A stretch of DNA of 64,000 bases, taken from Desulfonispora thiosulfatigenes DSM 11270. GTDB lineage: Bacteria; Bacillota; Peptococcia; Peptococcales; Desulfonisporaceae. The stretch lies in the NCBI RefSeq assembly GCF_900176035.1, contig NZ_FWWT01000020.1, forward strand, positions 1 through 64,000, given 5' to 3'. The notes beneath the pieces were generated by a model. The model was not told the DNA's origin. It was given only the letters and a program-made list of their open reading frames with translations, and made no database searches. Below are positions 1 through 64,000 of the stretch, in pieces (the first letter of the stretch is position 1; each line of letters opens with the position of its first letter). Made by a program: the position numbers and the translations under genes.

Positions 1-506
1 GTGCACTGATTTCACCTATATACACCTTTTAAATGGTAGTTTAAGGTATAATTGCTCAATTCTTGATTTATATGATCGTAGTATTGTTGCGACTAAAACT
101 ACAAATTACATGACTGCTGATCTAGCAATAGAAACATTAAATGAAGCTTTGGCAAATAATAAACCTGAAGAAAATTTGATACTCCACAGCGATCAGGGGG
201 TGCAGTACACTTCGAAATCATTTACAGAATATTGTAGTAATAACAAGATCATACAATCAATGAGTAAGGCTGGGTGTCCGTACGATAATGCCCCTATGGA
301 ATCCTTTTTTTGTAAATTAAAAAACGAACATATTAAGCATTATGAAATAAAAAATGATAATCATTTAAATTTTCTAATTAACGATTATGTTTATGGATAT
401 TATCATCATATCAGACCACATAGTGCCTTAGGTGGTAAAACCCCTTTTGAGGCTCGATTTACATAATTTATTCTATTAAGTGTTACAATTTTGCTTGACC
501 AGGTCA
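1..506 (+). mobile_element. 3' end of an IS3-family insertion sequence (left part outside window)
   Basis: The transposase reading frame is open at the left edge and stops at 466. Forty bases further on, the sequence ends in TTGCTTGACCAGGTCA (491-506). Read from the other strand this begins TGACCTGGTCAAGC, which resembles the TGA-starting terminal inverted repeats of IS3/IS150-type elements. I infer the right end of the element at about 506. The matching left end and the target duplication lie outside the window, so the boundary is approximate. The ileS promoter begins about 50 bases beyond it. Confidence 0.7.
2..466 (+). CDS. IS3-family transposase (ORF B / integrase core), 5'-truncated by window edge
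   Basis: This is the C-terminal 154 residues of a DDE transposase with an RNase H-like rve core. Reading from base 2, all three catalytic acids are visible: Asp in TDFTYI (codon at 8), Asp in LHSDQGVQYTS (codon at 191) and Glu in DNAPMESFF (codon at 299). The last two are 36 codons apart, the D-x35-E spacing typical of the IS3 family. The end YYHHIRPHSALGGKTPFEA is the usual IS3 C-terminal signature. An in-frame ATG at 110 is internal, since the first catalytic Asp lies before it. The frame is intact as far as seen. The N-terminal part, orfA and the frameshift site are off the window, so activity cannot be judged. Confidence 0.93.
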   Translation, partial: CTDFTYIHLLNGSLRYNCSILDLYDRSIVATKTTNYMTADLAIETLNEALANNKPEENLILHSDQGVQYTSKSFTEYCSNNKIIQSMSKAGCPYDNAPMESFFCKLKNEHIKHYEIKNDNHLNFLINDYVYGYYHHIRPHSALGGKTPFEARFT

Positions 507-558
507 AAATCATAGATATAAGATGCTATAGGAGGGAATAAAAAAGAGTATTAAAGAT

Positions 559-588
559 TTGACTTTACCTAGAATTTAAGTGTACAAT
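559..588 (+). promoter_or_regulatory. Promoter of the ileS T-box leader
   Basis: TTGACT (559-564) and TACAAT (583-588) are separated by 18 bases, a good sigma-A type match. Transcription would start near 595, just ahead of the T-box leader, and after the inferred end of the insertion sequence. Confidence 0.7.
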
Positions 589-599
589 TAATACACATG

Positions 600-875
600 A
601 ATAAAATTAAAATTGTTATAGGCTATGATAAGGACAGTAATAAGAGGAAACTGCTTTTAGAGACATAATCATTTGGTGTAAGATTATGACAGTACCTTTT
701 ATGAAGATCACCTTGGAGCTAGGGATCTGAAATAATAGTAAGATCCTTCGTCTGAATACGTTACATTCGTCAAGTGATAAAATAGTAAGTTATGTTTTAA
801 AATTACTATTTTATAATAAGGGTGGTACCGCGGTTAATTCGTCCCTAAGTCTTTTGACTTAGGGCTTTTTTAATT
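600..875 (+). promoter_or_regulatory. T-box riboswitch leader of ileS (full length)
   Basis: The leader carries the 5' T-box consensus GATAAGGACAGTAATAAG (about 624-641), a long structured Stem I region, and the invariant T-box GGTGGTACCGCGG (821-833). It ends in a terminator with arms CCCTAAGTC and GACTTAGGG (843-864) followed by a T run. AGGG (819-822) can pair with CCCT (843-846) to make the competing antiterminator. Several ATC triplets (for example about 697, 724 and 743) could be the isoleucine specifier codon; I did not resolve which. Uncharged tRNA-Ile would stabilise the antiterminator and switch on ileS. Confidence 0.93.
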
Positions 876-924
876 TTATAAACAATTATTTAAATTAGCC
901 AGTAAGTAAGAAAGGATGAGTTAG

Positions 925-3900
925 ATGAAAGAATATAAGAGCTTACCTAATGTTTCTGTAGCTCAAAGAGAAGAAAAAGTAGCTGATTATTGGGAAGAAC
1001 AAAATATACTTGAAAAAAGTATTGAAAACCGTGAAGGTGAAAAGTCTTTTGTTTTTTATGAAGGACCTCCAACAGCTAATGGTAGACCTGGAATTCATCA
1101 CGTTATCGCTAGAACTTTAAAAGATTCTGTTTGTAGATATAAAACTATGACAGGTCATCAAGTAAAAAGAAAAGCAGGCTGGGATACTCATGGTCTTCCG
1201 GTAGAAATTGAAGTAGAAAAACAATTAAATCTTAAAAGCAAACAAGAGGTAGAAAGTTACGGTATAGGTGGTTTTAACCAAAAGTGCAGAGAATCTGTCT
1301 TTGTTTATGAAAAACAATGGCGTGATATGACTAAAAGAATGGGTTATTCTATTGATTTAGATAATCCTTACATTACTTTAGATAATAATTATATAGAGTC
1401 TGTATGGTGGATTTTAGATAAGTTCTTTAAAGAAGGTTACATTTATGAAGGACATAAAATATTACCATATTGCCCACGTTGTGGTACTGGACTAGCTTCT
1501 CATGAAGTTTCTCAAGGATATAAGGAAATAAAATCTAATACCGTAATAGTTCCTTTTAAACGTAAAGACGTAGAGGAATATTTCTTAGTATGGACAACTA
1601 CTCCTTGGACACTAGCAGCTAACGTTGCGTTAACTGTGCATCCAGAGGTAACTTATGTTAAAGCCAAGGCTAATGAGAAAATTTATTATGTTGCTCAAAA
1701 TCTAGCTAAAAAAGTATTAGGGGAAGAATTTGAAGTCCTAGAAGAATTAAAAGGTAAAGATTTAGAGTATGTGGAATACGAGCAATTAATGCCATTTGAA
1801 CAAACAGATAAAAAGGCGTTTTTTGTAACTTTAGCTGATTATGTAACCACAGAAGATGGTACTGGTATAGTTCATAGTGCCCCAGCTTTTGGTGAAGACG
1901 ACTATCAAGTAGGAAGAAAATATGATTTACCTGTATTACAGCCGGTAGACGAAGAAGGAAAATATACAACTACTCCTTGGCAAGGTAGATTCGTTATTGA
2001 TTGTGATGTAGATATTATTAAATGGTTACATGGTGAAGAAAAATTATTCCATAAGGAAAAATTTGAACATAATTATCCTCATTGCTGGAGATGTACTACA
2101 CCTTTATTATATTACGGAAAACCAAGTTGGTACATTGAAATGACTAAGCTTAAAGATCAGTTAATAGCTAATAATAATTCTGTGAATTGGTTTCCGGATT
2201 ATATAGGAGAAAAGCGTTTTGGAAACTGGCTTGAAAATCTAAATGATTGGGCTATATCTAGAGAACGTTATTGGGGAACCCCTTTAAATATTTGGAGATG
2301 TGAATGCGGTCATACTACATCTGTAGGTTCTAGAAAAGAGTTAGCAGAAAAAGCGATTGAAAATATTGATGAGTCAATAGAATTACACAGACCATATGTG
2401 GACGATGTTCATATAAAATGTGATAAATGCGAGAAAACAATGACCAGGGTGAAAGAGGTAATAGACTGTTGGTTTGATAGTGGAGCTATGCCTTTTGCAC
2501 AGGTTCATTATCCATTTGAAAATAAGGATAAATTTGATGAATTATTCCCAGCAGACTTTATCTGTGAAGGAATCGACCAAACTAGAGGATGGTTTTACTC
2601 ACTCCTTGCTATTTCTACCTTTGTAAAAGGATCATCACCTTATAAAAATGTATTAGTAAACGATCTGATTTTAGACAAAGAAGGCAAAAAAATGTCTAAA
2701 TCTAGAGGAAATACTGTAGATCCTTTTGAAATGTTTGATAAACATGGAGCAGATGCTTTAAGATGGTACTTATTACATGTGTCTCCAGCATGGACTCCTA
2801 CAAAGTTTGATCTTGAGGGTTTAAAAGAAGTTCAAAGTAAATTTTTATCTACAATTCAAAACGTATATGCATTTTTCACTTTATATGCAAATATTGATGG
2901 CGTAGATATTAACGATTTCTTTATTGAATACAAGGATCGCCCTGAACTTGATAGATGGATTTTATCAAAATATAATAACTTAATTGCTGAAGTTAAAAAT
3001 GATATGGATGTATTTGATTTAACAAAAGCTGTGCGTAAAATCCAAGACTTCTTAAATGAAGACTTATCAAATTGGTATATTAGAAGAGCTAGACGGAGAT
3101 TTTGGGCTACTGAATTAACTCAGGATAAAAAAGCAGTTTATAATACTACGTATGAAATTTTAATCGGGGTTTCAAAATTAATTGCACCATTTGCGCCATT
3201 TATTTCTGAGGAAATTTATCAAAATCTAACTGGAGAAATGTCTGTACATTTAGCTGACTATCCAATGGTTAATAAAGATTTAATCCAAAAAGATATCGAA
3301 AAAAGAATGGATTTAGTTAGAGATTTAGTAGGACTTGGAAGAGCTGCAAGAGCTAAGGCTAAGATTAAGGTGCGTCAGCCTTTACAAAAAATATTAGTAG
3401 ATGGAAAATTTGAAGACTTAATTTCAGATTTAATTCCATTAATTGATGAAGAGTTAAATATTAAAGAAGTTATATTTGAAAAGAACCTAAGTGATTTTAT
3501 GGACTTTAGTTTAAAACCAAACTTTAAAACAGCTGGACCTATTTTAGGTAAGAAAATCAAACTATTAGGTAAAGCATTAGCTGATTTAGATCCAGCTAAA
3601 GTAGTACCTGAATTAGAAGCAGGAAAAAATATCGAGATTGATTTAGAAGGAGAAGTTACAGCTATCTCTAAAGAATTTGTTATGATTAACATCAATGCTA
3701 AAGAAGGCTTTACCGTAGAGATGGAAAATAACTTATTTGTTATCCTTGATACTACTTTAAACGAAGAGTTAATTAGTGAAGGTTTAGCAAGAGAGTTTAT
3801 TTCTAAAGTACAACAAATGAGAAAAGGTAACGGGTATGAAGTAGCAGACAATATTAATATTTTCTTTGATGGTGATGCAGAAATAGCTAAGGCTGTCGAT

Positions 3901-4023
3901 GTTCATAAAGAGTATATTATGCAAGAAACCTTAGCAGTTAAGATTGAAAAGGTAACTGATGATAGCATGGAAAAACAGAATTTAAATGAGCATAATACAG
4001 GAGTTAAATTAGAAAGAATATAA
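925..4023 (+). CDS. ileS: Isoleucyl-tRNA synthetase (long, IleS2-like type)
   Basis: Cytoplasmic class I synthetase that charges tRNA-Ile. The 1032-residue protein has the HIGH-type signature as PGIHHV near residue 57, the KMSKS loop at 589-593 (GKKMSKSRGN), an editing domain in between with the TTPWTLAAN motif, and an anticodon-binding region with DLSNWYIRRARRRFW. The length and motif forms fit the eukaryote-like IleS2 class rather than the shorter IleS1 of about 920 residues. IleS2 members are often insensitive to mupirocin, which here is inference only. The start is ATG with AAGGATGAG just upstream. The gene is controlled by the T-box leader before it and ends in its own terminator. Confidence 0.97.
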   Translation: MKEYKSLPNVSVAQREEKVADYWEEQNILEKSIENREGEKSFVFYEGPPTANGRPGIHHVIARTLKDSVCRYKTMTGHQVKRKAGWDTHGLPVEIEVEKQLNLKSKQEVESYGIGGFNQKCRESVFVYEKQWRDMTKRMGYSIDLDNPYITLDNNYIESVWWILDKFFKEGYIYEGHKILPYCPRCGTGLASHEVSQGYKEIKSNTVIVPFKRKDVEEYFLVWTTTPWTLAANVALTVHPEVTYVKAKANEKIYYVAQNLAKKVLGEEFEVLEELKGKDLEYVEYEQLMPFEQTDKKAFFVTLADYVTTEDGTGIVHSAPAFGEDDYQVGRKYDLPVLQPVDEEGKYTTTPWQGRFVIDCDVDIIKWLHGEEKLFHKEKFEHNYPHCWRCTTPLLYYGKPSWYIEMTKLKDQLIANNNSVNWFPDYIGEKRFGNWLENLNDWAISRERYWGTPLNIWRCECGHTTSVGSRKELAEKAIENIDESIELHRPYVDDVHIKCDKCEKTMTRVKEVIDCWFDSGAMPFAQVHYPFENKDKFDELFPADFICEGIDQTRGWFYSLLAISTFVKGSSPYKNVLVNDLILDKEGKKMSKSRGNTVDPFEMFDKHGADALRWYLLHVSPAWTPTKFDLEGLKEVQSKFLSTIQNVYAFFTLYANIDGVDINDFFIEYKDRPELDRWILSKYNNLIAEVKNDMDVFDLTKAVRKIQDFLNEDLSNWYIRRARRRFWATELTQDKKAVYNTTYEILIGVSKLIAPFAPFISEEIYQNLTGEMSVHLADYPMVNKDLIQKDIEKRMDLVRDLVGLGRAARAKAKIKVRQPLQKILVDGKFEDLISDLIPLIDEELNIKEVIFEKNLSDFMDFSLKPNFKTAGPILGKKIKLLGKALADLDPAKVVPELEAGKNIEIDLEGEVTAISKEFVMININAKEGFTVEMENNLFVILDTTLNEELISEGLAREFISKVQQMRKGNGYEVADNINIFFDGDAEIAKAVDVHKEYIMQETLAVKIEKVTDDSMEKQNLNEHNTGVKLERI

Positions 4024-4055
4024 TTTCTGTGCAAAATATTAATTAATATTTAAGC

Positions 4056-4085
4056 GGACTTCTCAAATTTGGAGAAGTCCCTTTT
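4056..4085 (+). terminator. Rho-independent terminator after ileS
   Basis: GGACTTCTC (4056-4064) pairs with GAGAAGTCC (4072-4080) around a short loop, followed by CTTTT. It isolates ileS from the next gene. Confidence 0.85.
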
Positions 4086-4189
4086 ATAAAATAATAAGAC
4101 GAAAAATTTCAAGAAGATACTTTTTAAAAATAACTTTTGATTTATTATAAGAGCTATTTATAAAGGGTATAATTTTAGGGGGAAAAATT

Positions 4190-4984
4190 ATGAAAATTGA
4201 AAAAGTAAATTTAGTTTATTTTAGTCCTACTAAGTCAACTAAGAAAATAGTTAATAGTATAGCAGCCAGTTTTAACACGGAAATTGTTGATTACGATTAT
4301 ACGCATAAAATTAATAGTAAGGATGTTCCTTCTTTTGGAAGCAATGAGTTGGTTATTATAGGGTCACCTGTTTATGGTGGTAGAGTAGCAGGGGTAGCAG
4401 AGTCATTTTTTAAAAGCTTAAAAGGTAATAATACGCCTGTAGTGCCTGTAGTAGTTTATGGTAATAGGGATTTTGAAGATGCTTTATTAGAATTATCGGA
4501 TTATCTTAAGGAGAATAATTTCAAGATGATAGGCGCAGGCGCTTTTGTTGCTGAACATTCCTATGGTAGAGAAATCGCAGGGGGTAGACCAGACACTGAA
4601 GATATTAATATTGCAAAGCTTTTGGGTGAAGAGATAAAGAAAAGATTAGAATCAGTAACTGATTTAAGTGAAATACAAGAAATTAAAGTAAGTGGAAACC
4701 ACCCATATAAAGAAAGGCCACCAGTTGGAGAACCTTGGGCTCCAATAACAACAGATGATTGTACTGAGTGCGGTATTTGTGTGAGCGCTTGTCCTATGGC
4801 AATTGTGAGTCCTAAAAATCCACGTGAAATCACTAATTCCCAGCTATGTATTCATTGCTGTAGCTGTATCAAAGCTTGTCCTTATGATGCCAAACTCTTT
4901 ACAGCTGAACCTTATAAAAAGATAAAACAGTTTTTACTTGATAATTGTAGTTCGGTTAATAAAAAACCAAAGTTATTTATTTAG
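4190..4984 (+). CDS. EFR1-family flavodoxin/ferredoxin fusion protein
   Basis: Probable cytoplasmic electron carrier of 264 residues. The N-terminal 150 residues look like a flavodoxin fold: the FMN phosphate loop is in YFSPTKSTKK (about 10-19), followed by VIIGSPVYGGR and VVVYGNRDFEDAL. The C-terminal part has two [4Fe-4S] motifs, C191-x2-C-x2-C-x3-C201 and C220-x2-C-x2-C-x3-C230. This architecture matches the EFR1 family common in anaerobic Firmicutes and methanogens, whose redox partners are mostly undefined. It is monocistronic, with ATG preceded by AGGGGGAAAAA. Partner and direction of electron flow are not deducible from context. Confidence 0.9.
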   Translation: MKIEKVNLVYFSPTKSTKKIVNSIAASFNTEIVDYDYTHKINSKDVPSFGSNELVIIGSPVYGGRVAGVAESFFKSLKGNNTPVVPVVVYGNRDFEDALLELSDYLKENNFKMIGAGAFVAEHSYGREIAGGRPDTEDINIAKLLGEEIKKRLESVTDLSEIQEIKVSGNHPYKERPPVGEPWAPITTDDCTECGICVSACPMAIVSPKNPREITNSQLCIHCCSCIKACPYDAKLFTAEPYKKIKQFLLDNCSSVNKKPKLFI

Positions 4985-5052
4985 AATATAATTAAGAATA
5001 TTTTGAGGAAAAACCCAAATTGTCTGTTTAGTATTAACTAAAAAGACTCCAA

Positions 5053-5116
5053 GCAAAAAAAGTAAAGTGTAGCTTATAAAGTAGACATATAAAAAATTCT
5101 ACCTATAAGCTACACT
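5053..5116 (-). terminator. Terminator of the ABC exporter gene (minus strand)
   Basis: A perfect 13-base inverted repeat, AGTGTAGCTTATA (5066-5078) with TATAAGCTACACT (5104-5116), is extended inside by GTAGA/TCTAC. On the minus strand it is followed by TTACTTTTTTTGC, so it terminates the leftward ABC gene ending at 5134. Confidence 0.8.
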
Positions 5117-5133
5117 AAATTGCAGGAGCTTTT

Positions 5134-6843
5134 TTAAAATTGAGCCTGATATAAATTATAGTAAACACCTTGATTTTTCATTAAGGAATCATGAGTTCCT
5201 TCTTCGACAATACCATCTTCAGTTAAAACTAAAATTCTCTGGGCATGTTTAATGGTTCCTAATCTATGGGCAATTATTAAAGTAGTACGATCTTTAGTGA
5301 GTTTATTAAAAGATTCTTGAATTATTTTTTCGGTCTCGTTGTCTAAAGCCGAAGTAGCTTCATCAAGAATTAAGATACTAGGGTTTTTTAAAAATAATCT
5401 CGCTATTGATAGTCTTTGCTTTTGACCCCCAGATAATTTAGTTCCTCTTTCTCCGATATAAGTGTCATATCCATCTTCTAAAGCCATAATAAACTCGTGA
5501 GCATTTGCAGCTTTAGCTGCGTTAATTATCTCTTTATTTGTGGCATCCCTTTTACCATAAGAGATATTATCCCGTACAGAACCAGAAAAAAGAAATACAT
5601 CTTGCTGGATAATACCCATATTTTCACGTAAAGAGTGCTGCGTAATATTTCTAATATCTAAATCATCAATTTTTATACTGCCACTATCAACTTCATAAAG
5701 CCTTGGAATTAAATTAGATAAAGTAGTTTTCCCGCTCCCGGAAGGGCCTACAATAGCAATCATTTCTTTAGGATTTATGGTTAAATTGATATCTTTAAGG
5801 ACAGCTTTATTTTTTGTATAACTAAAGTTAACATTATCAAAAGTAATTTTACCGGTAACCTTATTAAGGGTGATCGCTTCTTTAGAATCAGTAATTTCAG
5901 GCTGTAAATCTAAGGATTCCATAAATCTTCTAAATCCAGCCATTCCTCTTTGATATATTTCCATCAAATCCACAATTTTTCTAATTGGTTTCATAAACAT
6001 GGATACATAAAGGAAAAATCCTACAAATTCCCCTACTTTGAGTTGATTATAGTAAATTAAAGCTCCTCCGATGACTAGTACACTTAGATTAATTAGATTA
6101 CTGATAAAATCGATTCCCGCATAAAAAGAGCCCATAACTTTAAAAGATCTTTCTTTGGTTTCTTTAAAAGACTTATTACCTAAATCAAATTTTTCTTCTT
6201 CAAATGCTTCATTTGTATAGGTTTTTACTGTTCTAATTCCGGAAATACTATCTTCAGCTTGTGCATTAATATCAGCAATTCTCAAACGCATTTCCATAAA
6301 AATTTCGCGCATTTTCTTGTTTTTTACGGTCGCAAAATAAATTAAAATAAGAACATATAGAGTTACTACTAAGGATAACTGCCAGTTAATTGAAAACAAG
6401 ATAGCTAAAGAACCCACAATTGTCACAGAAGCTATAAAGGTATCCTCAGGTCCATGATGAGCAAGTTCAGATATTTCATTCAAGTCATTTACAAGTCTAG
6501 ACATGACATGTCCAGTTTTTGTATTATCAAAATAGCTAAAAGGTAATTTGTTAATATGGTGAAATAAATCTTTTCGCATATCGTATTCTAACCTTATACC
6601 AAGTACATGTCCCCAATAAGTAACTATGTAATAGAGAATGTATTTTAAAATGTAGAGAAATAAAAGACCAGCTCCAACCCATATAATCAGAGTAATGTTT
6701 TTGTTAGGCAAAAGATCATCAATAAATATTCTAACTATAGAAGGAAAAGCTAAATCTAATAAAGACATTAAAAAGGCACATGAAAAATCAAGCACAAATA
6801 ATGGTAAATGGTTTTTATAATATTTTGCAAAACGTTTAAGCAC
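5134..6843 (-). CDS. ABC exporter, fused permease and ATPase (MsbA/BmrA-like)
   Basis: Homodimer-forming type IV ABC exporter of 569 residues. The N-terminal half is a six-helix membrane domain beginning near residue 10. The C-terminal half is the nucleotide-binding domain with Walker A GPSGSGKTT, Q-loop, signature LSGGQKQRLS, Walker B ILILDEATSALD and switch His in IIAHRLGTI. Such proteins export lipids, peptides or drugs; the substrate cannot be told. The start is GTG at 6843 with GGAG seven bases upstream. A lone exporter half-gene with no partner beside it fits a homodimer. Confidence 0.93.
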   Translation of the reverse strand: MLKRFAKYYKNHLPLFVLDFSCAFLMSLLDLAFPSIVRIFIDDLLPNKNITLIIWVGAGLLFLYILKYILYYIVTYWGHVLGIRLEYDMRKDLFHHINKLPFSYFDNTKTGHVMSRLVNDLNEISELAHHGPEDTFIASVTIVGSLAILFSINWQLSLVVTLYVLILIYFATVKNKKMREIFMEMRLRIADINAQAEDSISGIRTVKTYTNEAFEEEKFDLGNKSFKETKERSFKVMGSFYAGIDFISNLINLSVLVIGGALIYYNQLKVGEFVGFFLYVSMFMKPIRKIVDLMEIYQRGMAGFRRFMESLDLQPEITDSKEAITLNKVTGKITFDNVNFSYTKNKAVLKDINLTINPKEMIAIVGPSGSGKTTLSNLIPRLYEVDSGSIKIDDLDIRNITQHSLRENMGIIQQDVFLFSGSVRDNISYGKRDATNKEIINAAKAANAHEFIMALEDGYDTYIGERGTKLSGGQKQRLSIARLFLKNPSILILDEATSALDNETEKIIQESFNKLTKDRTTLIIAHRLGTIKHAQRILVLTEDGIVEEGTHDSLMKNQGVYYNLYQAQF

Positions 6844-6895
6844 TGTTATACTCCTTTATATTCTTTTTGGGAAGTTATTTTGGAAACTAAATGTT

Positions 6896-6904
6896 ATTAT
6901 AACA
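6896..6904 (-). promoter_or_regulatory. Extended -10 promoter of the ABC exporter gene
   Basis: On the minus strand the sequence reads TGTTATAAT, an extended -10 (TGn-TATAAT). It sits inside a near-palindrome (ATGTTATTATAACAT, 6891-6905). The expected start of transcription is about 45 bases before the GTG start at 6843. Confidence 0.5.
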
Positions 6905-6947
6905 TAAGTGAAAGCATTTAATAAATTAAGCAAAAGGTAGGTTGAAA

Positions 6948-7655
6948 ATGAAGTTTAACTATAATGATCAAACTATTGAATTTACAGTAATTTATCGTAA
7001 AAGAAAAACTATAGAAATAAATATAAGTCCACCTGACATAATAACTGTTATATCTCCTATGTACATTGATGAAGAAAAACTCTTAAATGCTGTGAAATCA
7101 AAAGCTAAGTGGATTGTGAAAAAACTATCTGAACTTAAAGAAATTACACATCTTAAAATCGATAAAGAATATGTAAATGGAGAATTATTTTTATTTCTAG
7201 GTAGAGATTATCCCCTCTATATTACAATAGATGAAAAGATAAAAAGAACGGAAATAACTCTATATCAAGAAAGAATTCATCTAACCAGTAGTACTAATGA
7301 AAAAGATCAGCTTAGGGATACTATGCAAAAATGGTATAAAGAAAAGGCTTTAGAAAAAATCACAGAGCGGATTAACCATTATCAAGAATATATTGAAGTT
7401 AGACCTAATTTAGTAAGAATCAAGGATCAAAAGAAACGCTGGGGAAGTTGCAGTTCAAAAAGAAATCTTAATTTTAACCTGCGCTGTATAATGGCGCCTC
7501 TTGAGGTACTGGATTATATAATTGTACATGAAATGTGTCATTTGGTTCATTTTAATCATTCCAAAGAGTTTTGGATTTTGGTAAAGAGTATTATCCCTGA
7601 TTATGAAAACCATCGCCAGTGGTTAAAAATTAATGGAATTAGGATGGAATTGTAA
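6948..7655 (+). CDS. YgjP-like (WLM/SprT-type) zinc metallopeptidase domain protein
   Basis: Protein of 235 residues of the YgjP/DUF45 family, predicted cytoplasmic. The metal site is HEMCHLVHFNH near residue 196, the HExxH motif followed by a third His, and the preceding DQKKRWGSCSSK is the other family signature. The strong motif shows an intact metal site, but substrates of the family are mostly unknown. I chose ATG at 6948 because GGTAGG ends six bases before it; an in-frame TTG at 6942 would lie almost on top of that site. It is divergent from the ABC exporter. Confidence 0.9.
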   Translation: MKFNYNDQTIEFTVIYRKRKTIEINISPPDIITVISPMYIDEEKLLNAVKSKAKWIVKKLSELKEITHLKIDKEYVNGELFLFLGRDYPLYITIDEKIKRTEITLYQERIHLTSSTNEKDQLRDTMQKWYKEKALEKITERINHYQEYIEVRPNLVRIKDQKKRWGSCSSKRNLNFNLRCIMAPLEVLDYIIVHEMCHLVHFNHSKEFWILVKSIIPDYENHRQWLKINGIRMEL

Positions 7656-8082
7656 AATACTTCTTGTTAATTAAGCTATCAAATGGTATAATAACTAGAT
7701 TAGTAGTTTAGTTAGGGAACAAAATAATAATATAAACCCAATATTTTTATTAGATGCCTTCCATCATTTTGTTATAAATAAAGGATTTGCTGAAATCCTA
7801 TTTGTAACGAAACCCATAAATATTCCAATGATTTAATGAAAGTAAATTCATCCACTCTTGAATTATCCATTTTCAATATGAATTATTTAATATTTAATTA
7901 TTTTACTAATAGCACGTCGTTAGTTGTTTTTTTGTGTAAAAAAACATGGTGATTTGATGTGTCTAAATTTAAAGACCGGTATAGACATTTTAGATCCAAA
8001 ATTTAGAACTAGAAAGTCTAAATAGATATAAGGCTTTTTTAGTGTGAAATTTAAAATAAAATTAGAAAAAGAGGTTAGAATT
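7656..8082 (+). other. Structured intergenic region with a promoter and two hairpins
   Basis: This is 427 bases with no gene. It starts with a good promoter (see 7664-7692). A long imperfect hairpin lies at 7771-7808 (GTTATAAATAAAGGATTT against AAATCCTATTTGTAAC) and a perfect 8-base A/T hairpin with one G-C pair at 7926-7945. The stretch from about 7960 to 8030 repeats TCTAAA/TTTAGA elements that could fold. If transcription begins near 7699, the gene at 8083 has a leader of about 380 bases. I recognise no known riboswitch class. Confidence 0.55.
7664..7692 (+). promoter_or_regulatory. Promoter upstream of the UPF0316 gene
   Basis: TTGTTA (7664-7669) and TATAAT (7687-7692) are separated by 17 bases. 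The -10 is a perfect consensus. It lies right after the YgjP-like gene and reads into the long leader. Confidence 0.6.
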
Positions 8083-8622
8083 TTGACAAAGGAAGTTATA
8101 TTAGCGTTAGTTGGTTTATTCTTGATTACATCATTTACAAATATTTTAGCAACACTTAAAACAATGTTAATTTCAAAAAAGATTATGAATCCAGTGTATT
8201 TTGTAGTATTTTTAGATGCTTTAATTTTTGCTACAGTAGTTACTAAAGTAACAAGTTCGGTAGGATTTCATTATACAGTTGCATATGGATTAGGGAGAAC
8301 GGCAGGAGTATATATTGGAAGTAAACTTGAAGAGCGTTTAGCTCTTGGAATATTAGAGGTCGATATATTTTTTAATAATAAAAGTAAAATGACAAGTGTT
8401 GCCGAAAGTCTGAGAGAAGAAGGATATACGGTTAATAATTATCTAGCAAGTGGATATCACGAAGATGTACGATATAAAGTAGAAGTGGTTATTAAAAGAA
8501 AAGAATTTAAAGTTTTAGAGAAAATTCTAGATGAATGTGGTGTGCAGAATCCAACCCTTAAAATAAAGAATTTAAGTAAAGTAGAAGGTAAAATAACGAC
8601 AACTAGAACACAGATGACATAG
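8083..8622 (+). CDS. UPF0316 membrane protein (DUF5698 plus DUF2179)
   Basis: Membrane protein of about 179 residues. Three hydrophobic segments fill the first 90 residues, with the family pattern LATLKTMLISKK, FLDALIFATVV and GRTAGVYIGSKLEERLALG. The C-terminal 80 residues form a soluble DUF2179 domain (LREEGYTVNNYLASG). Function is unknown for the family; DUF2179 also occurs at the C-terminus of YitT-type proteins. I prefer TTG at 8083 because GAGGT (8071-8075) is well placed and the protein then starts at the first membrane helix. GTG at 8044 in the same frame would add 13 residues but has no good ribosome site. Confidence 0.85.
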   Translation: MTKEVILALVGLFLITSFTNILATLKTMLISKKIMNPVYFVVFLDALIFATVVTKVTSSVGFHYTVAYGLGRTAGVYIGSKLEERLALGILEVDIFFNNKSKMTSVAESLREEGYTVNNYLASGYHEDVRYKVEVVIKRKEFKVLEKILDECGVQNPTLKIKNLSKVEGKITTTRTQMT

Positions 8623-8653
8623 GAATAATTTTTCCCAGAGGATGTACGATATT

Positions 8654-8662
8654 TGCTATAAT
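8654..8662 (+). promoter_or_regulatory. Extended -10 promoter of the Fic-fold gene
   Basis: TGCTATAAT is an extended -10 with perfect TATAAT (8657-8662). No convincing -35 lies upstream, as is common for this class. It is 39 bases before the start codon. Confidence 0.5.
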
Positions 8663-8700
8663 GGTAATAATGTATAATTCTTAAAAAGGAAGTGAAGTAA

Positions 8701-9435
8701 ATGAATGAACAATTTCAAGCTGTTATGGAAAAGAAAAATATTCTAGAAAGTAAAAAACCTATTCCAGAAGATAATCTAAAGGTAATTAAGGAAAAAGTTT
8801 GGTTAGAGTGGATTTATAATTCATTGGCTTTAGATGGAAATAGCTTAACTTTAAATGAGACTAAAGATGTATTAGAAGGAAAAGTATTGGATAGTAAAAC
8901 TCCACGGGAGCAACAGGAAGTATTAAATCATAAGGAAGTTATTGAATATATTGAAAATTTAGTAGCTAAAAAAGAACCCCTAAAAGAAGAGCAATTACAA
9001 GAAATTAATAAATTGCTTTTAGGAGGCATATCAAATAAGTTTGCTGGATTTTATAAAAACCATGAAGACGTTGTAGCAGGAGATGACCGTTCTGCTACAG
9101 CTTATGCAACAGTAGAATATGATATGCAGAAATTAATGACTTGGTATGAGGAAAATAAAGATGAGTTTAATTTTGTAGAACTTTCTGCTTATATGCATGG
9201 TCTTTTTCTAGGTATAAGTCCATTTGTAGTTGATAATGGAAAGACAGCAAGATTTCTATTATCATTAGAATTGATGAAGGGTGGATACCCACCACTTGTA
9301 ATTACCAAAGAAAATGGAGTAAAATATCGCGCATCTTTAGAAAGAGCTAATATAACTGGTGATTATGAGTACTTTCTTCAATACTTACTGTCAGAACTGG
9401 ACAAAAGTTTAGATTTATATTTAGAAAACTTATAA
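8701..9435 (+). CDS. Fic-fold protein with a degenerate active site (probable pseudo-enzyme)
   Basis: Protein of 244 residues with the Fic helical fold. Typical Fic proteins transfer AMP or another nucleotide group using HPFx(D/E)GNGRxxR. Here the aligned segment, residues 173-184, reads SPFVVDNGKTAR: the catalytic His is Ser173, the acidic residue is Val177, the next Gly is Asp178 and the first Arg is Lys181, while Asn179, Gly180 and Arg184 remain. The N-terminal inhibitory-helix motif (S/T)xxxE(G/N) is present as S41-LAL-D45-G46, with Asp for Glu. The frame is open and has a good AAGGAAG ribosome site. Canonical adenylylation looks unlikely. No antitoxin partner is adjacent. Confidence 0.85.
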   Translation: MNEQFQAVMEKKNILESKKPIPEDNLKVIKEKVWLEWIYNSLALDGNSLTLNETKDVLEGKVLDSKTPREQQEVLNHKEVIEYIENLVAKKEPLKEEQLQEINKLLLGGISNKFAGFYKNHEDVVAGDDRSATAYATVEYDMQKLMTWYEENKDEFNFVELSAYMHGLFLGISPFVVDNGKTARFLLSLELMKGGYPPLVITKENGVKYRASLERANITGDYEYFLQYLLSELDKSLDLYLENL

Positions 9436-9497
9436 GTAAGTTAATAATTAATAATTAAAAGCATAAAGTCTATTATATAAACGAGGGAGGGGAATAA

Positions 9498-9890
9498 ATG
9501 ATTAAATGGAGAGAAGAATATAGTACAGGTGTACAAAGTATTGATGAACAACATAAAAAATTAATTGAAATAGCTGATCGGGCTTTTAAACTTTTAAAAG
9601 ATGATTTTTGTGTTGATAAATATGATAAAATTGTCAGCATTTTAGAGGAATTAAAAGATTACACTGTATATCATTTCCAGTCGGAAGAAGAATATATGAT
9701 GAGCATTAGATATAAGAAACTATTTTCTCATAAAGCCCTACATGAAAAGTTTATTGAAAAGATTAATGAAGTTGATTTTAATAAGATAGATGAAGATCAA
9801 AATGAGTACATACTTGGGATTTTAGAATTTATAGTTACTTGGATTGAAAATCATATCTTGGGTAATGATAAATTAATAGGAAAAGATTAG
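9498..9890 (+). CDS. Bacteriohemerythrin
   Basis: Single-domain hemerythrin of 130 residues, a cytoplasmic four-helix bundle with a di-iron site that binds O2 reversibly. The ligand pattern is complete: His in SIDEQHKKL, HFQSEE, HKALHEKF, and His/Asp in NHILGNDK. The GGGAGGGGAATAA ribosome site fits the ATG. In an anaerobe such a protein may buffer, deliver or sense O2; which one cannot be told. It ends in a terminator and stands alone. Confidence 0.93.
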   Translation: MIKWREEYSTGVQSIDEQHKKLIEIADRAFKLLKDDFCVDKYDKIVSILEELKDYTVYHFQSEEEYMMSIRYKKLFSHKALHEKFIEKINEVDFNKIDEDQNEYILGILEFIVTWIENHILGNDKLIGKD

Positions 9891-9936
9891 ATTAAATTGC
9901 AAAAGGATCCTTATAAAAGTAAATGTCATAAAAATA

Positions 9937-9998
9937 CTCCCCTTTAAAGTAACAGATTTATTTTTCAATCTGTCTACCTAAAGGGGAGTTTATTAATT
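9937..9998. terminator. Bidirectional terminator between the hemerythrin and M14 peptidase genes
   Basis: ACTCCCCTTTA (9937-9947) pairs with TAAAGGGGAGT (9979-9989), with an inner ACAGATT/AATCTGT stem. A T-rich run follows on the plus strand. It lies between convergent genes and can serve both. Confidence 0.8.
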
Positions 9999-10018
9999 TT
10001 TGTCCTACATGTTTTTTA

Positions 10019-11287
10019 TTAAATTATAGAAGCTAATAAAAGAGCCTCTTCATTATTTTGATAAATCATAGGAAACTGCTCAATTGGAAGAGGATTTTTT
10101 CCTAATCCGACTTCGAATGTATAACCTGGCTTTCTATACTCTAGTATAAACCAATCTTTAAACCCGGAATAAGAAGTTATTCCATAAGTTTGGGCTAATT
10201 CATAACCAGTAGCTTTTGCAAAAGCTTCGCCAATTTTTCTTGCTTCGGCTGAGGCCATATTCTCAAAGTCCCAATAAATTTCTTGACCTTGAGAGTGATA
10301 AGCAAGGGTAAGTCTAAAATCGTGTTGTTTTACAAAATTAACAACTGCCTGAGTTTCTGGCTCAGATAATGGCGCAGGACCAGAGTACCTAGTAGGACCA
10401 GGACCATAAATACCTAATGCTTCTTCAGCTTCTTTTCCTTCTTGCCATTTAGCAGGGTAATTATGATTTAAATCTACTCCTCTTATATTTGCCTGCCAAA
10501 CTTTACTGAAATCTTTACTTCCTTTATTCCATTTAATTAAATTGTTGTAGTATGGAAAACTTGGGTCTAATCCATTTAATACTAAATTTACACCATCTGG
10601 GTTTACCATAGGCATAATGTAAATACTGCTTTCTTTCCAGATTTGATCTAAATTATAACCACGCAAAATCTTTCCATCAGTATAACTTTTTAGAAAATTT
10701 TCTGTAAATTTCATCAATAAAGGACTGGTAATCCATTCTAGCGCATGGTGAGCTGCGTTATAGAAAACTTCATTTTTTCCGGTACCTAATCTGATATAAT
10801 AAAGGTTTTTTCCTAAAACACTTTTACCGACTACTCCTACTTCTATAAAAGGATATCTTGCTTTTAAACCTTCAATATCTCTTTTCAAAATTTCATAAGT
10901 ATAATCAATTTTAGTATCAATAAGATCAATACCATAAGGGATTGTTAGACGTTGACCTATGTAAAGATTATCTGGATCTATTCCTGGATTTGCTGCAATA
11001 ATTTTACCTACGGTTGTATAATAGTTGCGGGCAATTTTCCAAAGAGTATCACCTTTTTGAACATAATAAATATCATAACCTTTTAAAAATTTTTCAAGTA
11101 CTGTATAGGTATTTGGCCCTATTATACCATCTGGAGTGAGATTATTATCTTTTTGAAAACTTCTTACAGCTTTAAATGTTTTCGTTCCATAATATCCATC
11201 TATGGGTCCAGGATTATATCCAATTTGCACCAATAATGATTGAATTTCTTTGACAACAGTTCCCTTTGAACCTATTTTTAAAATCAT
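10019..11287 (-). CDS. M14 zinc peptidase with peptidoglycan-binding and LysM domains (gamma-D-glutamyl-diamino acid endopeptidase type)
   Basis: Cell-wall peptide hydrolase of 422 residues. Domains in order: a peptidoglycan-binding_1 domain (about 5-62, GSKGTVVKEIQSLL), one LysM (about 75-118, YYVQKGDTLWKIARNYY), and an M14 carboxypeptidase domain (about 130-420). Zinc ligands are His and Glu in HHALE and His in LAYHSQG; the catalytic Glu is in FEVGLG. The layout is that of endopeptidase I of Lysinibacillus sphaericus, which cuts the gamma-D-Glu-diaminopimelate bond. No signal peptide is visible, so release may depend on sporulation or lysis (inference). ATG start with AAGGAG upstream. Confidence 0.9.
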   Translation of the reverse strand: MILKIGSKGTVVKEIQSLLVQIGYNPGPIDGYYGTKTFKAVRSFQKDNNLTPDGIIGPNTYTVLEKFLKGYDIYYVQKGDTLWKIARNYYTTVGKIIAANPGIDPDNLYIGQRLTIPYGIDLIDTKIDYTYEILKRDIEGLKARYPFIEVGVVGKSVLGKNLYYIRLGTGKNEVFYNAAHHALEWITSPLLMKFTENFLKSYTDGKILRGYNLDQIWKESSIYIMPMVNPDGVNLVLNGLDPSFPYYNNLIKWNKGSKDFSKVWQANIRGVDLNHNYPAKWQEGKEAEEALGIYGPGPTRYSGPAPLSEPETQAVVNFVKQHDFRLTLAYHSQGQEIYWDFENMASAEARKIGEAFAKATGYELAQTYGITSYSGFKDWFILEYRKPGYTFEVGLGKNPLPIEQFPMIYQNNEEALLLASII

Positions 11288-11497
11288 GTATATTCTCCTT
11301 AGTATTTTTTACTAGTTTATGCATTTAAGCGAATTGTGTGCCTGGACTAAATTAATTTTTATAATGTAGCCAAATTTATTTTTAAAACTTCTTCCATAAA
11401 CTACATATTATTATTTTGATTTATATAATATAATGTGAGTACAATGGATAAAATAACATTGGATAAATCCAATAGTATATATTATGGAGGAATAGTA

Positions 11498-12904
11498 ATG
11501 AGTAAAAGCAATGATTTGACGATGAAAAATGAAGTAGCATGGGATAAATATTCTGAGGAAGACTTACAAAAGGTTTTTAGTTTAAGTGAGAGATATAAAG
11601 AATTTATGTCTAAATGTAAAACTGAAAGGGAATGTGTGACAGAATTTGTTCGACTTGCAAAAGCAAGAGGATATAAAAATTTAGATGAAATAATAAAAAA
11701 TGGAGAAAAATTAAAAGCTGGTGATAAGGTTTATGCAAATAATATGGGCAAAACTTTAGCTATGTTTGTTATTGGAAAGGAGCCTTTAGAAAAGGGTCTT
11801 AAAATTTTAGGCGCCCATGTAGATTCACCAAGACTTGATTTAAAACAAAATCCCTTATATGAAGATGCTGATTTAGCTTTATTTGATACTCATTATTATG
11901 GAGGAGTAAAAAAATATCAGTGGGTAACCTTACCTTTAGCTATTCACGGTGTAGTTGCTAAAAAGGATGGCACTGTTGTAGAAATTGTTATTGGAGAAGA
12001 TGATAATGATCCGGTTGTAGGCGTATCAGATCTATTGATTCATTTAGCAACTGATCAATTAGGTAAAAAAGGTAACAAGGTCATTGAAGGGGAAGATTTA
12101 AATGTTTTAATAGGAAGTATTCCAATTAAAGATAAAGAAACAAAAGATAGAGTTAAGAAAAATATTTTACAGATTTTAAATGAAAAATATGGTATAGATG
12201 AAAGTGATTTTATCTCTGCTGAGCTAGAAATAGTACCAGCAGGAAAGGCAAGAGATTATGGTTTAGATAAAAGTATGGTTATGGCTTATGGTCATGATGA
12301 TAGAATTTGTTCATATACCTCTTATGAAGCCTTGGTACAAATAGAAGAAATAGATAAAACATGTGTAGCCTTATTTGTCGATAAGGAGGAAATAGGTAGT
12401 GTCGGTGCAACTGGAATGCAATCAAAGTTCTTTGAAAATGCAGTAGCAGAAGTAATGGATAGAGTAGGAGATTATAGTGAACTAAAATTAAGAAGATGCT
12501 TAGCTAATTCTAAAATGCTATCTTCAGACGTTAGTGCTGCATTTGACCCTAATTATCCATCTGTAATGGAAAAGAAAAATGCAGCATTTTTTGGAAGAGG
12601 AATAGTATTTAATAAATATACAGGTTCAAGAGGAAAATCGGGATCAAATGATGCTAACGCAGAGTACATGGCCGAAATAAGACAAATGATGGATAAACAT
12701 AATGTTACTTGGCAAACTGCTGAGCTTGGTAAAGTTGATCAAGGCGGCGGAGGGACTATAGCCTATATTTTAGCTCAATATAATATGGAGGTTATAGATT
12801 GTGGAGTTGCTTTACATAATATGCATGCTCCATGGGAGGTAGCAAGTAAGGCAGATATTTATGAAACCACTAGAGGCTATCATGCTTTTTTAATAGAAGC
12901 CTAG
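11498..12904 (+). CDS. M18-family metalloaminopeptidase
   Basis: Cytoplasmic, dodecameric-type aminopeptidase of 468 residues that removes N-terminal residues from peptides. Family motifs are clear: GAHVDSPRLDLK for metal binding, GHDDR, the VDKEEIGSVGATG segment with the catalytic Glu pair, SSDVSAAFDPNYP, and the C-terminal NMHAPWEVAS metal His. I chose ATG at 11498 because GGAGG sits eight bases before it. A GTG at 11435 in the same frame would add 21 unconserved residues overlapping the probable promoter region (TATAAT at 11424 and 11429). It is followed closely by the HD-domain gene. Confidence 0.94.
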   Translation: MSKSNDLTMKNEVAWDKYSEEDLQKVFSLSERYKEFMSKCKTERECVTEFVRLAKARGYKNLDEIIKNGEKLKAGDKVYANNMGKTLAMFVIGKEPLEKGLKILGAHVDSPRLDLKQNPLYEDADLALFDTHYYGGVKKYQWVTLPLAIHGVVAKKDGTVVEIVIGEDDNDPVVGVSDLLIHLATDQLGKKGNKVIEGEDLNVLIGSIPIKDKETKDRVKKNILQILNEKYGIDESDFISAELEIVPAGKARDYGLDKSMVMAYGHDDRICSYTSYEALVQIEEIDKTCVALFVDKEEIGSVGATGMQSKFFENAVAEVMDRVGDYSELKLRRCLANSKMLSSDVSAAFDPNYPSVMEKKNAAFFGRGIVFNKYTGSRGKSGSNDANAEYMAEIRQMMDKHNVTWQTAELGKVDQGGGGTIAYILAQYNMEVIDCGVALHNMHAPWEVASKADIYETTRGYHAFLIEA

Positions 12905-12939
12905 GATTTTTTAATTAGTGATTTATTGGAGAGAGAGAG

Positions 12940-14220
12940 ATGGAAAATCAAATAAGAATATCTCTATATGATTTAGTGTTATGTGTTGCTAACACTTTTG
13001 ATTTAACGAGCCCAGTGCTTATTAATCATCATAAGAGAACAGGGTATATAGCATTTACTATAGCCATGGAAATGGGATTGCCTCTTAATGAGCAAGTTAA
13101 TATTCTTTATGCAGGTTTGCTACATGATTGTGGATCTTTTGACACGACAAAGAAAAAGGAATTAGTAAAATTTAAGTTTTCAGAGGAAATCAAAGAGCGA
13201 AACTATCATGGTTATTTAGGTTACTTATTATTAAAGGATTATGAACCCTTTTCTGAGGTAGCAGATATAGTTAAATATCATCATGTTTACTGGTCTGAAC
13301 GTGATGATATGCAGGAAAGGGTTTTACTTGGTAGTAATATTTTGCATTTAGCTGACCGCATAGAAATCCTAATTGATAAAGATAAATCTATATTAGATCA
13401 GGTAGATGATATTATAGATATCATCGAGCGAGAAAAAGGTGTAATGTTTTCACCTCTAGCTGTAGAGGCCTTCAAAAACTTAAGCGTTAAGGAAAGTTTT
13501 TGGTTTTATCTAAATACAAATTTCGTAGAATCTTTTATTGAAAGTAAAGATATTAGTACAAAGTTAGAGCTTACGACTAAAGACATTCTAAGATTAGGTA
13601 ATTTACTACATAAAATCATAGATTATAGAAATAAATTTACTGCTACACATTCTGTAGGTGTATCAATAAGTAGTGCACAATTAGCACAAGTTATGGGCTT
13701 TAATAATAAAGAATGTGAAATGATGAAAATAGCAGGACTAATTCATGATATGGGAAAGTTAGCTATACCTCCAGATATTATAGAAAAACCGGGTAAATTA
13801 ACAAAGCAGGAATATAATATTATGAAAAGTCATACTTTTTATTCTTATAATATTTTAAATAAAATAAATGAATTAAAAACCATTAATGAGTGGGCTTCTT
13901 TTCACCATGAACGTCTAGATGGATCTGGATATCCTTTTCGTTTAACCGATAAAGAGCTTTCAAAAGGTTCTAAAATTATGGCAGTAGCTGATGTTTTTAC
14001 AGCCTTATCTGAAGATAGACCATATAGAGCTGGAATGTCTACAGGAGAAGTAGGGCGAATTCTTCAAACTATGGCTAATGATTTTAAACTAGATAAAGAA
14101 GTAGTGTCGATTTTAAAAAATAATTATGCCCAAATAGATTCTTTGCGTATTGAAGCTCAACTTAAAGCTGAAAAAGAATATACAAAATTCGAACAAGAAA
14201 TATTATTTAATTATTATTAA
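12940..14220 (+). CDS. Tandem HD-domain protein with C-terminal HD-GYP
   Basis: Protein of 426 residues with two metal-dependent HD domains. The first (about 25-165) has HHKRTGY, LLHDCG (His62-Asp63) and a later KYHHVYW. The second is an HD-GYP domain with IHDMGK (His269-Asp270) and HHERLDGSGYP (about 322-332), the signature of cyclic-di-GMP phosphodiesterases. Metal and GYP motifs look intact. There is no receiver or membrane segment, so the input signal is unknown; the first HD domain may be regulatory or a second hydrolase. It is 36 bases after the aminopeptidase gene, probably co-transcribed. Confidence 0.9.
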   Translation: MENQIRISLYDLVLCVANTFDLTSPVLINHHKRTGYIAFTIAMEMGLPLNEQVNILYAGLLHDCGSFDTTKKKELVKFKFSEEIKERNYHGYLGYLLLKDYEPFSEVADIVKYHHVYWSERDDMQERVLLGSNILHLADRIEILIDKDKSILDQVDDIIDIIEREKGVMFSPLAVEAFKNLSVKESFWFYLNTNFVESFIESKDISTKLELTTKDILRLGNLLHKIIDYRNKFTATHSVGVSISSAQLAQVMGFNNKECEMMKIAGLIHDMGKLAIPPDIIEKPGKLTKQEYNIMKSHTFYSYNILNKINELKTINEWASFHHERLDGSGYPFRLTDKELSKGSKIMAVADVFTALSEDRPYRAGMSTGEVGRILQTMANDFKLDKEVVSILKNNYAQIDSLRIEAQLKAEKEYTKFEQEILFNYY

Positions 14221-14232
14221 ATAATATTTTAT
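14198..14232 (+). terminator. All-A/T hairpin overlapping the end of the HD-GYP gene
   Basis: A perfect 14-base stem, AAATATTATTTAAT (14198-14211) with ATTAAATAATATTT (14216-14229), spans the stop codon and ends in TTTTAT. It is weak per base pair but long. It may reduce read-through into the S14 gene. Confidence 0.5.
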
Positions 14233-14295
14233 CGGGGACAATATAATTGGAGCTAAAACTAAGTTGTAGTTATGTTTTTAAGGAGGTAATAAATA

Positions 14296-14475
14296 GTGGC
14301 TAAAACTTCATTTATAGTAAGAAAGGATCCTAAATATAAGGTGCGTGAAGTGAATAGATGTAAAGTCTGTGGTCGACCACGTGCTTATATGCGTAAGTTT
14401 GGATTATGTCGAGTATGTTTTAGGAAATTTGCATACGAAGGACAATTACCGGGAGTAACAAAATCAAGTTGGTAA
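14296..14475 (+). CDS. rpsN: 30S ribosomal protein S14, zinc-binding (type Z), stand-alone gene
   Basis: Short gene of 59 codons. The protein begins [10 protein letters not shown] and ends LPGVTKSSW, the hallmarks of short S14. Four cysteines in CKVCGRPRA and [12 protein letters not shown] (C22, C25, C38, C41) form the zinc ribbon. S14 binds 16S rRNA in the head of the small subunit. The start is GTG at 14296, with AGGAGG (14281-14286) nine bases before it. Type Z S14 normally sits in the spc ribosomal operon; here it is alone between an HD-GYP gene and a YcxB-like gene and ends in its own terminator. It may be a second copy or a moved only copy. Confidence 0.93.
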
Positions 14476-14534
14476 AATTATCAAGGCTGAAATTAATAAA
14501 GAGTGTAAACAATACAAAACCCATAAATATATCT

Positions 14535-14575
14535 AAGGTTTTACCTTTTTCTAAAGGGTAAAACCTTTTTAATTT
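14535..14575 (+). terminator. Terminator after rpsN
   Basis: AAGGTTTTACC (14535-14545) pairs with GGTAAAACCTT (14557-14567), followed by TTTAATTTT. It is a strong Rho-independent terminator. The remaining 197 bases to the next gene show no clear promoter or fold. Confidence 0.88.
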
Positions 14576-14772
14576 TGATGAGATTTTAAAATAAATAAAT
14601 CACGGACAAGAAAACTGAAGGATATAGAAATTTTTTATCGAATATATAAATGTAGATATAGAAAGTTTAATGAAAGGTAGGTGTAAAAAGCATATTTCAA
14701 AAAATCAGGCATATTAAATAAAGGGAATGCTAATATTGCAATTATTAATATACTATTATTGGAGGAATTATC

Positions 14773-15309
14773 ATGCAAATAGAGTATGAAATAACGAATG
14801 ACGATATACTAGACTTTAAAATGCATACAGCCGAAAATACTAAATCGATACAACAATATTTATATTTTAGTCGCTATGTTGTAGCTTGTATTTTTTTAGC
14901 TACTCCTTTTATTATAAATGGATTTAGAGGAGATTCTTTAAATAAATTATTACCTTTATTTACGATACCATTTTTTTTATGGATTATTTTTTATCCTGTT
15001 TATCATAAAAACAAGTATAAAAGATTTTTTACAAAAAATATGGAAAAGGGCAAAGATTATAAAGAACTAATTGGAAAACATAGCGTAACAGTTGGCCCCA
15101 AAAAGGTAATTGATATAAATACAAAAGGTGAATCTAAATTTAAATGGAATGAAGTTGTTAAAGTAGATAAAAACAAACAGAATGCTTTTATTTATACTTC
15201 TGAGACTAAGGCTATTATTATTCCAGCAAGAACATTTGAAAATCAAAATAGTTTTAATGAATTTATAAAGACAATAAAAAAATATTTTAACGAAGCAAAA
15301 CATAAATGA
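14773..15309 (+). CDS. YcxB-like membrane protein
   Basis: Protein of 178 residues. Two membrane helices (about 32-50 and 58-76) sit after an N-terminal segment beginning MQIEYEITNDDILDF. The C-terminal cytoplasmic part (KFKWNEVVKVDKNKQNAFIY, IIPARTFEN) matches the YcxB-like domain, which resembles a PH fold. Function is unknown. GGAGGAATTATC precedes the ATG. It stands alone with a terminator after it. Confidence 0.75.
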   Translation: MQIEYEITNDDILDFKMHTAENTKSIQQYLYFSRYVVACIFLATPFIINGFRGDSLNKLLPLFTIPFFLWIIFYPVYHKNKYKRFFTKNMEKGKDYKELIGKHSVTVGPKKVIDINTKGESKFKWNEVVKVDKNKQNAFIYTSETKAIIIPARTFENQNSFNEFIKTIKKYFNEAKHK

Positions 15310-15350
15310 AACAATTAAATTAGTGCAAACTTTATTTTAAATCTCAAGAA

Positions 15351-15385
15351 AACATCTCTTTTAAACATTATAGAGGTGTTTTTTG
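15351..15385 (+). terminator. Terminator after the YcxB-like gene
   Basis: AACATCTCT (15351-15359) pairs with AGAGGTGTT (15372-15380), allowing one G-T pair, and is followed by TTTTGT. Confidence 0.75.
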
Positions 15386-15471
15386 TGTTTTTCTTGTGTT
15401 TTATATAAAAGGTTATCACCCTTAAAGAAATTACTCATACCCTATAATAAAAAAAGAAAGGGTGGTGTTTT

Positions 15472-16875
15472 ATGGAAATACAATTATCATTGATACATTG
15501 GATATATTTATTTTTTGTTTTTCTAATAATGGCCATTATGATTATGAGAAGAGACACAAGTTTAGCTTGTATAATCGGGATATTTTTAATAGGTTTTACA
15601 GTCAATCACTCCATACCAGAATCTATAATTGGAGTGTTTAATAGTTTTGTATATGCTATTACGAGTCTTTTACCTACAATATTAATTATTTCAGTTATAG
15701 TATCGATGAGTAAAATACTTACAGAAACAGGGATTAATGAGGTTATGATTACTCCTTTTGCTAAGATAATTCATACACCGACAATGGCGTATTGGGTTAT
15801 AGGTTTAGTGATGATGGTTATATCTTGGTTTTTCTGGCCTTCACCAGCTGTTGCCTTAATTGGTGCTGTGCTTATTCCTGTAGCCATAAAGGCTGGATTA
15901 CCTGCATTAGGGGGAGCTATGGCTATGAACTTATTTGGTCATGGGATAGCCTTATCGAGTGACTTTGTTATTCAAGGAGCTCCAAAGCTTACAGCTGATG
16001 CTGCTGGTATTCCTGTTGAAAGTGTTATCACAGCAAGTATGCCTTTAGTGTTAATTATGGGTATTGTGACAACTGTGACAGCATTTATTTTAATTAAAAG
16101 AGATATGAAAAATGGAAGCTTAGTAAACGAACAAATTGAGGATGATAGTAAAGATGAAGAGGTAATAGATATAAAAGGCAATATAAGCATCTCTTGGAAA
16201 AGGATATTTGCTATTTCAATACCTATAATATTTATAATTAACGTACTAATTATGAATAGGTTAGAATTAAGAGGAGGAGATGCAACTGCATTAATTGGAG
16301 GGTCGGCAATATTTATTTTATTGCTAATATCCATTAAAACTCATAGGGGGAACTCTCTAGAAGAAATAACTAGATATATTATTCATGGATTACAATTTGG
16401 TTTCAAGGTTTTTGGTCCAGTTATTCCAATTGCAGCATTCTTTTATTTAGGGGATGAAGGTTTTATTTCAATATTTGGGAATATTTTACCGGAAAATTCA
16501 CATGGAATTGTAAATGACTTAGGTATAGCTTTAGCTCATTCAGTACCGTTAAATGAAGTACTTAGTGTTATTACTTTAACTATAGTTGGAGCTATCACAG
16601 GTCTTGATGGTTCTGGATTTTCTGGTATTTCTCTGGCGGGATCTGTAGCTAAATTGTTTTCAACAGCCTTAGGTAGCGAGTCAGCAACAGCTACATTAAC
16701 TGCTCTAGGTCAAATTAGTGGTATTTGGGTAGGTGGAGGAACCTTAATTCCTTGGGCACTAATTCCTGTAGCTGCTATTTGTAAGGTGAGTCCTTTTGAT
16801 TTAGCAAGAAGAAATTTAATTCCTGTATTAGTTGGTTTAATTGTCACCACATTTTCAGCTTTATTTTTCTTATAA
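15472..16875 (+). CDS. Multi-spanning secondary transporter, substrate unknown
   Basis: Integral membrane protein of 467 residues with about 11-12 hydrophobic helices and a charged cytoplasmic loop near residues 205-240. Glycine-rich half-helix segments (SPAVALIGAVLIPVAIKAGL, GLDGSGFSGISLAGSVAKLF, SGIWVGGGTLIPWALIPVA) resemble ion-transporter-type carriers such as the GntP/DcuC/NhaC groups. I cannot assign a substrate. The start is ATG with AAAGGGTGG upstream. It is convergent with an M20 peptidase gene and shares a terminator with it, so a functional link is possible but not shown by operon structure. Confidence 0.7.
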   Translation: MEIQLSLIHWIYLFFVFLIMAIMIMRRDTSLACIIGIFLIGFTVNHSIPESIIGVFNSFVYAITSLLPTILIISVIVSMSKILTETGINEVMITPFAKIIHTPTMAYWVIGLVMMVISWFFWPSPAVALIGAVLIPVAIKAGLPALGGAMAMNLFGHGIALSSDFVIQGAPKLTADAAGIPVESVITASMPLVLIMGIVTTVTAFILIKRDMKNGSLVNEQIEDDSKDEEVIDIKGNISISWKRIFAISIPIIFIINVLIMNRLELRGGDATALIGGSAIFILLLISIKTHRGNSLEEITRYIIHGLQFGFKVFGPVIPIAAFFYLGDEGFISIFGNILPENSHGIVNDLGIALAHSVPLNEVLSVITLTIVGAITGLDGSGFSGISLAGSVAKLFSTALGSESATATLTALGQISGIWVGGGTLIPWALIPVAAICKVSPFDLARRNLIPVLVGLIVTTFSALFFL

Positions 16876-16898
16876 CTTAACAAAGAATATTTAGTTTA

Positions 16899-16926
16899 AA
16901 AAGGAACCTACATGGTTCCTTTTTTT
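16899..16926. terminator. Bidirectional terminator between transporter and M20 peptidase genes
   Basis: AAAGGAACC (16900-16908) pairs with GGTTCCTTT (16914-16922), with T run to 16926 on the plus strand and an A-rich flank giving Ts on the minus strand. Confidence 0.85.
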
Positions 16927-18241
16927 AATCTATAAGGTTAAAAGCATCTTTTCCAGCTCCTGTAGCTTTTAAAAAGATTGCTACATTACCCTCTAGACCT
17001 TTTTCCATATAATCTGTCCTAACTTTATCATAAGGGGTATGAGCATATTGCTCTTGCATTGGAGAATATCCGATAGTAGGTTTTTTATCTATCCCAGCTG
17101 TTTTACTGCCGTCGGTTCCAAAATCCCAATAACCAAATTTAACTTCTTGACCAACTTCTTTAAGTGCTTCAGCGCAGGCTATAGTAAATCCATGCTCTTT
17201 AGATATTTTCCAAGGATTCATATCTCTTTTAGCCTCTAGTTCTATACCTGTATAGGACCTTTCAATAGTTGATTTAACTTTAGCATCAGCTTTAAATTCA
17301 GGGTCAATTAAACTTAATTCGTTAATTAAGTTATCCATTTCTTGTTTTACAAAAGCTGCATCTTCACCAGGAATTGTACGTCTATCGATAGTAAGTATAC
17401 AGCGATCAGGAACAATGGCAAGTTCACCTGGTAAACATTCAATTACGTTTAAAGAAATAGAAGCTTGCCCTAAATCTTCATCCCTTGGAAGAGCGGGGTA
17501 TAATTCATCTTTTATTTTTGAGATAAGTGGCATTGCTTTATAAACAGCATTAACGCCAAGCCAAGGAGCACTTCCGTGAGATGTTCTACCATAAACTGTT
17601 ACAAGCAAATCAACATGACCTCTATGGCCTAAATATAATTTAAGAGAAGTTGCTTCAGAAGAAACAACTGCATCATAATCTAAACCCTTTTCCTTAAAAG
17701 TTTTATCAATTAAATAAGTCATACCTATTAAAGAGGCAGGTTCCTCTTGCACCACACCTGTATACATAAAATTACCCTTAATTTTATAACCCATATCTCG
17801 TAGTTTAAGTAAAATAAAGCCTGCATATATTTGACAAGCATGCCCTGCTTTTACATCTGAAGCAGCTCTGCCATGAATACACTCTGTAAGTTCAGTTAGT
17901 GTTTTTTCTTGATTACTAATTTCGCATATATCAATTTTGCCCCCGTAGGGATCATATCCTTCCCAATTAGAATAGTTACCAGGGCTCACATGATCCATGT
18001 GAGAGTTATACATAATTGTAGGTCCAGGTTCTGTACCTTTGATGATACCAACAATATTACCTAAATCATCACGAAAAAAATCATCATATTTTAATTCTGC
18101 CATCTTATTTAATAAAACTTCGGCTAAATCCTGCTCTTGACCACTGATACTAGGGATTTTAATTAATTCCTGCGTAAATTTAACAATTTCAGGCTTTAGT
18201 TGTTTAGCTAATTGACTAACTTTAGTATAAATATCAGTCAA
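16925..18241 (-). CDS. M20-family metallopeptidase/amidohydrolase, YgeY-like
   Basis: Cytoplasmic zinc hydrolase of about 438 residues of the ArgE/DapE/YgeY group. Metal and catalytic motifs are YNSHMDHVSPG, the conserved Asp in GRAASDVKAG, and the catalytic Glu pair in VVQEEPAS. The dimerisation domain carries GHRGHVDLLVTVYGRTSHGSAP. YgeY proteins were named for linkage to selenium metabolism, but no selenium genes are seen here. TTG at 18241 is preferred because AAAGGAG lies nine bases upstream; TTG at 18250 would abut that site. Substrate is likely an N-acyl or peptide amide bond. Confidence 0.85.
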   Translation of the reverse strand: MTDIYTKVSQLAKQLKPEIVKFTQELIKIPSISGQEQDLAEVLLNKMAELKYDDFFRDDLGNIVGIIKGTEPGPTIMYNSHMDHVSPGNYSNWEGYDPYGGKIDICEISNQEKTLTELTECIHGRAASDVKAGHACQIYAGFILLKLRDMGYKIKGNFMYTGVVQEEPASLIGMTYLIDKTFKEKGLDYDAVVSSEATSLKLYLGHRGHVDLLVTVYGRTSHGSAPWLGVNAVYKAMPLISKIKDELYPALPRDEDLGQASISLNVIECLPGELAIVPDRCILTIDRRTIPGEDAAFVKQEMDNLINELSLIDPEFKADAKVKSTIERSYTGIELEAKRDMNPWKISKEHGFTIACAEALKEVGQEVKFGYWDFGTDGSKTAGIDKKPTIGYSPMQEQYAHTPYDKVRTDYMEKGLEGNVAIFLKATGAGKDAFNLID

Positions 18242-18250
18242 ATTTTTCAA

Positions 18251-18560
18251 CTCCTTTTCTTTTTTTATATATATACAGGCTAAAATAGATTTATGAATAC
18301 TTCTTTGGCTTTTACCATAAGAAATTGGTTATATAGGATATAAAAAACTACTAGAGCAGTATAATGAAAAGTTGTTTAAATAAAAATATAGAAATGATAT
18401 GATATAAATATAAGTAATCCGATAGATAAGCTAGAACACATGTAATGTATAAGGCTTGCATATATGTAAATAGACTGAAAATATAAGTTAAATTTTTAAA
18501 AATTCAAACTATATTTATTAAAGAGATTTTTCTAAAAATTTAAAAAATGGAGGAAGCTAG
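18251..18560. other. Divergent intergenic region before the hydrogenase operon
   Basis: This is 310 A/T-rich bases between the divergent M20 and hydrogenase genes. TATGAT and TATAAA boxes occur around 18398-18408 with TTGTTT at 18372, but the spacing (20 bases) is poor, so I call no promoter with confidence. No strong hairpin or known regulator site was seen. Confidence 0.5.
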
Positions 18561-20114
18561 ATGAATAACCAAGAGAAGTTAGAACAAGGAGAGAAAATGT
18601 CTAGAAGACGTTTCCTTAAATTGTTGTCCGGAGTAGGGGTAGTAGGTGCAACAGGTACTTTATCTGGTTGTCTAGTAAAGGAAGAAACCGTTGCAGGAAA
18701 AGGCTGGTTACCAAATCAATACCAAAAACCTAGTTCTTGGCCTGTGCAAGTAAGAGGACGTGTTCCAATTGACCCAGATTCACCATCACTTGTACGGGAT
18801 GATCAAAAGTGTATTTTATGTGGTCAGTGTTTAGAAGTTTGCGAAAAGGTACAGTCAGTTTTTGGTTATTATGAATTACCTATTAAAGATGATTTTGTAT
18901 GTGTTAATTGCGGTCAGTGCACATTATGGTGCCCAACTTCAGCAATCAGTGAAAAGTCTGAAATACAAAAGGTAAAAGATGCTATTAATGACCCTAATAA
19001 GGTAGTATTTGTCCAAACTGCTCCATCTACAAGAGTTGGTCTTGGGGAAGAATTTGGATTACCAGCTGGAACTTGGGTGCAAGGACAACAGGTTGCGGCC
19101 CTTAGAAGAGTTGGCTTTGATAAGGTCTTTGACACCAATTTTACTGCGGATTTGACAATAATGGAAGAAGGATCAGAGCTCGTAAAAAGAATAACTAATA
19201 AAGAAGTAACTCCTCAAATTACATCTTGTTGCCCAGGATGGGTAAAATTTTGCGAATATTATTATTCGGATCTTTTAGATCACCTTTCTTCAGCAAAGTC
19301 ACCACAACAAATGTTTGGAGCAGTACTAAAAACATATTATGCTAAAAAGAACAATGTTGATCCTGAAAAAATATTCTCGGTTTCTATTATGCCTTGTACG
19401 GCTAAAAAGTTTGAAAAAGAAAGACCAGAATTTAATTCAGCAGGACAGTATTGGAAAAATAAAAATATTCGTGATGTAGATGCTAGTTTAACAACTAGAG
19501 AATTAGCAGTTTTAATTAAGGAAAATGATATAGATTTAACCAAATTACCTGAAGAAAATTACGACCCAATGATGGGTGCAGGTTCTGGTGCAGGATTAAT
19601 TTTTGGTAATACAGGTGGGGTTATGGAAGCGGCAGTTCGTTCAGCATATTTCTTAATTACAGAGCAAAAAGCACCTGAAGCACTCTTTAAGTTAGCTCCG
19701 ATAAGGGGATTAGAGGGTATTAAAGAGGCAACACTCAATGTTCCAGGTGTAGGTGATGTAAAGGTAGCAGTAGTACACGGTCTAAATAATGCAAGAATAG
19801 TTATGGATGAAGTTAGAGCTGGAAAGTCACCTTATCACTTTATAGAAATTATGGCTTGTCCAGGCGGATGTATTTCTGGAGGTGGGCAGCCTAGAACTTC
19901 TGTTCCACCATCAGATGAAGTACGTAAACAACGTATAGCAACAATGTATAATAAAGATGCATCTTATGTTTTACGTGAAAGCCATGAAAACCCAGAAATT
20001 AAAAAGCTATATCAAGATTTCCTTGAACAGCCACTCAGTCATATTGCTCATGATTTACTTCATACAAAGTATACAGAAAGAAAAGGAAATTTAAAGGCTA
20101 AAAAATTAGTATAG
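18561..20114 (+). CDS. Tat-exported [FeFe] hydrogenase, large and small subunit regions fused
   Basis: Hydrogenase of 517 residues acting on H2. The N-terminus has a twin-arginine motif (SRRRFLK, residues 14-20) and a lipobox ending at Cys37 (TLSGC), so it is probably a Tat-exported lipoprotein on the outer face. Two [4Fe-4S] clusters follow: C84, C87, C90, C94 and C114, C117, C120, C124. The H-cluster motifs are TSCCPGW (Cys223, Cys224), MPCTAKK (Cys279) and MACPGGC (Cys433, Cys437). The C-terminal segment with NPEIKKLYQDF and HDLLHTKY matches the HydB small subunit, here fused. ATG at 18561 has GGAGG; an internal ATG at 18597 (MSRRRFLK) also has a good ribosome site. Maturases HydE, HydF and HydG are not in the window. 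Confidence 0.95.
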   Translation: MNNQEKLEQGEKMSRRRFLKLLSGVGVVGATGTLSGCLVKEETVAGKGWLPNQYQKPSSWPVQVRGRVPIDPDSPSLVRDDQKCILCGQCLEVCEKVQSVFGYYELPIKDDFVCVNCGQCTLWCPTSAISEKSEIQKVKDAINDPNKVVFVQTAPSTRVGLGEEFGLPAGTWVQGQQVAALRRVGFDKVFDTNFTADLTIMEEGSELVKRITNKEVTPQITSCCPGWVKFCEYYYSDLLDHLSSAKSPQQMFGAVLKTYYAKKNNVDPEKIFSVSIMPCTAKKFEKERPEFNSAGQYWKNKNIRDVDASLTTRELAVLIKENDIDLTKLPEENYDPMMGAGSGAGLIFGNTGGVMEAAVRSAYFLITEQKAPEALFKLAPIRGLEGIKEATLNVPGVGDVKVAVVHGLNNARIVMDEVRAGKSPYHFIEIMACPGGCISGGGQPRTSVPPSDEVRKQRIATMYNKDASYVLRESHENPEIKKLYQDFLEQPLSHIAHDLLHTKYTERKGNLKAKKLV

Positions 20115-20131
20115 AGGTGGAGGTTAAATAA

Positions 20132-20908
20132 ATGGGTAAAGCAGTATTAGTAGATATTACAAAATGTGTAGGCTGTGGTAGCTGTACTGTTGCTTGTAAG
20201 ATGTGGAATGATTTAAAGTATGAAAAGGATTCTCCTGTCATAGGAGAAAAAACAACTTTAAATAGTAAAACCTGGACAACAATTTCGCATAAAAAGATAA
20301 AAAAGGATGGAAAAGAAGTATGGCGTTTTGTAAAAAACCAGTGTATGCATTGCGTAGATCCAGCGTGCGCTTCTGCTTGTATCACTAAAGCACTTTCTAA
20401 AAATCCTGATGGTTCAGTAGTTTATAATCCTAGTGTTTGTGTAGGTTGCCGTTATTGTATGCTTGCTTGTCCTTTTGAAGTGCCTAAGTATGAGTGGAAC
20501 AAGGTTCTTCCAAATGTGGCTAAATGTCAAATGTGTAGCACGAAAATAGCTAATGGTGAGTCGCCAGCATGTGCAAGTGTCTGTCCGACAAATGCTTTAA
20601 CCTATGGTGAACGCCAAGAAATAGTTAAACTTGCGAAAGAAAGAATAATGAAAGATCCTAGTTATGTTAAGCATATTTATGGGGAAAAAGAAGCAGGTGG
20701 GACATCTTGGCTATATATTTCCGATATTCCGTTTGAAAAATTAGGCTTTAAAACTAATTTATCAGAAGTTGCGTTACCAAAATATACACATGATTTCATC
20801 AAACTTACTCCACAATTATTTTTAGGTGGGGGAGCTTTGTTAACTGCTTTAAGTTTTTATACTAAACGCCGTAATGATGTATCAGAAGATAAAAAGAAAA
20901 AAGATTAA
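20132..20908 (+). CDS. HybA/DmsB-like four-cluster ferredoxin subunit of the hydrogenase
   Basis: Electron-transfer protein of 258 residues linking the hydrogenase to its membrane subunit. Four cysteine groups predict four [4Fe-4S] clusters: CVGCGSCTVAC, CMHCVDPACASAC, CVGCRYCMLAC and CQMC with CASVC. A single C-terminal membrane helix (about 228-246, PQLFLGGGALLTALSFY) ends in the positive stretch TKRRND, as in HybA. There is no Tat signal of its own (it starts MGKAVLVDITKC), so export probably occurs by co-transport with the Tat-bearing hydrogenase. It is 17 bases after the hydrogenase gene, clearly one operon. Confidence 0.92.
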   Translation: MGKAVLVDITKCVGCGSCTVACKMWNDLKYEKDSPVIGEKTTLNSKTWTTISHKKIKKDGKEVWRFVKNQCMHCVDPACASACITKALSKNPDGSVVYNPSVCVGCRYCMLACPFEVPKYEWNKVLPNVAKCQMCSTKIANGESPACASVCPTNALTYGERQEIVKLAKERIMKDPSYVKHIYGEKEAGGTSWLYISDIPFEKLGFKTNLSEVALPKYTHDFIKLTPQLFLGGGALLTALSFYTKRRNDVSEDKKKKD

Positions 20909-20931
20909 ATCTATAAATAGGAGGCTATATT

Positions 20932-22101
20932 ATGATGTCTCAAAAATGGAGCTTGAAAATAACTCCAATGAGAATAGGTTTATTTATATTAGTAGCTATT
21001 GGAGCGTTATCAGGTTTACTACGTATAGCTACAGGATTAGGTGCAACTACTAACTTAAATGATCAGTGGCCGTGGGGGTTATGGATTGGACTTGATTTAA
21101 CTATGGTTGCTCTTGCTGGTGCTGGTTATAGTATGTGTTTAATGGCTCATGTACTACACATTGATAAATTTAAAATTTATGCTCGTCGTGGATTATTAAT
21201 ATCTTTTTTAGCATATATTTTAGTTTTGGTTACCTTGTTCTTAGAAATTGGTCGCTGGGATAATGCTCTTAGTCCGATTATAAACTGGGGTCATGAATCA
21301 CCTTTGTTTGAAGTTGTAATTGCTATTATGATTTATATGGCTGTTCAAACCGTTGAAATTTTAGAAATTATTACTGAAAAAATATTTAAATCTTGGAATA
21401 AGTCTTTAAAGGCAATTATGCCAATAGTTGTTATCATTGGTTCATTAATACCATTTGGTCATCAAGCATCTTTAGGAGCTTTATATCTTTTAATGCTTGG
21501 TAAGCTGCATGGATTATGGTGGTCAACTATGATTCCTTGGCTTTTCCTTTTATCATCATTTTTTGCAGGCCCAGCTGTAATTGCATTAGATACTATTTGG
21601 TCTAGCAAAAAGTATAATCATTCAATTGACCTTAAATCCTTACAAAGTTTAATGAGGGTTTCTGGATACTTAATGGGTGGATATTTATTAATTAAAATTT
21701 ATGATTTAATAAGATATGATGGATTTAGCTTATTATTTGCAGGAAGTTTTGAATCATTTATGTTTATATTAGAAATGGTTATTGGTATAATTATTCCAAT
21801 AGTGTTATGTTTCTCTACTAAAAACATGACACTTTCTAAGATTAAAATGTTTAGTGTACTTACTGTAGCTGGAATTGCTTTAAATCGCTTTAATGTAGTA
21901 ATTACAGGGATGTATAAATCTTTAGGTACTGGATATATTCCTTCTATTATTGAGTGGACTACAACAATTGGTATTTTTTCAGGAGTTATATTAGCATATA
22001 TGTTTATAGTTGAAAACTTTAATATATATAAACATTCTGAAAATGATATCAAAGTAAATGGAAATTATTCTAAGGGAAATTTGAAAACAACAGAAATATA
22101 A
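20932..22101 (+). CDS. HybB/NrfD-like membrane quinone-reactive subunit
   Basis: Integral membrane protein of 389 residues with about ten helices. It belongs to the NrfD/PsrC/HybB family that passes electrons between an outer-face iron-sulfur subunit and the quinone pool. Segments such as NDQWPWGLWIGLDLTMVALA near residues 42-61, EIGRWDNAL and GHESPLFE are of the HybB kind. It carries no haem motif. It is the last gene of the hydrogenase operon, 23 bases after the ferredoxin gene with an AGGAGG site, and is followed by a terminator. With its partners it would couple H2 to menaquinone; direction is inferred. Confidence 0.9.
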   Translation: MMSQKWSLKITPMRIGLFILVAIGALSGLLRIATGLGATTNLNDQWPWGLWIGLDLTMVALAGAGYSMCLMAHVLHIDKFKIYARRGLLISFLAYILVLVTLFLEIGRWDNALSPIINWGHESPLFEVVIAIMIYMAVQTVEILEIITEKIFKSWNKSLKAIMPIVVIIGSLIPFGHQASLGALYLLMLGKLHGLWWSTMIPWLFLLSSFFAGPAVIALDTIWSSKKYNHSIDLKSLQSLMRVSGYLMGGYLLIKIYDLIRYDGFSLLFAGSFESFMFILEMVIGIIIPIVLCFSTKNMTLSKIKMFSVLTVAGIALNRFNVVITGMYKSLGTGYIPSIIEWTTTIGIFSGVILAYMFIVENFNIYKHSENDIKVNGNYSKGNLKTTEI

Positions 22102-22104
22102 AGA

Positions 22105-22160
22105 AAAAGGGACTATCTCAAATTAGAAAATTATTTCTAGGCTGAGATGCCCTTTTTTTA
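22105..22160. terminator. Terminator between hydrogenase operon and ABC importer genes
   Basis: AAAAGGGACTATCTC (about 22106-22119) pairs with GAGATGCCCTTTTTT (22144-22158), with a T run on the plus strand. The convergent permease gene ends right after it, so it may act both ways. Confidence 0.8.
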
Positions 22161-23003
22161 TTATTTATTATTACCTCCACGGGTTTTTAAATATAAGTTT
22201 TCGATAAATGCTACACTATAATATAGTATAGTAGCAACTATACATAAAATAATTACACTAGTCATTACTTGGTCAAAGTTAAATACCTGGCTACCATAAA
22301 TTATAAGATATCCTAAACCAGCTTGTGATACTAAGAATTCCCCCACGATAACCCCAACTAGAGTTAAACCTATATTAACTTTTAGAGCTGCTATAATTGC
22401 AGGTACACTTTCTGGAAAAACAACCTTAGTAAATACCTGCCATTTTGTAGCCCCAAAGGTTCTAACTAATTTAATATGATTAGGATTTACTTCAACAAAT
22501 CCTGAAAACATAACGATAAAGGTTGTGATTACAGAAATGGCTAAGGCCATAATTATAATAGCAGGAAGACCATTACCTAACCACACAATAAATATCGGAC
22601 CCAAAGCTATTTTTGGCATACTATTAAAAACAATTATAAAGGGATCTAAAAGCTTTGCTAAATATTTTGACCACCAAATCATGATTGCCATAAGTATTCC
22701 TAAAATAGTTCCTAAAATAAAACTAAATACTGTTTCTCCGACTGTGATACCGATATGAAGCCAAAGGGTACCCGTTTTAATCATTTTAACAATTTGGTTC
22801 CAGACAGCACTTGGCTGACTAGTAATAAAGGAATCTATATATTTATTTTCAGCTGCCCATTCCCACAAGCCAAAAATCATTAAAAGAATAAAAGCTTGTA
22901 AAATGAAGATGCTTAATAATCTGAGACGATAGTTTTTTAAGTATTCTGCATGCTCAATCGATGAAGCCCCACGCATAAAAAACTTATTATATAACTTTGT
23001 CAT
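22161..23003 (-). CDS. ABC importer permease, SsuC/TauC (NitT) type
   Basis: Membrane permease of 280 residues with about six helices. The cytoplasmic EAA-like loop is VRTFGATKWQVFTKVVFPES, which docks to the ATPase. It belongs to the nitrate/sulfonate/taurine/pyrimidine-precursor uptake group. I chose ATG at 23003, which has GGAG ten bases upstream and overlaps the ATPase gene by 17 bases; a longer in-frame start at 23042 would overlap by 56. Third gene of the leftward unit: binding protein, ATPase, permease. Confidence 0.9.
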   Translation of the reverse strand: MTKLYNKFFMRGASSIEHAEYLKNYRLRLLSIFILQAFILLMIFGLWEWAAENKYIDSFITSQPSAVWNQIVKMIKTGTLWLHIGITVGETVFSFILGTILGILMAIMIWWSKYLAKLLDPFIIVFNSMPKIALGPIFIVWLGNGLPAIIIMALAISVITTFIVMFSGFVEVNPNHIKLVRTFGATKWQVFTKVVFPESVPAIIAALKVNIGLTLVGVIVGEFLVSQAGLGYLIIYGSQVFNFDQVMTSVIILCIVATILYYSVAFIENLYLKTRGGNNK

Positions 23004-23760
23004 CTTTATGCAGCTCCTTCCATATAGTATTGAAATACTCATGGAACTTAGGGAGCTCTCTTATTTTAAAATTACTTAAATTTTCTCTGTCAAAAACAAC
23101 TTCATGTTCGGCCTGTATATGAGCAGGCCTGTTGCTTAGAACTACTATTTTATCACACATTGCAATTGCTTCAGAAATATCATGAGTGACAAGTAAAACA
23201 GTTTTTCCTTCATTTCGTAAAATTGTTGATACTTCATCTTCAATCATTAATCTAGTTTGATAATCAAGTGCTGAAAAAGGCTCATCTAATAACAAAATAG
23301 AAGGATTAGTAGCTAAAGTTCTAACGAGTGCTACTCTTTGACGCATTCCTCCAGAAAGTTGATTAGGATAATGATGGATAAAGTCTTTTAATCCATAAGT
23401 TTCTAAAAGATTAATGACCTTTTTCTTGGCATCATTTATATTTAAACCTTGAATTTCAGGACCGATTAAACAATTTTCTAAAATAGTTCTCCACCCGAAA
23501 AGATAATCTTGCTGGAGCATATAATTTATCTCTTTAGAAACCCCCGTAATCTCCTTTCCATTTATATATACATTGCCTTTTGTTGGCTTTAATAATCCTG
23601 CAACCAGGGAAAGGAGGGTGCTTTTTCCACTACCACTAGGGCCAACTATTCCAATGAATTCTCCTTGATTTACTTTCAAGGATAAATCTTTTAAGGCATG
23701 AACTTCAGAGGAATAAGTGTAATAAGTGAGACTTACATTATCAAGAAATATTTTGGACAT
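22987..23760 (-). CDS. ABC importer ATPase, SsuB/TauB type
   Basis: Cytoplasmic ATPase of 257 residues. Walker A is GPSGSGKSTLL, the Q-loop is in MLQQDYLFGW, signature LSGGMRQRVAL, Walker B SILLLDEPFSALD, switch His in LLVTHDISEA. It powers the permease encoded just downstream with overlapping ends. Pairing with an NMT1-like binding protein fits the NitT group, whose substrates include sulfonates, nitrate and thiamine precursors. The substrate here is not deducible. Confidence 0.92.
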   Translation of the reverse strand: MSKIFLDNVSLTYYTYSSEVHALKDLSLKVNQGEFIGIVGPSGSGKSTLLSLVAGLLKPTKGNVYINGKEITGVSKEINYMLQQDYLFGWRTILENCLIGPEIQGLNINDAKKKVINLLETYGLKDFIHHYPNQLSGGMRQRVALVRTLATNPSILLLDEPFSALDYQTRLMIEDEVSTILRNEGKTVLLVTHDISEAIAMCDKIVVLSNRPAHIQAEHEVVFDRENLSNFKIRELPKFHEYFNTIWKELHKDDKVI

Positions 23761-23833
23761 ATTTATTTTCCCTCCTTAAGTTTTACTAAAGAGCCTAGTG
23801 TAGAAACTAGACTCTTTAGCATGTTTATTTAGT

Positions 23834-24868
23834 TTAAGGTAACGGAATTTCTTTGATAGTTTTTTCAGCAAAGCTGTTATTAACTATTTGTTCAAATGGA
23901 ATTTTTGTATCTAGTTCGCCACCCTTAATCATTACATCTTGTAATCTTTCAATTGCTTCTTTTTGCACTAGTGGATTAGGTGCCCAAGATTCTTGTTCTT
24001 TATAACGGTTAACAGCTTTGATAATAATGTCTAAGTCATCTTCAGGGAAAAATGATTTTATACTATTTGCAATTTCTTCGGCTGTATGATTAGCACACCA
24101 AATTTGACCTTTATAAACAGCGTTCGTAAATTTTTGGACAGTTTCAGGATTATCTTTAAGGTAGGATTCTGTAGCCATAAATACTGTATATGCTAGCTTT
24201 CCAGCTTCTGTTCCAAAAGAAGCAACTACGTATCCATTATTTTCTTTTTCTAACTTTGATGCATTAGGCTCGAATAACTGAATAAAGTCTCCTGTACCAC
24301 CTTTAAAGGCTCCAGTAGTAGCATCAAAGGCAATGTTTTGAATAATATCTACATCCTTGTTAGGCGTAATTCCATTTTTATTAAGCGTGTATTCCATAAC
24401 CATTTGTGGGATACCTCCACGCCTACCACCAACAATTTCTTTTCCTTTTAAATCAGAAAACTTAAAATTAGGGATATTATTACGTGAAACGAGGAATGAA
24501 CCATCTGTTTGAGTTAATTGAGCAAAGTTGATAATTTTTTCATTAGAACCTTGTTTAACTACATAGACAGAAGTTTCAGACCCTATTAAGCCAATATCAG
24601 CAGTATTTGATACTAGGGCAGTCATAGATTTATCCCCACCCCAACCCGTTTGTAGTTTTATATCTATACCTTCATCGGCAAATATCCCTTCATTTATTGC
24701 TACATATTGTGGTGCATAAAAAATTGATCTAACTACTTCATTTAAGCGTACTGTTTTAAGATCCTTATTATCTGAAACTTTTTCTGTAGAGCCACATCCC
24801 ATAAATATTAAGGAAAAGGATAAAACTAATGTTAAAAGAATCAATGAAACCTTTCTGCGATTATTCAA
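23834..24868 (-). CDS. Substrate-binding lipoprotein of the SsuA/NMT1-like family
   Basis: Extracytoplasmic solute-binding lipoprotein of 344 residues. The signal peptide NRRKVSLILLTLVLSFSLIF is followed by the lipobox MGC, so Cys is about residue 24. The mature part has VRSIFYAPQYVAINEGIFAD, typical of SsuA/TauA/ThiY-like proteins, plus the usual SDLKGKEIVGGRRGG. TTG at 24868 is chosen because GGAGG lies seven bases upstream; an ATG at 24916 in the same frame would spoil the signal peptide. It is first in the importer unit. I see no TPP riboswitch upstream, so a thiamine role is not supported. Confidence 0.9.
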   Translation of the reverse strand: MNNRRKVSLILLTLVLSFSLIFMGCGSTEKVSDNKDLKTVRLNEVVRSIFYAPQYVAINEGIFADEGIDIKLQTGWGGDKSMTALVSNTADIGLIGSETSVYVVKQGSNEKIINFAQLTQTDGSFLVSRNNIPNFKFSDLKGKEIVGGRRGGIPQMVMEYTLNKNGITPNKDVDIIQNIAFDATTGAFKGGTGDFIQLFEPNASKLEKENNGYVVASFGTEAGKLAYTVFMATESYLKDNPETVQKFTNAVYKGQIWCANHTAEEIANSIKSFFPEDDLDIIIKAVNRYKEQESWAPNPLVQKEAIERLQDVMIKGGELDTKIPFEQIVNNSFAEKTIKEIPLP

Positions 24869-25021
24869 CTTTTTTCCTCCTTTTATTAGATAAAATTTAT
24901 AGTTAATTATATTCAAATCGAAATTTTATGTTACTAAATATGAGTCTTTTTATAAAAATGTAGGTTAAATTTAAGAATAAATAACTTATGGGAGAATAGG
25001 ATAGTCAAGAGGTGGTAGACA

Positions 25022-25501
25022 TTGAAAAAGAAATATTATTATAAAAAAAATACTAAAGATAGATTAAACTTAAAAGGTTTGTGGCAAGGTATAGTTATTG
25101 CGGCTATAACCTTTATGGTAATCATGTTTATTGGGGTAGGAAGTGTTTTAGCTTTTGTTCCTGATAGCACTATATACTCCCTTCATGAAATACCAAAATT
25201 ATTTCTCTGGGTTGCCTTTTTTTTAAGTGGTTACATAGCAGCTTTAAAATCAGGTTATAAGGGATGGCAACATGGTTTAGCTGCTGGAATATCCCTTGGA
25301 ATAATATCTTTATTATTTATGATTGCAATTTTTCCTTTGAGCATGATATTAGAAGTAATGATTTTATATTTATTTGCATCGATTATTTTAGGTGTTTCAG
25401 GTGGAATAGTAGGATTAAGGTCGACAACTACTGTGAAAAAAACATATTCATTAACGGAATTTAAAAAACAAAGTTCAAAGCAACTTGACAGTCAAAGATA
25501 A
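25022..25501 (+). CDS. TIGR04086-type small membrane protein
   Basis: Protein of 159 residues with four hydrophobic helices. The pattern KGLWQGIVIAAITFMVIM, a central GYIAALKSGYKGWQHGLAAG and a final GVSGGIVGLRS fits the TIGR04086 family of Firmicutes membrane proteins of unknown function. The start is TTG with AAGAGGTGG upstream. The promoter for valS lies inside its last codons, so valS can be expressed independently. Confidence 0.75.
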   Translation: MKKKYYYKKNTKDRLNLKGLWQGIVIAAITFMVIMFIGVGSVLAFVPDSTIYSLHEIPKLFLWVAFFLSGYIAALKSGYKGWQHGLAAGISLGIISLLFMIAIFPLSMILEVMILYLFASIILGVSGGIVGLRSTTTVKKTYSLTEFKKQSSKQLDSQR

Positions 25502-25513
25502 TAAAGCTAATAT
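25485..25513 (+). promoter_or_regulatory. Promoter of the valS leader, inside the end of the preceding gene
   Basis: TTGACA (25485-25490) and TAATAT (25508-25513) are exactly 17 bases apart; the -35 is perfect consensus. Transcription would begin near 25520, giving a leader of only about 128 bases before valS. Confidence 0.75.
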
Positions 25514-25540
25514 TAAGGTAACTGAAAACTGTTAATTGCG

Positions 25541-25622
25541 TTGATGATGAGGAATAGTAAGGTGGTACCACGGAAGAATATACCTCTTTCGTCCTTAGAT
25601 AAGGATGAAAGAGGTTTTTTTA
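25541..25622 (+). promoter_or_regulatory. Short T-box-like leader of valS lacking Stem I
   Basis: TTGATGATGAGGAATAGTAA (25541-25560), which resembles the usual 5' start of a T-box leader, runs directly into the T-box GGTGGTACCACGG (25561-25573). The terminator CCTCTTTC/GAAAGAGG with inner TCCTTA/TAAGGA spans 25583-25614, followed by TTTTTTT. The antiterminator pairing TAAGG (25558-25562) with CCTTA (25593-25597) is possible. There is no room between the 5' consensus and the T-box for the Stem I that reads the codon, which in the ileS leader takes about 150 bases. I read this as an internal deletion. Confidence 0.8.
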
Positions 25623-25647
25623 TAATGATCGCAAGGAGGAAGAATTA

Positions 25648-28293
25648 ATGTCAGAGCAAAAGAATTTATCAAAAACGTACGATCCTAAAGTTGTAGAGGA
25701 AAAATGGTATCAACATTGGGAAAATAGCAATTATTTTAAAGCTGATGCAGATATAAATAAACCACATTTCTCAATTGTTATGCCTCCACCTAATGTAACA
25801 GGTATGCTTCATTTAGGACATGCTTTAGATAATACATTACAAGATATATTAACGCGTTATAAGAGGATGAGAGGGTTTAACACCCTTTGGTTACCAGGTA
25901 CTGATCATGCTGGAATAGCAACTCAAGCAAGAGTGGAGGCGCAGCTTAGCTCTGAGGGTACATCTAAAGATGAACTTGGACGAGAAAAGTTTATAGAAAA
26001 GGCATGGCAATGGAAAGAAGAATATGGTAGCACTATAACAAAGCAATTACGAAAACTAGGTACTTCTTGTGATTGGAGCAGAGAGAGATTTACTATGGAT
26101 GAGGGATGCTCTGAAGCTGTTAAAGAGGTATTTGTGCGATTATATAATAAAGGACTAATTTACCAAGGTAATTATATTGTAAACTGGTGTCCTCATTGTG
26201 AAACTACCATTTCAGATATTGAAGTAGAGCATGTTGATGAAGATGGTAAACTGTATTATATAAAATATCTTACAGAAGATGGTACGGATTTTCTTACTAT
26301 AGCAACTACTCGTCCTGAAACAATGTTTGGCGATACAGCGGTAGCAGTTCATCCAGAAGATACAAGATACGCTCATTTAATAGGAACTAATTTGGTTTTA
26401 CCTTTTGTGAATAAACCTATTCCGATAATTGCAGATACTTATGTGGAAAGTGAATTTGGAACAGGAGCAGTTAAAATAACACCAGCTCATGATCCTAATG
26501 ACTTTGAAATGGGTAAAAGACACAATCTTAGCGAAGTTGTTGTCATAGATTCAAAAGGTATTATGAATGATAATGCAGGTATGTTTTCTGGCATGGATAG
26601 ATATGAGTGCCGTAAAAAGGTAATTGAAGAATTAGAAAAACAAGGTCTACTAATAAAAGCAGATGATCATGGACATGCTGTTGGTCATTGTTATCGCTGC
26701 AGCACCGTTATTGAACCAAGAGTATCTAAACAATGGTTTGTAAAAATGCAGCCTTTAGCAGAACCAGCAATAAAGGTTGTAAAAGAAGGTAAGGTTAAAT
26801 TTGTACCTGAGAGATTTTCTAAAGTTTATCTTGATTGGTTAGATAATATTAGAGATTGGTGTATATCACGTCAATTATGGTGGGGTCATCGCATTCCAGT
26901 ATGGTATTGCCAGGATTGTGATGAATTAATTTGTACAAAAGATGAGCCTAAGGTTTGCCCAAAATGTGAATCTACTCATTTAGAACAAGATAAGGATGTT
27001 TTAGATACTTGGTTTAGTTCTGGTTTATGGCCATTTTCTACTTTGGGTTGGCCACAGGATACTAAAGATTTACAAAGGTATTATCCAACTAGTGTATTAG
27101 TAACTGGCAGAGACATTATTTTCTTTTGGGTAGCTAGAATGATTTTTACTTCTTTAGAATTTATGGGAGAAGTACCTTTTAAAGAAGTATTTATTCATGG
27201 ATTAGTGCTTGATGCAAAAGGAAGAAAAATGAGTAAATCTTTAGGAAATGGTGTTGACCCATTAGAGGTTATTGAGCAAAATGGAGCTGACGTTTTAAGA
27301 TTTATGCTTATTACCGGTAATACTCCTGGTAATGATATTCGCTTCCAGTTTGAAAGATTAGAATCGGCTCGTAACTTTGCTAATAAAATTTGGAATGCAA
27401 CTCGTTTTGTCTTAATGAACTTAGACGATTATGAAGAAGGTAAATTTACACCTGAATACAATATGTCAGACAAGTGGATTTTAAGCCGCTATAATTCTAC
27501 AATTAAAGATGTCACAAGATATCTAGAAAATTATGAACTTGGTGAAGCAGGAAGAAAATTATATGACTTTATTTGGAATGAATTTTGTGATTGGTATGTC
27601 GAATTAGCTAAAGCAAGGTTATATAATAAAGAAAATACTGCAGTGAGATATACCGCACAAAATGTTTTAGCAACTGTACTAAAAGGCACTATGGAGCTAT
27701 TGCATCCTGTAATGCCGTTTTTAACCGAAGAAATATGGCAGGTGTTACCGCATGAAGGTGAAACAATTATGCTTACTTCATGGCCAGAAGAAAATGAGGA
27801 TTTAATTAATTCCGAAATAGAAGAACAAATGAATTTAGCAATGGAAGTAATAAGAACTATCCGTAATTTAAGAAGTGAAGTTAATGTTCCCTTGGGTAAA
27901 AAGGCAGATTCTATTCTTATTACTCATAATGAAAAGTCGTTTAATATTTTAATGATGGCTAAAGAATATATTAAATCATTAGCAACTGTGGACAATTTAG
28001 AGATAGAAATTGAGATGAAAGATGAGCCTGAACAGTCTGTTTCTGCTGTAACTAAAGGGGTAGAAATATTTTTATCCTTAAAAGGCTTAGTCGATGTTGA
28101 AAAAGAAAAAGCACGTTTAAATAAAGAATTAGATAAAGTTAATAAAGAAATCGAGAGATTAGATAAAAAGTTATCTAACGAAGGATTTATCAGAAAAGCT
28201 CCAGCTGATGTAATTGAAAAAGAAAAAGAAAAATTAGTTTCGTATGGTGCAGATAAAGATGCTTTATTAGGTAGAATAAATAGTCTAGGTTAA
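25648..28293 (+). CDS. valS: Valyl-tRNA synthetase
   Basis: Cytoplasmic class I synthetase of 881 residues that charges tRNA-Val. The HIGH motif is HLGH at 55-58 after PPPNVTGM, and KMSKS is at 527-531 (GRKMSKSLGNGVDP). The editing domain (TTRPETMFGDTAVAVHP) discriminates against threonine. The last 65 residues form the coiled coil (EKARLNKELDKVNKEIERLD) typical of ValS that contacts the tRNA. ATG with GGAGGAAGAATT. Length is normal. Preceded by an unusual short T-box leader and followed by folC, a common clostridial order. Confidence 0.97.
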   Translation: MSEQKNLSKTYDPKVVEEKWYQHWENSNYFKADADINKPHFSIVMPPPNVTGMLHLGHALDNTLQDILTRYKRMRGFNTLWLPGTDHAGIATQARVEAQLSSEGTSKDELGREKFIEKAWQWKEEYGSTITKQLRKLGTSCDWSRERFTMDEGCSEAVKEVFVRLYNKGLIYQGNYIVNWCPHCETTISDIEVEHVDEDGKLYYIKYLTEDGTDFLTIATTRPETMFGDTAVAVHPEDTRYAHLIGTNLVLPFVNKPIPIIADTYVESEFGTGAVKITPAHDPNDFEMGKRHNLSEVVVIDSKGIMNDNAGMFSGMDRYECRKKVIEELEKQGLLIKADDHGHAVGHCYRCSTVIEPRVSKQWFVKMQPLAEPAIKVVKEGKVKFVPERFSKVYLDWLDNIRDWCISRQLWWGHRIPVWYCQDCDELICTKDEPKVCPKCESTHLEQDKDVLDTWFSSGLWPFSTLGWPQDTKDLQRYYPTSVLVTGRDIIFFWVARMIFTSLEFMGEVPFKEVFIHGLVLDAKGRKMSKSLGNGVDPLEVIEQNGADVLRFMLITGNTPGNDIRFQFERLESARNFANKIWNATRFVLMNLDDYEEGKFTPEYNMSDKWILSRYNSTIKDVTRYLENYELGEAGRKLYDFIWNEFCDWYVELAKARLYNKENTAVRYTAQNVLATVLKGTMELLHPVMPFLTEEIWQVLPHEGETIMLTSWPEENEDLINSEIEEQMNLAMEVIRTIRNLRSEVNVPLGKKADSILITHNEKSFNILMMAKEYIKSLATVDNLEIEIEMKDEPEQSVSAVTKGVEIFLSLKGLVDVEKEKARLNKELDKVNKEIERLDKKLSNEGFIRKAPADVIEKEKEKLVSYGADKDALLGRINSLG

Positions 28294-28324
28294 ATAAAGA
28301 GGCCTTTTGGTCTCTTTATTTGAC
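28293..28324 (+). terminator. Terminator after valS
   Basis: AATAAAGAGGCC (28293-28304) pairs with GGTCTCTTTATT (28309-28320) with one mismatch-like G-T, then TTGAC. The T run is short, so partial read-through into folC is possible. Confidence 0.65.
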
Positions 28325-28392
28325 TAAAGTAAAATATTTTAGTAATATTTTATTTAGAGATACAATTATGAATAAAAGAAAGGATTCTATTA

Positions 28393-29694
28393 ATGAAGTA
28401 TGATGAAGCATTAGAGTTTTTGCAGGGTTCAGGAAAATTTGGTATTAACTTAGGTCTTAATCGGGTTTCAGAATTATTAGAAAATTTAGATAATCCACAT
28501 GAGAAAATAAAAATTATTCACATAGCGGGTACTAATGGTAAAGGTTCAGTGACTGCTATGTTAAATAGTATCTTAAGTCAAGCTGGTTTAAAGGTAGGGG
28601 TTTATACTTCGCCTCATCTCCATAGTTACACTGAAAGAATTAAAATAAATAATAGTTTTATTTCAGAAGAAGATTTTGCTCTTGAAATGGTAGAGCTTAA
28701 AGGTATATTGCCAAAGATAATAAAAAAGACAAATGATAACCCGACAGAATTTGAAATATTGACAGCAGTAGCTCTAAATTACTTTTATAAACAAAAAGTA
28801 GATATTGCTATCGTAGAAGTAGGAATGGGAGGACGTTTAGATTCTACTAATGTAGTAAATCCGATAATGTCGATCATAACTCCAATAGGTAAAGATCATG
28901 AAAACTTTTTAGGTGATACTTATGAAAAAATATCATTAGAAAAAGCAGGAATATTTAAAAAAGATACTCCTGTAGTAATAGGTAAACAAAGAGAAGAGTG
29001 TAAAAATGTTTTAATTAGTGAGGCAAAGAAAAAAGATTGTCCAGTTTATTTTGTAGATAAAGTAAAGGTAAAGGAACTTCTGTATACTGAATTAGGTCAA
29101 AAATTAGAAGTTATCTCTGAGAATTTTACAAATGAAATTTTCTTATCTTTATTAGGCGATCATCAAAGGGAGAATATGAAGATAGTTTTAACTGCTATTA
29201 AACTATTAAGTGATCAAGGTCTTTTAATTAGTAAAGATAATATAAAAATTGGACTTAAAAATGTTAAATGGCCAGGGAGACTAGAACTTATTATAGGAAA
29301 AAGAAAGTTTGTATTTGATGGGGCTCACAATCCGCAAGGAGCACAGGCACTAAGAGATTCATTACCGAAGTATTTTAAATATGACAATTTAATCATAATA
29401 CTAGGTATTTTAGAAGATAAAGATCAAGAAAGAATACTTGAACAAATTATACCTTTAGCAAAAACTTTTATTGTTACGAAACCTGCTAATTTTCGTACAG
29501 ATAACTGGCAAAATGTAGCACAGATAATTAAAAGAAAATCTAGTGCACAGGTTATTATAGAAGAACAAGTAGAATCTGCAATAAATAAAGCAAATGAACT
29601 TACAAATAAAGGAGACCTTATTTGTATAACGGGTTCTTTATATTTAATAGGTGAGGCTAGAGAGTATGTTCTAAAAAACCTTTTTCCCGCATAA
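28393..29694 (+). CDS. folC: Folylpolyglutamate synthase / dihydrofolate synthase
   Basis: Cytoplasmic ATP-dependent Mur-type ligase of 433 residues that adds glutamate to folates. The P-loop is GTNGKGSVTAM near residues 50-60, followed by YTSPHLHSYTERI, the VGMGGRLDSTNVV Mg-binding loop and GAHNPQGAQAL in the C-terminal domain. Whether it is bifunctional cannot be decided by eye. ATG with AAAGGA nine bases upstream. Confidence 0.95.
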   Translation: MKYDEALEFLQGSGKFGINLGLNRVSELLENLDNPHEKIKIIHIAGTNGKGSVTAMLNSILSQAGLKVGVYTSPHLHSYTERIKINNSFISEEDFALEMVELKGILPKIIKKTNDNPTEFEILTAVALNYFYKQKVDIAIVEVGMGGRLDSTNVVNPIMSIITPIGKDHENFLGDTYEKISLEKAGIFKKDTPVVIGKQREECKNVLISEAKKKDCPVYFVDKVKVKELLYTELGQKLEVISENFTNEIFLSLLGDHQRENMKIVLTAIKLLSDQGLLISKDNIKIGLKNVKWPGRLELIIGKRKFVFDGAHNPQGAQALRDSLPKYFKYDNLIIILGILEDKDQERILEQIIPLAKTFIVTKPANFRTDNWQNVAQIIKRKSSAQVIIEEQVESAINKANELTNKGDLICITGSLYLIGEAREYVLKNLFPA

Positions 29695-29729
29695 ATTATA
29701 GTTAATTAGTAATAGCTGGAGGGAAAATC

Positions 29730-30533
29730 GTGGTAATTAAAAGAAAAATCTTAATAATAATTGTTGTCTGTTTTATTATTGCTACTTCAATAGTTACTGT
29801 TAAATTTTTAGGGAATTTCTACCTTGAACGGCTTTCGCAGACGGACAACCAATATGTTGCTCCAACTACTCAAAAAATAATGGTTTTAAGGTTAGAGCCT
29901 TATTCTTTTCATACTATTCAATTAGGGATATTTCCTGAAAAGAATCAAGCAAATGAAATAAAAAAGAAATTAATAGGCATAGGTTTATACCCATATATAA
30001 CTAAAAGTGCACCTTACAAGGTCTGGCTTGGATGCTTTAGTGAAATTGAAAAAGGCGAAGACTTAGTGAAATACTTAACAACTAAAGGCTTTGAAGCTTT
30101 TATTGGAAAAGGACTTGTTAATGATAGGGCACTAAAATTTCCAAGTGAAAATATTTTCATGAAAGAAAAATATTCACCATTTATAGGTAAATACAATTTA
30201 ATTATAAGTCATTCTTTAAAAATGTTTAAATCAACTAAATATGAAGATTACGATGCAGAAACTTGGCAAGATATGATATCTAAAATACAATTAGAAATTG
30301 ACGAAGTGGCAAAAGAAACCGATGAAATATTAGCAATAGATGAAAGTGCAGATTTTAGAGATAATCTTAAAATTATTAGACAAACAACAAATAATTACTC
30401 ACAGGCTCTTAATCAGCTTAAAGAGGATAGCCAGGATAAAAAGGTATTATATTGTCAAGGCTATCTACTTGAATTAATAGCTTCATATCATAGTTTAATA
30501 ACTGAAAGCAACTCGAAACTAGGAATTAATTAG
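29730..30533 (+). CDS. Membrane-anchored SPOR-domain protein
   Basis: Protein of 267 residues with an N-terminal membrane anchor (about 5-27) and a SPOR domain (about 58-128; FHTIQLGIFPEKNQANEIKK, YKVWLGCFSEIEKGEDL). SPOR domains bind denuded glycan strands at division septa, or in some Firmicutes act in spore formation. The last 130 residues are helical and charged with no domain I recognise. The start is GTG with GGAGGG upstream. It lies between folC and rex, 35 bases after folC. Confidence 0.8.
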   Translation: MVIKRKILIIIVVCFIIATSIVTVKFLGNFYLERLSQTDNQYVAPTTQKIMVLRLEPYSFHTIQLGIFPEKNQANEIKKKLIGIGLYPYITKSAPYKVWLGCFSEIEKGEDLVKYLTTKGFEAFIGKGLVNDRALKFPSENIFMKEKYSPFIGKYNLIISHSLKMFKSTKYEDYDAETWQDMISKIQLEIDEVAKETDEILAIDESADFRDNLKIIRQTTNNYSQALNQLKEDSQDKKVLYCQGYLLELIASYHSLITESNSKLGIN

Positions 30534-30551
30534 TTTTTACTTATTTTTCAA

Positions 30552-30572
30552 GTGATATGTTATAATTATCAC
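30552..30572 (+). promoter_or_regulatory. rex promoter with overlapping inverted repeat
   Basis: The extended -10 TGTTATAAT (30558-30566) is flanked by GTGATA (30552-30557) and TATCAC (30567-30572). A repressor on this inverted repeat would cover the -10. The half-sites resemble Rex sites (TTGTGA) but the spacing is longer than the usual Rex operator, so autoregulation is only a suggestion. Confidence 0.45.
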
Positions 30573-30590
30573 AAAAAGGGGGGATGTTGA

Positions 30591-31238
30591 TTGAAGTCAC
30601 TAAAAATTCCAGAAGCTACAGTTATGCGATTGTCTGTATATTCTAGATTTTTGACTAGAGTCCAAGAAAAAGGAGTAGTCAATATTTCTTCGGGTGAGAT
30701 TGCGGAAGGTATAGGAGGTAGTCCGGCTCAAGTAAGAAAGGATTTGGCATATTTTGGGGAATTTGGCACACGTGGTGTTGGTTATAATGCAAATGAGCTT
30801 AACCATCATATTATGAAAATTCTGGGCTTGGGAGAAAAATGGCCTGTTGCGATTATAGGAGCTGGTAATTTAGGATCTGCTCTTACACAATACAAAGGTT
30901 TTATCGATAGAGGTTTTAAGGTTGTAGCAATCTTTGATAATGATTTAAATAAAATAGGATTAACGCTAAATGGCATTCCAGTATACTCGATAGCAGATAT
31001 GGAAAAAATTATTAGAGAATTAGATGTAAAAATAGCCATAATAGCTGTACCGGCAGAACATGCTCAGGGCGTCGCTGACCACTTAGCAAATTGTAATGTA
31101 ATGGCAATTCTTAATTTTGCTCAGCATGTTATATCTGTTCCAGAACACATTGAACTTAGGAATGTTGATTTAGCAGTTAATTTGGAAATTTTAACCTTCA
31201 ATCTATCTTTACAAAAAGAAAAGGATAAGGAAAAATAG
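30591..31238 (+). CDS. rex: Redox-sensing transcriptional repressor Rex
   Basis: Cytoplasmic DNA-binding repressor of 215 residues released by NADH. The N-terminal winged helix covers about residues 1-80 (MRLSVYSRFLTRVQEKG, GGSPAQVRKDLAYFGEFGTR). The C-terminal Rossmann domain has IIGAGNLGSAL and a domain-swapped helix at the end. The start is TTG with a strong AAGGGGGG site. Rex in Clostridia controls fermentation and hydrogenase genes; whether it controls the hydrogenase operon here is not shown. Confidence 0.96.
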   Translation: MKSLKIPEATVMRLSVYSRFLTRVQEKGVVNISSGEIAEGIGGSPAQVRKDLAYFGEFGTRGVGYNANELNHHIMKILGLGEKWPVAIIGAGNLGSALTQYKGFIDRGFKVVAIFDNDLNKIGLTLNGIPVYSIADMEKIIRELDVKIAIIAVPAEHAQGVADHLANCNVMAILNFAQHVISVPEHIELRNVDLAVNLEILTFNLSLQKEKDKEK

Positions 31239-31280
31239 TTTGTAAAAATCTATATATTTATATTTTTTTATTACTTTTAA

Positions 31281-31337
31281 AATACTAGTCGATGTAAGAA
31301 AAGAGTAACATTCTTATATTGACTGGTATTTTTTTAA
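31281..31337 (+). terminator. Terminator after rex
   Basis: AATACTAGTC (31281-31290) pairs with GACTGGTATT (31321-31330) around an inner TAAGAA/TTCTTA stem; TTTTTTAAT follows. Confidence 0.8.
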
Positions 31338-31350
31338 TATTGCTGTAAAC

Positions 31351-31379
31351 TTATTGTAATAAGCCAATAATTACAATAA
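31351..31379. repeat. Perfect 10-base inverted repeat upstream of maf
   Basis: TTATTGTAAT (31351-31360) and ATTACAATAA (31370-31379) are separated by nine bases. With no T run after it, it looks more like an operator than a terminator. The regulator is unknown. Confidence 0.5.
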
Positions 31380-31590
31380 TATTATATATTGTTTGTTAAA
31401 TTACCAGGTGTTAAACTTATCTTTAGATATATTAAAATGTTAAAGCTGTGAAAAGTTTTAATTAAGCTAAAGGGATAAATAAATATATGATTTTGGTTAT
31501 ATTATTAATATATAATATATAATCTAGCAAGTAGATTAGTTTTATTTTTTGAACTTGCTGTGGGATATAAAGTAGGAGGTCTAGTATATC

Positions 31591-32181
31591 TTGGAGATCA
31601 TTTTAGCTTCGGCATCCCCTAGGAGATCTAAACTGTTAACACAAATTGGGGTTACTCATAAGGTTCATGTAAGTAATGTAGAAGAAAACTATACAGAAGG
31701 AATAGATCCTAAAGTATGGGTTAAGGATATTGCTTTGTTAAAAGCCTTAGAAGTTGCAAAGTTCTATAAAAAAGGAATAGTTATTGGTGCTGACACTATA
31801 GTGGTAAAGGATGGATTCATTCTAGGTAAGCCAGAAGATGAAAGAATGGCCATGAAAATGCTTGAGTTTCTATCAGGAGATACTCATGAGGTCATGACGG
31901 GGATTGCTCTAGTAAATGCCAAAGATCCTAATCAATCATATACCCACGTAGAGACAACAAAGGTGCTATTTAGAAAATTAAATTCCTTAGAAATAAGTAA
32001 TTATGTTAATACAAAGGAGCCAATGGATAAAGCTGGATCCTATGCAATACAGGGTGTGGGAACTTTGTTCGTAGAAGGTATAGAAGGATGCTATAATAAT
32101 GTAGTTGGATTACCACTAAATCGTTTAGCACAAATGCTAAAGAGGTTTAATGTGGAGGTTTTAAATGTCCATAACAATTGA
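31591..32181 (+). CDS. maf: Maf-type nucleotide pyrophosphatase
   Basis: Cytoplasmic house-cleaning enzyme of 196 residues that hydrolyses non-standard or dTTP/UTP-type nucleoside triphosphates. The signature SASPRRSKLL (about 7-16), GADTIVV and the downstream GSYAIQG are complete. The start is TTG at 31591 with AGGAGGT ten bases before it. Its end overlaps radC by 17 bases, so the two are translationally linked. It opens the run maf-radC-mreBCD. Confidence 0.95.
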   Translation: MEIILASASPRRSKLLTQIGVTHKVHVSNVEENYTEGIDPKVWVKDIALLKALEVAKFYKKGIVIGADTIVVKDGFILGKPEDERMAMKMLEFLSGDTHEVMTGIALVNAKDPNQSYTHVETTKVLFRKLNSLEISNYVNTKEPMDKAGSYAIQGVGTLFVEGIEGCYNNVVGLPLNRLAQMLKRFNVEVLNVHNN

Positions 32182-32860
32182 TAAATTAACATTAAAAGAA
32201 TATCCTGAAGAGCTGCAACCACGAGAAAGGCTAGATAAATATGGAGTTAGGGCTTTAAGTGATCGTGAACTAATAGCAATTCTTTTAACGACTGGTTCAA
32301 CTAAAAAAACTGCCTTAGAAATAGCTGAACAAGTATTAACTAGGCATAATGGACTCAGAGGAATACTGGACATATCTTTAGAAGAATTATCTTCTTTTGA
32401 TGGTATAGGAATAGCAAAGGCTTCAAGAATCATTAGCGCAGTTGAAATAGGAAAAAGAATAAGTTTAAAGGGTCAAGAATTTAAACCAACTATTAAAAGC
32501 CCTGAAGATGTAGCTAACTTATTAATGGAGAAAATGCGTTATTTAGATCGGGAACACTTTAAAGTGATTTTGTTAAATACAAAGGGTCAAGTAATAAAGT
32601 GTGAAACTATTTCTATAGGAACCTTAAACAGTTCTTTGGTGCATCCTAGGGAACTTTTTAAAATTGCGATTAGGCGTAGTGCGGCATCAATAATTTTAGT
32701 ACATAATCACCCTAGTGGTGATACAAGTCCTAGTAGAGAAGACATACAGGTTACTAAAAAGATTATGGAAGCCGGAAAATTATTGGATATAAAGGTTTTA
32801 GATCATATTATAATTGGTGATAAAAGCTTTTTAAGTTTAAAGGAAAAGGCGTTAATATAG
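32165..32860 (+). CDS. radC: RadC/JAB-type DNA repair-associated protein
   Basis: Protein of 231 residues. The N-terminal UPF0758 helical region ([19 protein letters not shown]) includes a helix-hairpin-helix-like [11 protein letters not shown]. The C-terminal JAMM-type domain has HNHPSGD (180-186) and the preceding Glu, so its metal site is intact. The true biochemical role of RadC is unsettled. GGAGG lies inside the maf end, six bases before ATG. Confidence 0.94.
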
Positions 32861-32876
32861 GAAGGGGAATATAAAA

Positions 32877-33887
32877 TTGTTTTTTTCAAAGGATATTGGT
32901 ATTGACCTAGGAACGGCTAATAGTATCGTGTTTTATAAAGGTAAAGGAATTTGTTTAAATGAGCCATCGGTAGTAGCAATCCAAAAGGATATCGGCAAAG
33001 TACTTGCTGTTGGCGAAGAGGCAAAACAAATGATTGGTAGAACTCCAGGAAATGTAATTGCCGTTAGACCCATGAAGGATGGAGTAATTGCTGATTTTGA
33101 AGTGACTTATAGTATGCTAAAGTATTTTTTAGAAAAGGTACTAAATTCTAAAAATATATTTTTAAGACCAAGAGTAGTTATTTGTGTGCCTTCAGGAGTT
33201 ACATCGGTTGAAGAAAGAGCAGTTAAGGATGCAGCATTACAAGCAGGGGCTAAAGAAGCTTATTTAATAGAAGAACCTATGGCAGCCGCAATTGGTGCTG
33301 GATTACCTGTTCATGAGCCTAAAGGAAGTATGATAATAGATATAGGTGGGGGAACTAGCGATGTTGCTATTATTTCTTTAGGAGGGATAGTAGTTAGTCG
33401 GTCTATTAGAATAGCTGGAGATGAAATGGATGAAGCAATTGTTCAATATATAAAGAAAAATTACAACTTAATGATAGGTGATCGCACAGCGGAAGACATA
33501 AAGATGCACATAGGTGCAACATATAATATAGAAATTGATGAAGAATACGATATAAGAGGAAGAGATTTGGTAAGTGGATTACCTAAGAATATATCTATTC
33601 CTGCAAGTGAAATACAAGTAGCTCTTAAAGAAACAGTTGATAGCATTCTTGATACTATTAGGAATTGTTTAGAATCAGCACCCCCTGAATTAGCAGCTGA
33701 TATAATGGATCATGGTATAGTTTTAGCTGGTGGGGGAGCACTTCTTAAGGGATTAGATCAATTAATTAGAGACGAAACTGGAATGCCTGTTCATATAGCT
33801 GAAAACCCATTATCTTGTGTAGCCTTAGGAACAGGAAAGGTACTAGAAAATATTGAAATTCTTAAGAATATTAGAAGAATTGGTTAA
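32877..33887 (+). CDS. mreB: Rod shape-determining protein MreB
   Basis: Bacterial actin of 336 residues, membrane-associated in the cytoplasm, that guides the elongation machinery. The phosphate 1 motif is [12 protein letters not shown] near the start; phosphate 2 and adenosine motifs are [17 protein letters not shown] and [15 protein letters not shown]. The start is TTG at 32877 with GAAGGGG upstream. First gene of the mreBCD-mrdA set, 16 bases after radC. Confidence 0.97.
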
Positions 33888-33930
33888 TATTTAGTAATTA
33901 AAAGTTACTAGAGATAGGATAGGTGTAGAA

Positions 33931-34854
33931 ATGTCTCGGAAAAGAAAAAAAAGTTACATTTTTATAATAGTATGTATAGTTCTTTTTGTAGTCTTTTTAA
34001 ATATTGCTAGATTAACTGGTGCAGAAAGAGATTCTCTTAGCAGCGTTGAGAAGGGAATTAAATATGTTGCTGCACCGATACAAAATGGTGCTACCTCTAT
34101 TATCCAAAGTATAAAGGACTTTTTTGGAGTTTTTGAAGAGGTTGACTCTTTAAGGAAAGAAAATGCATCTTTAAAAGGACAAATTAGTAGAAAAAACAAT
34201 CAAATTAATACCTTAAAAGATTATCAAATAGAAAATGTTCGTTTGCGTAATTTTCTAGAATATAAAGAAAATCATAGCCAAGACTTTAATGTAGCAACAG
34301 CAAAGGTAATAGCAAGAAATCCAGGAAACTGGTATAAAACTATAACTATTAACTTAGGAGCTGAGGATGGGATATTAAAAAATATGCCTATCATTACTCC
34401 TGATGGATTAGTAGGTAGGGTTATTAGTGTTGCTCCTAAAACTAGCGATGTTCTCTTAATATTAGATCAAGAAGGAGCAGTAGGGGCGAAAATATGGGAA
34501 ACTAGAGATATACCTGGTGTTGTTGAGGGAAGTGGTGATGGTAGTTCCCTGCTTTCAATGATATATTTGCCACATGATGCAGACATTAAAATTGGCCATA
34601 CAATAGTAACTTCGGGTTTAGGAGAAATATTTCCACAAGGGCTTAGAATAGGTACTATTATTGAGGTGCAAAATGATGAAAGTGGTCTTATGAAAAAAGC
34701 CAAAATTAAACCATTTGCAAACTTTAGTCGCTTAGAAGAAGTTTTAGTAATTTTAAAAGTTAAAAGTACTTATGTTGAAAAATTACCCGATATTGTAGAA
34801 TCTGAAGATTTAACTGCACAACCTAATCAAGCTGAGGAGGAGTTGGTTCAGTGA
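33931..34854 (+). CDS. mreC: Rod shape-determining protein MreC
   Basis: Protein of 307 residues with an N-terminal membrane anchor (about 8-24), a coiled coil (about 70-112) and the extracytoplasmic beta-barrel MreC domain (GNWYKTITINLGAEDGI, TPDGLVGRVI, GEIFPQGLRIGTI). It links MreB and MreD to the cell-wall synthases. The stop codon overlaps the GTG start of mreD by four bases. Confidence 0.95.
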   Translation: MSRKRKKSYIFIIVCIVLFVVFLNIARLTGAERDSLSSVEKGIKYVAAPIQNGATSIIQSIKDFFGVFEEVDSLRKENASLKGQISRKNNQINTLKDYQIENVRLRNFLEYKENHSQDFNVATAKVIARNPGNWYKTITINLGAEDGILKNMPIITPDGLVGRVISVAPKTSDVLLILDQEGAVGAKIWETRDIPGVVEGSGDGSSLLSMIYLPHDADIKIGHTIVTSGLGEIFPQGLRIGTIIEVQNDESGLMKKAKIKPFANFSRLEEVLVILKVKSTYVEKLPDIVESEDLTAQPNQAEEELVQ

Positions 34855-35330
34855 AGGTAGCTATTTTGTTCCTCGTAGCTTTCATTAGCCTAATTCTAGA
34901 ATCAACTGTTTTTAATGAGTTTACTTTACTGAAAATTAAGCCAGATTTACTATTAATATATGTGTCCTTATTTGCTTTACAAAAAGGTAGTAAAAAAGGA
35001 GCTAGCTTTGGTTTTGGAATAGGTCTATTAGAAGATTTATTTATGGCTAAATTTATCGGAATGAACGCTTTAGTCAAAGCAATAGTTGGTTTTGGAATTG
35101 GATTCTTGGAAAAACGTATTTACAAAGAAAATTTTTTAGTGCCTATAATCATGGTTATGGTAGGAACTATAATAGCAGGGTTTGGATTTTATATTTTATC
35201 CTTGATTTTAGGTATTCCTATAAGTATTAATCATTTTAAGGTAATTGTGCTACCGATGTTACTTTACAACATTTTATTAACTCCAATAATTAAATTTGTA
35301 TTTTTCAAGACAAATATACGAAGATATTAA
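34851..35330 (+). CDS. mreD: Rod shape-determining protein MreD
   Basis: Integral membrane protein of 159 residues with about five helices. It starts MKVAILFLVAFISLILESTV, followed by LKIKPDLLLIYVSLFAL, and ends with IIKFVFFKTNIRRY, as in other MreD proteins. It completes the MreBCD set. The start is GTG, overlapping the mreC stop, with GAGGAGTT just before it. Confidence 0.92.
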   Translation: MKVAILFLVAFISLILESTVFNEFTLLKIKPDLLLIYVSLFALQKGSKKGASFGFGIGLLEDLFMAKFIGMNALVKAIVGFGIGFLEKRIYKENFLVPIIMVMVGTIIAGFGFYILSLILGIPISINHFKVIVLPMLLYNILLTPIIKFVFFKTNIRRY

Positions 35331-35354
35331 TATTAGATAAAAGGAGGTTAGTCC

Positions 35355-37352
35355 TTGGATACCAAGCGAAAAAGATTTACGGATAGAAAAGTAAACACAT
35401 ACATTGTGCTAATCTCTATTTTGTTTTCCGTAATGATATTACGATTAGGATGGCTGCAATTAGTTCAAGCAGAATTATATAAAACAAGGGCGCTTGAAAA
35501 TAGGGTGAGACTGATTCCTATACAAGCACCAAGAGGTAATTTAATGACAAGTGATGGAGTAGTATTAGCAACGGATTATCCTACTTATCAAGTCTCTTTA
35601 ACTTATACCCCAAAATCAAAAGAAACAGATGTAGTTAAAAACTTAGTTGAAATTTTAGATGATCCGGAATTAACAGAAAAAAGTATTAATGAACTCATCA
35701 AAGAAAGATCTTCAAGATTATATGAACCTATTATTATAAAAAGAAATATTTCAATAGAAACTGTAACGAAATTAGAAAGTTACCGCAGTGAGTTGCCTGG
35801 TATGAGTATAGACCTTGCCCCACAAAGAACTTATTTATATAACGGATTAGCAGGGCATGCTTTAGGTTTTATAGGGGAAATCAGTAAAGATGAGCTTGGA
35901 AAAGAAGGTTACGAAAATTATAAATTAGGTGATCTTTTAGGAAAAGCTGGTGTTGAAAAAGAATATGATAAGTATATCAGAGGAAAAGATGGATTTCGTC
36001 AAGTAGAGGTTAATGCTAAAAACAGACCAATTAATGAAATGACTACTGTTTCTCCAGAAGCAGGAAATAATATTGTATTAACTTTAGATTATGATTTGCA
36101 AAAAACTATGGATGATTCTTTTGATTCTGTTCTTGCAAGTTTACAAAAAAATTCGCGTTCAAGAAAAGCGAATGCAGGTGCAGCTGTTCTTTTAGATATA
36201 AAGACAGGAAAGGTACTAGCTATGACGACTAGACCTAATGATAAAATTAGAATCCAAAACAAGGCTATCCAAGGTAGATATATCCCAGGATCAACACTTA
36301 AAATGATTACGGGAATGGCTGCTTTGGAACAAGGAATAAATACTAATGAAAAAATCAAATGTTCAGGAAGATATTGGAAAAAACCATATATAAAATGTAC
36401 AGGAGTACATGGTTATTTAAATTATTATGATGCAATTGCAAAATCCTGTAATGTTTATTTCCAGGAAATGGGGAGAAGGGTAACGGTAGAAAACTTTTCA
36501 CTTATGGGAAAAGAAATGGGATTAGATAGGCCTACGGGGATAGATCTTCCTTTTGAAAATTTAGGAGATAACCCATTTCAAGGCTTACCAACAAGTGAAA
36601 AGAGGACTCAATATTTTGAGTGGGCTAAAAAAGTAACAAATGAATCTCATAAGAAAAAAATTCAAGAAAAAGAAGAAGAATTTAATAGAATGATTGCTGC
36701 TACTAAAAATGAAAAGGATAAGGAAAAGATTCGTAAAGATAAAAAAAATACTTTAGCAAGGTTAAATGCACAGTGGAAAATTGATTTAAAATGGAATTCT
36801 AATTGGCATGAAGTAGATACATTTAATATTGCTATAGGTCAAGGCAGGCAAAACTATACACCAATACAACTTGCAAATTATGTAGCAACTATTGCAAATA
36901 ATGGAAAAAGATACAAACCTTATATTGTTCAAAGAATAGTTGATGCAAAAGGTAAGGTTGTAAAAGATTTTGCACCTGAGGTTTCAGCTATTGCTAATGT
37001 ATCACCAAAAACCCTTGCTGAAACTAAAAAGGCTATGTTAAGAACTACTGATCCAGGTGGAACGGCCTCTTTTCTATTTAATAGATTCCCTCCTGAGTAC
37101 AAGGTAGGAGCAAAAACGGGGACAGCACAACCTGGACAAGGTTACGGTAAAGGTGAATATAACGGTGTATTTGTAGCTTTTGCCCCAGCAAATGATCCTC
37201 AAATAGCATTTGCAGGCGTTGTAGAGTACGGGTATAGCGGTGGAGGATCAGCTGGATTAATAGCAAAAGCTGTTTTTGAAGAGTATTTTAATTTAAATAA
37301 AAAAGAAAGTATAGAGGAAACAAAGATTCCAGGTAATTTACGTGTCGATTAA
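35355..37352 (+). CDS. mrdA: Penicillin-binding protein 2, elongation transpeptidase
   Basis: Class B transpeptidase of 665 residues that crosslinks side-wall peptidoglycan with RodA. It has one N-terminal membrane helix (about 16-36), a pedestal domain, and the catalytic domain with SxxK at S313-TLK, SxN at S364-CN and KTG at 587-589. The three motifs are intact. A highly charged, Lys/Glu-rich coiled segment of about 55 residues (about 420-475) separates the SxN and KTG parts. The start is TTG with AAAGGAGG upstream. It follows mreD by 24 bases. Confidence 0.95.
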   Translation: MDTKRKRFTDRKVNTYIVLISILFSVMILRLGWLQLVQAELYKTRALENRVRLIPIQAPRGNLMTSDGVVLATDYPTYQVSLTYTPKSKETDVVKNLVEILDDPELTEKSINELIKERSSRLYEPIIIKRNISIETVTKLESYRSELPGMSIDLAPQRTYLYNGLAGHALGFIGEISKDELGKEGYENYKLGDLLGKAGVEKEYDKYIRGKDGFRQVEVNAKNRPINEMTTVSPEAGNNIVLTLDYDLQKTMDDSFDSVLASLQKNSRSRKANAGAAVLLDIKTGKVLAMTTRPNDKIRIQNKAIQGRYIPGSTLKMITGMAALEQGINTNEKIKCSGRYWKKPYIKCTGVHGYLNYYDAIAKSCNVYFQEMGRRVTVENFSLMGKEMGLDRPTGIDLPFENLGDNPFQGLPTSEKRTQYFEWAKKVTNESHKKKIQEKEEEFNRMIAATKNEKDKEKIRKDKKNTLARLNAQWKIDLKWNSNWHEVDTFNIAIGQGRQNYTPIQLANYVATIANNGKRYKPYIVQRIVDAKGKVVKDFAPEVSAIANVSPKTLAETKKAMLRTTDPGGTASFLFNRFPPEYKVGAKTGTAQPGQGYGKGEYNGVFVAFAPANDPQIAFAGVVEYGYSGGGSAGLIAKAVFEEYFNLNKKESIEETKIPGNLRVD

Positions 37353-37386
37353 TAAATAATTAGAATAAAAGATATAAAGAAGTAAA

Positions 37387-37411
37387 TATTTTGTCTTCTT
37401 ATGACAAAATA
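37387..37411 (+). promoter_or_regulatory. Stem-loop between mrdA and minC
   Basis: TATTTTGTC (37387-37395) pairs perfectly with GACAAAATA (37403-37411) over a seven-base loop. No T run follows, so it is not a standard terminator; it could be an mRNA processing or stability element. Confidence 0.4.
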
Positions 37412-37548
37412 AAGGGGAAAAAAACCATCCGTTATATGCAGGGATTGCTAGTGCTTTGTAGAATTAACTCACTAGAAGAATAATCAATTTGTACTTGTAA
37501 TTATTAACAAAAATATAATATTTTAGGTAGAATAGGTGGGCAATTGAA

Positions 37549-38202
37549 ATGGAAGCAATCGAGTTTAAGGGTAAGAAGGAAGGAGTATTTGTTTTATTAG
37601 ATTGTTCATTAGAATTTGATTATCTTTGCAATAAAATTACAGAAAAGATAAAAAATGCAGATTCGTTTTTGGGAAAAGGTATGGAAATAATAATTTCATT
37701 ACACAATACTGATCTAAATATGGAAAACAGAAATAAATTAAAAAGTTTATTTGAATCTTTAGATTTAATAGTAAAAAAAATTATACCACCGATTGAAGAA
37801 AATATAATAAATATATCTGAAAAAATAGGTGTATTTCAGGATATAATAGAGGATGAAGATAGTATCTTAACAAATGGGCCGACATTAGTTCTAAAAAAGA
37901 GTTTGCGTTCAGGTCAAAATATAAGTCACAATGGTACAATAATTATTTTTGGTGATGTTAACCCCGGAGCAGAAGTAGTCGCTGAAGGACATATTATTGT
38001 TATAGGTGCACTTAGAGGTATAGCTCACGCAGGTGTAAAGGGAAACGATAAGGCGATTGTTTTTGCTTTTAGACTACAGCCAACTCAGCTTAGAATTGCC
38101 GAAATAATAACCAGAGCCCCAGATGGAGATCAAATGATTCCAAATGATCCTGAAGTCGCTAGAATAAAAGACAAAAGAGTAATCATTGAAAAATACGCTT
38201 AA
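37549..38202 (+). CDS. minC: Septum site-determining protein MinC
   Basis: FtsZ-ring inhibitor of 217 residues. The N-terminal domain (about 1-100) is variable; the C-terminal beta-helix (about 110-205) has LRSGQNISHNGTIIIFGDVN, GAEVVAEGHIIVIGALRG and AHAGVKGN, which bind MinD. ATG with AGGTGGGC upstream. It starts the minCDE-rodA group. Confidence 0.94.
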   Translation: MEAIEFKGKKEGVFVLLDCSLEFDYLCNKITEKIKNADSFLGKGMEIIISLHNTDLNMENRNKLKSLFESLDLIVKKIIPPIEENIINISEKIGVFQDIIEDEDSILTNGPTLVLKKSLRSGQNISHNGTIIIFGDVNPGAEVVAEGHIIVIGALRGIAHAGVKGNDKAIVFAFRLQPTQLRIAEIITRAPDGDQMIPNDPEVARIKDKRVIIEKYA

Positions 38203-38219
38203 AGCAAGGGGGATATAGT

Positions 38220-39017
38220 ATGGGTGAGGTTATTGTAATTACATCAGGTAAGGGTGGTGTAGGGAAAACTACAACCACGGCTAATATTGGAACGGCTCTA
38301 GCGGCTATAGGAAAAAAGGTAGTGTTACTTGATACGGATATAGGACTTAGAAATTTAGATGTTATAATGGGATTAGAAAATAGAATTGTTTATGACATAG
38401 TAGATGTAGCTCATAAAAATTGCAAACTTAAGCAAGCTTTAATTAAAGATAAACGTTTTGCTGGTTTATATTTGATACCAGCGGCTCAAACTAAAGATAA
38501 AAATGCTATTTGTGCTGAAGATATGGACAAACTATGCGAGGAATTGAAGCAAGATTTTGAATATGTAATAATTGACTGTCCGGCAGGAATAGAGCAAGGA
38601 TTTAAAAATGCTATATCAGGAGCAGATAAAGCATTTGTTGTAACCACTCCAGAAGTATCTGCAGTTCGAGATGCTGACCGTATCATTGGTCTATTAGAAG
38701 CAAATAGTTTAAAAGATCCTAAACTAATTATCAATAGAATTCGTCCAGAAATGGTTAAACGTGGAGACATGATGAATATTGATGATATGATCGATATATT
38801 GGCCATTGACATGATTGGAGTTGTGCCGGAGGATGAATATATAGTAGTGTCGAGTAACAAAGGTGAACCAGCTGTTTTGGATATGAATTCTAAGGCAGGA
38901 CAAGCATATCGAAATATTGCCAAGCGTATTTTAGGAGAGAATGTACCTTTAGTCAATTTAGAACAAGAGGAGTCTGTCTTAACTAAGTTTAAAAGGTTAT
39001 TAGGATTTAAAGGGTAA
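38220..39017 (+). CDS. minD: Septum site-determining ATPase MinD
   Basis: Membrane-cycling ATPase of 265 residues. The deviant Walker A GKGGVGKTTTTANIG is at the N-terminus, followed by VVLLDTDIGLRNLDVIMGLE and YVIIDCPAGIE. The last ten residues (LTKFKRLLGFKG) form the amphipathic membrane-targeting helix. Together with MinE, encoded next, it positions MinC away from mid-cell. ATG with AAGGGGG. Confidence 0.97.
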   Translation: MGEVIVITSGKGGVGKTTTTANIGTALAAIGKKVVLLDTDIGLRNLDVIMGLENRIVYDIVDVAHKNCKLKQALIKDKRFAGLYLIPAAQTKDKNAICAEDMDKLCEELKQDFEYVIIDCPAGIEQGFKNAISGADKAFVVTTPEVSAVRDADRIIGLLEANSLKDPKLIINRIRPEMVKRGDMMNIDDMIDILAIDMIGVVPEDEYIVVSSNKGEPAVLDMNSKAGQAYRNIAKRILGENVPLVNLEQEESVLTKFKRLLGFKG

Positions 39018-39030
39018 AGGAGGGGTGAAT

Positions 39031-39315
39031 ATGCATAGTTTTTTGAAAAGTCTTTTGGGAAAAGATTCTTCTGCTGGATCAAAAAATGTGGCAAAAGAAA
39101 GATTAAAACTTGTCTTAGTCCATGACCGTGCGACAATATCACCTAGCTTATTAAAAGATTTAAAAGAAGATTTAATAAGGGTTATATCTAATTACATGGA
39201 AATTGATCAAAAGGCTTTAGAGGTAGACTTGAATAATGAAGAAAATGAAGTCGCTTTAATAGCAAATATACCAATTATTAGAATGAAAAGAAATTACATG
39301 GATTTACAAGCATAA
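39031..39315 (+). CDS. minE: Cell division topological specificity factor MinE
   Basis: Protein of 94 residues that stimulates MinD ATPase. It has the N-terminal amphipathic helix HSFLKSLLGK, the anti-MinCD region around AKERLKLVLVHDRATISP, and the dimerisation part ending ALIANIPIIRMKRN. I prefer ATG at 39031, which has AAAGGAGG seven bases before; GTG at 39025 overlaps that site. Presence of MinE rather than DivIVA-only control suggests oscillating Min, as in many Clostridia. Confidence 0.93.
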   Translation: MHSFLKSLLGKDSSAGSKNVAKERLKLVLVHDRATISPSLLKDLKEDLIRVISNYMEIDQKALEVDLNNEENEVALIANIPIIRMKRNYMDLQA

Positions 39316-39334
39316 TAGATGAGGGTGGCAAAAA

Positions 39335-40465
39335 ATGATTGAATATTATAAGAGAATATTAAAAAAACTTGATTATACCCTTGTTGGAACAGTAGCGCTC
39401 ATCATTGTGATGAGCCTATTTGTTTTAAATAGTGCCACGACACATTTAGCTAGTTCTTTTTTATTAAAGCAAGTAATGTGGATTGTAATTGGAATATTAA
39501 GTGTTTTGGTAATGTTAAGGTTTAACTATACATTTTTGGAGAAGTATACAAAACAATTGTATGTTTTAAATATCCTTATTTTAATATCTGTTATGATTTT
39601 TGGTAAGGAAATTAAAGGAGCAAAGTCATGGATAGTATTACCGGGTGGACTTGGAAATATTCAACCCTCAGAACTATCAAAACTCTTATTAATAATTACA
39701 TTTGCTAGTTTTCTTGCAAAAAATCAGGGAAAATTCAAAAGACTTACAAATTTTATACCAGCTTTTTTATTTGGTGCGATTCCTTTAGCTTTAATTTTAA
39801 AACAACCAGATTTGGGTACCACTTTAGTTTGTATTTTTATTATGGTTGGAATGATGTTTGTAGTAGGAGCTAACCCTGTAATTTTAGGAGTAACTTTTGG
39901 TGGTGGAACAGTATTTGCTCTATTTTACATATGGGGTTATCTTAAATATGACTGGTGGTTGCCATTAAAAAAATATCAGTTAAATCGGATTTTGGTACTT
40001 TTTGATTCTAGTATAGATCCAAGGGGAGCAGGATGGAATGTATGGCAATCCAAGATAGCTATAGGAAGTGGTGGTCTTTTTGGCAAGGGACTAGGTGAAG
40101 GTACTCAAAGTTTAGGAGAGTTTTTACCTGAACAATGGACTGATTTTATCTTTGCTGTGTTTGCTGAAGAATTCGGCTTTTTAGGAGCCGGTCTTTTACT
40201 TGTATTATTTTTCATTGTAATATATAGAGGTTTAAAAATAGCTAATCAATCTAATGATTTATTTGGTAGTTTAATAGTTGTTGGAGTATGTTCGATGTAC
40301 GTATTCCATATTTTAGAGAACGTAGGAATGTGTATAGGGATAATGCCAGTTACAGGCATACCATTACCTTTTGTTAGTTATGGAGGTAGTGCCATGCTCA
40401 CAAATATGCTTGGTTTAGGATTAATCTTGAACGTTTATGTAAATAATAGAAAAATGTTATTTTAA
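39335..40465 (+). CDS. rodA: Peptidoglycan glycosyltransferase RodA (SEDS family)
   Basis: Integral membrane polymerase of 376 residues with about ten helices, the glycosyltransferase partner of PBP2. Motifs include KGAKSWIVLPGGLGNIQPSE, KQPDLGTTLV with the catalytic Asp, and GIMPVTGIPLPFVSYGGSAM. Assigned as RodA rather than FtsW or SpoVE because of the mre-mrdA-min context. It follows minE by 19 bases and closes the group with a terminator. Confidence 0.93.
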   Translation: MIEYYKRILKKLDYTLVGTVALIIVMSLFVLNSATTHLASSFLLKQVMWIVIGILSVLVMLRFNYTFLEKYTKQLYVLNILILISVMIFGKEIKGAKSWIVLPGGLGNIQPSELSKLLLIITFASFLAKNQGKFKRLTNFIPAFLFGAIPLALILKQPDLGTTLVCIFIMVGMMFVVGANPVILGVTFGGGTVFALFYIWGYLKYDWWLPLKKYQLNRILVLFDSSIDPRGAGWNVWQSKIAIGSGGLFGKGLGEGTQSLGEFLPEQWTDFIFAVFAEEFGFLGAGLLLVLFFIVIYRGLKIANQSNDLFGSLIVVGVCSMYVFHILENVGMCIGIMPVTGIPLPFVSYGGSAMLTNMLGLGLILNVYVNNRKMLF

Positions 40466-40490
40466 TGCCGCAGATAGCGGCATTTTTTTA
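40464..40490 (+). terminator. Terminator after rodA
   Basis: AATGCCGC (40464-40471) pairs with GCGGCATT (40477-40484), followed by TTTTTAT. It overlaps the rodA stop codon. Confidence 0.9.
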
Positions 40491-40566
40491 TCTAAACTAT
40501 TTTATTAATTAAGTTTATGGGGTATTATTTAGTTAATAACTATTTTTTTCAATTGAGGTGTGCAAA

Positions 40567-41244
40567 TTGAATACGATACTTGTAATTGAAGATGATCCTA
40601 GTATTAGAGAACTTTTGGCTTTTAATTTAGAAAGAGAAGGATTTCAAGTAAAGCTTGTATCAGATGGACAAGAAGGTTTAGAAATGATTAAAAAAAATTG
40701 TCCAGATTTGCTAATTCTAGATTTAATGCTTCCCTTTATGGATGGAATGCAAATTTGTAGAAACTTAAGAAAGGATCAAAAATTAGCTCATTTACCTATA
40801 ATTATGTTAACTGCAAAAGTAGAAGAAATTGATAAAGTACTAGGCCTTGAGATGGGTGCAGATGATTATGTTACGAAGCCATTTAGCATAAGAGAATTAA
40901 TTTCTAGGGTTAAAGCTCTGATAAGAAGAAGCTCTAGTAGTACAATTACTAAAAAAGAAAATATACTAGTTCGTAGTTTTTTAAAAATAGACTTAGAAAG
41001 GTATAAAGTTTATGTAAAGGATAAAAAAATAGATTTAACTTATAAAGAGTTTCGGTTATTAAGTCTCTTGGCAGAAAACCCAGGCAAGGTATTTACTAGA
41101 GAGTATATTTTAGAGTATATATGGGGATATGAGTATCTAGGAGATACGAGAACCGTAGATGTTCATATAAGACATATAAGAAAAAAAATAGGGGAAAATT
41201 TATTAGAAACAGTAAGAGGTGTAGGTTATAAGTATAAAGAATAA
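40567..41244 (+). CDS. phoP: Response regulator, PhoP/PhoB type
   Basis: DNA-binding response regulator of 225 residues. The receiver domain has the acidic pair EDD near the start, phospho-acceptor Asp52 in LLILDLMLP and Lys in YVTKPF. The C-terminal OmpR-type winged helix has YKEFRLLSLLAENPGKVFTRE and RTVDVHIRHIRKKIG. I prefer TTG at 40567, eight bases after GAGG; GTG at 40558 overlaps that site. Its partner kinase phoR lies two genes on, and phosphate transport genes follow, so it is named PhoP by context. Confidence 0.9.
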   Translation: MNTILVIEDDPSIRELLAFNLEREGFQVKLVSDGQEGLEMIKKNCPDLLILDLMLPFMDGMQICRNLRKDQKLAHLPIIMLTAKVEEIDKVLGLEMGADDYVTKPFSIRELISRVKALIRRSSSSTITKKENILVRSFLKIDLERYKVYVKDKKIDLTYKEFRLLSLLAENPGKVFTREYILEYIWGYEYLGDTRTVDVHIRHIRKKIGENLLETVRGVGYKYKE

Positions 41245-41445
41245 TTATACTTATCATTTGTGGTGCGAGTTAGATTTTATAAAAAATAAAATAGTAAAGC
41301 CTAGGTTTTTGTCGAAAAAGCAATTAACAAGTATAATTAACTATGTTACTATTAGTATTGTGCGAAATTTTCATAAACACTAACAAAAAATGAATACTTA
41401 ATATTTTAAAATTTAGTAAAAAATCTGAGTGAAAGGCGGTTTACA

Positions 41446-43116
41446 ATGGATGTAACCTGGCAGTATATTATATTTAATTTTGTAGGCGGCTTAGGTTTAT
41501 TTTTATTTGGAATTAAGTCTATGTCAGATGGATTACAGTCTTCAGCTGGAGACCGGATGCGACTTATCCTTGAAAAGGGAACTAAGACTCCGATAAGAGG
41601 AGTTTTGACTGGGTGTTTAGTAACAGCCCTGATTCAAAGTAGTAGTGGAACTACCGTTTTAACAGTAGGATTAGTAAATGCAGGTCTTTTGCCTTTGCGC
41701 CAAGCTATTGGTGTAATAATGGGTGCCAATATTGGTACTACAGTAACAGCATATTTAATTGGTTTTAAACTAAAAGAATATTCGTTACCTATTTTAGCAA
41801 TTGGTGTTTTATTTTTATTATTTAGTAAGAAAAAACGAATTATTTATCTAGGAGAAATACTATTTGGTTTTGGTGCCTTATTTTATGGCATGGATGTAAT
41901 GGGACAAGGTTTAAAACATTTAAAGGATGCCCCATTTTTCTTAGATTTAATGATTGGCGTTGACAATAATCCTATAATGGGAGTTTTAATTGGTATTTTA
42001 TTTACAGCTGTTGTTCAAAGTAGTAGTGCCACGATTGGGGTATTACAAGAACTTGCTAATCAAGGGGTAATTACTTATGGGCAAGCTATACCAATATTAT
42101 TTGGAGACAATATTGGTACAACTGTAACTGCCGTTTTAGCGGGGATAGGAGCTAGTGTAGCTGCTAAAAGAGCCTCTTTAACGCACTTTTTATTTAATTT
42201 TATCGGAACATTAATTTTCTTACCCTTATTTTTATCAGGATGGTTTATTCCATTTGTAATCTTTGTTACAAATAACATTTTTGCTATATTGCCAGGATCA
42301 GCTGGATTATGGGAAACCCTTAATATTAAAATGCAAATAGCCCAAACACATGGAATATTTAATTTGTCTAACACATTAATTCAATTACCATTTGTTGCTC
42401 TACTTGCTATTATAGTTAGTAAAGTAATTCCAGGAGATGATTCAGCAATTACCGCTAGACCTGAATATTTAGAACCAAGATTACTTGATAATACTCCTGT
42501 AGCTTTAGCAAATGCTAGTAGAGAAACACTTAGAATGGGACGTATGACTAGTGAAATTTATAATCACTCCGTAGAATACTTTTTTACTAGAAAAGATGTA
42601 GATAAAAACATAGCTCTACAATATGAGGATATAGTAGATCAGTTAGAAGAAAAAATTACTGATTATGTATTAAAGGCTACATCAGGTCAAAATCTAAATG
42701 ATATAATGTCTAATAGAAGCCATGCCATATTACATGCTGTAGGCGATTTTGAACGTGTAGGAGATCATTGTATCAATTTAGTGGAGTTAACTGATTATGT
42801 AATTGAACATAAAATTGCTTTTTCTTCAGGTGCATTAGATGATTTGTTAGAAATGATGAATAGAGTTAGTAATATTTTCTTAAAGTCTTTAGAGGCCTTT
42901 AAAACTGAAGACTATGATTTAGCACGAGAAGTTGTTAAGAATGATGATATTATTGATGAAATGGAAGATAAATTGCGTAAAAGTCATATTTTTAGGCTTA
43001 ATAAGGAAACCTGTAATGGAACTTCAGGTGCAATTTATATTGAACTTTTAAGTAATTTAGAAAGAATAGGAGATCATTCAGTAAATATTGCTAAATATAT
43101 ATTAGAACAGGAATAA
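41446..43116 (+). CDS. Na+/phosphate symporter with C-terminal PhoU-like domain (NptA/YjbB family)
   Basis: Membrane carrier of 556 residues. Two inverted repeats each carry the family QSSSGTT/QSSSATI motif (LIQSSSGTTVLTVGL and VVQSSSATIGVLQ). The region to about residue 320 is membrane, and the last 200 residues form PhoU-like three-helix bundles (HAVGDFERVGDHCINLVE, LLSNLERIGDHSVNIAKYI). It imports phosphate with Na+, or exports it in some relatives. It sits between phoP and phoR, which ties it to phosphate control. ATG with GAAAGGCGG upstream. Confidence 0.92.
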   Translation: MDVTWQYIIFNFVGGLGLFLFGIKSMSDGLQSSAGDRMRLILEKGTKTPIRGVLTGCLVTALIQSSSGTTVLTVGLVNAGLLPLRQAIGVIMGANIGTTVTAYLIGFKLKEYSLPILAIGVLFLLFSKKKRIIYLGEILFGFGALFYGMDVMGQGLKHLKDAPFFLDLMIGVDNNPIMGVLIGILFTAVVQSSSATIGVLQELANQGVITYGQAIPILFGDNIGTTVTAVLAGIGASVAAKRASLTHFLFNFIGTLIFLPLFLSGWFIPFVIFVTNNIFAILPGSAGLWETLNIKMQIAQTHGIFNLSNTLIQLPFVALLAIIVSKVIPGDDSAITARPEYLEPRLLDNTPVALANASRETLRMGRMTSEIYNHSVEYFFTRKDVDKNIALQYEDIVDQLEEKITDYVLKATSGQNLNDIMSNRSHAILHAVGDFERVGDHCINLVELTDYVIEHKIAFSSGALDDLLEMMNRVSNIFLKSLEAFKTEDYDLAREVVKNDDIIDEMEDKLRKSHIFRLNKETCNGTSGAIYIELLSNLERIGDHSVNIAKYILEQE

Positions 43117-43143
43117 GAGATGGTTATAACCATCTCTTTTTTT
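43117..43143 (+). terminator. Terminator after the Na/Pi symporter gene
   Basis: AGAGATGGTTA and its mirror TAACCATCTCT (43117-43138) form a near loopless palindrome followed by TTTTT. Confidence 0.85.
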
Positions 43144-43189
43144 ATAATAATTTTTTACTTTAAATCAATTATACGAAGGAAGTGATATA

Positions 43190-44956
43190 ATGAAATTTCG
43201 TATACGGACAAGGATAGTAATAACATATTTGTTGTTAATTGTTTTTTCTATGTCTATATTAGGTACAGGGTTAATTATTCTTTTAGAAAAATATTTTACA
43301 GATAAATTAGAAAATCAATTAGAAAGAGAAGGTTATTTAGTTTCTTCTATTATTTATGATGATCTATTAAAAGAGCAATATAGTGATATCGATAATATTG
43401 TCAAAAATATAGGTAAAAAGCTTAATACAAGAATCACAATAATATTAGCTGATGGTATGGTAGTAGCTGATTCTAACTATGAACGTAAAAAATTAGAAAA
43501 CCATATTAATAGGCAAGAAGTACAAGAGGCCTTGCAGGGAAAAACTGGTATAGTAAAACGATTTAGTAGAACGGTCAATATAAATAATATGTATGTAGCA
43601 CTCCCTATAAAGGCTAAGAACTCTTTTATAGGGGTAGTTCGACTTTCGTTACCTTTAACAGAAATAAATAAAACATTATTTAGTTTAACATTAATTTTAA
43701 TTACTACTATTTTTATTGCAACTAGCATAGGTGTACTACTTAGTATTAGGTTATCAAAAACCATTATTGAACCAATTAAAGAAATTAGTAAAATTGCTGA
43801 TAAAATAGCTAAAGGTGATTTAAAACAAAAAATATTTTGTCCTACACAAGATGAATTAGGTGCTCTCTCACGATCCATTAATGTTATGACAACATCATTA
43901 AAAGAAAAAATTATTGAAATAACATCTAGTAAAAATAGAATAGAGGCTATACTTAATAATATTTCAAGTGGTGTATTAGTTATTAACAAAGAAGGAATTG
44001 TCCAAGAATTAAATCCTCAAGTAGAAAAAATATTTGGAGTAAATAAAGAAAAAATTATTGGTGAAAATTTTCAAAAAATTATTAGAAATTATGATTTTCA
44101 GGAAAGCATAGAAAAGACAGTAAGTGAAAAGGTAAAAACTAATTGTGAATTAGCACCCATTTACCCAGGGAGGTGTATTTTAGAGGTATATATTACACCT
44201 ATTATCCAAGAAAATAAAGTTAGGCAGGTAGCAATTATATTTCATGATATAACCTCGATTAGACAGGTTGAAAAAATGAAAAGTGATTTTATAGCAAATG
44301 CTTCTCATGAGTTAAGAACTCCAATCACAGCAATTAAAGGATTTTCAGAAACACTTTTATCTGGTGCAATGGAAGAAAAAGCTTTAAGGGAACGATTTAT
44401 TGGGATAATTGATAAAGAAGCTGAACGCTTATGTTGTTTAACTAATGATTTATTAGATTTGTCTCAGTTAGAGAGACGAAATAAAGAAATAGATATGCAA
44501 GAAGAAGATATAACTTCATTATTAAAAGTATGTAGTAAAAGATTAGAAACTAAAGCAATTAATAATGAAATAAATATTAATTTAGATATTGCTAATGATT
44601 TACCTAAAATAAAGATAAATAAAAACAGTATTTATCAAGTTATAATAAATTTAATTGATAATGGTATTAAATATAATAAAAAAGGTGGAATTTTAAATAT
44701 AACTGCCAAAGAAGAGGGTAGTTATTTACTAGTGAGTTTTAAAGATACTGGTATAGGTATTTCTAAAGAAGAATTACCACGTATTTTTGAACGCTTTTAT
44801 AGGGTTGATAAAGCTCGTTCAAAAGAGATTGGGGGCACAGGACTAGGACTAAGTATTGTAAAACATATTTTAGATATGCAAAAGGTAAAAATAAGTGTAG
44901 AAAGTCAGTTAGATAAAGGAACTATGTTTACATTATATTTCAAATTAAAGGAGTAA
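43190..44956 (+). CDS. phoR: Sensor histidine kinase, PhoR type
   Basis: Membrane histidine kinase of 588 residues. First helix about 9-31, an extracytoplasmic domain to about 160, second helix about 162-183, HAMP (SIRLSKTIIEPIKEISKIAD), PAS (about 250-350, NISSGVLVINKEGIVQELNP), and the kinase core. The phospho-acceptor is His373 in NASHELRTPITA; the N box is IIDNGIKYN-like (NLIDNGIKYNKKGG), with DTGIGISKEELPRIFERFYR and GGTGLGLSIVK. Located between the Na/Pi symporter and pstS, it is the likely partner of PhoP. Confidence 0.92.
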   Translation: MKFRIRTRIVITYLLLIVFSMSILGTGLIILLEKYFTDKLENQLEREGYLVSSIIYDDLLKEQYSDIDNIVKNIGKKLNTRITIILADGMVVADSNYERKKLENHINRQEVQEALQGKTGIVKRFSRTVNINNMYVALPIKAKNSFIGVVRLSLPLTEINKTLFSLTLILITTIFIATSIGVLLSIRLSKTIIEPIKEISKIADKIAKGDLKQKIFCPTQDELGALSRSINVMTTSLKEKIIEITSSKNRIEAILNNISSGVLVINKEGIVQELNPQVEKIFGVNKEKIIGENFQKIIRNYDFQESIEKTVSEKVKTNCELAPIYPGRCILEVYITPIIQENKVRQVAIIFHDITSIRQVEKMKSDFIANASHELRTPITAIKGFSETLLSGAMEEKALRERFIGIIDKEAERLCCLTNDLLDLSQLERRNKEIDMQEEDITSLLKVCSKRLETKAINNEININLDIANDLPKIKINKNSIYQVIINLIDNGIKYNKKGGILNITAKEEGSYLLVSFKDTGIGISKEELPRIFERFYRVDKARSKEIGGTGLGLSIVKHILDMQKVKISVESQLDKGTMFTLYFKLKE

Positions 44957-44981
44957 ATAGCAGATAATTTAAATAGGAAAA

Positions 44982-45012
44982 AAATTCGGGATCTGATCCC
45001 GAATTTTTTTTT
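44982..45012 (+). terminator. Terminator after phoR
   Basis: AAATTCGGGATC (44982-44993) pairs with GATCCCGAATTT (44995-45006) and runs into a T tract to 45012. Confidence 0.9.
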
Positions 45013-45037
45013 AACACAATCTTAACAAATGTATAAT
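45011..45037 (+). promoter_or_regulatory. Likely PhoP box and promoter of pstS
   Basis: Two direct TTAACA repeats (45011-45016 and 45022-45027) are separated by exactly five bases, the Bacillus-type PhoP box (TTAACA-N5-TTAACA). A perfect TATAAT follows at 45032-45037, so the box overlaps the -35 region as expected for PhoP activation. Confidence 0.65.
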
Positions 45038-45106
45038 GTGGATTTAATTTTAGTTTGTTATTTTTATTACAGACAAAATAAATAAAAGTTTTAGGGAGGA
45101 ATATTA

Positions 45107-45952
45107 ATGTTTAAAAAATTAAGTTTGCTTTTAGTTCTTATTTTATCTTTATCTGTATTTTTAGCAGGTTGTGGAGAAAAAGAAGAAATGGCTGATGATA
45201 AACAAGAAGGTTTAAGTGGCCGTTTAAAATTAGCAGGTTCAACTTCAGTACAGCCCTTAGCTGAAGAACTAGCAATGAGATTTATGGAATTAAATCCTAA
45301 TGTAAAAATTGAAATTGCTGGTGGTGGATCAGGTGCTGGAATAGAATCTGTTGCTGGAAATGGTGTTGCTGATATTGGAATGGCTTCTAGAGAATTAAAA
45401 GAAGAAGAAAAAACTAATAATCAAGATATTAGGGCAATAGTAATTGCTAAAGATGGCTTAGCTGTTATAGTTCATCCTGATAATGAGGTAAGTGAGTTAA
45501 GTACAAAGCAGGTTAAAGACATATTTACAGGAGAAATAACTAATTGGAAAGATGTCGGCGGTAAGGATGCTGGTATTACGGTTATTAATAGAGAAGAAGG
45601 TTCAGGTACAAGAGGAGCATTCCAAGAGCTAGTATTAGGAAAAGAGGGTAATTATACCACGAAAGCTGCAATCCAAAATTCAACCGGGGCAGTAAAAGAA
45701 GCAGTTAAAGCTGATCCAAATTCAATTGGCTATATTTCAATGGGTTCTTTAAGTGAAGATGTAGTAGGAGTTGTAATTGATGGAGCTAACCCAACAACGG
45801 AAGCTGTAAAAGATGGTAAATACCCAATCTCAAGACCCTTTAACTTTATTATTAAAGTTGAAGCCCAAGGTTTAACTAAAGCATTTATTGACTGGGTTTT
45901 AGAAAATGAGGGTCAAAGTATGGTTAGCGAACAAGGATTCATTTCTCTCTAA
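45107..45952 (+). CDS. pstS: Phosphate-binding lipoprotein PstS
   Basis: Extracytoplasmic phosphate receptor of 281 residues. Signal peptide with lipobox FLAGC (Cys about 22). The mature protein has KLAGSTSVQPLAEELA, GGGSGAGIESV, GMASRELKEEE and NREEGSGTRGAFQEL, which line the phosphate pocket. ATG with AGGGAGG. It is first in pstSCAB-phoU, behind a likely PhoP box and ahead of an internal terminator. Confidence 0.96.
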   Translation: MFKKLSLLLVLILSLSVFLAGCGEKEEMADDKQEGLSGRLKLAGSTSVQPLAEELAMRFMELNPNVKIEIAGGGSGAGIESVAGNGVADIGMASRELKEEEKTNNQDIRAIVIAKDGLAVIVHPDNEVSELSTKQVKDIFTGEITNWKDVGGKDAGITVINREEGSGTRGAFQELVLGKEGNYTTKAAIQNSTGAVKEAVKADPNSIGYISMGSLSEDVVGVVIDGANPTTEAVKDGKYPISRPFNFIIKVEAQGLTKAFIDWVLENEGQSMVSEQGFISL

Positions 45953-45976
45953 AAAGGTGGATATATCCACCTTTTT
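45951..45976 (+). terminator. Hairpin terminator between pstS and pstC
   Basis: AAAAAGGTGGATA and its mirror TATCCACCTTTTT form a 26-base perfect palindrome over the pstS stop codon. As a partial terminator it would make PstS more abundant than the membrane subunits, as is usual for binding proteins. Confidence 0.75.
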
Positions 45977-46011
45977 CAACCTAGAGTAATATTTCTTAAT
46001 GAGGTGGATTA

Positions 46012-46914
46012 ATGAAAAAAAAATCTGAATTAATTGTAAAAATTATTTTGTTTTTTACATCTATAATAGCTGTATCTACAATAGTATTAATTACTTTTTT
46101 TATTTTCAAAACAGGACTACCGGTTATTCAAAAATATGGTCTTTGGAATTTTTTACTTGGCTCTACTTGGAATCCAACGAAAGAAATTTATGGAATTTTA
46201 CCTATGGTTATTGGTACGTTTTATGTCACCTTTTTAGCACTAGTAATTGGAATCCCATTTGGTATATCTACAGCGGTTTACTTGGCCGAAATGTCTTCTG
46301 AACAAGCTAGTAAGATTATAAGACCTGCTATTGAACTTTTAGCTGGTATTCCTTCGGTAATATACGGTTTAGTTGGGATGGTTGTTCTTAATGATATTAT
46401 GAGAAATATAGAGAGAAATTTATTGGGAAATATTTTACCTAAAGAATATCAATGGGGTTATAGTGTTTTAAGTGGTGGAATAATTTTAGCAATTATGATT
46501 TTACCAACAATAATTAATATCTCAGAAGATGCTCTTAGAAGCGTTCCTCGGAAATATAAAGAAGGTGCATTAGCTTTAGGAGCAACTCATTTACAAACAA
46601 TCACCAAAGTAATAATCCCAGCAGCTAAATCTGGAATCGTTTCAGCTGTTGTCTTAGCTATGGGTAGAGCTCTTGGTGAAACAATGGCATTAATTATGGT
46701 TATTGGAAATATGCCTGCAATCCCTAAACATGGGCTGTTAAGTATATTTGCTCCTATTAGTAGTTTAACAGGAGTAATAGCCTTAGAAATGGGTTATGCT
46801 GGACCTAATCATAGGGCAGCTTTATTTGCTGTAGGGATAGTATTACTTTTTTTCATAGCTAGTTTAAATATATTTGCTATGTTTTTTATTCGCCGAGGAG
46901 GTGAAAAAGTATGA
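46012..46914 (+). CDS. pstC: Phosphate ABC permease PstC
   Basis: Membrane subunit of 300 residues with about six helices. Family segments are LPMVIGTFYVTFLALVIGIP, PAIELLAGIPSVIYGLVGM and the ATPase-docking EGALALGATHLQTITKVIIP. It pairs with PstA. ATG with GAGGTGG. Its TGA overlaps the pstA ATG by four bases. Confidence 0.95.
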   Translation: MKKKSELIVKIILFFTSIIAVSTIVLITFFIFKTGLPVIQKYGLWNFLLGSTWNPTKEIYGILPMVIGTFYVTFLALVIGIPFGISTAVYLAEMSSEQASKIIRPAIELLAGIPSVIYGLVGMVVLNDIMRNIERNLLGNILPKEYQWGYSVLSGGIILAIMILPTIINISEDALRSVPRKYKEGALALGATHLQTITKVIIPAAKSGIVSAVVLAMGRALGETMALIMVIGNMPAIPKHGLLSIFAPISSLTGVIALEMGYAGPNHRAALFAVGIVLLFFIASLNIFAMFFIRRGGEKV

Positions 46915-47762
46915 TGTTAACAGTACCAAGGGGTAAGGAAAAAATAGCCTCTTTATTATTAACTTTAGCTGCTTTTTCTACGGTTTTAATTTTAATGATA
47001 ATAATCGGATATGTAATTTTTCGGGGTATAAATCATATAAGTTTGGATTTTTTACTAGATCGCCCACGCAAGATGGGGTCTGAAGGTGGAATTTTTCCGG
47101 TAATAGTTGGTACTTTATATTATGCTATTTTGACTATTAGTATTGCAACTCCTATAGGTGTTGGAGCGGCAATTTATTTACAAGAATATACCAGAGGAAA
47201 TACTTTAACTAAAATAATTAGATTTGGAACTGAAATTTTAGCTGGCATTCCTTCAATCATATTTGGTTTGTTTGGTTATGCTTTTTTTGTTGTTTTGCTT
47301 GAGGAATATACAAAAGGTTGGTCTTTGGTTTCAGGGTCATTAACAGCAACATGTATGATTTTACCGACTATTATTAGAACTTCCGAAGAAGCTTTAAAAA
47401 CTGTTCCAAGTTCATTTAGAGAAGCAAGTTTATCATTAGGTGCTAATAGATGGCAGACCATTTATAAAGTTGTGCTGCCAACGGCTATTCCTGGGATATT
47501 AACAGGAATTATATTAGGAATAGGAAGAGCTATCGGAGAAACTGCAGCGTTATTATTAACTTTGGGTGGTACATTATTAAGTCCAGAATCGGCATTTGAT
47601 GGAGCAAGAACCCTTTCTATGCATTTATATATGGTTGCTTTAGAAACGGGTAATATGGATGTTGCTTTTGCCACAGCGGTAGTGCTTATTATCCTAATTT
47701 TCATTATTAATTTTATCGCAAATTTTGTCATAAATAAAATAGTTGCTCATCAGAGGAGGTAA
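46911..47762 (+). CDS. pstA: Phosphate ABC permease PstA
   Basis: Membrane subunit of 283 residues, about six helices, with [37 protein letters not shown] and docking loop [21 protein letters not shown]. It forms the channel with PstC. Translationally coupled to pstC by ATGA; the ribosome site GAGGAGG lies in the pstC end. Confidence 0.95.
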
Positions 47763-47766
47763 TAAA

Positions 47767-48522
47767 ATGAAAGTTAAATTATCCGCTCAAAACTTAAATT
47801 TACATTATGGTTCATTTCAAGCCTTAAAAGAAATTAATATAGATATTAAAGAAAAAGAAATAACAGCTTTCATTGGTCCTTCAGGTTGTGGAAAATCTAC
47901 ATTTTTAAGATCCTTAAATCGAATGAATGATTTAATTAAAGGCGTTACTATAGATGGAAATGTATTAATTGATAACCAGGATATTTATAGTTCTAAAATT
48001 GACGTTGTGGAATTGCGAAAAAAAGTAGGAATGGTCTTTCAAAGTCCTAATCCTTTTCCTATGTCAATTTATGATAATGTTGCTTATGGACCTCGTGTCC
48101 ATGGTAATAAAAATAAGAGAAAGTTAAATGAAATAGTAGAAAAAAGTTTAAAACAAGCGGCTTTATGGGATGAAGTTAAAGATAATTTAAATAAAAGTGC
48201 TCTTAGTTTATCAGGAGGACAACAGCAACGTCTTTGCATTGCTAGGGTATTAGCTGTAGAGCCTGAAGTATTATTAATGGATGAGCCAACATCAGCACTT
48301 GATCCTATATCAACTCTAAGGGTAGAAGAATTAGTACAAAAGCTAAAAAAGGATTATACTATCGTAATCGTTACTCATAACATGCAACAAGCCGCACGGG
48401 TATCAGATGTTACAGCATTTTTTTTAACAGGAGAAATAATAGAGTATGATATCACTGAGAATATTTTCACAAAGCCTAAAGATCAAAGAACTGAGGATTA
48501 CATCACAGGTCGTTTTGGTTAA
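47767..48522 (+). CDS. pstB: Phosphate ABC ATPase PstB
   Basis: ATPase of 251 residues powering PstCA. Walker [12 protein letters not shown], signature [13 protein letters not shown], Walker [14 protein letters not shown], switch His in [13 protein letters not shown]. The diagnostic [20 protein letters not shown] is PstB-specific. I prefer ATG at 47767, with AGGAGG seven bases before it; a longer in-frame start at 47743 overlaps pstA and has no ribosome site. Confidence 0.96.
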
Positions 48523-48544
48523 ATAGATTAGAGGAGTGATATAT

Positions 48545-49201
48545 ATGTCTAGAACCTTATATGCGAAAGCTTTAGATGAACTTGAAAAACAAATATTAAA
48601 AATGGGTGGGTTAGTTGAAGAACAAATTAATTTATCAATCATGTCTTTAGCTAATCAAGATTTAGAATTAGCAGAAAATATAATAATAAAAGATGATATT
48701 ATTGATAATTTAGAATTAGAAATAGAAGAAAGATGTTTGAAATTAATAGCAACACAACAGCCGATGGCTAAAGATTTAAGAAGAATTAGTGCTGGCCTTA
48801 AGATTATTACGGATTTAGAAAGAATAGGAGATAATGCAGTAGATATTTCTAAAATAACAATAAGAATTGGCACAGATAAATTAATTAAGCCATTGATTGA
48901 TTTACCCAGAATGGCATTAATAACTCAGGAAATGTTAAAAAACTCATTAGATAGTTATATTAATGGGGATGTAGAATTAGCTTTGACATTAGCAAAAAAG
49001 GATGATCAAGTAGATGAGCTTCATAGTCAAATCTTTAGAGAGTTAATAAGTTATATGTTTGAAAATCCGAAAAACATTAATCAATGTGCACATTTATTAT
49101 TTGTGAGTAGATATTTAGAAAGAATAGCTGATCACGCAACTAATATTGGTGAAAACGTAATTTATATGGTAAAAGCTGAAAGAAGAAGTTTAAATAATTA
49201 A
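48545..49201 (+). CDS. phoU: Phosphate signalling protein PhoU
   Basis: Cytoplasmic regulator of 218 residues made of two three-helix bundles, each with the metal-binding signature (LKIITDLERIGDNAVDIS and FVSRYLERIADHATNIGENV). It links Pst activity to PhoR signalling. ATG at 48545 has GAGGAG eight bases upstream; GTG at 48536 overlaps that site. Last gene of the pst operon, 22 bases after pstB. Confidence 0.95.
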   Translation: MSRTLYAKALDELEKQILKMGGLVEEQINLSIMSLANQDLELAENIIIKDDIIDNLELEIEERCLKLIATQQPMAKDLRRISAGLKIITDLERIGDNAVDISKITIRIGTDKLIKPLIDLPRMALITQEMLKNSLDSYINGDVELALTLAKKDDQVDELHSQIFRELISYMFENPKNINQCAHLLFVSRYLERIADHATNIGENVIYMVKAERRSLNN

Positions 49202-49225
49202 ATTTAGAAAAATTGTTCCCAATAG

Positions 49226-49254
49226 TAGACATAATGGCTAATATCTCATATAAT
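49226..49254 (+). promoter_or_regulatory. Promoter of the FeoA-like gene
   Basis: TAGACA (49226-49231) and TATAAT (49249-49254) are 17 bases apart, 48 bases before the next start codon. Confidence 0.6.
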
Positions 49255-49301
49255 TATAAATAACTTATTTTAATTACTAAGATATGAATGGAGGATGATG
49301 T

Positions 49302-49523
49302 ATGTCTGAAATCTTTAGCTTAGCTAGATTAAAAGTTGGTCAAATTGGTGAAATTGTTGAGCTTAAGGAAGAAGCACTGGTTCATAAATTAGGGATTGGA
49401 AAAGGTATGTCAGTAATTGTTCTCCAACAAGCTGTAGATTGGTTGGTTCAAATCGGTTATAATCAATTATTTTTAAGTAAAGATACACTAAACAAAATAC
49501 ATGTTAAAGAAGTTAATGTATAA
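49302..49523 (+). CDS. Small FeoA-domain-like protein
   Basis: Protein of 73 residues. The pattern SLARLKVGQIGEIVELKEEA, a central LGIGKGMSVIVLQQ and a final strand with FLSKDTLNKIHVKEV fits an SH3-like FeoA fold. Stand-alone FeoA-like proteins occur without FeoB; no feoB is in the window, so an iron role is uncertain. ATG with GGAGGATG upstream. It has its own promoter and terminator. Confidence 0.6.
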   Translation: MSEIFSLARLKVGQIGEIVELKEEALVHKLGIGKGMSVIVLQQAVDWLVQIGYNQLFLSKDTLNKIHVKEVNV

Positions 49524-49524
49524 A

Positions 49525-49548
49525 GGACCTGATTATCAGGTCTTTTTA
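49525..49548 (+). terminator. Terminator after the FeoA-like gene
   Basis: GGACCTGAT (49525-49533) pairs with ATCAGGTCT (49535-49543), then TTTTATAT. Confidence 0.85.
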
Positions 49549-49603
49549 TATATACAAACAAATAATGAAAAGAACAGATAAGTTACATGTAGGAGGGGTA
49601 GCC

Positions 49604-50263
49604 ATGATTTCTAAAAAGAATATCAAAGAACTAATCTTACAAAAAGAATATGATCAAATTATTTCATTAGCATATCAGGATCATAAGAAAGTATTAAAAT
49701 ATGTACAAATGAATTTATTTGGAAATTTTAATGATCCTTTGAAATGGTATACGATAGAAACTATAGGAAAATTAGCTAAAAATTTTGGTAATGAACATCA
49801 AGAATTATATTTAAATTTAATACGTCGTTTTATTTGGGCAATGAATGATGAAAGTGGAAATGTTCCTTGGGGTTCAGCTGAAGGAATGGGAGCAATAATC
49901 TCAAACAACCCGGAAAATTTTCGTAGTTTTACCTCGATTTTAATTTTAAATGCTTTAGATAATTTTATATGCTTTCCAGGCATGTTATGGGCAACTGGCG
50001 TAATTGCTGAAGAAGATAAAAGCTTAGTAATTCCTTTTATTGATAAATTAATTCCTTTTATAGAGTCAAACAATCCTCAAATACTTGCTTATGCTATTAT
50101 TTTAATGGAAAAGACGGATCAGGTAGGACAAATTGATAATTTAAAATACTTAGAAGGTAAAGAGGATAAAGTAATAATATTTATTGATGGAGAATTAGTA
50201 ACGACTACAATAGGTGATTTAGCCAAAAAGTCAATTAAAGTACTTGAAAACAAATCCCTGTGA
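49604..50263 (+). CDS. HEAT-like repeat protein (DVU0298 type)
   Basis: Soluble all-helical protein of 219 residues. The segment RRFIWAMNDESGNVPWGSAEGMGAIISN resembles the conserved core of DVU0298-type proteins seen in anaerobes (shown here only to mark the region near residues 75-102). Helix pairs before and after suggest HEAT-like repeats, so a binding role is likely. Function is unknown. ATG at 49604 has AGGAGGGG upstream; an in-frame ATG at 49565 adds 13 residues with no good site. Its stop codon lies inside a 28-base palindrome. Confidence 0.65.
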   Translation: MISKKNIKELILQKEYDQIISLAYQDHKKVLKYVQMNLFGNFNDPLKWYTIETIGKLAKNFGNEHQELYLNLIRRFIWAMNDESGNVPWGSAEGMGAIISNNPENFRSFTSILILNALDNFICFPGMLWATGVIAEEDKSLVIPFIDKLIPFIESNNPQILAYAIILMEKTDQVGQIDNLKYLEGKEDKVIIFIDGELVTTTIGDLAKKSIKVLENKSL

Positions 50264-50279
50264 TTAATCACAGGGATTT
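50252..50279. terminator. Palindromic bidirectional terminator
   Basis: A 28-base perfect palindrome (AAATCCCTGTGATT and its mirror) includes the stop codon of the upstream gene (50261-50263) and ends three bases from the stop of the convergent chemoreceptor gene. A and T flanks give U runs in both directions. Confidence 0.8.
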
Positions 50280-50281
50280 TA

Positions 50282-52087
50282 TTATATCTTGTATTTTTTT
50301 AATTCATCTCTAAATCCGCTAGTTAGACCTTCAAGTTGATGAATATAACTAGTTAAATCTTTAAGTTTTTCTGAATAATTCATGACATTTGCACTCATTT
50401 CTTCACTAGAGGCTGAGTTTTCTTCGGCTATAGCTGCAAGTGTATGGATATTTTGAAACATTTGAGAAATATCTTCAGTTTCTTTAGCCAATTTATCAAC
50501 TAAGGAAACAATTGTATTTGAAACATTTGTAATTTGTTCTGTTGATTCGGTATTATCTTTTACTGCCTTTTCTAAATTTTGATTACTGTTTTCTAAATGG
50601 ATAAATTGCTCTTGTACATTTGAAACAAGTTTTGCCACTTCGGTTATAAAATATTGTAAGTTTTCATTAATAGTTTGTACGGCCCTTTTGACATCATCAG
50701 CTAGTTTTCTAATTTCTTCAGCTACAACGGCAAAACCACGACCATGCTCACCAGCTCTTGCTGCTTCAATGGCTGCATTTAAGGCTAAAAGGTTTGTTTG
50801 GTCTGCTATAGATTCGACCGTAGTTGCGATACCCATAATATTATGCACTCTTTCAGAAAGATCAGTTCCTTGTTTATTGACAATTTGGTACTCATCTTTA
50901 GTTTGGAGCAGTAAATTTGCAACCTTTTGCACTTCGACATAAGATGTTTTAATATTTACAATAGCAGTTTCTAATTGTTCCTTACTTTTTAGTTCCTCTT
51001 CAGCAATTTGATTAAGATTTTCAATATTTTCAGTGAGAGTAGATACTGATTTTTCAGTTTCTTCTGCTTGATATACAGCGCCCTCAGCCACTTGTTGGAC
51101 TACACCTTGAATTGTGTCTGATACTTGTTCCATTTGACTTGCGATGTCACTAAACTTTTTCGTAAAAGAATGTAAATCATCAGTGCCACCTTTAAGGAAT
51201 AGAAAGTCTTTTTGAATATTTTCTTGTAAGGTATTTAATTGTGAATTAATTATTTCTAAGGAATCATTTGTTATAACCAACTTTCGCTTACTAAAGTCTG
51301 AATTTTCCATGTTTTTAATTTGTTCTTGAAGGGATTTAAGCGGTTTTAACATAACGTTGCTAACCCCAAAACTAGCAAGGAATATAACTAAGGAAAGCAA
51401 TATTGTTTTAAAGGAGAAGGATCCTGTACCTAAAGCTATAAGAGGTAGGGATATTAATCCTGTGCTAACTGCTATCTTTAAGGGTAGTTCTTTGATTCCT
51501 AAAGAAAGTCTTTTTGTTAGATTATAGTTTTCCGTTGTTTGCTCACCTTTTTCAAGTATAAGTGAGACTTTAATAAAATGCTTGTTATCTTTTATACCTT
51601 TATCTAATATTGTAACATCTAATTTTTCTTTAAAGTATTCGGCACTACCCTCTAAAAGCCCTAAAAAGTAATCAAATAATCCTCTTTTGGAGATATAAGT
51701 AATTTCTATTTGTTTTGGAGAAACTTCAGTAGCTATTAGTCTAGGTGGTGTCGCCCCAGGAATCTTTTTAGTTAATTGCCTGTGAATTTCATCCATAGCT
51801 AATAAAAAATCTTTAAGACTTGGTCTATCAAAATAAGAAGGAAACCAACTTTCAAAGGAATAGATATTTTGTTTTCCAATTTGTCTCCATATTTCTGCTT
51901 TAGTTTTATTTACCTTTTTGCTGATTAAACTAATTATATTAAAAGCTTCGTTATCAGCAATATCTTCGGTAGGAGAGATGATGCGGTCAGGTTCCCAATT
52001 ATTCTCTTTAAGTACTTCATCAACTAATTTATTACCAAAAAAGCTCTGTAAACTATTTATCCAGGTGCCAACTACACTACCTTTCAA
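50282..52087 (-). CDS. H-NOX-domain methyl-accepting chemotaxis protein, predicted O2 sensor
   Basis: Chemoreceptor of 601 residues. Residues 1-185 are a haem-binding H-NOX domain, then two closely spaced membrane helices (about 205-250), a HAMP-like linker and the MCP signalling domain with tip [20 protein letters not shown] (about 425-455). As I recall it, the Tar4 H-NOX of Caldanaerobacter (Thermoanaerobacter) tengcongensis aligns without gaps: proximal His102, Tyr131-Ser133-Arg135 (YxSxR), Pro115, and the distal trio Trp9, Asn74 and Tyr140 that stabilises bound O2 are all present. It should sense O2 and signal to CheA. The sensor lies at the N-terminus in the cytoplasm. TTG start with GAGGTG. 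Confidence 0.93.
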
Positions 52088-52190
52088 TTTTAATCACCTC
52101 ATTATTATGTTTATAAGACAAAATTCTACAAAACTTAAAAATTACCTGTTTTATTATTATTCTAGATCATTATTACTGTCACAAAAATTA

Positions 52191-52218
52191 AAAAAGTCGC
52201 TAATAAATAGCGACTTTT
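52191..52218 (-). terminator. Terminator of the aldehyde dehydrogenase gene
   Basis: AAAAGTCGC (52192-52200) pairs with GCGACTTTT (52210-52218). On the minus strand the stem is followed by TTTAATTTTT. Confidence 0.85.
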
Positions 52219-52228
52219 AATTTTAAAT

Positions 52229-53695
52229 TTAATTTTTACCATAAAAACGAACTGTACAAGCTTTTCTTTTAGTGAAGAAATCGACAGCATCTTGTCCTTG
52301 AGCTTTTATTTGGCTACCAAATAATGAAGATCTTGTTCCTCCAAATGGTAAGTAAGGCATTGAAGCTGGAACTCCTACGTTTACCCCGATCATGCCTGAA
52401 TTAGCTTCTCTTAAGAATTTATGGGCATATAAGCCACTTTCAGTAAAGATTGATCCTCCATTACCGAAATCTGAGTTATTGAAAAATTCAAGTGCTTCAT
52501 CAACGTTTTTAAATTTCATTAAGGATACAACTGGTCCAAAGATTTCATCAACTGCAATTTTCATATCAGGAGTAACTTCAGAAACAATTGTAGGTCCTAC
52601 AAAATAACCATTTTTATTCTTTTCAGGAAGAGTAGGATTTCTACCATCAAGTGCTAAATTAGCTCCTTCTTTTAAAGCAAGATCTATATAATAATGACAT
52701 CTATCAACTGATTTTTGTGAAATAACTGGTCCTAAGAATACATCTTCATCTCTAGCATCGCCAATTTTTACTTCTTTAGATGCTTTAATCATTCTTTCTT
52801 TAACTTCATCATATACATCTTCTACTGCAGCCACAATTGATCCTGCCATACATCTTTGTCCTGCTGCTCCATATGCTGAATTGATATAATTTTGGATAAA
52901 ACCATCCATATTTGCATCTTCAGCTACAATCAAAGTATTTTTAGCTCCTGCTAATACTTGACTTCTTTTTCCAGTTTGTGCACTTCCCTCAGCAACTATT
53001 CTTCCAACTGGAGTAGAACCAACAAAAGCCATAGCCTTAATTATCGGACTATTAAGCATAGCTTCTACAACAGGCTTGGTACCATTTACTAAGTTAACTA
53101 CACCTTTAGGCAACTTGATTTCTTCAAATATTTCCATGATTTTTTGCATGAATAAAGGAGACTGTTCACTTGCTTTATAAACGATGGTATTACCACATCC
53201 TATAGCATAAGGGATAAACCAACCAAATACCAAGGCCGGAAAGTTAAATGGTGCCAAAGCCCCAACAACTCCAATTGATTCTCTGATAACTTCTCCATCG
53301 ACATCTTCATTTATAGCAAATTTATTACCTGTCATCATTAGAGGAATACCACAAGCAGTTTCTGTAATTTGAATTGCACGATTTACTTCAGCTCTAGCAT
53401 CACTGATATGTTTAGCTTGGTCAATAGCAATGCTTTGTGCTAATTCTTCATGACGCTGCACCAAAGCATCACGTAAATCAAATAAATATTTAACTCTTTT
53501 TTCCATACTTACATTTTTCCAAGTCTTAAAAGCTTCTTCAGCAGCGCTAATAGCTGCTTCAACTTGATTAGTTGGTGTAATTGGAACTTCACAGATTTCT
53601 TCACCTGTTGATGGGTTATATACCTTTAAATATTCAGCGTCTGTATGTGAAACCCACTGCCCGTTAATATAATCTTTTAATTTACCAAAGTGCAT
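52229..53695 (-). CDS. mmsA: CoA-acylating (methylmalonate-semialdehyde-type) dehydrogenase
   Basis: Cytoplasmic NAD-dependent aldehyde dehydrogenase of 488 residues. The catalytic Cys282 lies in GQRCMAG. The usual ELGG general-base motif is absent and the region reads LAGAKNTLIVAEDA, as in methylmalonate-semialdehyde dehydrogenases that use CoA. The N-terminal KDYINGQWV and the AFVGSTPVGR segment also match MmsA/IolA. It would convert methylmalonate or malonate semialdehyde to propionyl- or acetyl-CoA, in valine, beta-alanine or inositol breakdown. No other genes of those pathways are nearby, so the true substrate is open. It lies 155 bases downstream of the PucR regulator on the same strand. 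Confidence 0.85.
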   Translation of the reverse strand: MHFGKLKDYINGQWVSHTDAEYLKVYNPSTGEEICEVPITPTNQVEAAISAAEEAFKTWKNVSMEKRVKYLFDLRDALVQRHEELAQSIAIDQAKHISDARAEVNRAIQITETACGIPLMMTGNKFAINEDVDGEVIRESIGVVGALAPFNFPALVFGWFIPYAIGCGNTIVYKASEQSPLFMQKIMEIFEEIKLPKGVVNLVNGTKPVVEAMLNSPIIKAMAFVGSTPVGRIVAEGSAQTGKRSQVLAGAKNTLIVAEDANMDGFIQNYINSAYGAAGQRCMAGSIVAAVEDVYDEVKERMIKASKEVKIGDARDEDVFLGPVISQKSVDRCHYYIDLALKEGANLALDGRNPTLPEKNKNGYFVGPTIVSEVTPDMKIAVDEIFGPVVSLMKFKNVDEALEFFNNSDFGNGGSIFTESGLYAHKFLREANSGMIGVNVGVPASMPYLPFGGTRSSLFGSQIKAQGQDAVDFFTKRKACTVRFYGKN

Positions 53696-53850
53696 GATCT
53701 TTACCCCCTCAAATTAATGGTTATAAAATAATTAACTTAAATTTAATATTAGCTTTATTACTATAATATGTTTTTTTATTCCTTTTTACAACTTTCAAAA
53801 TGTTAAGACTTTTTATTAATTTATTGTACAAAGTGTCTAGGAGGATAAAT

Positions 53851-55512
53851 TTAGATATTTAGGTAATCATAAGTATATAGGGCAATTTCAATCATTACGC
53901 GTTTTTCTGGTAGTAAAAAATCTGTACCTAATAATTCTTCGATTTTCTGTATTCGATTATATAGTGTTTGACGAACTACATAGAGTCTTTGTGCTGTTTC
54001 TTGTTTATTACAATTACATTCTAAAAATACTTTTAAAGTTTGTATTAATTTACCATCATGCTGGTGGTCATATTCGATGATAGGCTGGAGATAATCTGTA
54101 ATTAATTCATTTATAAAATCTTGCTTATCTAATAAGGGAATTATGCGATAAATATGAAGATTATTATAAAAAAGTATATCAGTATGCTTAGCTTTTTGTT
54201 GTACAGATAAAGTCTCTTTAGCAGTTATAAAGCTTCTGTTTAATAGCTTTAATTTATTCACAACTTTACCTAGGCTAAAGGTTAATTTAAGATTATTTAA
54301 ATGTGTACTTCTGCCTTCAATAGTTCTTTTAAGCTCATTTATAGATTTTGTGATGCGTTCTTCACAAGTTTGCGAAAGACTAGTATCTAAAATGATAAAT
54401 GCAATTTGATTATTATTAAAATAATTTAGAATGTATAGTCCATGTTGTTTAAAAAATGGACGAGCTATAATAGTCATGTGAAGCATAAAATCTAGTGAAA
54501 TATTATTTTCTTGGGAGTTTGCAAAACTCATAATACAGACTACAGCATTTATCGGTGTGAGATTAGGCTCAAATTGGTTTAAATAGTGGTTAATTTGTGT
54601 TTCAGGGAGTAAACCATGAAGCCAATCTATAATCCATTTTTTATTTTCTTTTTTATATCGTTCCTTTTCTTCTATAAATAAATTGCGCAATAAATCTTGA
54701 GCTAAATTAGAATTGCATTTTTCTAAAGCAAGCAATTGCATTTTATTTAACTTTTTATCTGAGAAAAAGGCTAAGTAAGCAAGTTTATTGTTATTTGCCG
54801 TTATTTCTATATAGGAAAATTTACTATCATTTGCAATTTGAACTACATTTTTTGGTGGCGAATATTCTTTTAAATAATTAATTAAATTTAAGATATTTTC
54901 TTGCTCGATAGAAGCAAGAGGAGGCATAAAGTGTCTTTCTCCCTGAAGGGGAATGTACACTACATTTACATCTAAATAATTATGAAAAAAAGAAAGTATA
55001 TCTTTAAGGTCATGAGGGGCAAGCAAAATATGATTTAATTCATCAAGAAACTTTTCAAGTTCTAAAAATAATTGATAATCTTTATTAATAAAGATTGTAT
55101 GCAAATTATACATAATGTCTATATTTCGTACTTCTTTATAAAAAACTATAATTGGGAAGTTATGTTTATTAGCTAATTTAATAAATTCTTGGGGAACTTC
55201 CTTATATTGATAACCTAATTGTAAGCATAGTGCTGAAACGTTCCGATCAATAAGTTGTTTAATAAAAACCAAAACATCTTTCTTATTTTTCCACCCGACA
55301 CCTGTAGTAAAAATCATAACATTGTCATTAACAAAATCACTAATTTGCGTTATCTTTTTTTCGTTAGCTAAATCACCTACTTGGATAATTTCAAGAATAT
55401 GTGCCCATTCTACTACCCTGGTAAGGTCAGCGGTATCGTTAACAACTTTAGCATTTTTAAAATCAGGCAATTGTAATATGTCGTTTACCGTAAGTTTAAA
55501 ATTATATACCAT
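53851..55512 (-). CDS. PucR-family transcriptional regulator
   Basis: Regulator of 553 residues. The N-terminal PucR domain (about 5-130) starts LTVNDILQLPDFKNAKVV; the C-terminus has the PucR helix-turn-helix (about 490-550; CNCNKQETAQRLYVVRQTLY). The middle is a GGDEF-like regulator region typical of the family (FSLGKVVNKLKLLNRSF). PucR proteins activate purine, amino-acid or GABA catabolism genes. As the gene directly upstream of the semialdehyde dehydrogenase, it may control that gene; this is inference from position. ATG with GGAG ten bases upstream. Confidence 0.9.
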   Translation of the reverse strand: MVYNFKLTVNDILQLPDFKNAKVVNDTADLTRVVEWAHILEIIQVGDLANEKKITQISDFVNDNVMIFTTGVGWKNKKDVLVFIKQLIDRNVSALCLQLGYQYKEVPQEFIKLANKHNFPIIVFYKEVRNIDIMYNLHTIFINKDYQLFLELEKFLDELNHILLAPHDLKDILSFFHNYLDVNVVYIPLQGERHFMPPLASIEQENILNLINYLKEYSPPKNVVQIANDSKFSYIEITANNNKLAYLAFFSDKKLNKMQLLALEKCNSNLAQDLLRNLFIEEKERYKKENKKWIIDWLHGLLPETQINHYLNQFEPNLTPINAVVCIMSFANSQENNISLDFMLHMTIIARPFFKQHGLYILNYFNNNQIAFIILDTSLSQTCEERITKSINELKRTIEGRSTHLNNLKLTFSLGKVVNKLKLLNRSFITAKETLSVQQKAKHTDILFYNNLHIYRIIPLLDKQDFINELITDYLQPIIEYDHQHDGKLIQTLKVFLECNCNKQETAQRLYVVRQTLYNRIQKIEELLGTDFLLPEKRVMIEIALYTYDYLNI

Positions 55513-55621
55513 CTGTTTATCGCTCCAATTTAAATTTTCTAATTTATAAATAATTATATCACTAAAAAAGGCTAAAATCTGATAAACTATAAGGGAGAAT
55601 GTTAATTAAGGAGGCAGCCAA

Positions 55622-56800
55622 GTGATTAGTTTTAGTAGACTATTAAGTGGTAGTAATAATTTTGGTGACTCTCTACGCTATAATAAAAATACTAAAGGAG
55701 CAATTCATGGTACAACAAACAGCAGGGGGCCTGTTGTTGTGTGGAATTGTACAAAAACGTGTAACCTTAAATGTATTCATTGCTATGCAGGGTCTGATCA
55801 TAATAAATATGATGGTGAATTAAGTACAGAAGAAGCAATGAGATTTATAGATGATTTAAAGGCATTTAATGTACCAGTTATTTTGATTTCTGGTGGAGAG
55901 CCTTTTATGAGAGATGATATACTCTATCTTGCTGAGTATGCTAATAAACAAGGAATAAGGACAACCTTTTCAACAAATGGAACATTAATAAATAAAAAAA
56001 CAGCCCAAAAACTAAAAGAAATAGGGGTTGGCTATGTAGGGATCAGTTTAGATGGAATAGGCGAAAATAATGATAAATTCCGTGGTCAAAAAGGAGCTTT
56101 TGATCTAGCTTTACGAGGTATAGAAAATTGCATGTCAGTAGGACAAAAGGTAGGACTTAGATTTACTTTAAATAGACATAATTTTCATGAGTTGGGTGAT
56201 ATATTCAACTTAATTGAAGAAGAGAAAATTCCAAGAACCTGTTTTTATCATTTAGTTTATTCTGGTAGAGGTAGTGAAATGGTTAAAGAAGATTTATCTC
56301 ATGAAGAAACTAGAAAGGCTATAGATTTCATTACTGAAAAGGTTCGTTATTTTGATGAAAAAGGAATTACTAAAGAAATATTAACTGTTGATAATCATGC
56401 TGATGGTGTTTATTTATATCTGAAACTTTTAAAAGAAGACCCAGAAAAAGCTAAAGAGGTATATGAACTTTTACAATTAAATGGTGGTAACCGTACAGGT
56501 ATTGCCATTGGAGAAGTAGATTGGTTTGGAAATGTCCATCCTGATCAGTTTACACAAAACTATACATTTGGTAATGTTAAGGAAACAAAATTTAGTGATA
56601 TTTGGACAAATACATCTGATCCTATATTAGGTGGCTTAAAGGATAGAAAACCTTTGTTAAAAGGAAGATGTGCTAAGTGTAAGTGGCTAAATATTTGTAA
56701 TGGTAATTTTAGAGCTAGAGCAGAAGCAATACATGAAGATTACTGGGAATCTGATCCAGCTTGTTATTTAACCGACCAGGAGATTGGTATAGAGGGGTAG
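55622..56800 (+). CDS. ahbC: Radical SAM protein of the Ahb haem pathway (AhbC / NirJ1-like)
   Basis: Radical SAM enzyme of 392 residues. The SAM cluster motif CNLKCIHCY is near residue 52, preceded by GPVVVWNCTKT as in AhbC, AhbD and NirJ proteins. A C-terminal cysteine set (CAKCKWLNICNGNFRARA, later Cys in DPACYL) predicts an auxiliary [4Fe-4S] cluster. AhbC removes two acetate side chains from 12,18-didecarboxysirohaem to give Fe-coproporphyrin III. I favour AhbC over AhbD because of the N-terminal form and adjacent ahbA-ahbB, but AhbD or NirJ2 cannot be ruled out by eye. GTG start with AAGGAGGC. Confidence 0.85.
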   Translation: MISFSRLLSGSNNFGDSLRYNKNTKGAIHGTTNSRGPVVVWNCTKTCNLKCIHCYAGSDHNKYDGELSTEEAMRFIDDLKAFNVPVILISGGEPFMRDDILYLAEYANKQGIRTTFSTNGTLINKKTAQKLKEIGVGYVGISLDGIGENNDKFRGQKGAFDLALRGIENCMSVGQKVGLRFTLNRHNFHELGDIFNLIEEEKIPRTCFYHLVYSGRGSEMVKEDLSHEETRKAIDFITEKVRYFDEKGITKEILTVDNHADGVYLYLKLLKEDPEKAKEVYELLQLNGGNRTGIAIGEVDWFGNVHPDQFTQNYTFGNVKETKFSDIWTNTSDPILGGLKDRKPLLKGRCAKCKWLNICNGNFRARAEAIHEDYWESDPACYLTDQEIGIEG

Positions 56801-56805
56801 ATTGA

Positions 56806-57276
56806 ATGGATTCGATTGATAAGAAGTTATTAGTAATGATACAGGATAAATTTCCGATTAGTCAAAGACCGTATATGGAAATAGGGGAAAAATTAAGTAT
56901 ATCTGAAAATGAAGTAATTGAAAGAATAAAGGTAATGAAAGAATCAGGACTTATTAGGCGTATGGGAGGAGTTTTTGATTCTCGAAAACTAGGGTATAAA
57001 AGTACACTTTGTGCTATGGAAGTTTCTGAAGAAAAGCTTCCAGAAGTAATTGAAATAGTAAACAGCTATATAGGAGTAACCCATAATTATATCAGGAGGC
57101 ATGAATATAATCTTTGGTTTACCCTTATAACACCATCAAAAGAACATTTAGATAAGGTAGTCAATGAAATTACCGAAAAGACTGGTATAAAGGTAAATAA
57201 CTTACCAGCTGAAAGGTTATTTAAAATAAAAGTAAACTTTCATATTCCAGGGGAAGGGGAAAAAGAGAATGCTTAG
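56806..57276 (+). CDS. ahbA: Sirohaem decarboxylase subunit AhbA
   Basis: Lrp/AsnC-like protein of 156 residues that with AhbB decarboxylates sirohaem to didecarboxysirohaem. It has an N-terminal winged helix (IDKKLLVMIQDKFPISQRPY) that no longer implies DNA binding, the family signature RRMGGVFDSRKLGYKST and the pocket segment THNYIRRHEYNLWFTLI. It starts five bases after ahbC and overlaps ahbB by eight bases, a tight operon. Confidence 0.9.
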   Translation: MDSIDKKLLVMIQDKFPISQRPYMEIGEKLSISENEVIERIKVMKESGLIRRMGGVFDSRKLGYKSTLCAMEVSEEKLPEVIEIVNSYIGVTHNYIRRHEYNLWFTLITPSKEHLDKVVNEITEKTGIKVNNLPAERLFKIKVNFHIPGEGEKENA

Positions 57277-57742
57277 CGAACTAGATAAAAAAATAGTACG
57301 TGAGGTACAAGGAGACTTACCTCTTGATCCTCGTCCTTATAAAGTTATTGCACAGAGGCTAGGAATAGAAGAAGATTTCTTAATAGATAAAATAAATGAG
57401 TTTTTAGAAAAAGGTTACATTAGGCGTATGGGAGCAGCACTTAGACATCGAAAGATAGGCTTAAAAGCTAATCCTATGATTGTCTGGCAAGTACCAAAAG
57501 ATAAAATTGATGAAGTAGGAACTAAATTATCATCTTTATCCCAAGTAACCCACTGTTATCACCGAAAGGAACTACCTAAATTAAATTATAATGTATATTC
57601 TATGATTCATGCCGAGACGAGGGAAGATTGCTATGAATTAGCTAAAGAAATGTCCAAGATGATTGGTATAGAAAAATATAATTTATTATTTAGCGAAAAA
57701 GAATTAAAGAAAACTAGTATGAAATATTTTATGGAAGATTAA
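57269..57742 (+). CDS. ahbB: Sirohaem decarboxylase subunit AhbB
   Basis: Lrp/AsnC-like protein of 157 residues, paralogue of AhbA. Signature RRMGAALRHRKIGLKAN and the pocket region THCYHRKELPKLNYNVYSMI carry the histidines used by AhbB-type subunits. ATG overlaps the end of ahbA. Sirohaem synthesis genes and ahbD are not in the window. The operon ends in a terminator. Confidence 0.9.
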   Translation: MLSELDKKIVREVQGDLPLDPRPYKVIAQRLGIEEDFLIDKINEFLEKGYIRRMGAALRHRKIGLKANPMIVWQVPKDKIDEVGTKLSSLSQVTHCYHRKELPKLNYNVYSMIHAETREDCYELAKEMSKMIGIEKYNLLFSEKELKKTSMKYFMED

Positions 57743-57748
57743 AAATTA

Positions 57749-57799
57749 AGATATTGATCATCTTTATAGACCTTTTTGAGGATGATTAATATCTTTTCT
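57749..57799 (+). terminator. Terminator after the ahb genes
   Basis: AAGATATTGATCATC (57749-57763) pairs with GATGATTAATATCTT (57781-57795), then TTCTATTT. Long stem with one mismatch region. Confidence 0.75.
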
Positions 57800-57837
57800 A
57801 TTTATATACGATAGTTAATTGTATAGGAGGGATGAAT

Positions 57838-58635
57838 TTGAACGAAGACCAATTATATAAATCTTGCCTTGAGGCTTTAGAACAAGGAAACTTTGAGTTA
57901 GCAAAGAAAAATTATGAAGAGATATTAGAGTTCTTTCCTAATATAAAAAACATTAATTATTTAATGGGTATAGCTTTAGTAGAGCATAATCAACCACAAA
58001 AAGCTTTAATAGCCTTTAAAAGGGCCTTGGTTGTTGATACTGATTTTGAAGCTAAAGTCTGTTTTCAAATAGCCGTAATTTATTTGGAAGCAGAAGTTTT
58101 TGATAAAGCAATTAAATATTTGAAAAAAGCTTTAAAAATAGATCCTGATTATTTTGATGCCCAGTATAATTTAGCTAAGATACTAAGTATCTCAGGATTA
58201 ACCAATGCTGCGATAGAAGCATATAAAAGGGCTCTAGAAATAGATCCAAAGGATGAAGAAACTTATGTTAATTTAGGAGTGGAGTATTCAAATAATTTGG
58301 AAGTAGAAAAGGCTAAAGATTTGTATGAAAAAGCTTTAGAAATTAATCCTTGTTCCTATTTAGCCTATACCAATTTAGGGGTTGAGTATCAAGATGCAGG
58401 AAATATAGAAGAAGCCATTTCCTACCATAAAAAGTCACTTGAATGTAATTCTTTCTATTCTTTAGCCTGGTATAATTTGGCTTGTGCGTATGCCCTAAAT
58501 GAAGAAATAAATAAATCCTTACAAGCCCTTAAAAAGGCTATTAAATTAGACGAAGAAAACAAAGAGTATGCTAAAAATGATCCGGAACTAGATATTTTAG
58601 TAGGTAATCCAGTCTTTGAAGATTTAATTAATTAA
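57838..58635 (+). CDS. TPR-repeat protein
   Basis: Soluble scaffold-like protein of 265 residues built of about six to seven tetratricopeptide repeats (for example FDKAIKYLKKALKIDPDYFD and TNAAIEAYKRALEIDPKDEE) and the common TPR end YAKNDPELDILVGNPVFEDL. It likely binds a partner protein; none can be named. I prefer TTG at 57838 with AGGAGGG six bases before it; an ATG at 57832 directly abuts that site. Confidence 0.85.
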   Translation: MNEDQLYKSCLEALEQGNFELAKKNYEEILEFFPNIKNINYLMGIALVEHNQPQKALIAFKRALVVDTDFEAKVCFQIAVIYLEAEVFDKAIKYLKKALKIDPDYFDAQYNLAKILSISGLTNAAIEAYKRALEIDPKDEETYVNLGVEYSNNLEVEKAKDLYEKALEINPCSYLAYTNLGVEYQDAGNIEEAISYHKKSLECNSFYSLAWYNLACAYALNEEINKSLQALKKAIKLDEENKEYAKNDPELDILVGNPVFEDLIN

Positions 58636-58688
58636 GCTCCTGAAATTTTGAAATATAAGGAATATGATATAGGAGAAATCATTTAATA

Positions 58689-59318
58689 ATGAATATGAAA
58701 GATTTTATTTTCAGTAAAACTAAAGTTAATAGTGTTATAAGAATATTAGCAATTTTGTTGGTGGTATTTTCAGTAATAATTACTATTTTATATTATCAAG
58801 TAGAACAAGCAGGAACTAAAAAAATCCTTAAAAAGGCTGATGCCGCAATTGTTTTAGGTGCTGCAGTATGGGAAGATGGTAAGCCTAGTCCTTCTATGAA
58901 AGCAAGAGTTACAGAAGCTGTAGATTTATATAATAAGGGAATAGTTAAGAAAATAATAGTATCAGGTGGTGTAGGGAGATTTTCCCCCACAGAAGCTGAA
59001 GTAATGGCTAAAGTGGCCATGTCTTTAGGAGTTATTAGGGAAGATATTATTTTAGAAAAAAAGGCAACATCAACTAGGGAAAATCTTAAATATAGTTATT
59101 CATTAGGTAAAGAGCAAGGGTTCAAAAGATATATAATTGTTTCAGATGCTTTTCATTTAAAAAGAGCAAGTTTAATGGCAAACGACCTGGGAATGAAATT
59201 TCAAACCGCTCCAGCATTAGATAGCCCATTATATACTAACAAAGCACTTAAATTTAAATATACTTTACGCGAAACCCTTGGACTTATTAAGTTTTATTTA
59301 GTCAGAATTTTAAATTAA
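58689..59318 (+). CDS. DUF218 (YdcF/SanA-type) membrane-anchored protein
   Basis: Protein of 209 residues with one N-terminal membrane helix (about 16-37) and an extracytoplasmic DUF218 domain: ADAAIVLGAAVWEDGKPSPS, IIVSGGVG, a STRENLKYS motif and VSDAFHLKRASLMA. SanA-type proteins affect envelope integrity or vancomycin entry in Gram-negatives; ElyC relatives affect peptidoglycan. The exact reaction is unknown. ATG at 58689, with GGAG about 13 bases upstream (a second ATG lies two codons on). Confidence 0.85.
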   Translation: MNMKDFIFSKTKVNSVIRILAILLVVFSVIITILYYQVEQAGTKKILKKADAAIVLGAAVWEDGKPSPSMKARVTEAVDLYNKGIVKKIIVSGGVGRFSPTEAEVMAKVAMSLGVIREDIILEKKATSTRENLKYSYSLGKEQGFKRYIIVSDAFHLKRASLMANDLGMKFQTAPALDSPLYTNKALKFKYTLRETLGLIKFYLVRILN

Positions 59319-59428
59319 TAAATAATTCTTAAATCTTTCAAAAAATAATAATATTATCGAGGCATAAACAGTAATAATTGGTAATAATATTAGACAAGTA
59401 TAAATTGATTGATTTAAGGAGTCATGAT

Positions 59429-59812
59429 ATGAAAATTGAATTTAGAGATGGATTATTATATACATCTATTAAATTGACTTATAAAGGAAAAACAAAAATA
59501 ATTCCTAATATGGTTATAGATACAGGTGCAGCGCAGACCCTTATTTCACAAGAGATAGCTGAGCAAATAGGAATTGAAATTGAAGGAAATGAACAAATAG
59601 TATTATCTAGAGGAATAGGTGGTACTGAAGTTTCTTATGTTAAAGAAGTGGACGAGGTAATTATAGGCAATACTAGAATAAAAAATAAAAAACTAGATTT
59701 TACAAGCATTGGATTTGGGGATATAAATGGACTTCTTGGTTTAGATTTATTAATGAAAGCGGGAGGAATTCTTGATTTAAAAAATATTAGCTTTAGTTCC
59801 GTATCAGCATAA
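59429..59812 (+). CDS. Single-domain retropepsin-like aspartic protease
   Basis: Protein of 127 residues. The catalytic MVIDTGAAQTLIS matches the D-T-G-A triad of retropepsin-like proteases, and the later GLLGLDLLMKAGGILDL is the matching hydrophobic-hydrophobic-Gly segment. Such single domains act as dimers, here probably in the cytoplasm since no signal is seen. Physiological targets are unknown. I chose ATG at 59429 with AAGGAG seven bases upstream; an earlier in-frame start at 59378 has no site. Confidence 0.82.
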   Translation: MKIEFRDGLLYTSIKLTYKGKTKIIPNMVIDTGAAQTLISQEIAEQIGIEIEGNEQIVLSRGIGGTEVSYVKEVDEVIIGNTRIKNKKLDFTSIGFGDINGLLGLDLLMKAGGILDLKNISFSSVSA

Positions 59813-59840
59813 AACTGGAGGCCTAGCCTCCAGTTTTTTA
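59813..59840. terminator. Bidirectional terminator
   Basis: AACTGGAGGC (59813-59822) pairs with GCCTCCAGTT (59826-59835), then TTTTAA. It separates the protease gene from the convergent LUD gene. Confidence 0.9.
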
Positions 59841-60479
59841 ATAACCTAATTCTTTATTAACGATAATAACTTTGATTCTATCTTTTACCATTTGTTTACG
59901 AATGATAACATAGCTATTACAAATTCTATCTGGGCTTTGACAATCTGTACAGTAACCTAGTGTAGCACAAGGTGTTTTACGCTCTAATCTTTTTGTATTA
60001 GCGGGAGCAGCTATTCTTTCAACTCTTTTAGTAGCTTCTTCTATATTTTTTACAATCTTATTTATTCCAACAACTACGATTACTTGCTCTGGGCCAAAAA
60101 TCATTGCTGCAACACGGTTCCCATAGCCATCTACATTATATAATTCTCCTTCTTCAGTAAGGGCATTACTACTAGTTAAGTAAGTATCAGCTAATAAACT
60201 TTGGCGCTGTACTTCATAAGCCTCTTCCTTAGTAAGGCCTTTTTTATTTCGGTCTAAAAAATTATAATTTCCACTTTTGAGTAGTTCAAAGACACCTGCT
60301 CTATGTAAGGTCATTGATCCCCCTGCCCCTACTGTATTACCTTCCTTAACCAATTCTTTTATTTTTTCTAATAATTCATTTTCATCTTGCACCAAATAAC
60401 CTTGTATATTATTTTTTTGTAAGTTTACGATAGTTTTTTCCACTCTTTTGTCTATGACCCATTGAACATTTCTTTCCAT
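59838..60479 (-). CDS. LUD-domain (LutC/YkgG-like) protein
   Basis: Cytoplasmic protein of 213 residues of the lactate-utilisation domain family. Motifs are TVGAGGSMTLHRAGV, LTSSNALTEEGELYNVDGYGNRVAAMIFGP and a Cys-rich end CATLGYCTDC with RICNSYVI. Relatives act in lactate oxidation with LutA and LutB, but neither is adjacent, and this shorter stand-alone subtype is common in Clostridia with unknown role. ATG with GGAGG eight bases upstream. Confidence 0.88.
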   Translation of the reverse strand: MERNVQWVIDKRVEKTIVNLQKNNIQGYLVQDENELLEKIKELVKEGNTVGAGGSMTLHRAGVFELLKSGNYNFLDRNKKGLTKEEAYEVQRQSLLADTYLTSSNALTEEGELYNVDGYGNRVAAMIFGPEQVIVVVGINKIVKNIEEATKRVERIAAPANTKRLERKTPCATLGYCTDCQSPDRICNSYVIIRKQMVKDRIKVIIVNKELGY

Positions 60480-60614
60480 TTTAATAACCTCCGAGTATTG
60501 AATATTTTTCCTATAAGAGATAATCTTATATTACAATTATAGAATAAATACCATAAAGTATTAAGTATTAAATTAAATCATCCACACATTAAAATCAATT
60601 AAGGGGGAAAATTA

Positions 60615-63215
60615 ATGAATATGAATCGTTTTACTCAAAAGTCGTTACAAGCGATTGAAGAGGCAGAGAAAAAGGCATTGTCTTATGACCATTTGGAAAT
60701 TGATTTAGAACATTTGTTTTTAGCTTTAATTGAACAAGAAGAAGGTTTGATTTCTAGATTATTAGAAAAAATGAGTATTGAGCAAAATAAGATTATTACA
60801 GATACTATAAATATTTTAAGTAAAAAACCTAGAGTTACAGGTCCAGGAAGAGAACCAGGAAAGATCTATGTAAGTCAAAGTGTAAATAAGGTACTACTTA
60901 CAGCTGAAGATGAAGCAAAAAAAATGACTGATGAATATGTTTCGGTAGAGCATTTATTTTTAGCTCTCATAAATGAAGCACAAAAGTCTAATTTAGATAA
61001 GGTTTTCAAAAGCAATAGCATTACCAGAGAATCATTTTTAAAAGCATTAACAGATGTAAGAGGAAATCAAAGAGTAACAAGTGATGCTCCAGAGGATACT
61101 TATGAAGCCTTAAGTAAATATGGACAAGATTTAGTGGAAAGTGTAAAAATGAATAAGATTGATCCGGTAATTGGTAGAGATAATGAAATACGTAATGTAA
61201 TAAGAATTTTATCGCGAAAAACTAAGAATAATCCTGTTTTAATCGGTGAACCAGGGGTTGGTAAAACTGCTATTGTTGAAGGTTTAGCACATAGAATTGT
61301 AAGAGGAGATGTGCCTGAAGGCTTAAAGGATAAAACTATATTTTCACTCGATATGGGTGCATTAGTGGCAGGAGCAAAATATAGAGGGGAATTTGAAGAA
61401 AGATTAAAGGCAGTTTTACAAGAGGTCAAAAAAAGTGATGGACGTGTACTTTTATTCATAGATGAGCTTCATATGATTGTTGGAGCAGGGAAAACAGAAG
61501 GAGCAATGGATGCAGGTAACATGCTAAAGCCTATGCTTGCTAGGGGTGAATTACATTGTATTGGTGCTACTACTTTAGATGAATATAGGAAGTATATTGA
61601 AAAAGATGCTGCACTTGAAAGAAGATTTCAACCAGTACTTGTTGATGAGCCAACGGTTGAAGATACAATTTCAATTCTCAGAGGATTAAAAGAAAGATTT
61701 GAAGTTTTTCATGGGGTGAAAATTTATGATAATGCTTTGGTTAGCTCAGCAGTGTTATCAGATAGATATATAACTGACCGATTTTTACCTGATAAAGCTA
61801 TAGATTTAATAGATGAGGCGTGCGCACTGATTAGAACAGAAATTGATTCTATGCCTGTGGAAGTTGATGAAGTTAAAAGAAGAGTAATGCAACTTGAAAT
61901 CGAAGAACAAGCTTTAAAAAAAGAAAAAGATAAGGCTAGCATAGATCGCTTAGAAAAGATCCAAGATGAACTTGCAAATTTAAAGGATAAATATAATAGT
62001 TTAAAGGCTAAATGGGAAAATGAAAAAGGCTCTATTGTAAGTATTCAAAAGCTGCGCCAAGAATTAGAAAAAGTTAACCTTGAAATGGAAAAGGCACAAC
62101 GAGAATATAATCTTAATCTAGCGGCAGAACTTAAATATGGAAAAATACCAGAACTTGAGAAAAAAATAACTGAAGCTGAAATTAAAATATCTAATAAGGG
62201 CGAAAATACCCTAGTAAGGGAGTCAGTGGGGGAAGAAGAAATAACACGAATTGTTTCACGGTGGACAGGCATACCTTTAAGTAAATTAGTAGAGGGAGAA
62301 AGAGAGAAATTATTAAAATTAGAAGAAATTTTGCATCAAAGGGTAATAGGTCAAGAAGAAGCAGTTCAAAAGGTAACAGACTCCATTTTAAGAGCAAGAG
62401 CAGGGATCAAAGACCCTAATAAACCTATTGGTTCATTTATATTTTTAGGACCAACAGGAGTAGGAAAAACGGAGCTCGCTAAAACACTAACTGAGACGCT
62501 ATTTGACTCTAGGGAGAATATTATTAGAATTGATATGAGTGAATATATGGAAAAACATTCTGTATCTAGATTAATTGGTGCTCCTCCAGGGTATGTAGGC
62601 TATGAAGAAGGAGGGCAGCTCACAGAAGCTGTGAGAAGAAAGCCATATTCAGTAATTCTTTTTGATGAAATAGAAAAGGCACATCAAGATGTTTTTAATG
62701 TATTATTACAGATTTTAGATGATGGTAGAATCACAGATTCTAAGGGCAGAACAGTAGATATGAAAAATACCATAATAATTATGACTTCTAATATAGGCTC
62801 TAGTTATTTATTAGAAGGAATAAACTCTAATGGAGATATTGAAGAAAGTGCTAAAAAGCAAGTTATAAAAGATTTACGGATGCATTTTAGACCTGAATTT
62901 TTAAATAGAGTCGATGATATTATTTTATTTAAGCCCTTAAGGTTAAATGAAATTATAAGTATTGTAGAATTATTTATAAAAGAATTGCAAGGAAGACTTC
63001 TAGATAAACAAATTACTTTAACCCTTAGTTTAAAAGCTAAAGAGTATATAGCTGAACAAGGGTATGACCCTATTTATGGAGCTAGGCCATTAAAACGTTT
63101 TATTCAAAATAATATTGAAAATAAAGTTGCTAAAGCTTTAATTAAAGGGGAAATTAAGGAAGGAAAGTCATATCAAATTGATCTTTATGAAGGAAATTTT
63201 ACCATCAATAGCTAA
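60615..63215 (+). CDS. clpB: ATP-dependent chaperone ClpB
   Basis: Hsp100 disaggregase of 866 residues. Two Clp N-terminal repeats (about 1-145), first AAA+ module with Walker A GEPGVGKT at 211-218 and Walker [10 protein letters not shown], the coiled middle domain (about 400-530) for DnaK binding, second AAA+ module with Walker A GPTGVGKT at 612-619, and the C-terminal D2-small domain. The middle domain and absence of a ClpP loop mark ClpB rather than ClpC. ATG with AAGGGGG. I saw no CIRCE or CtsR site upstream. Confidence 0.96.
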
Positions 63216-63277
63216 AAACTATTATTAAAACTCCAGTTATAACATAAACTTATTTAATGTATTTAATACTAACTAAT

Positions 63278-63316
63278 ACACTCCCTAAATTAATTTTGTG
63301 GGAGTGTCTATTTTAT
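63278..63316 (+). terminator. Terminator after clpB
   Basis: ACACTCCC (63278-63285) pairs with GGGAGTGT (63300-63307), followed by CTATTTTATTT. Confidence 0.75.
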
Positions 63317-63436
63317 TTCAGAGAAAAAGGAATATAATAGTTAGTATACAATATAGAATATTTTTAAAATTAAAAATATTTCACATAATTGTTTTCATAA
63401 TAAATACATAGTAGTTATTATAGAGGGGGCATAAAA

Positions 63437-64000
63437 ATGGATTTAAATGAAAGAGCACTAAAGCTTCATGAAAAGCACGTAGGAAAAATTAAAATTGAAA
63501 GCAAAGTAGAAGTTAGAAATAATGATGATTTGAGTTTAGCTTATTCTCCAGGAGTAGCCGAGCCGTGCAAGGTAATTGCTGAAAATCCTGAGAAAGTTTA
63601 TGATTATACCTCAAAAGGAAATTTAGTAGCAGTAGTATCTGATGGTAGTGCTGTTTTAGGACTTGGAGATATTGGTCCTTTAGGAGCTATGCCAGTAATG
63701 GAGGGAAAAGGGGTATTATTCAAAGCTTTTGCTGGAGTAGATGCATTCCCACTTTGTTTAGATACTAATGATAAAGATAAAATTATTGAAACAGTTAAAT
63801 TATTACAACCTACATTTGGTGGTATAAATTTAGAAGATATAAGTGCACCTAGATGCTTTGAAATAGAAGAAGAACTAAAAAAGATTACTAATATTCCAAT
63901 TTTCCATGATGATCAACATGGAACAGCTATTGTAACTTCAGCTGGTCTTATTAACTCCTTGAAAATTGTCAACAAAAAAATGGAAGATATAAAGGTTGTT
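63437..64000 (+). CDS. Malic enzyme (oxaloacetate-decarboxylating), 3'-truncated by window end
   Basis: First 188 residues of a cytoplasmic NAD(P)-dependent malic enzyme that converts malate to pyruvate and CO2. Visible motifs: [53 protein letters not shown], the catalytic and metal acids in [13 protein letters not shown] and [11 protein letters not shown]. The length to date and order fit the short bacterial type. ATG with GAGGGGGC upstream. The cofactor-binding domain lies beyond the window. Confidence 0.95.

Follow-up and report, generated by a model that had tools for sequence, protein, structure and literature searches.

The leader of the valyl-tRNA synthetase gene (valS) of Desulfonispora thiosulfatigenes DSM 11270 raises the question of what becomes of a T-box that has lost Stem I. 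This domain has been called obligate for T-boxes (PMC7583486) and is present in all four described T-box classes (PMC10482949). In the window analyzed here, the whole stretch of 64,000 nucleotides at the start of contig NZ_FWWT01000020.1, the sole copy of valS in the genome is preceded by a T-box antiterminator and terminator, with Stem I reduced to its 5′ strand and no specifier left. A literature search for Stem I-less T-box leaders found no description of such an arrangement, an earlier mention in Vitreschak 2008 or Gutierrez-Preciado 2009 being possible.

Anatomy of the valS leader

The promoter, the zero spacing between GATGAGGAATAGTAA and GGTGGTACCACGG, the TAAGG/CCTTA pairing and the terminator reported in the initial annotation are all present (Table 1). 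The leader RNA is predicted to start near 25520, and GATGAGGAATAGTAA (25546-25560) directly abuts the T-box core GGTGGTACCACGG (25561-25573), placing the core 77 nt from the -35 element, with Stem II, IIA/B and Stem III absent. The two-helix antiterminator nevertheless retains its UGGN bulge (here UGGU) and both of its helices intact, TAAGG (25558-25562) being able to pair with CCTTA (25593-25597), and a mutually exclusive terminator with a T run is present (one terminator found in the leader, against 0.3 +/- 0.6 in shuffled sequences). The conserved promoter lying 77 nt before the core, together with the end of the preceding open reading frame at 25501, rules out a hidden Stem I further upstream. 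The C-terminal end of this reading frame can be recognized by eye ahead of valS in three relatives (G006, G011 and G003).

Table 1. Features of the valS leader (positions in the window) and of two further leaders of the same genome (positions preceded by the contig label).
Feature	Position	Strand	Basis
Preceding small membrane-protein ORF, DUF3792-like	25022..25501	+	ORF list; Pfam E 7e-6, 26.6 bits, below cut-off 31.3
Promoter TTGACA-N17-TAATAT	25485..25513	+	TTGACA 25485-25490, TAATAT 25508-25513, spacing 17
Stem I 5′ strand remnant GATGATGAGGAATAGTAA	25543..25560	+	Comparable Stem I 5′ strands in relatives
Probable deletion junction TAAGGT	25558..25563	+	Same six bases flank missing segment in G006; TAAGG in G003 Stem I 5′ strand
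Intact T-box antiterminator	25557..25598	+	A2 TAAGG/CCTTA, bulge TGGTACC, A1 ACGGAAG/CTTTCGT
Intrinsic terminator, competing with antiterminator	25582..25622	+	15-pair stem (25582-25615) and T run
valS, valyl-tRNA synthetase	25648..28293	+	
pheS leader (L009)	C23:15738-15775	-	Extended -10 TGGTATAAT directly ahead of core; no Stem I; weakened terminator
MFS transporter leader (L011)	C16:79956-79996	-	TTGACA-N17-TACTAT, Stem I 5′ strand, short spacer, core; no full Stem I

Searched across the whole genome with R1, an antiterminator model built from the cores of 18 relatives, the valS antiterminator scores 39.3 bits (E 9e-8), as high as the intact T-boxes found there, and is therefore not a chance match. 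The Rfam T-box model (RF00230), a check proposed in the initial annotation, gives the leader 21.3 bits, far under its gathering cut-off of 93, because Stem I cannot be placed, and annotation at the Rfam cut-off hence misses it. Six of the seven intact leaders of the genome reach 105-140 bits with the same model and the remaining one 78, the ileS T-box of the window (616-849) scoring 133. The minimum free energy of the valS antiterminator is -10.1 kcal/mol and that of the fold with the terminator -25.7 kcal/mol. The resulting difference of -15.6 kcal/mol falls within the range of the relatives (-9.7 to -19.9), so that termination should be the default, and neither this value nor the R1 score reveals any decay of the antiterminator and terminator.

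The corresponding position in related genomes

All relatives of the same order with a readable valS leader have Stem I, Stem II, IIA/B and Stem III at exactly the point where these elements are absent in D. thiosulfatigenes, and RF00230 matches of about 100-139 bits lie ahead of valS in many of them. A similar promoter precedes Stem I in the relatives, its position being conserved, and their Stem I 5′ strands, such as GAGGAAGGGGAGGAGTAAGGT in G006 and GATGAAGAGGAAGAGTAA in G018, are comparable to the remnant in D. thiosulfatigenes. The distance from the -35 element to the core spans 217-300 nt in nine relatives and 407 nt in one, as opposed to 77 nt here, and approximately 140-220 nt are therefore missing. 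With AGAGA taken as a rapid indicator of Stem I, all 49 of the core-bearing valS leaders among the named genomes show the motif at the expected distance, and D. thiosulfatigenes is the only one without it among 29 such leaders from whole genomes, some genomes belonging to both sets. A search of relatives for a conserved Stem I-less valS leader found none. The internal deletion that the initial annotation had postulated, and for which it had called for a comparison with valS leaders of relatives, is thus well supported.

The boundaries of the missing segment point to a possible mechanism. In G006, TAAGGT occurs on both of its sides (AGTAAGGTCTATC ... AACTAAGGTGGTACC), and the junction in D. thiosulfatigenes reads AGTAAGGTGGTACC, which suggests, at the level of sequence, a deletion between short repeats in the valS leader.

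Recurrent loss of Stem I

The initial annotation overlooked that loss of Stem I recurs, both within this genome and elsewhere. R1 identifies 11 T-box cores in the D. thiosulfatigenes genome, for which gene names were taken from translations, and no further decayed cores at E < 0.5. Seven have a Stem I (ahead of a paaK-like gene, ileS, a cysE-like gene, an aminotransferase gene, tyrS, trpE and a TPP-enzyme gene). Of the remaining four, three, those of valS, pheS and an MFS transporter gene, lack it, with different breakpoints, and the fourth belongs to a partial tandem ahead of trpE, as its second unit. In the trpE leader (L006, C17:34165-34521, + strand), a second antiterminator/terminator, lacking a Stem I of its own, comes after a full T-box, and a partial tandem T-box resembling it is seen at a paaK-like gene in G013 (L163).

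The pheS leaders of relatives have a full Stem I, and G011 and D. thiosulfatigenes have the TATGGTATAATTTTT promoter in common. In D. thiosulfatigenes, the extended -10 adjoins the pheS core and the predicted RNA hence starts at the antiterminator. In the pheS core, T replaces a C that all other exact cores of the order keep, and the pheS terminator stem contains a mismatch, the energy difference between folds being only -4.4 kcal/mol, compared with -13.6 and -14.8 in relatives. The MFS core has an enlarged bulge and carries A in place of a G present in 70 of the 72 cores extracted. Homologues of the MFS gene in the order are distant (35-37% identity), making the history of its T-box unreadable. 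Core changes at near-invariant positions thus occur in two of the three Stem I-less leaders (Fisher p ~0.001-0.003, for a small sample and positions picked after looking) and, together with the weak pheS terminator, suggest relaxed constraint.

Beyond this genome, a phylum scan of 398 genomes for cores 3-33 nt downstream of a promoter -10 element yielded two clear Stem I-less leaders, ahead of metG and alaS (L207 and L208) in one unrelated genome (G201), and a class scan added one more, ahead of leuS in G030 (L228). In all three cases the genome lies outside the order and the core sits close behind the promoter. A scan with a gap of 34-64 nt returned only the valS leader of D. thiosulfatigenes and one match that reads as an ordinary T-box. 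The total hence amounts to six Stem I-less leaders in three genomes, an undercount, since the scans require both a near-consensus promoter and a core; for the same reason, co-retention of the core is in part a product of the search itself. None of these leaders is shared with another genus of the same family or order among the genomes searched. Among the other matches to the phylum pattern, three (L205, L206 and L214, the last judged by its matched sequence only) resemble ordinary T-boxes in which the promoter match arose by chance, and L203 is a chance match. The ilvD leader of G272 (L204) keeps a promoter and a T-box core without the antiterminator partner CGTCC, possibly as a later stage of decay.

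Fate of the leader and relation to known systems

The valS leader is likely to descend from a class I valine T-box that lost Stem I and now to act as a constitutive attenuator blind to tRNA. In this scenario, some 140-220 nt of an ordinary valine T-box would have disappeared, probably through deletion between short direct repeats (TAAGGT), and with them Stem II, IIA/B, Stem III and all of Stem I beyond its 5′ strand, while the promoter, antiterminator and terminator stayed behind. Without Stem I and Stem III, the leader should no longer recognize or stably bind tRNA, and, judging from its anatomy, a constant share of transcripts would pass the intrinsic terminator while the others end there, the proportion depending on how the antiterminator, which forms first, competes kinetically with the terminator, which is the more stable of the two. 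It would then be one of three leaders in this genome eroded by Stem I loss. This loss appears to be recent in valS, and decay to be further along in pheS and the MFS leader. The lack of sharing between genera among the genomes searched and the core changes in two of the three leaders point to relics. The undecayed valS antiterminator and terminator would, however, also fit a structure under selection, and the recurrence of the arrangement, with six leaders in three genomes, could hint at function. The antiterminator may, for instance, be kept because it raises basal read-through into valS.

A functional interpretation of the recurrence, in which repeated loss of Stem I has given rise to a selected minimal T-box with transcription starting at or near the antiterminator, is unlikely. 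Such a leader would either sense general tRNA undercharging or set read-through by the kinetics of antiterminator and terminator alone. Somewhat less likely is that valS and pheS respond to general undercharging as working, stripped-down sensors, in which any uncharged tRNA with a matching discriminator base would stabilize the antiterminator by itself through its free CCA end. The intact UGGU bulge and helices in valS and the same minimal layout at metG, alaS and leuS of other genomes are in keeping with this proposal, but Stem III has been lost together with its purines, the pheS and MFS cores have drifted in sequence, and no Stem I-less leader is common to different genera among the genomes searched. 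The initial annotation had left two outcomes for valS, a response to the acceptor end of any fitting tRNA and a plain terminator that lowers valS expression. The latter is now the better supported, and the former is disfavored because Stem III has been lost along with Stem I and the antiterminator without it has been reported not to bind tRNA appreciably (PMC7583486).

The presence of Stem I in all relatives and the six-base repeat flanking the segment in G006 would also be expected if the real valS leader had a Stem I and a hairpin between short repeats had been skipped in the library or assembly. This is improbable, since three leaders without Stem I, with three different breakpoints, stand beside seven whole T-boxes in the same genome; moreover, a normal assembly would not collapse over a repeat of only six bases, and comparable losses are seen in unrelated genomes. 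Least probable of all is a takeover of the antiterminator/terminator pair by another regulator, protein or small RNA, replacing control by Stem I. Although the two elements are kept together in all cases found, the search only finds cases that keep the core and their co-retention is thus partly a matter of ascertainment. Furthermore, no new element was seen to be common to the three Stem I-less leaders of this genome, and the predicted start in pheS is at the antiterminator itself.

With descent from a class I T-box and loss of tRNA recognition as the preferred explanation, Stem I-less leaders would illustrate one route of riboswitch loss, in which the aptamer goes first and the expression platform last. 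They also constitute natural deletion experiments, in which the action of the antiterminator on its own could be tested directly. The valS leader is accordingly a T-box derivative and not a T-box, because it keeps the expression platform but lacks Stem III and a complete Stem I, by which a T-box is defined. With class I transcriptional T-boxes (RF00230; B. subtilis tyrS type) it shares the promoter position, the Stem I 5′ strand, as a remnant, the UGGU bulge, the antiterminator and terminator, and an aminoacyl-tRNA synthetase target; unlike them, it lacks the specifier, most of Stem I, Stem II, the IIA/B pseudoknot and Stem III. Translational T-boxes with a short Stem I (class III, e.g., Nocardia farcinica ileS) likewise have a reduced 5′ domain, but in these the specifier loop and Stem II are retained and translation is the regulated step, whereas valS has no specifier and its output is a terminator. 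Partial tandem T-boxes, such as those of trpE and the paaK-like gene of G013, also include one antiterminator/terminator unit that has no Stem I of its own, yet a full T-box lies just upstream on the same transcript, and valS has none. Finally, a fixed share of transcripts would be expected to terminate in the valS leader as in a constitutive intrinsic attenuator, from which it differs in that a competing antiterminator, complete and of T-box origin, is present.
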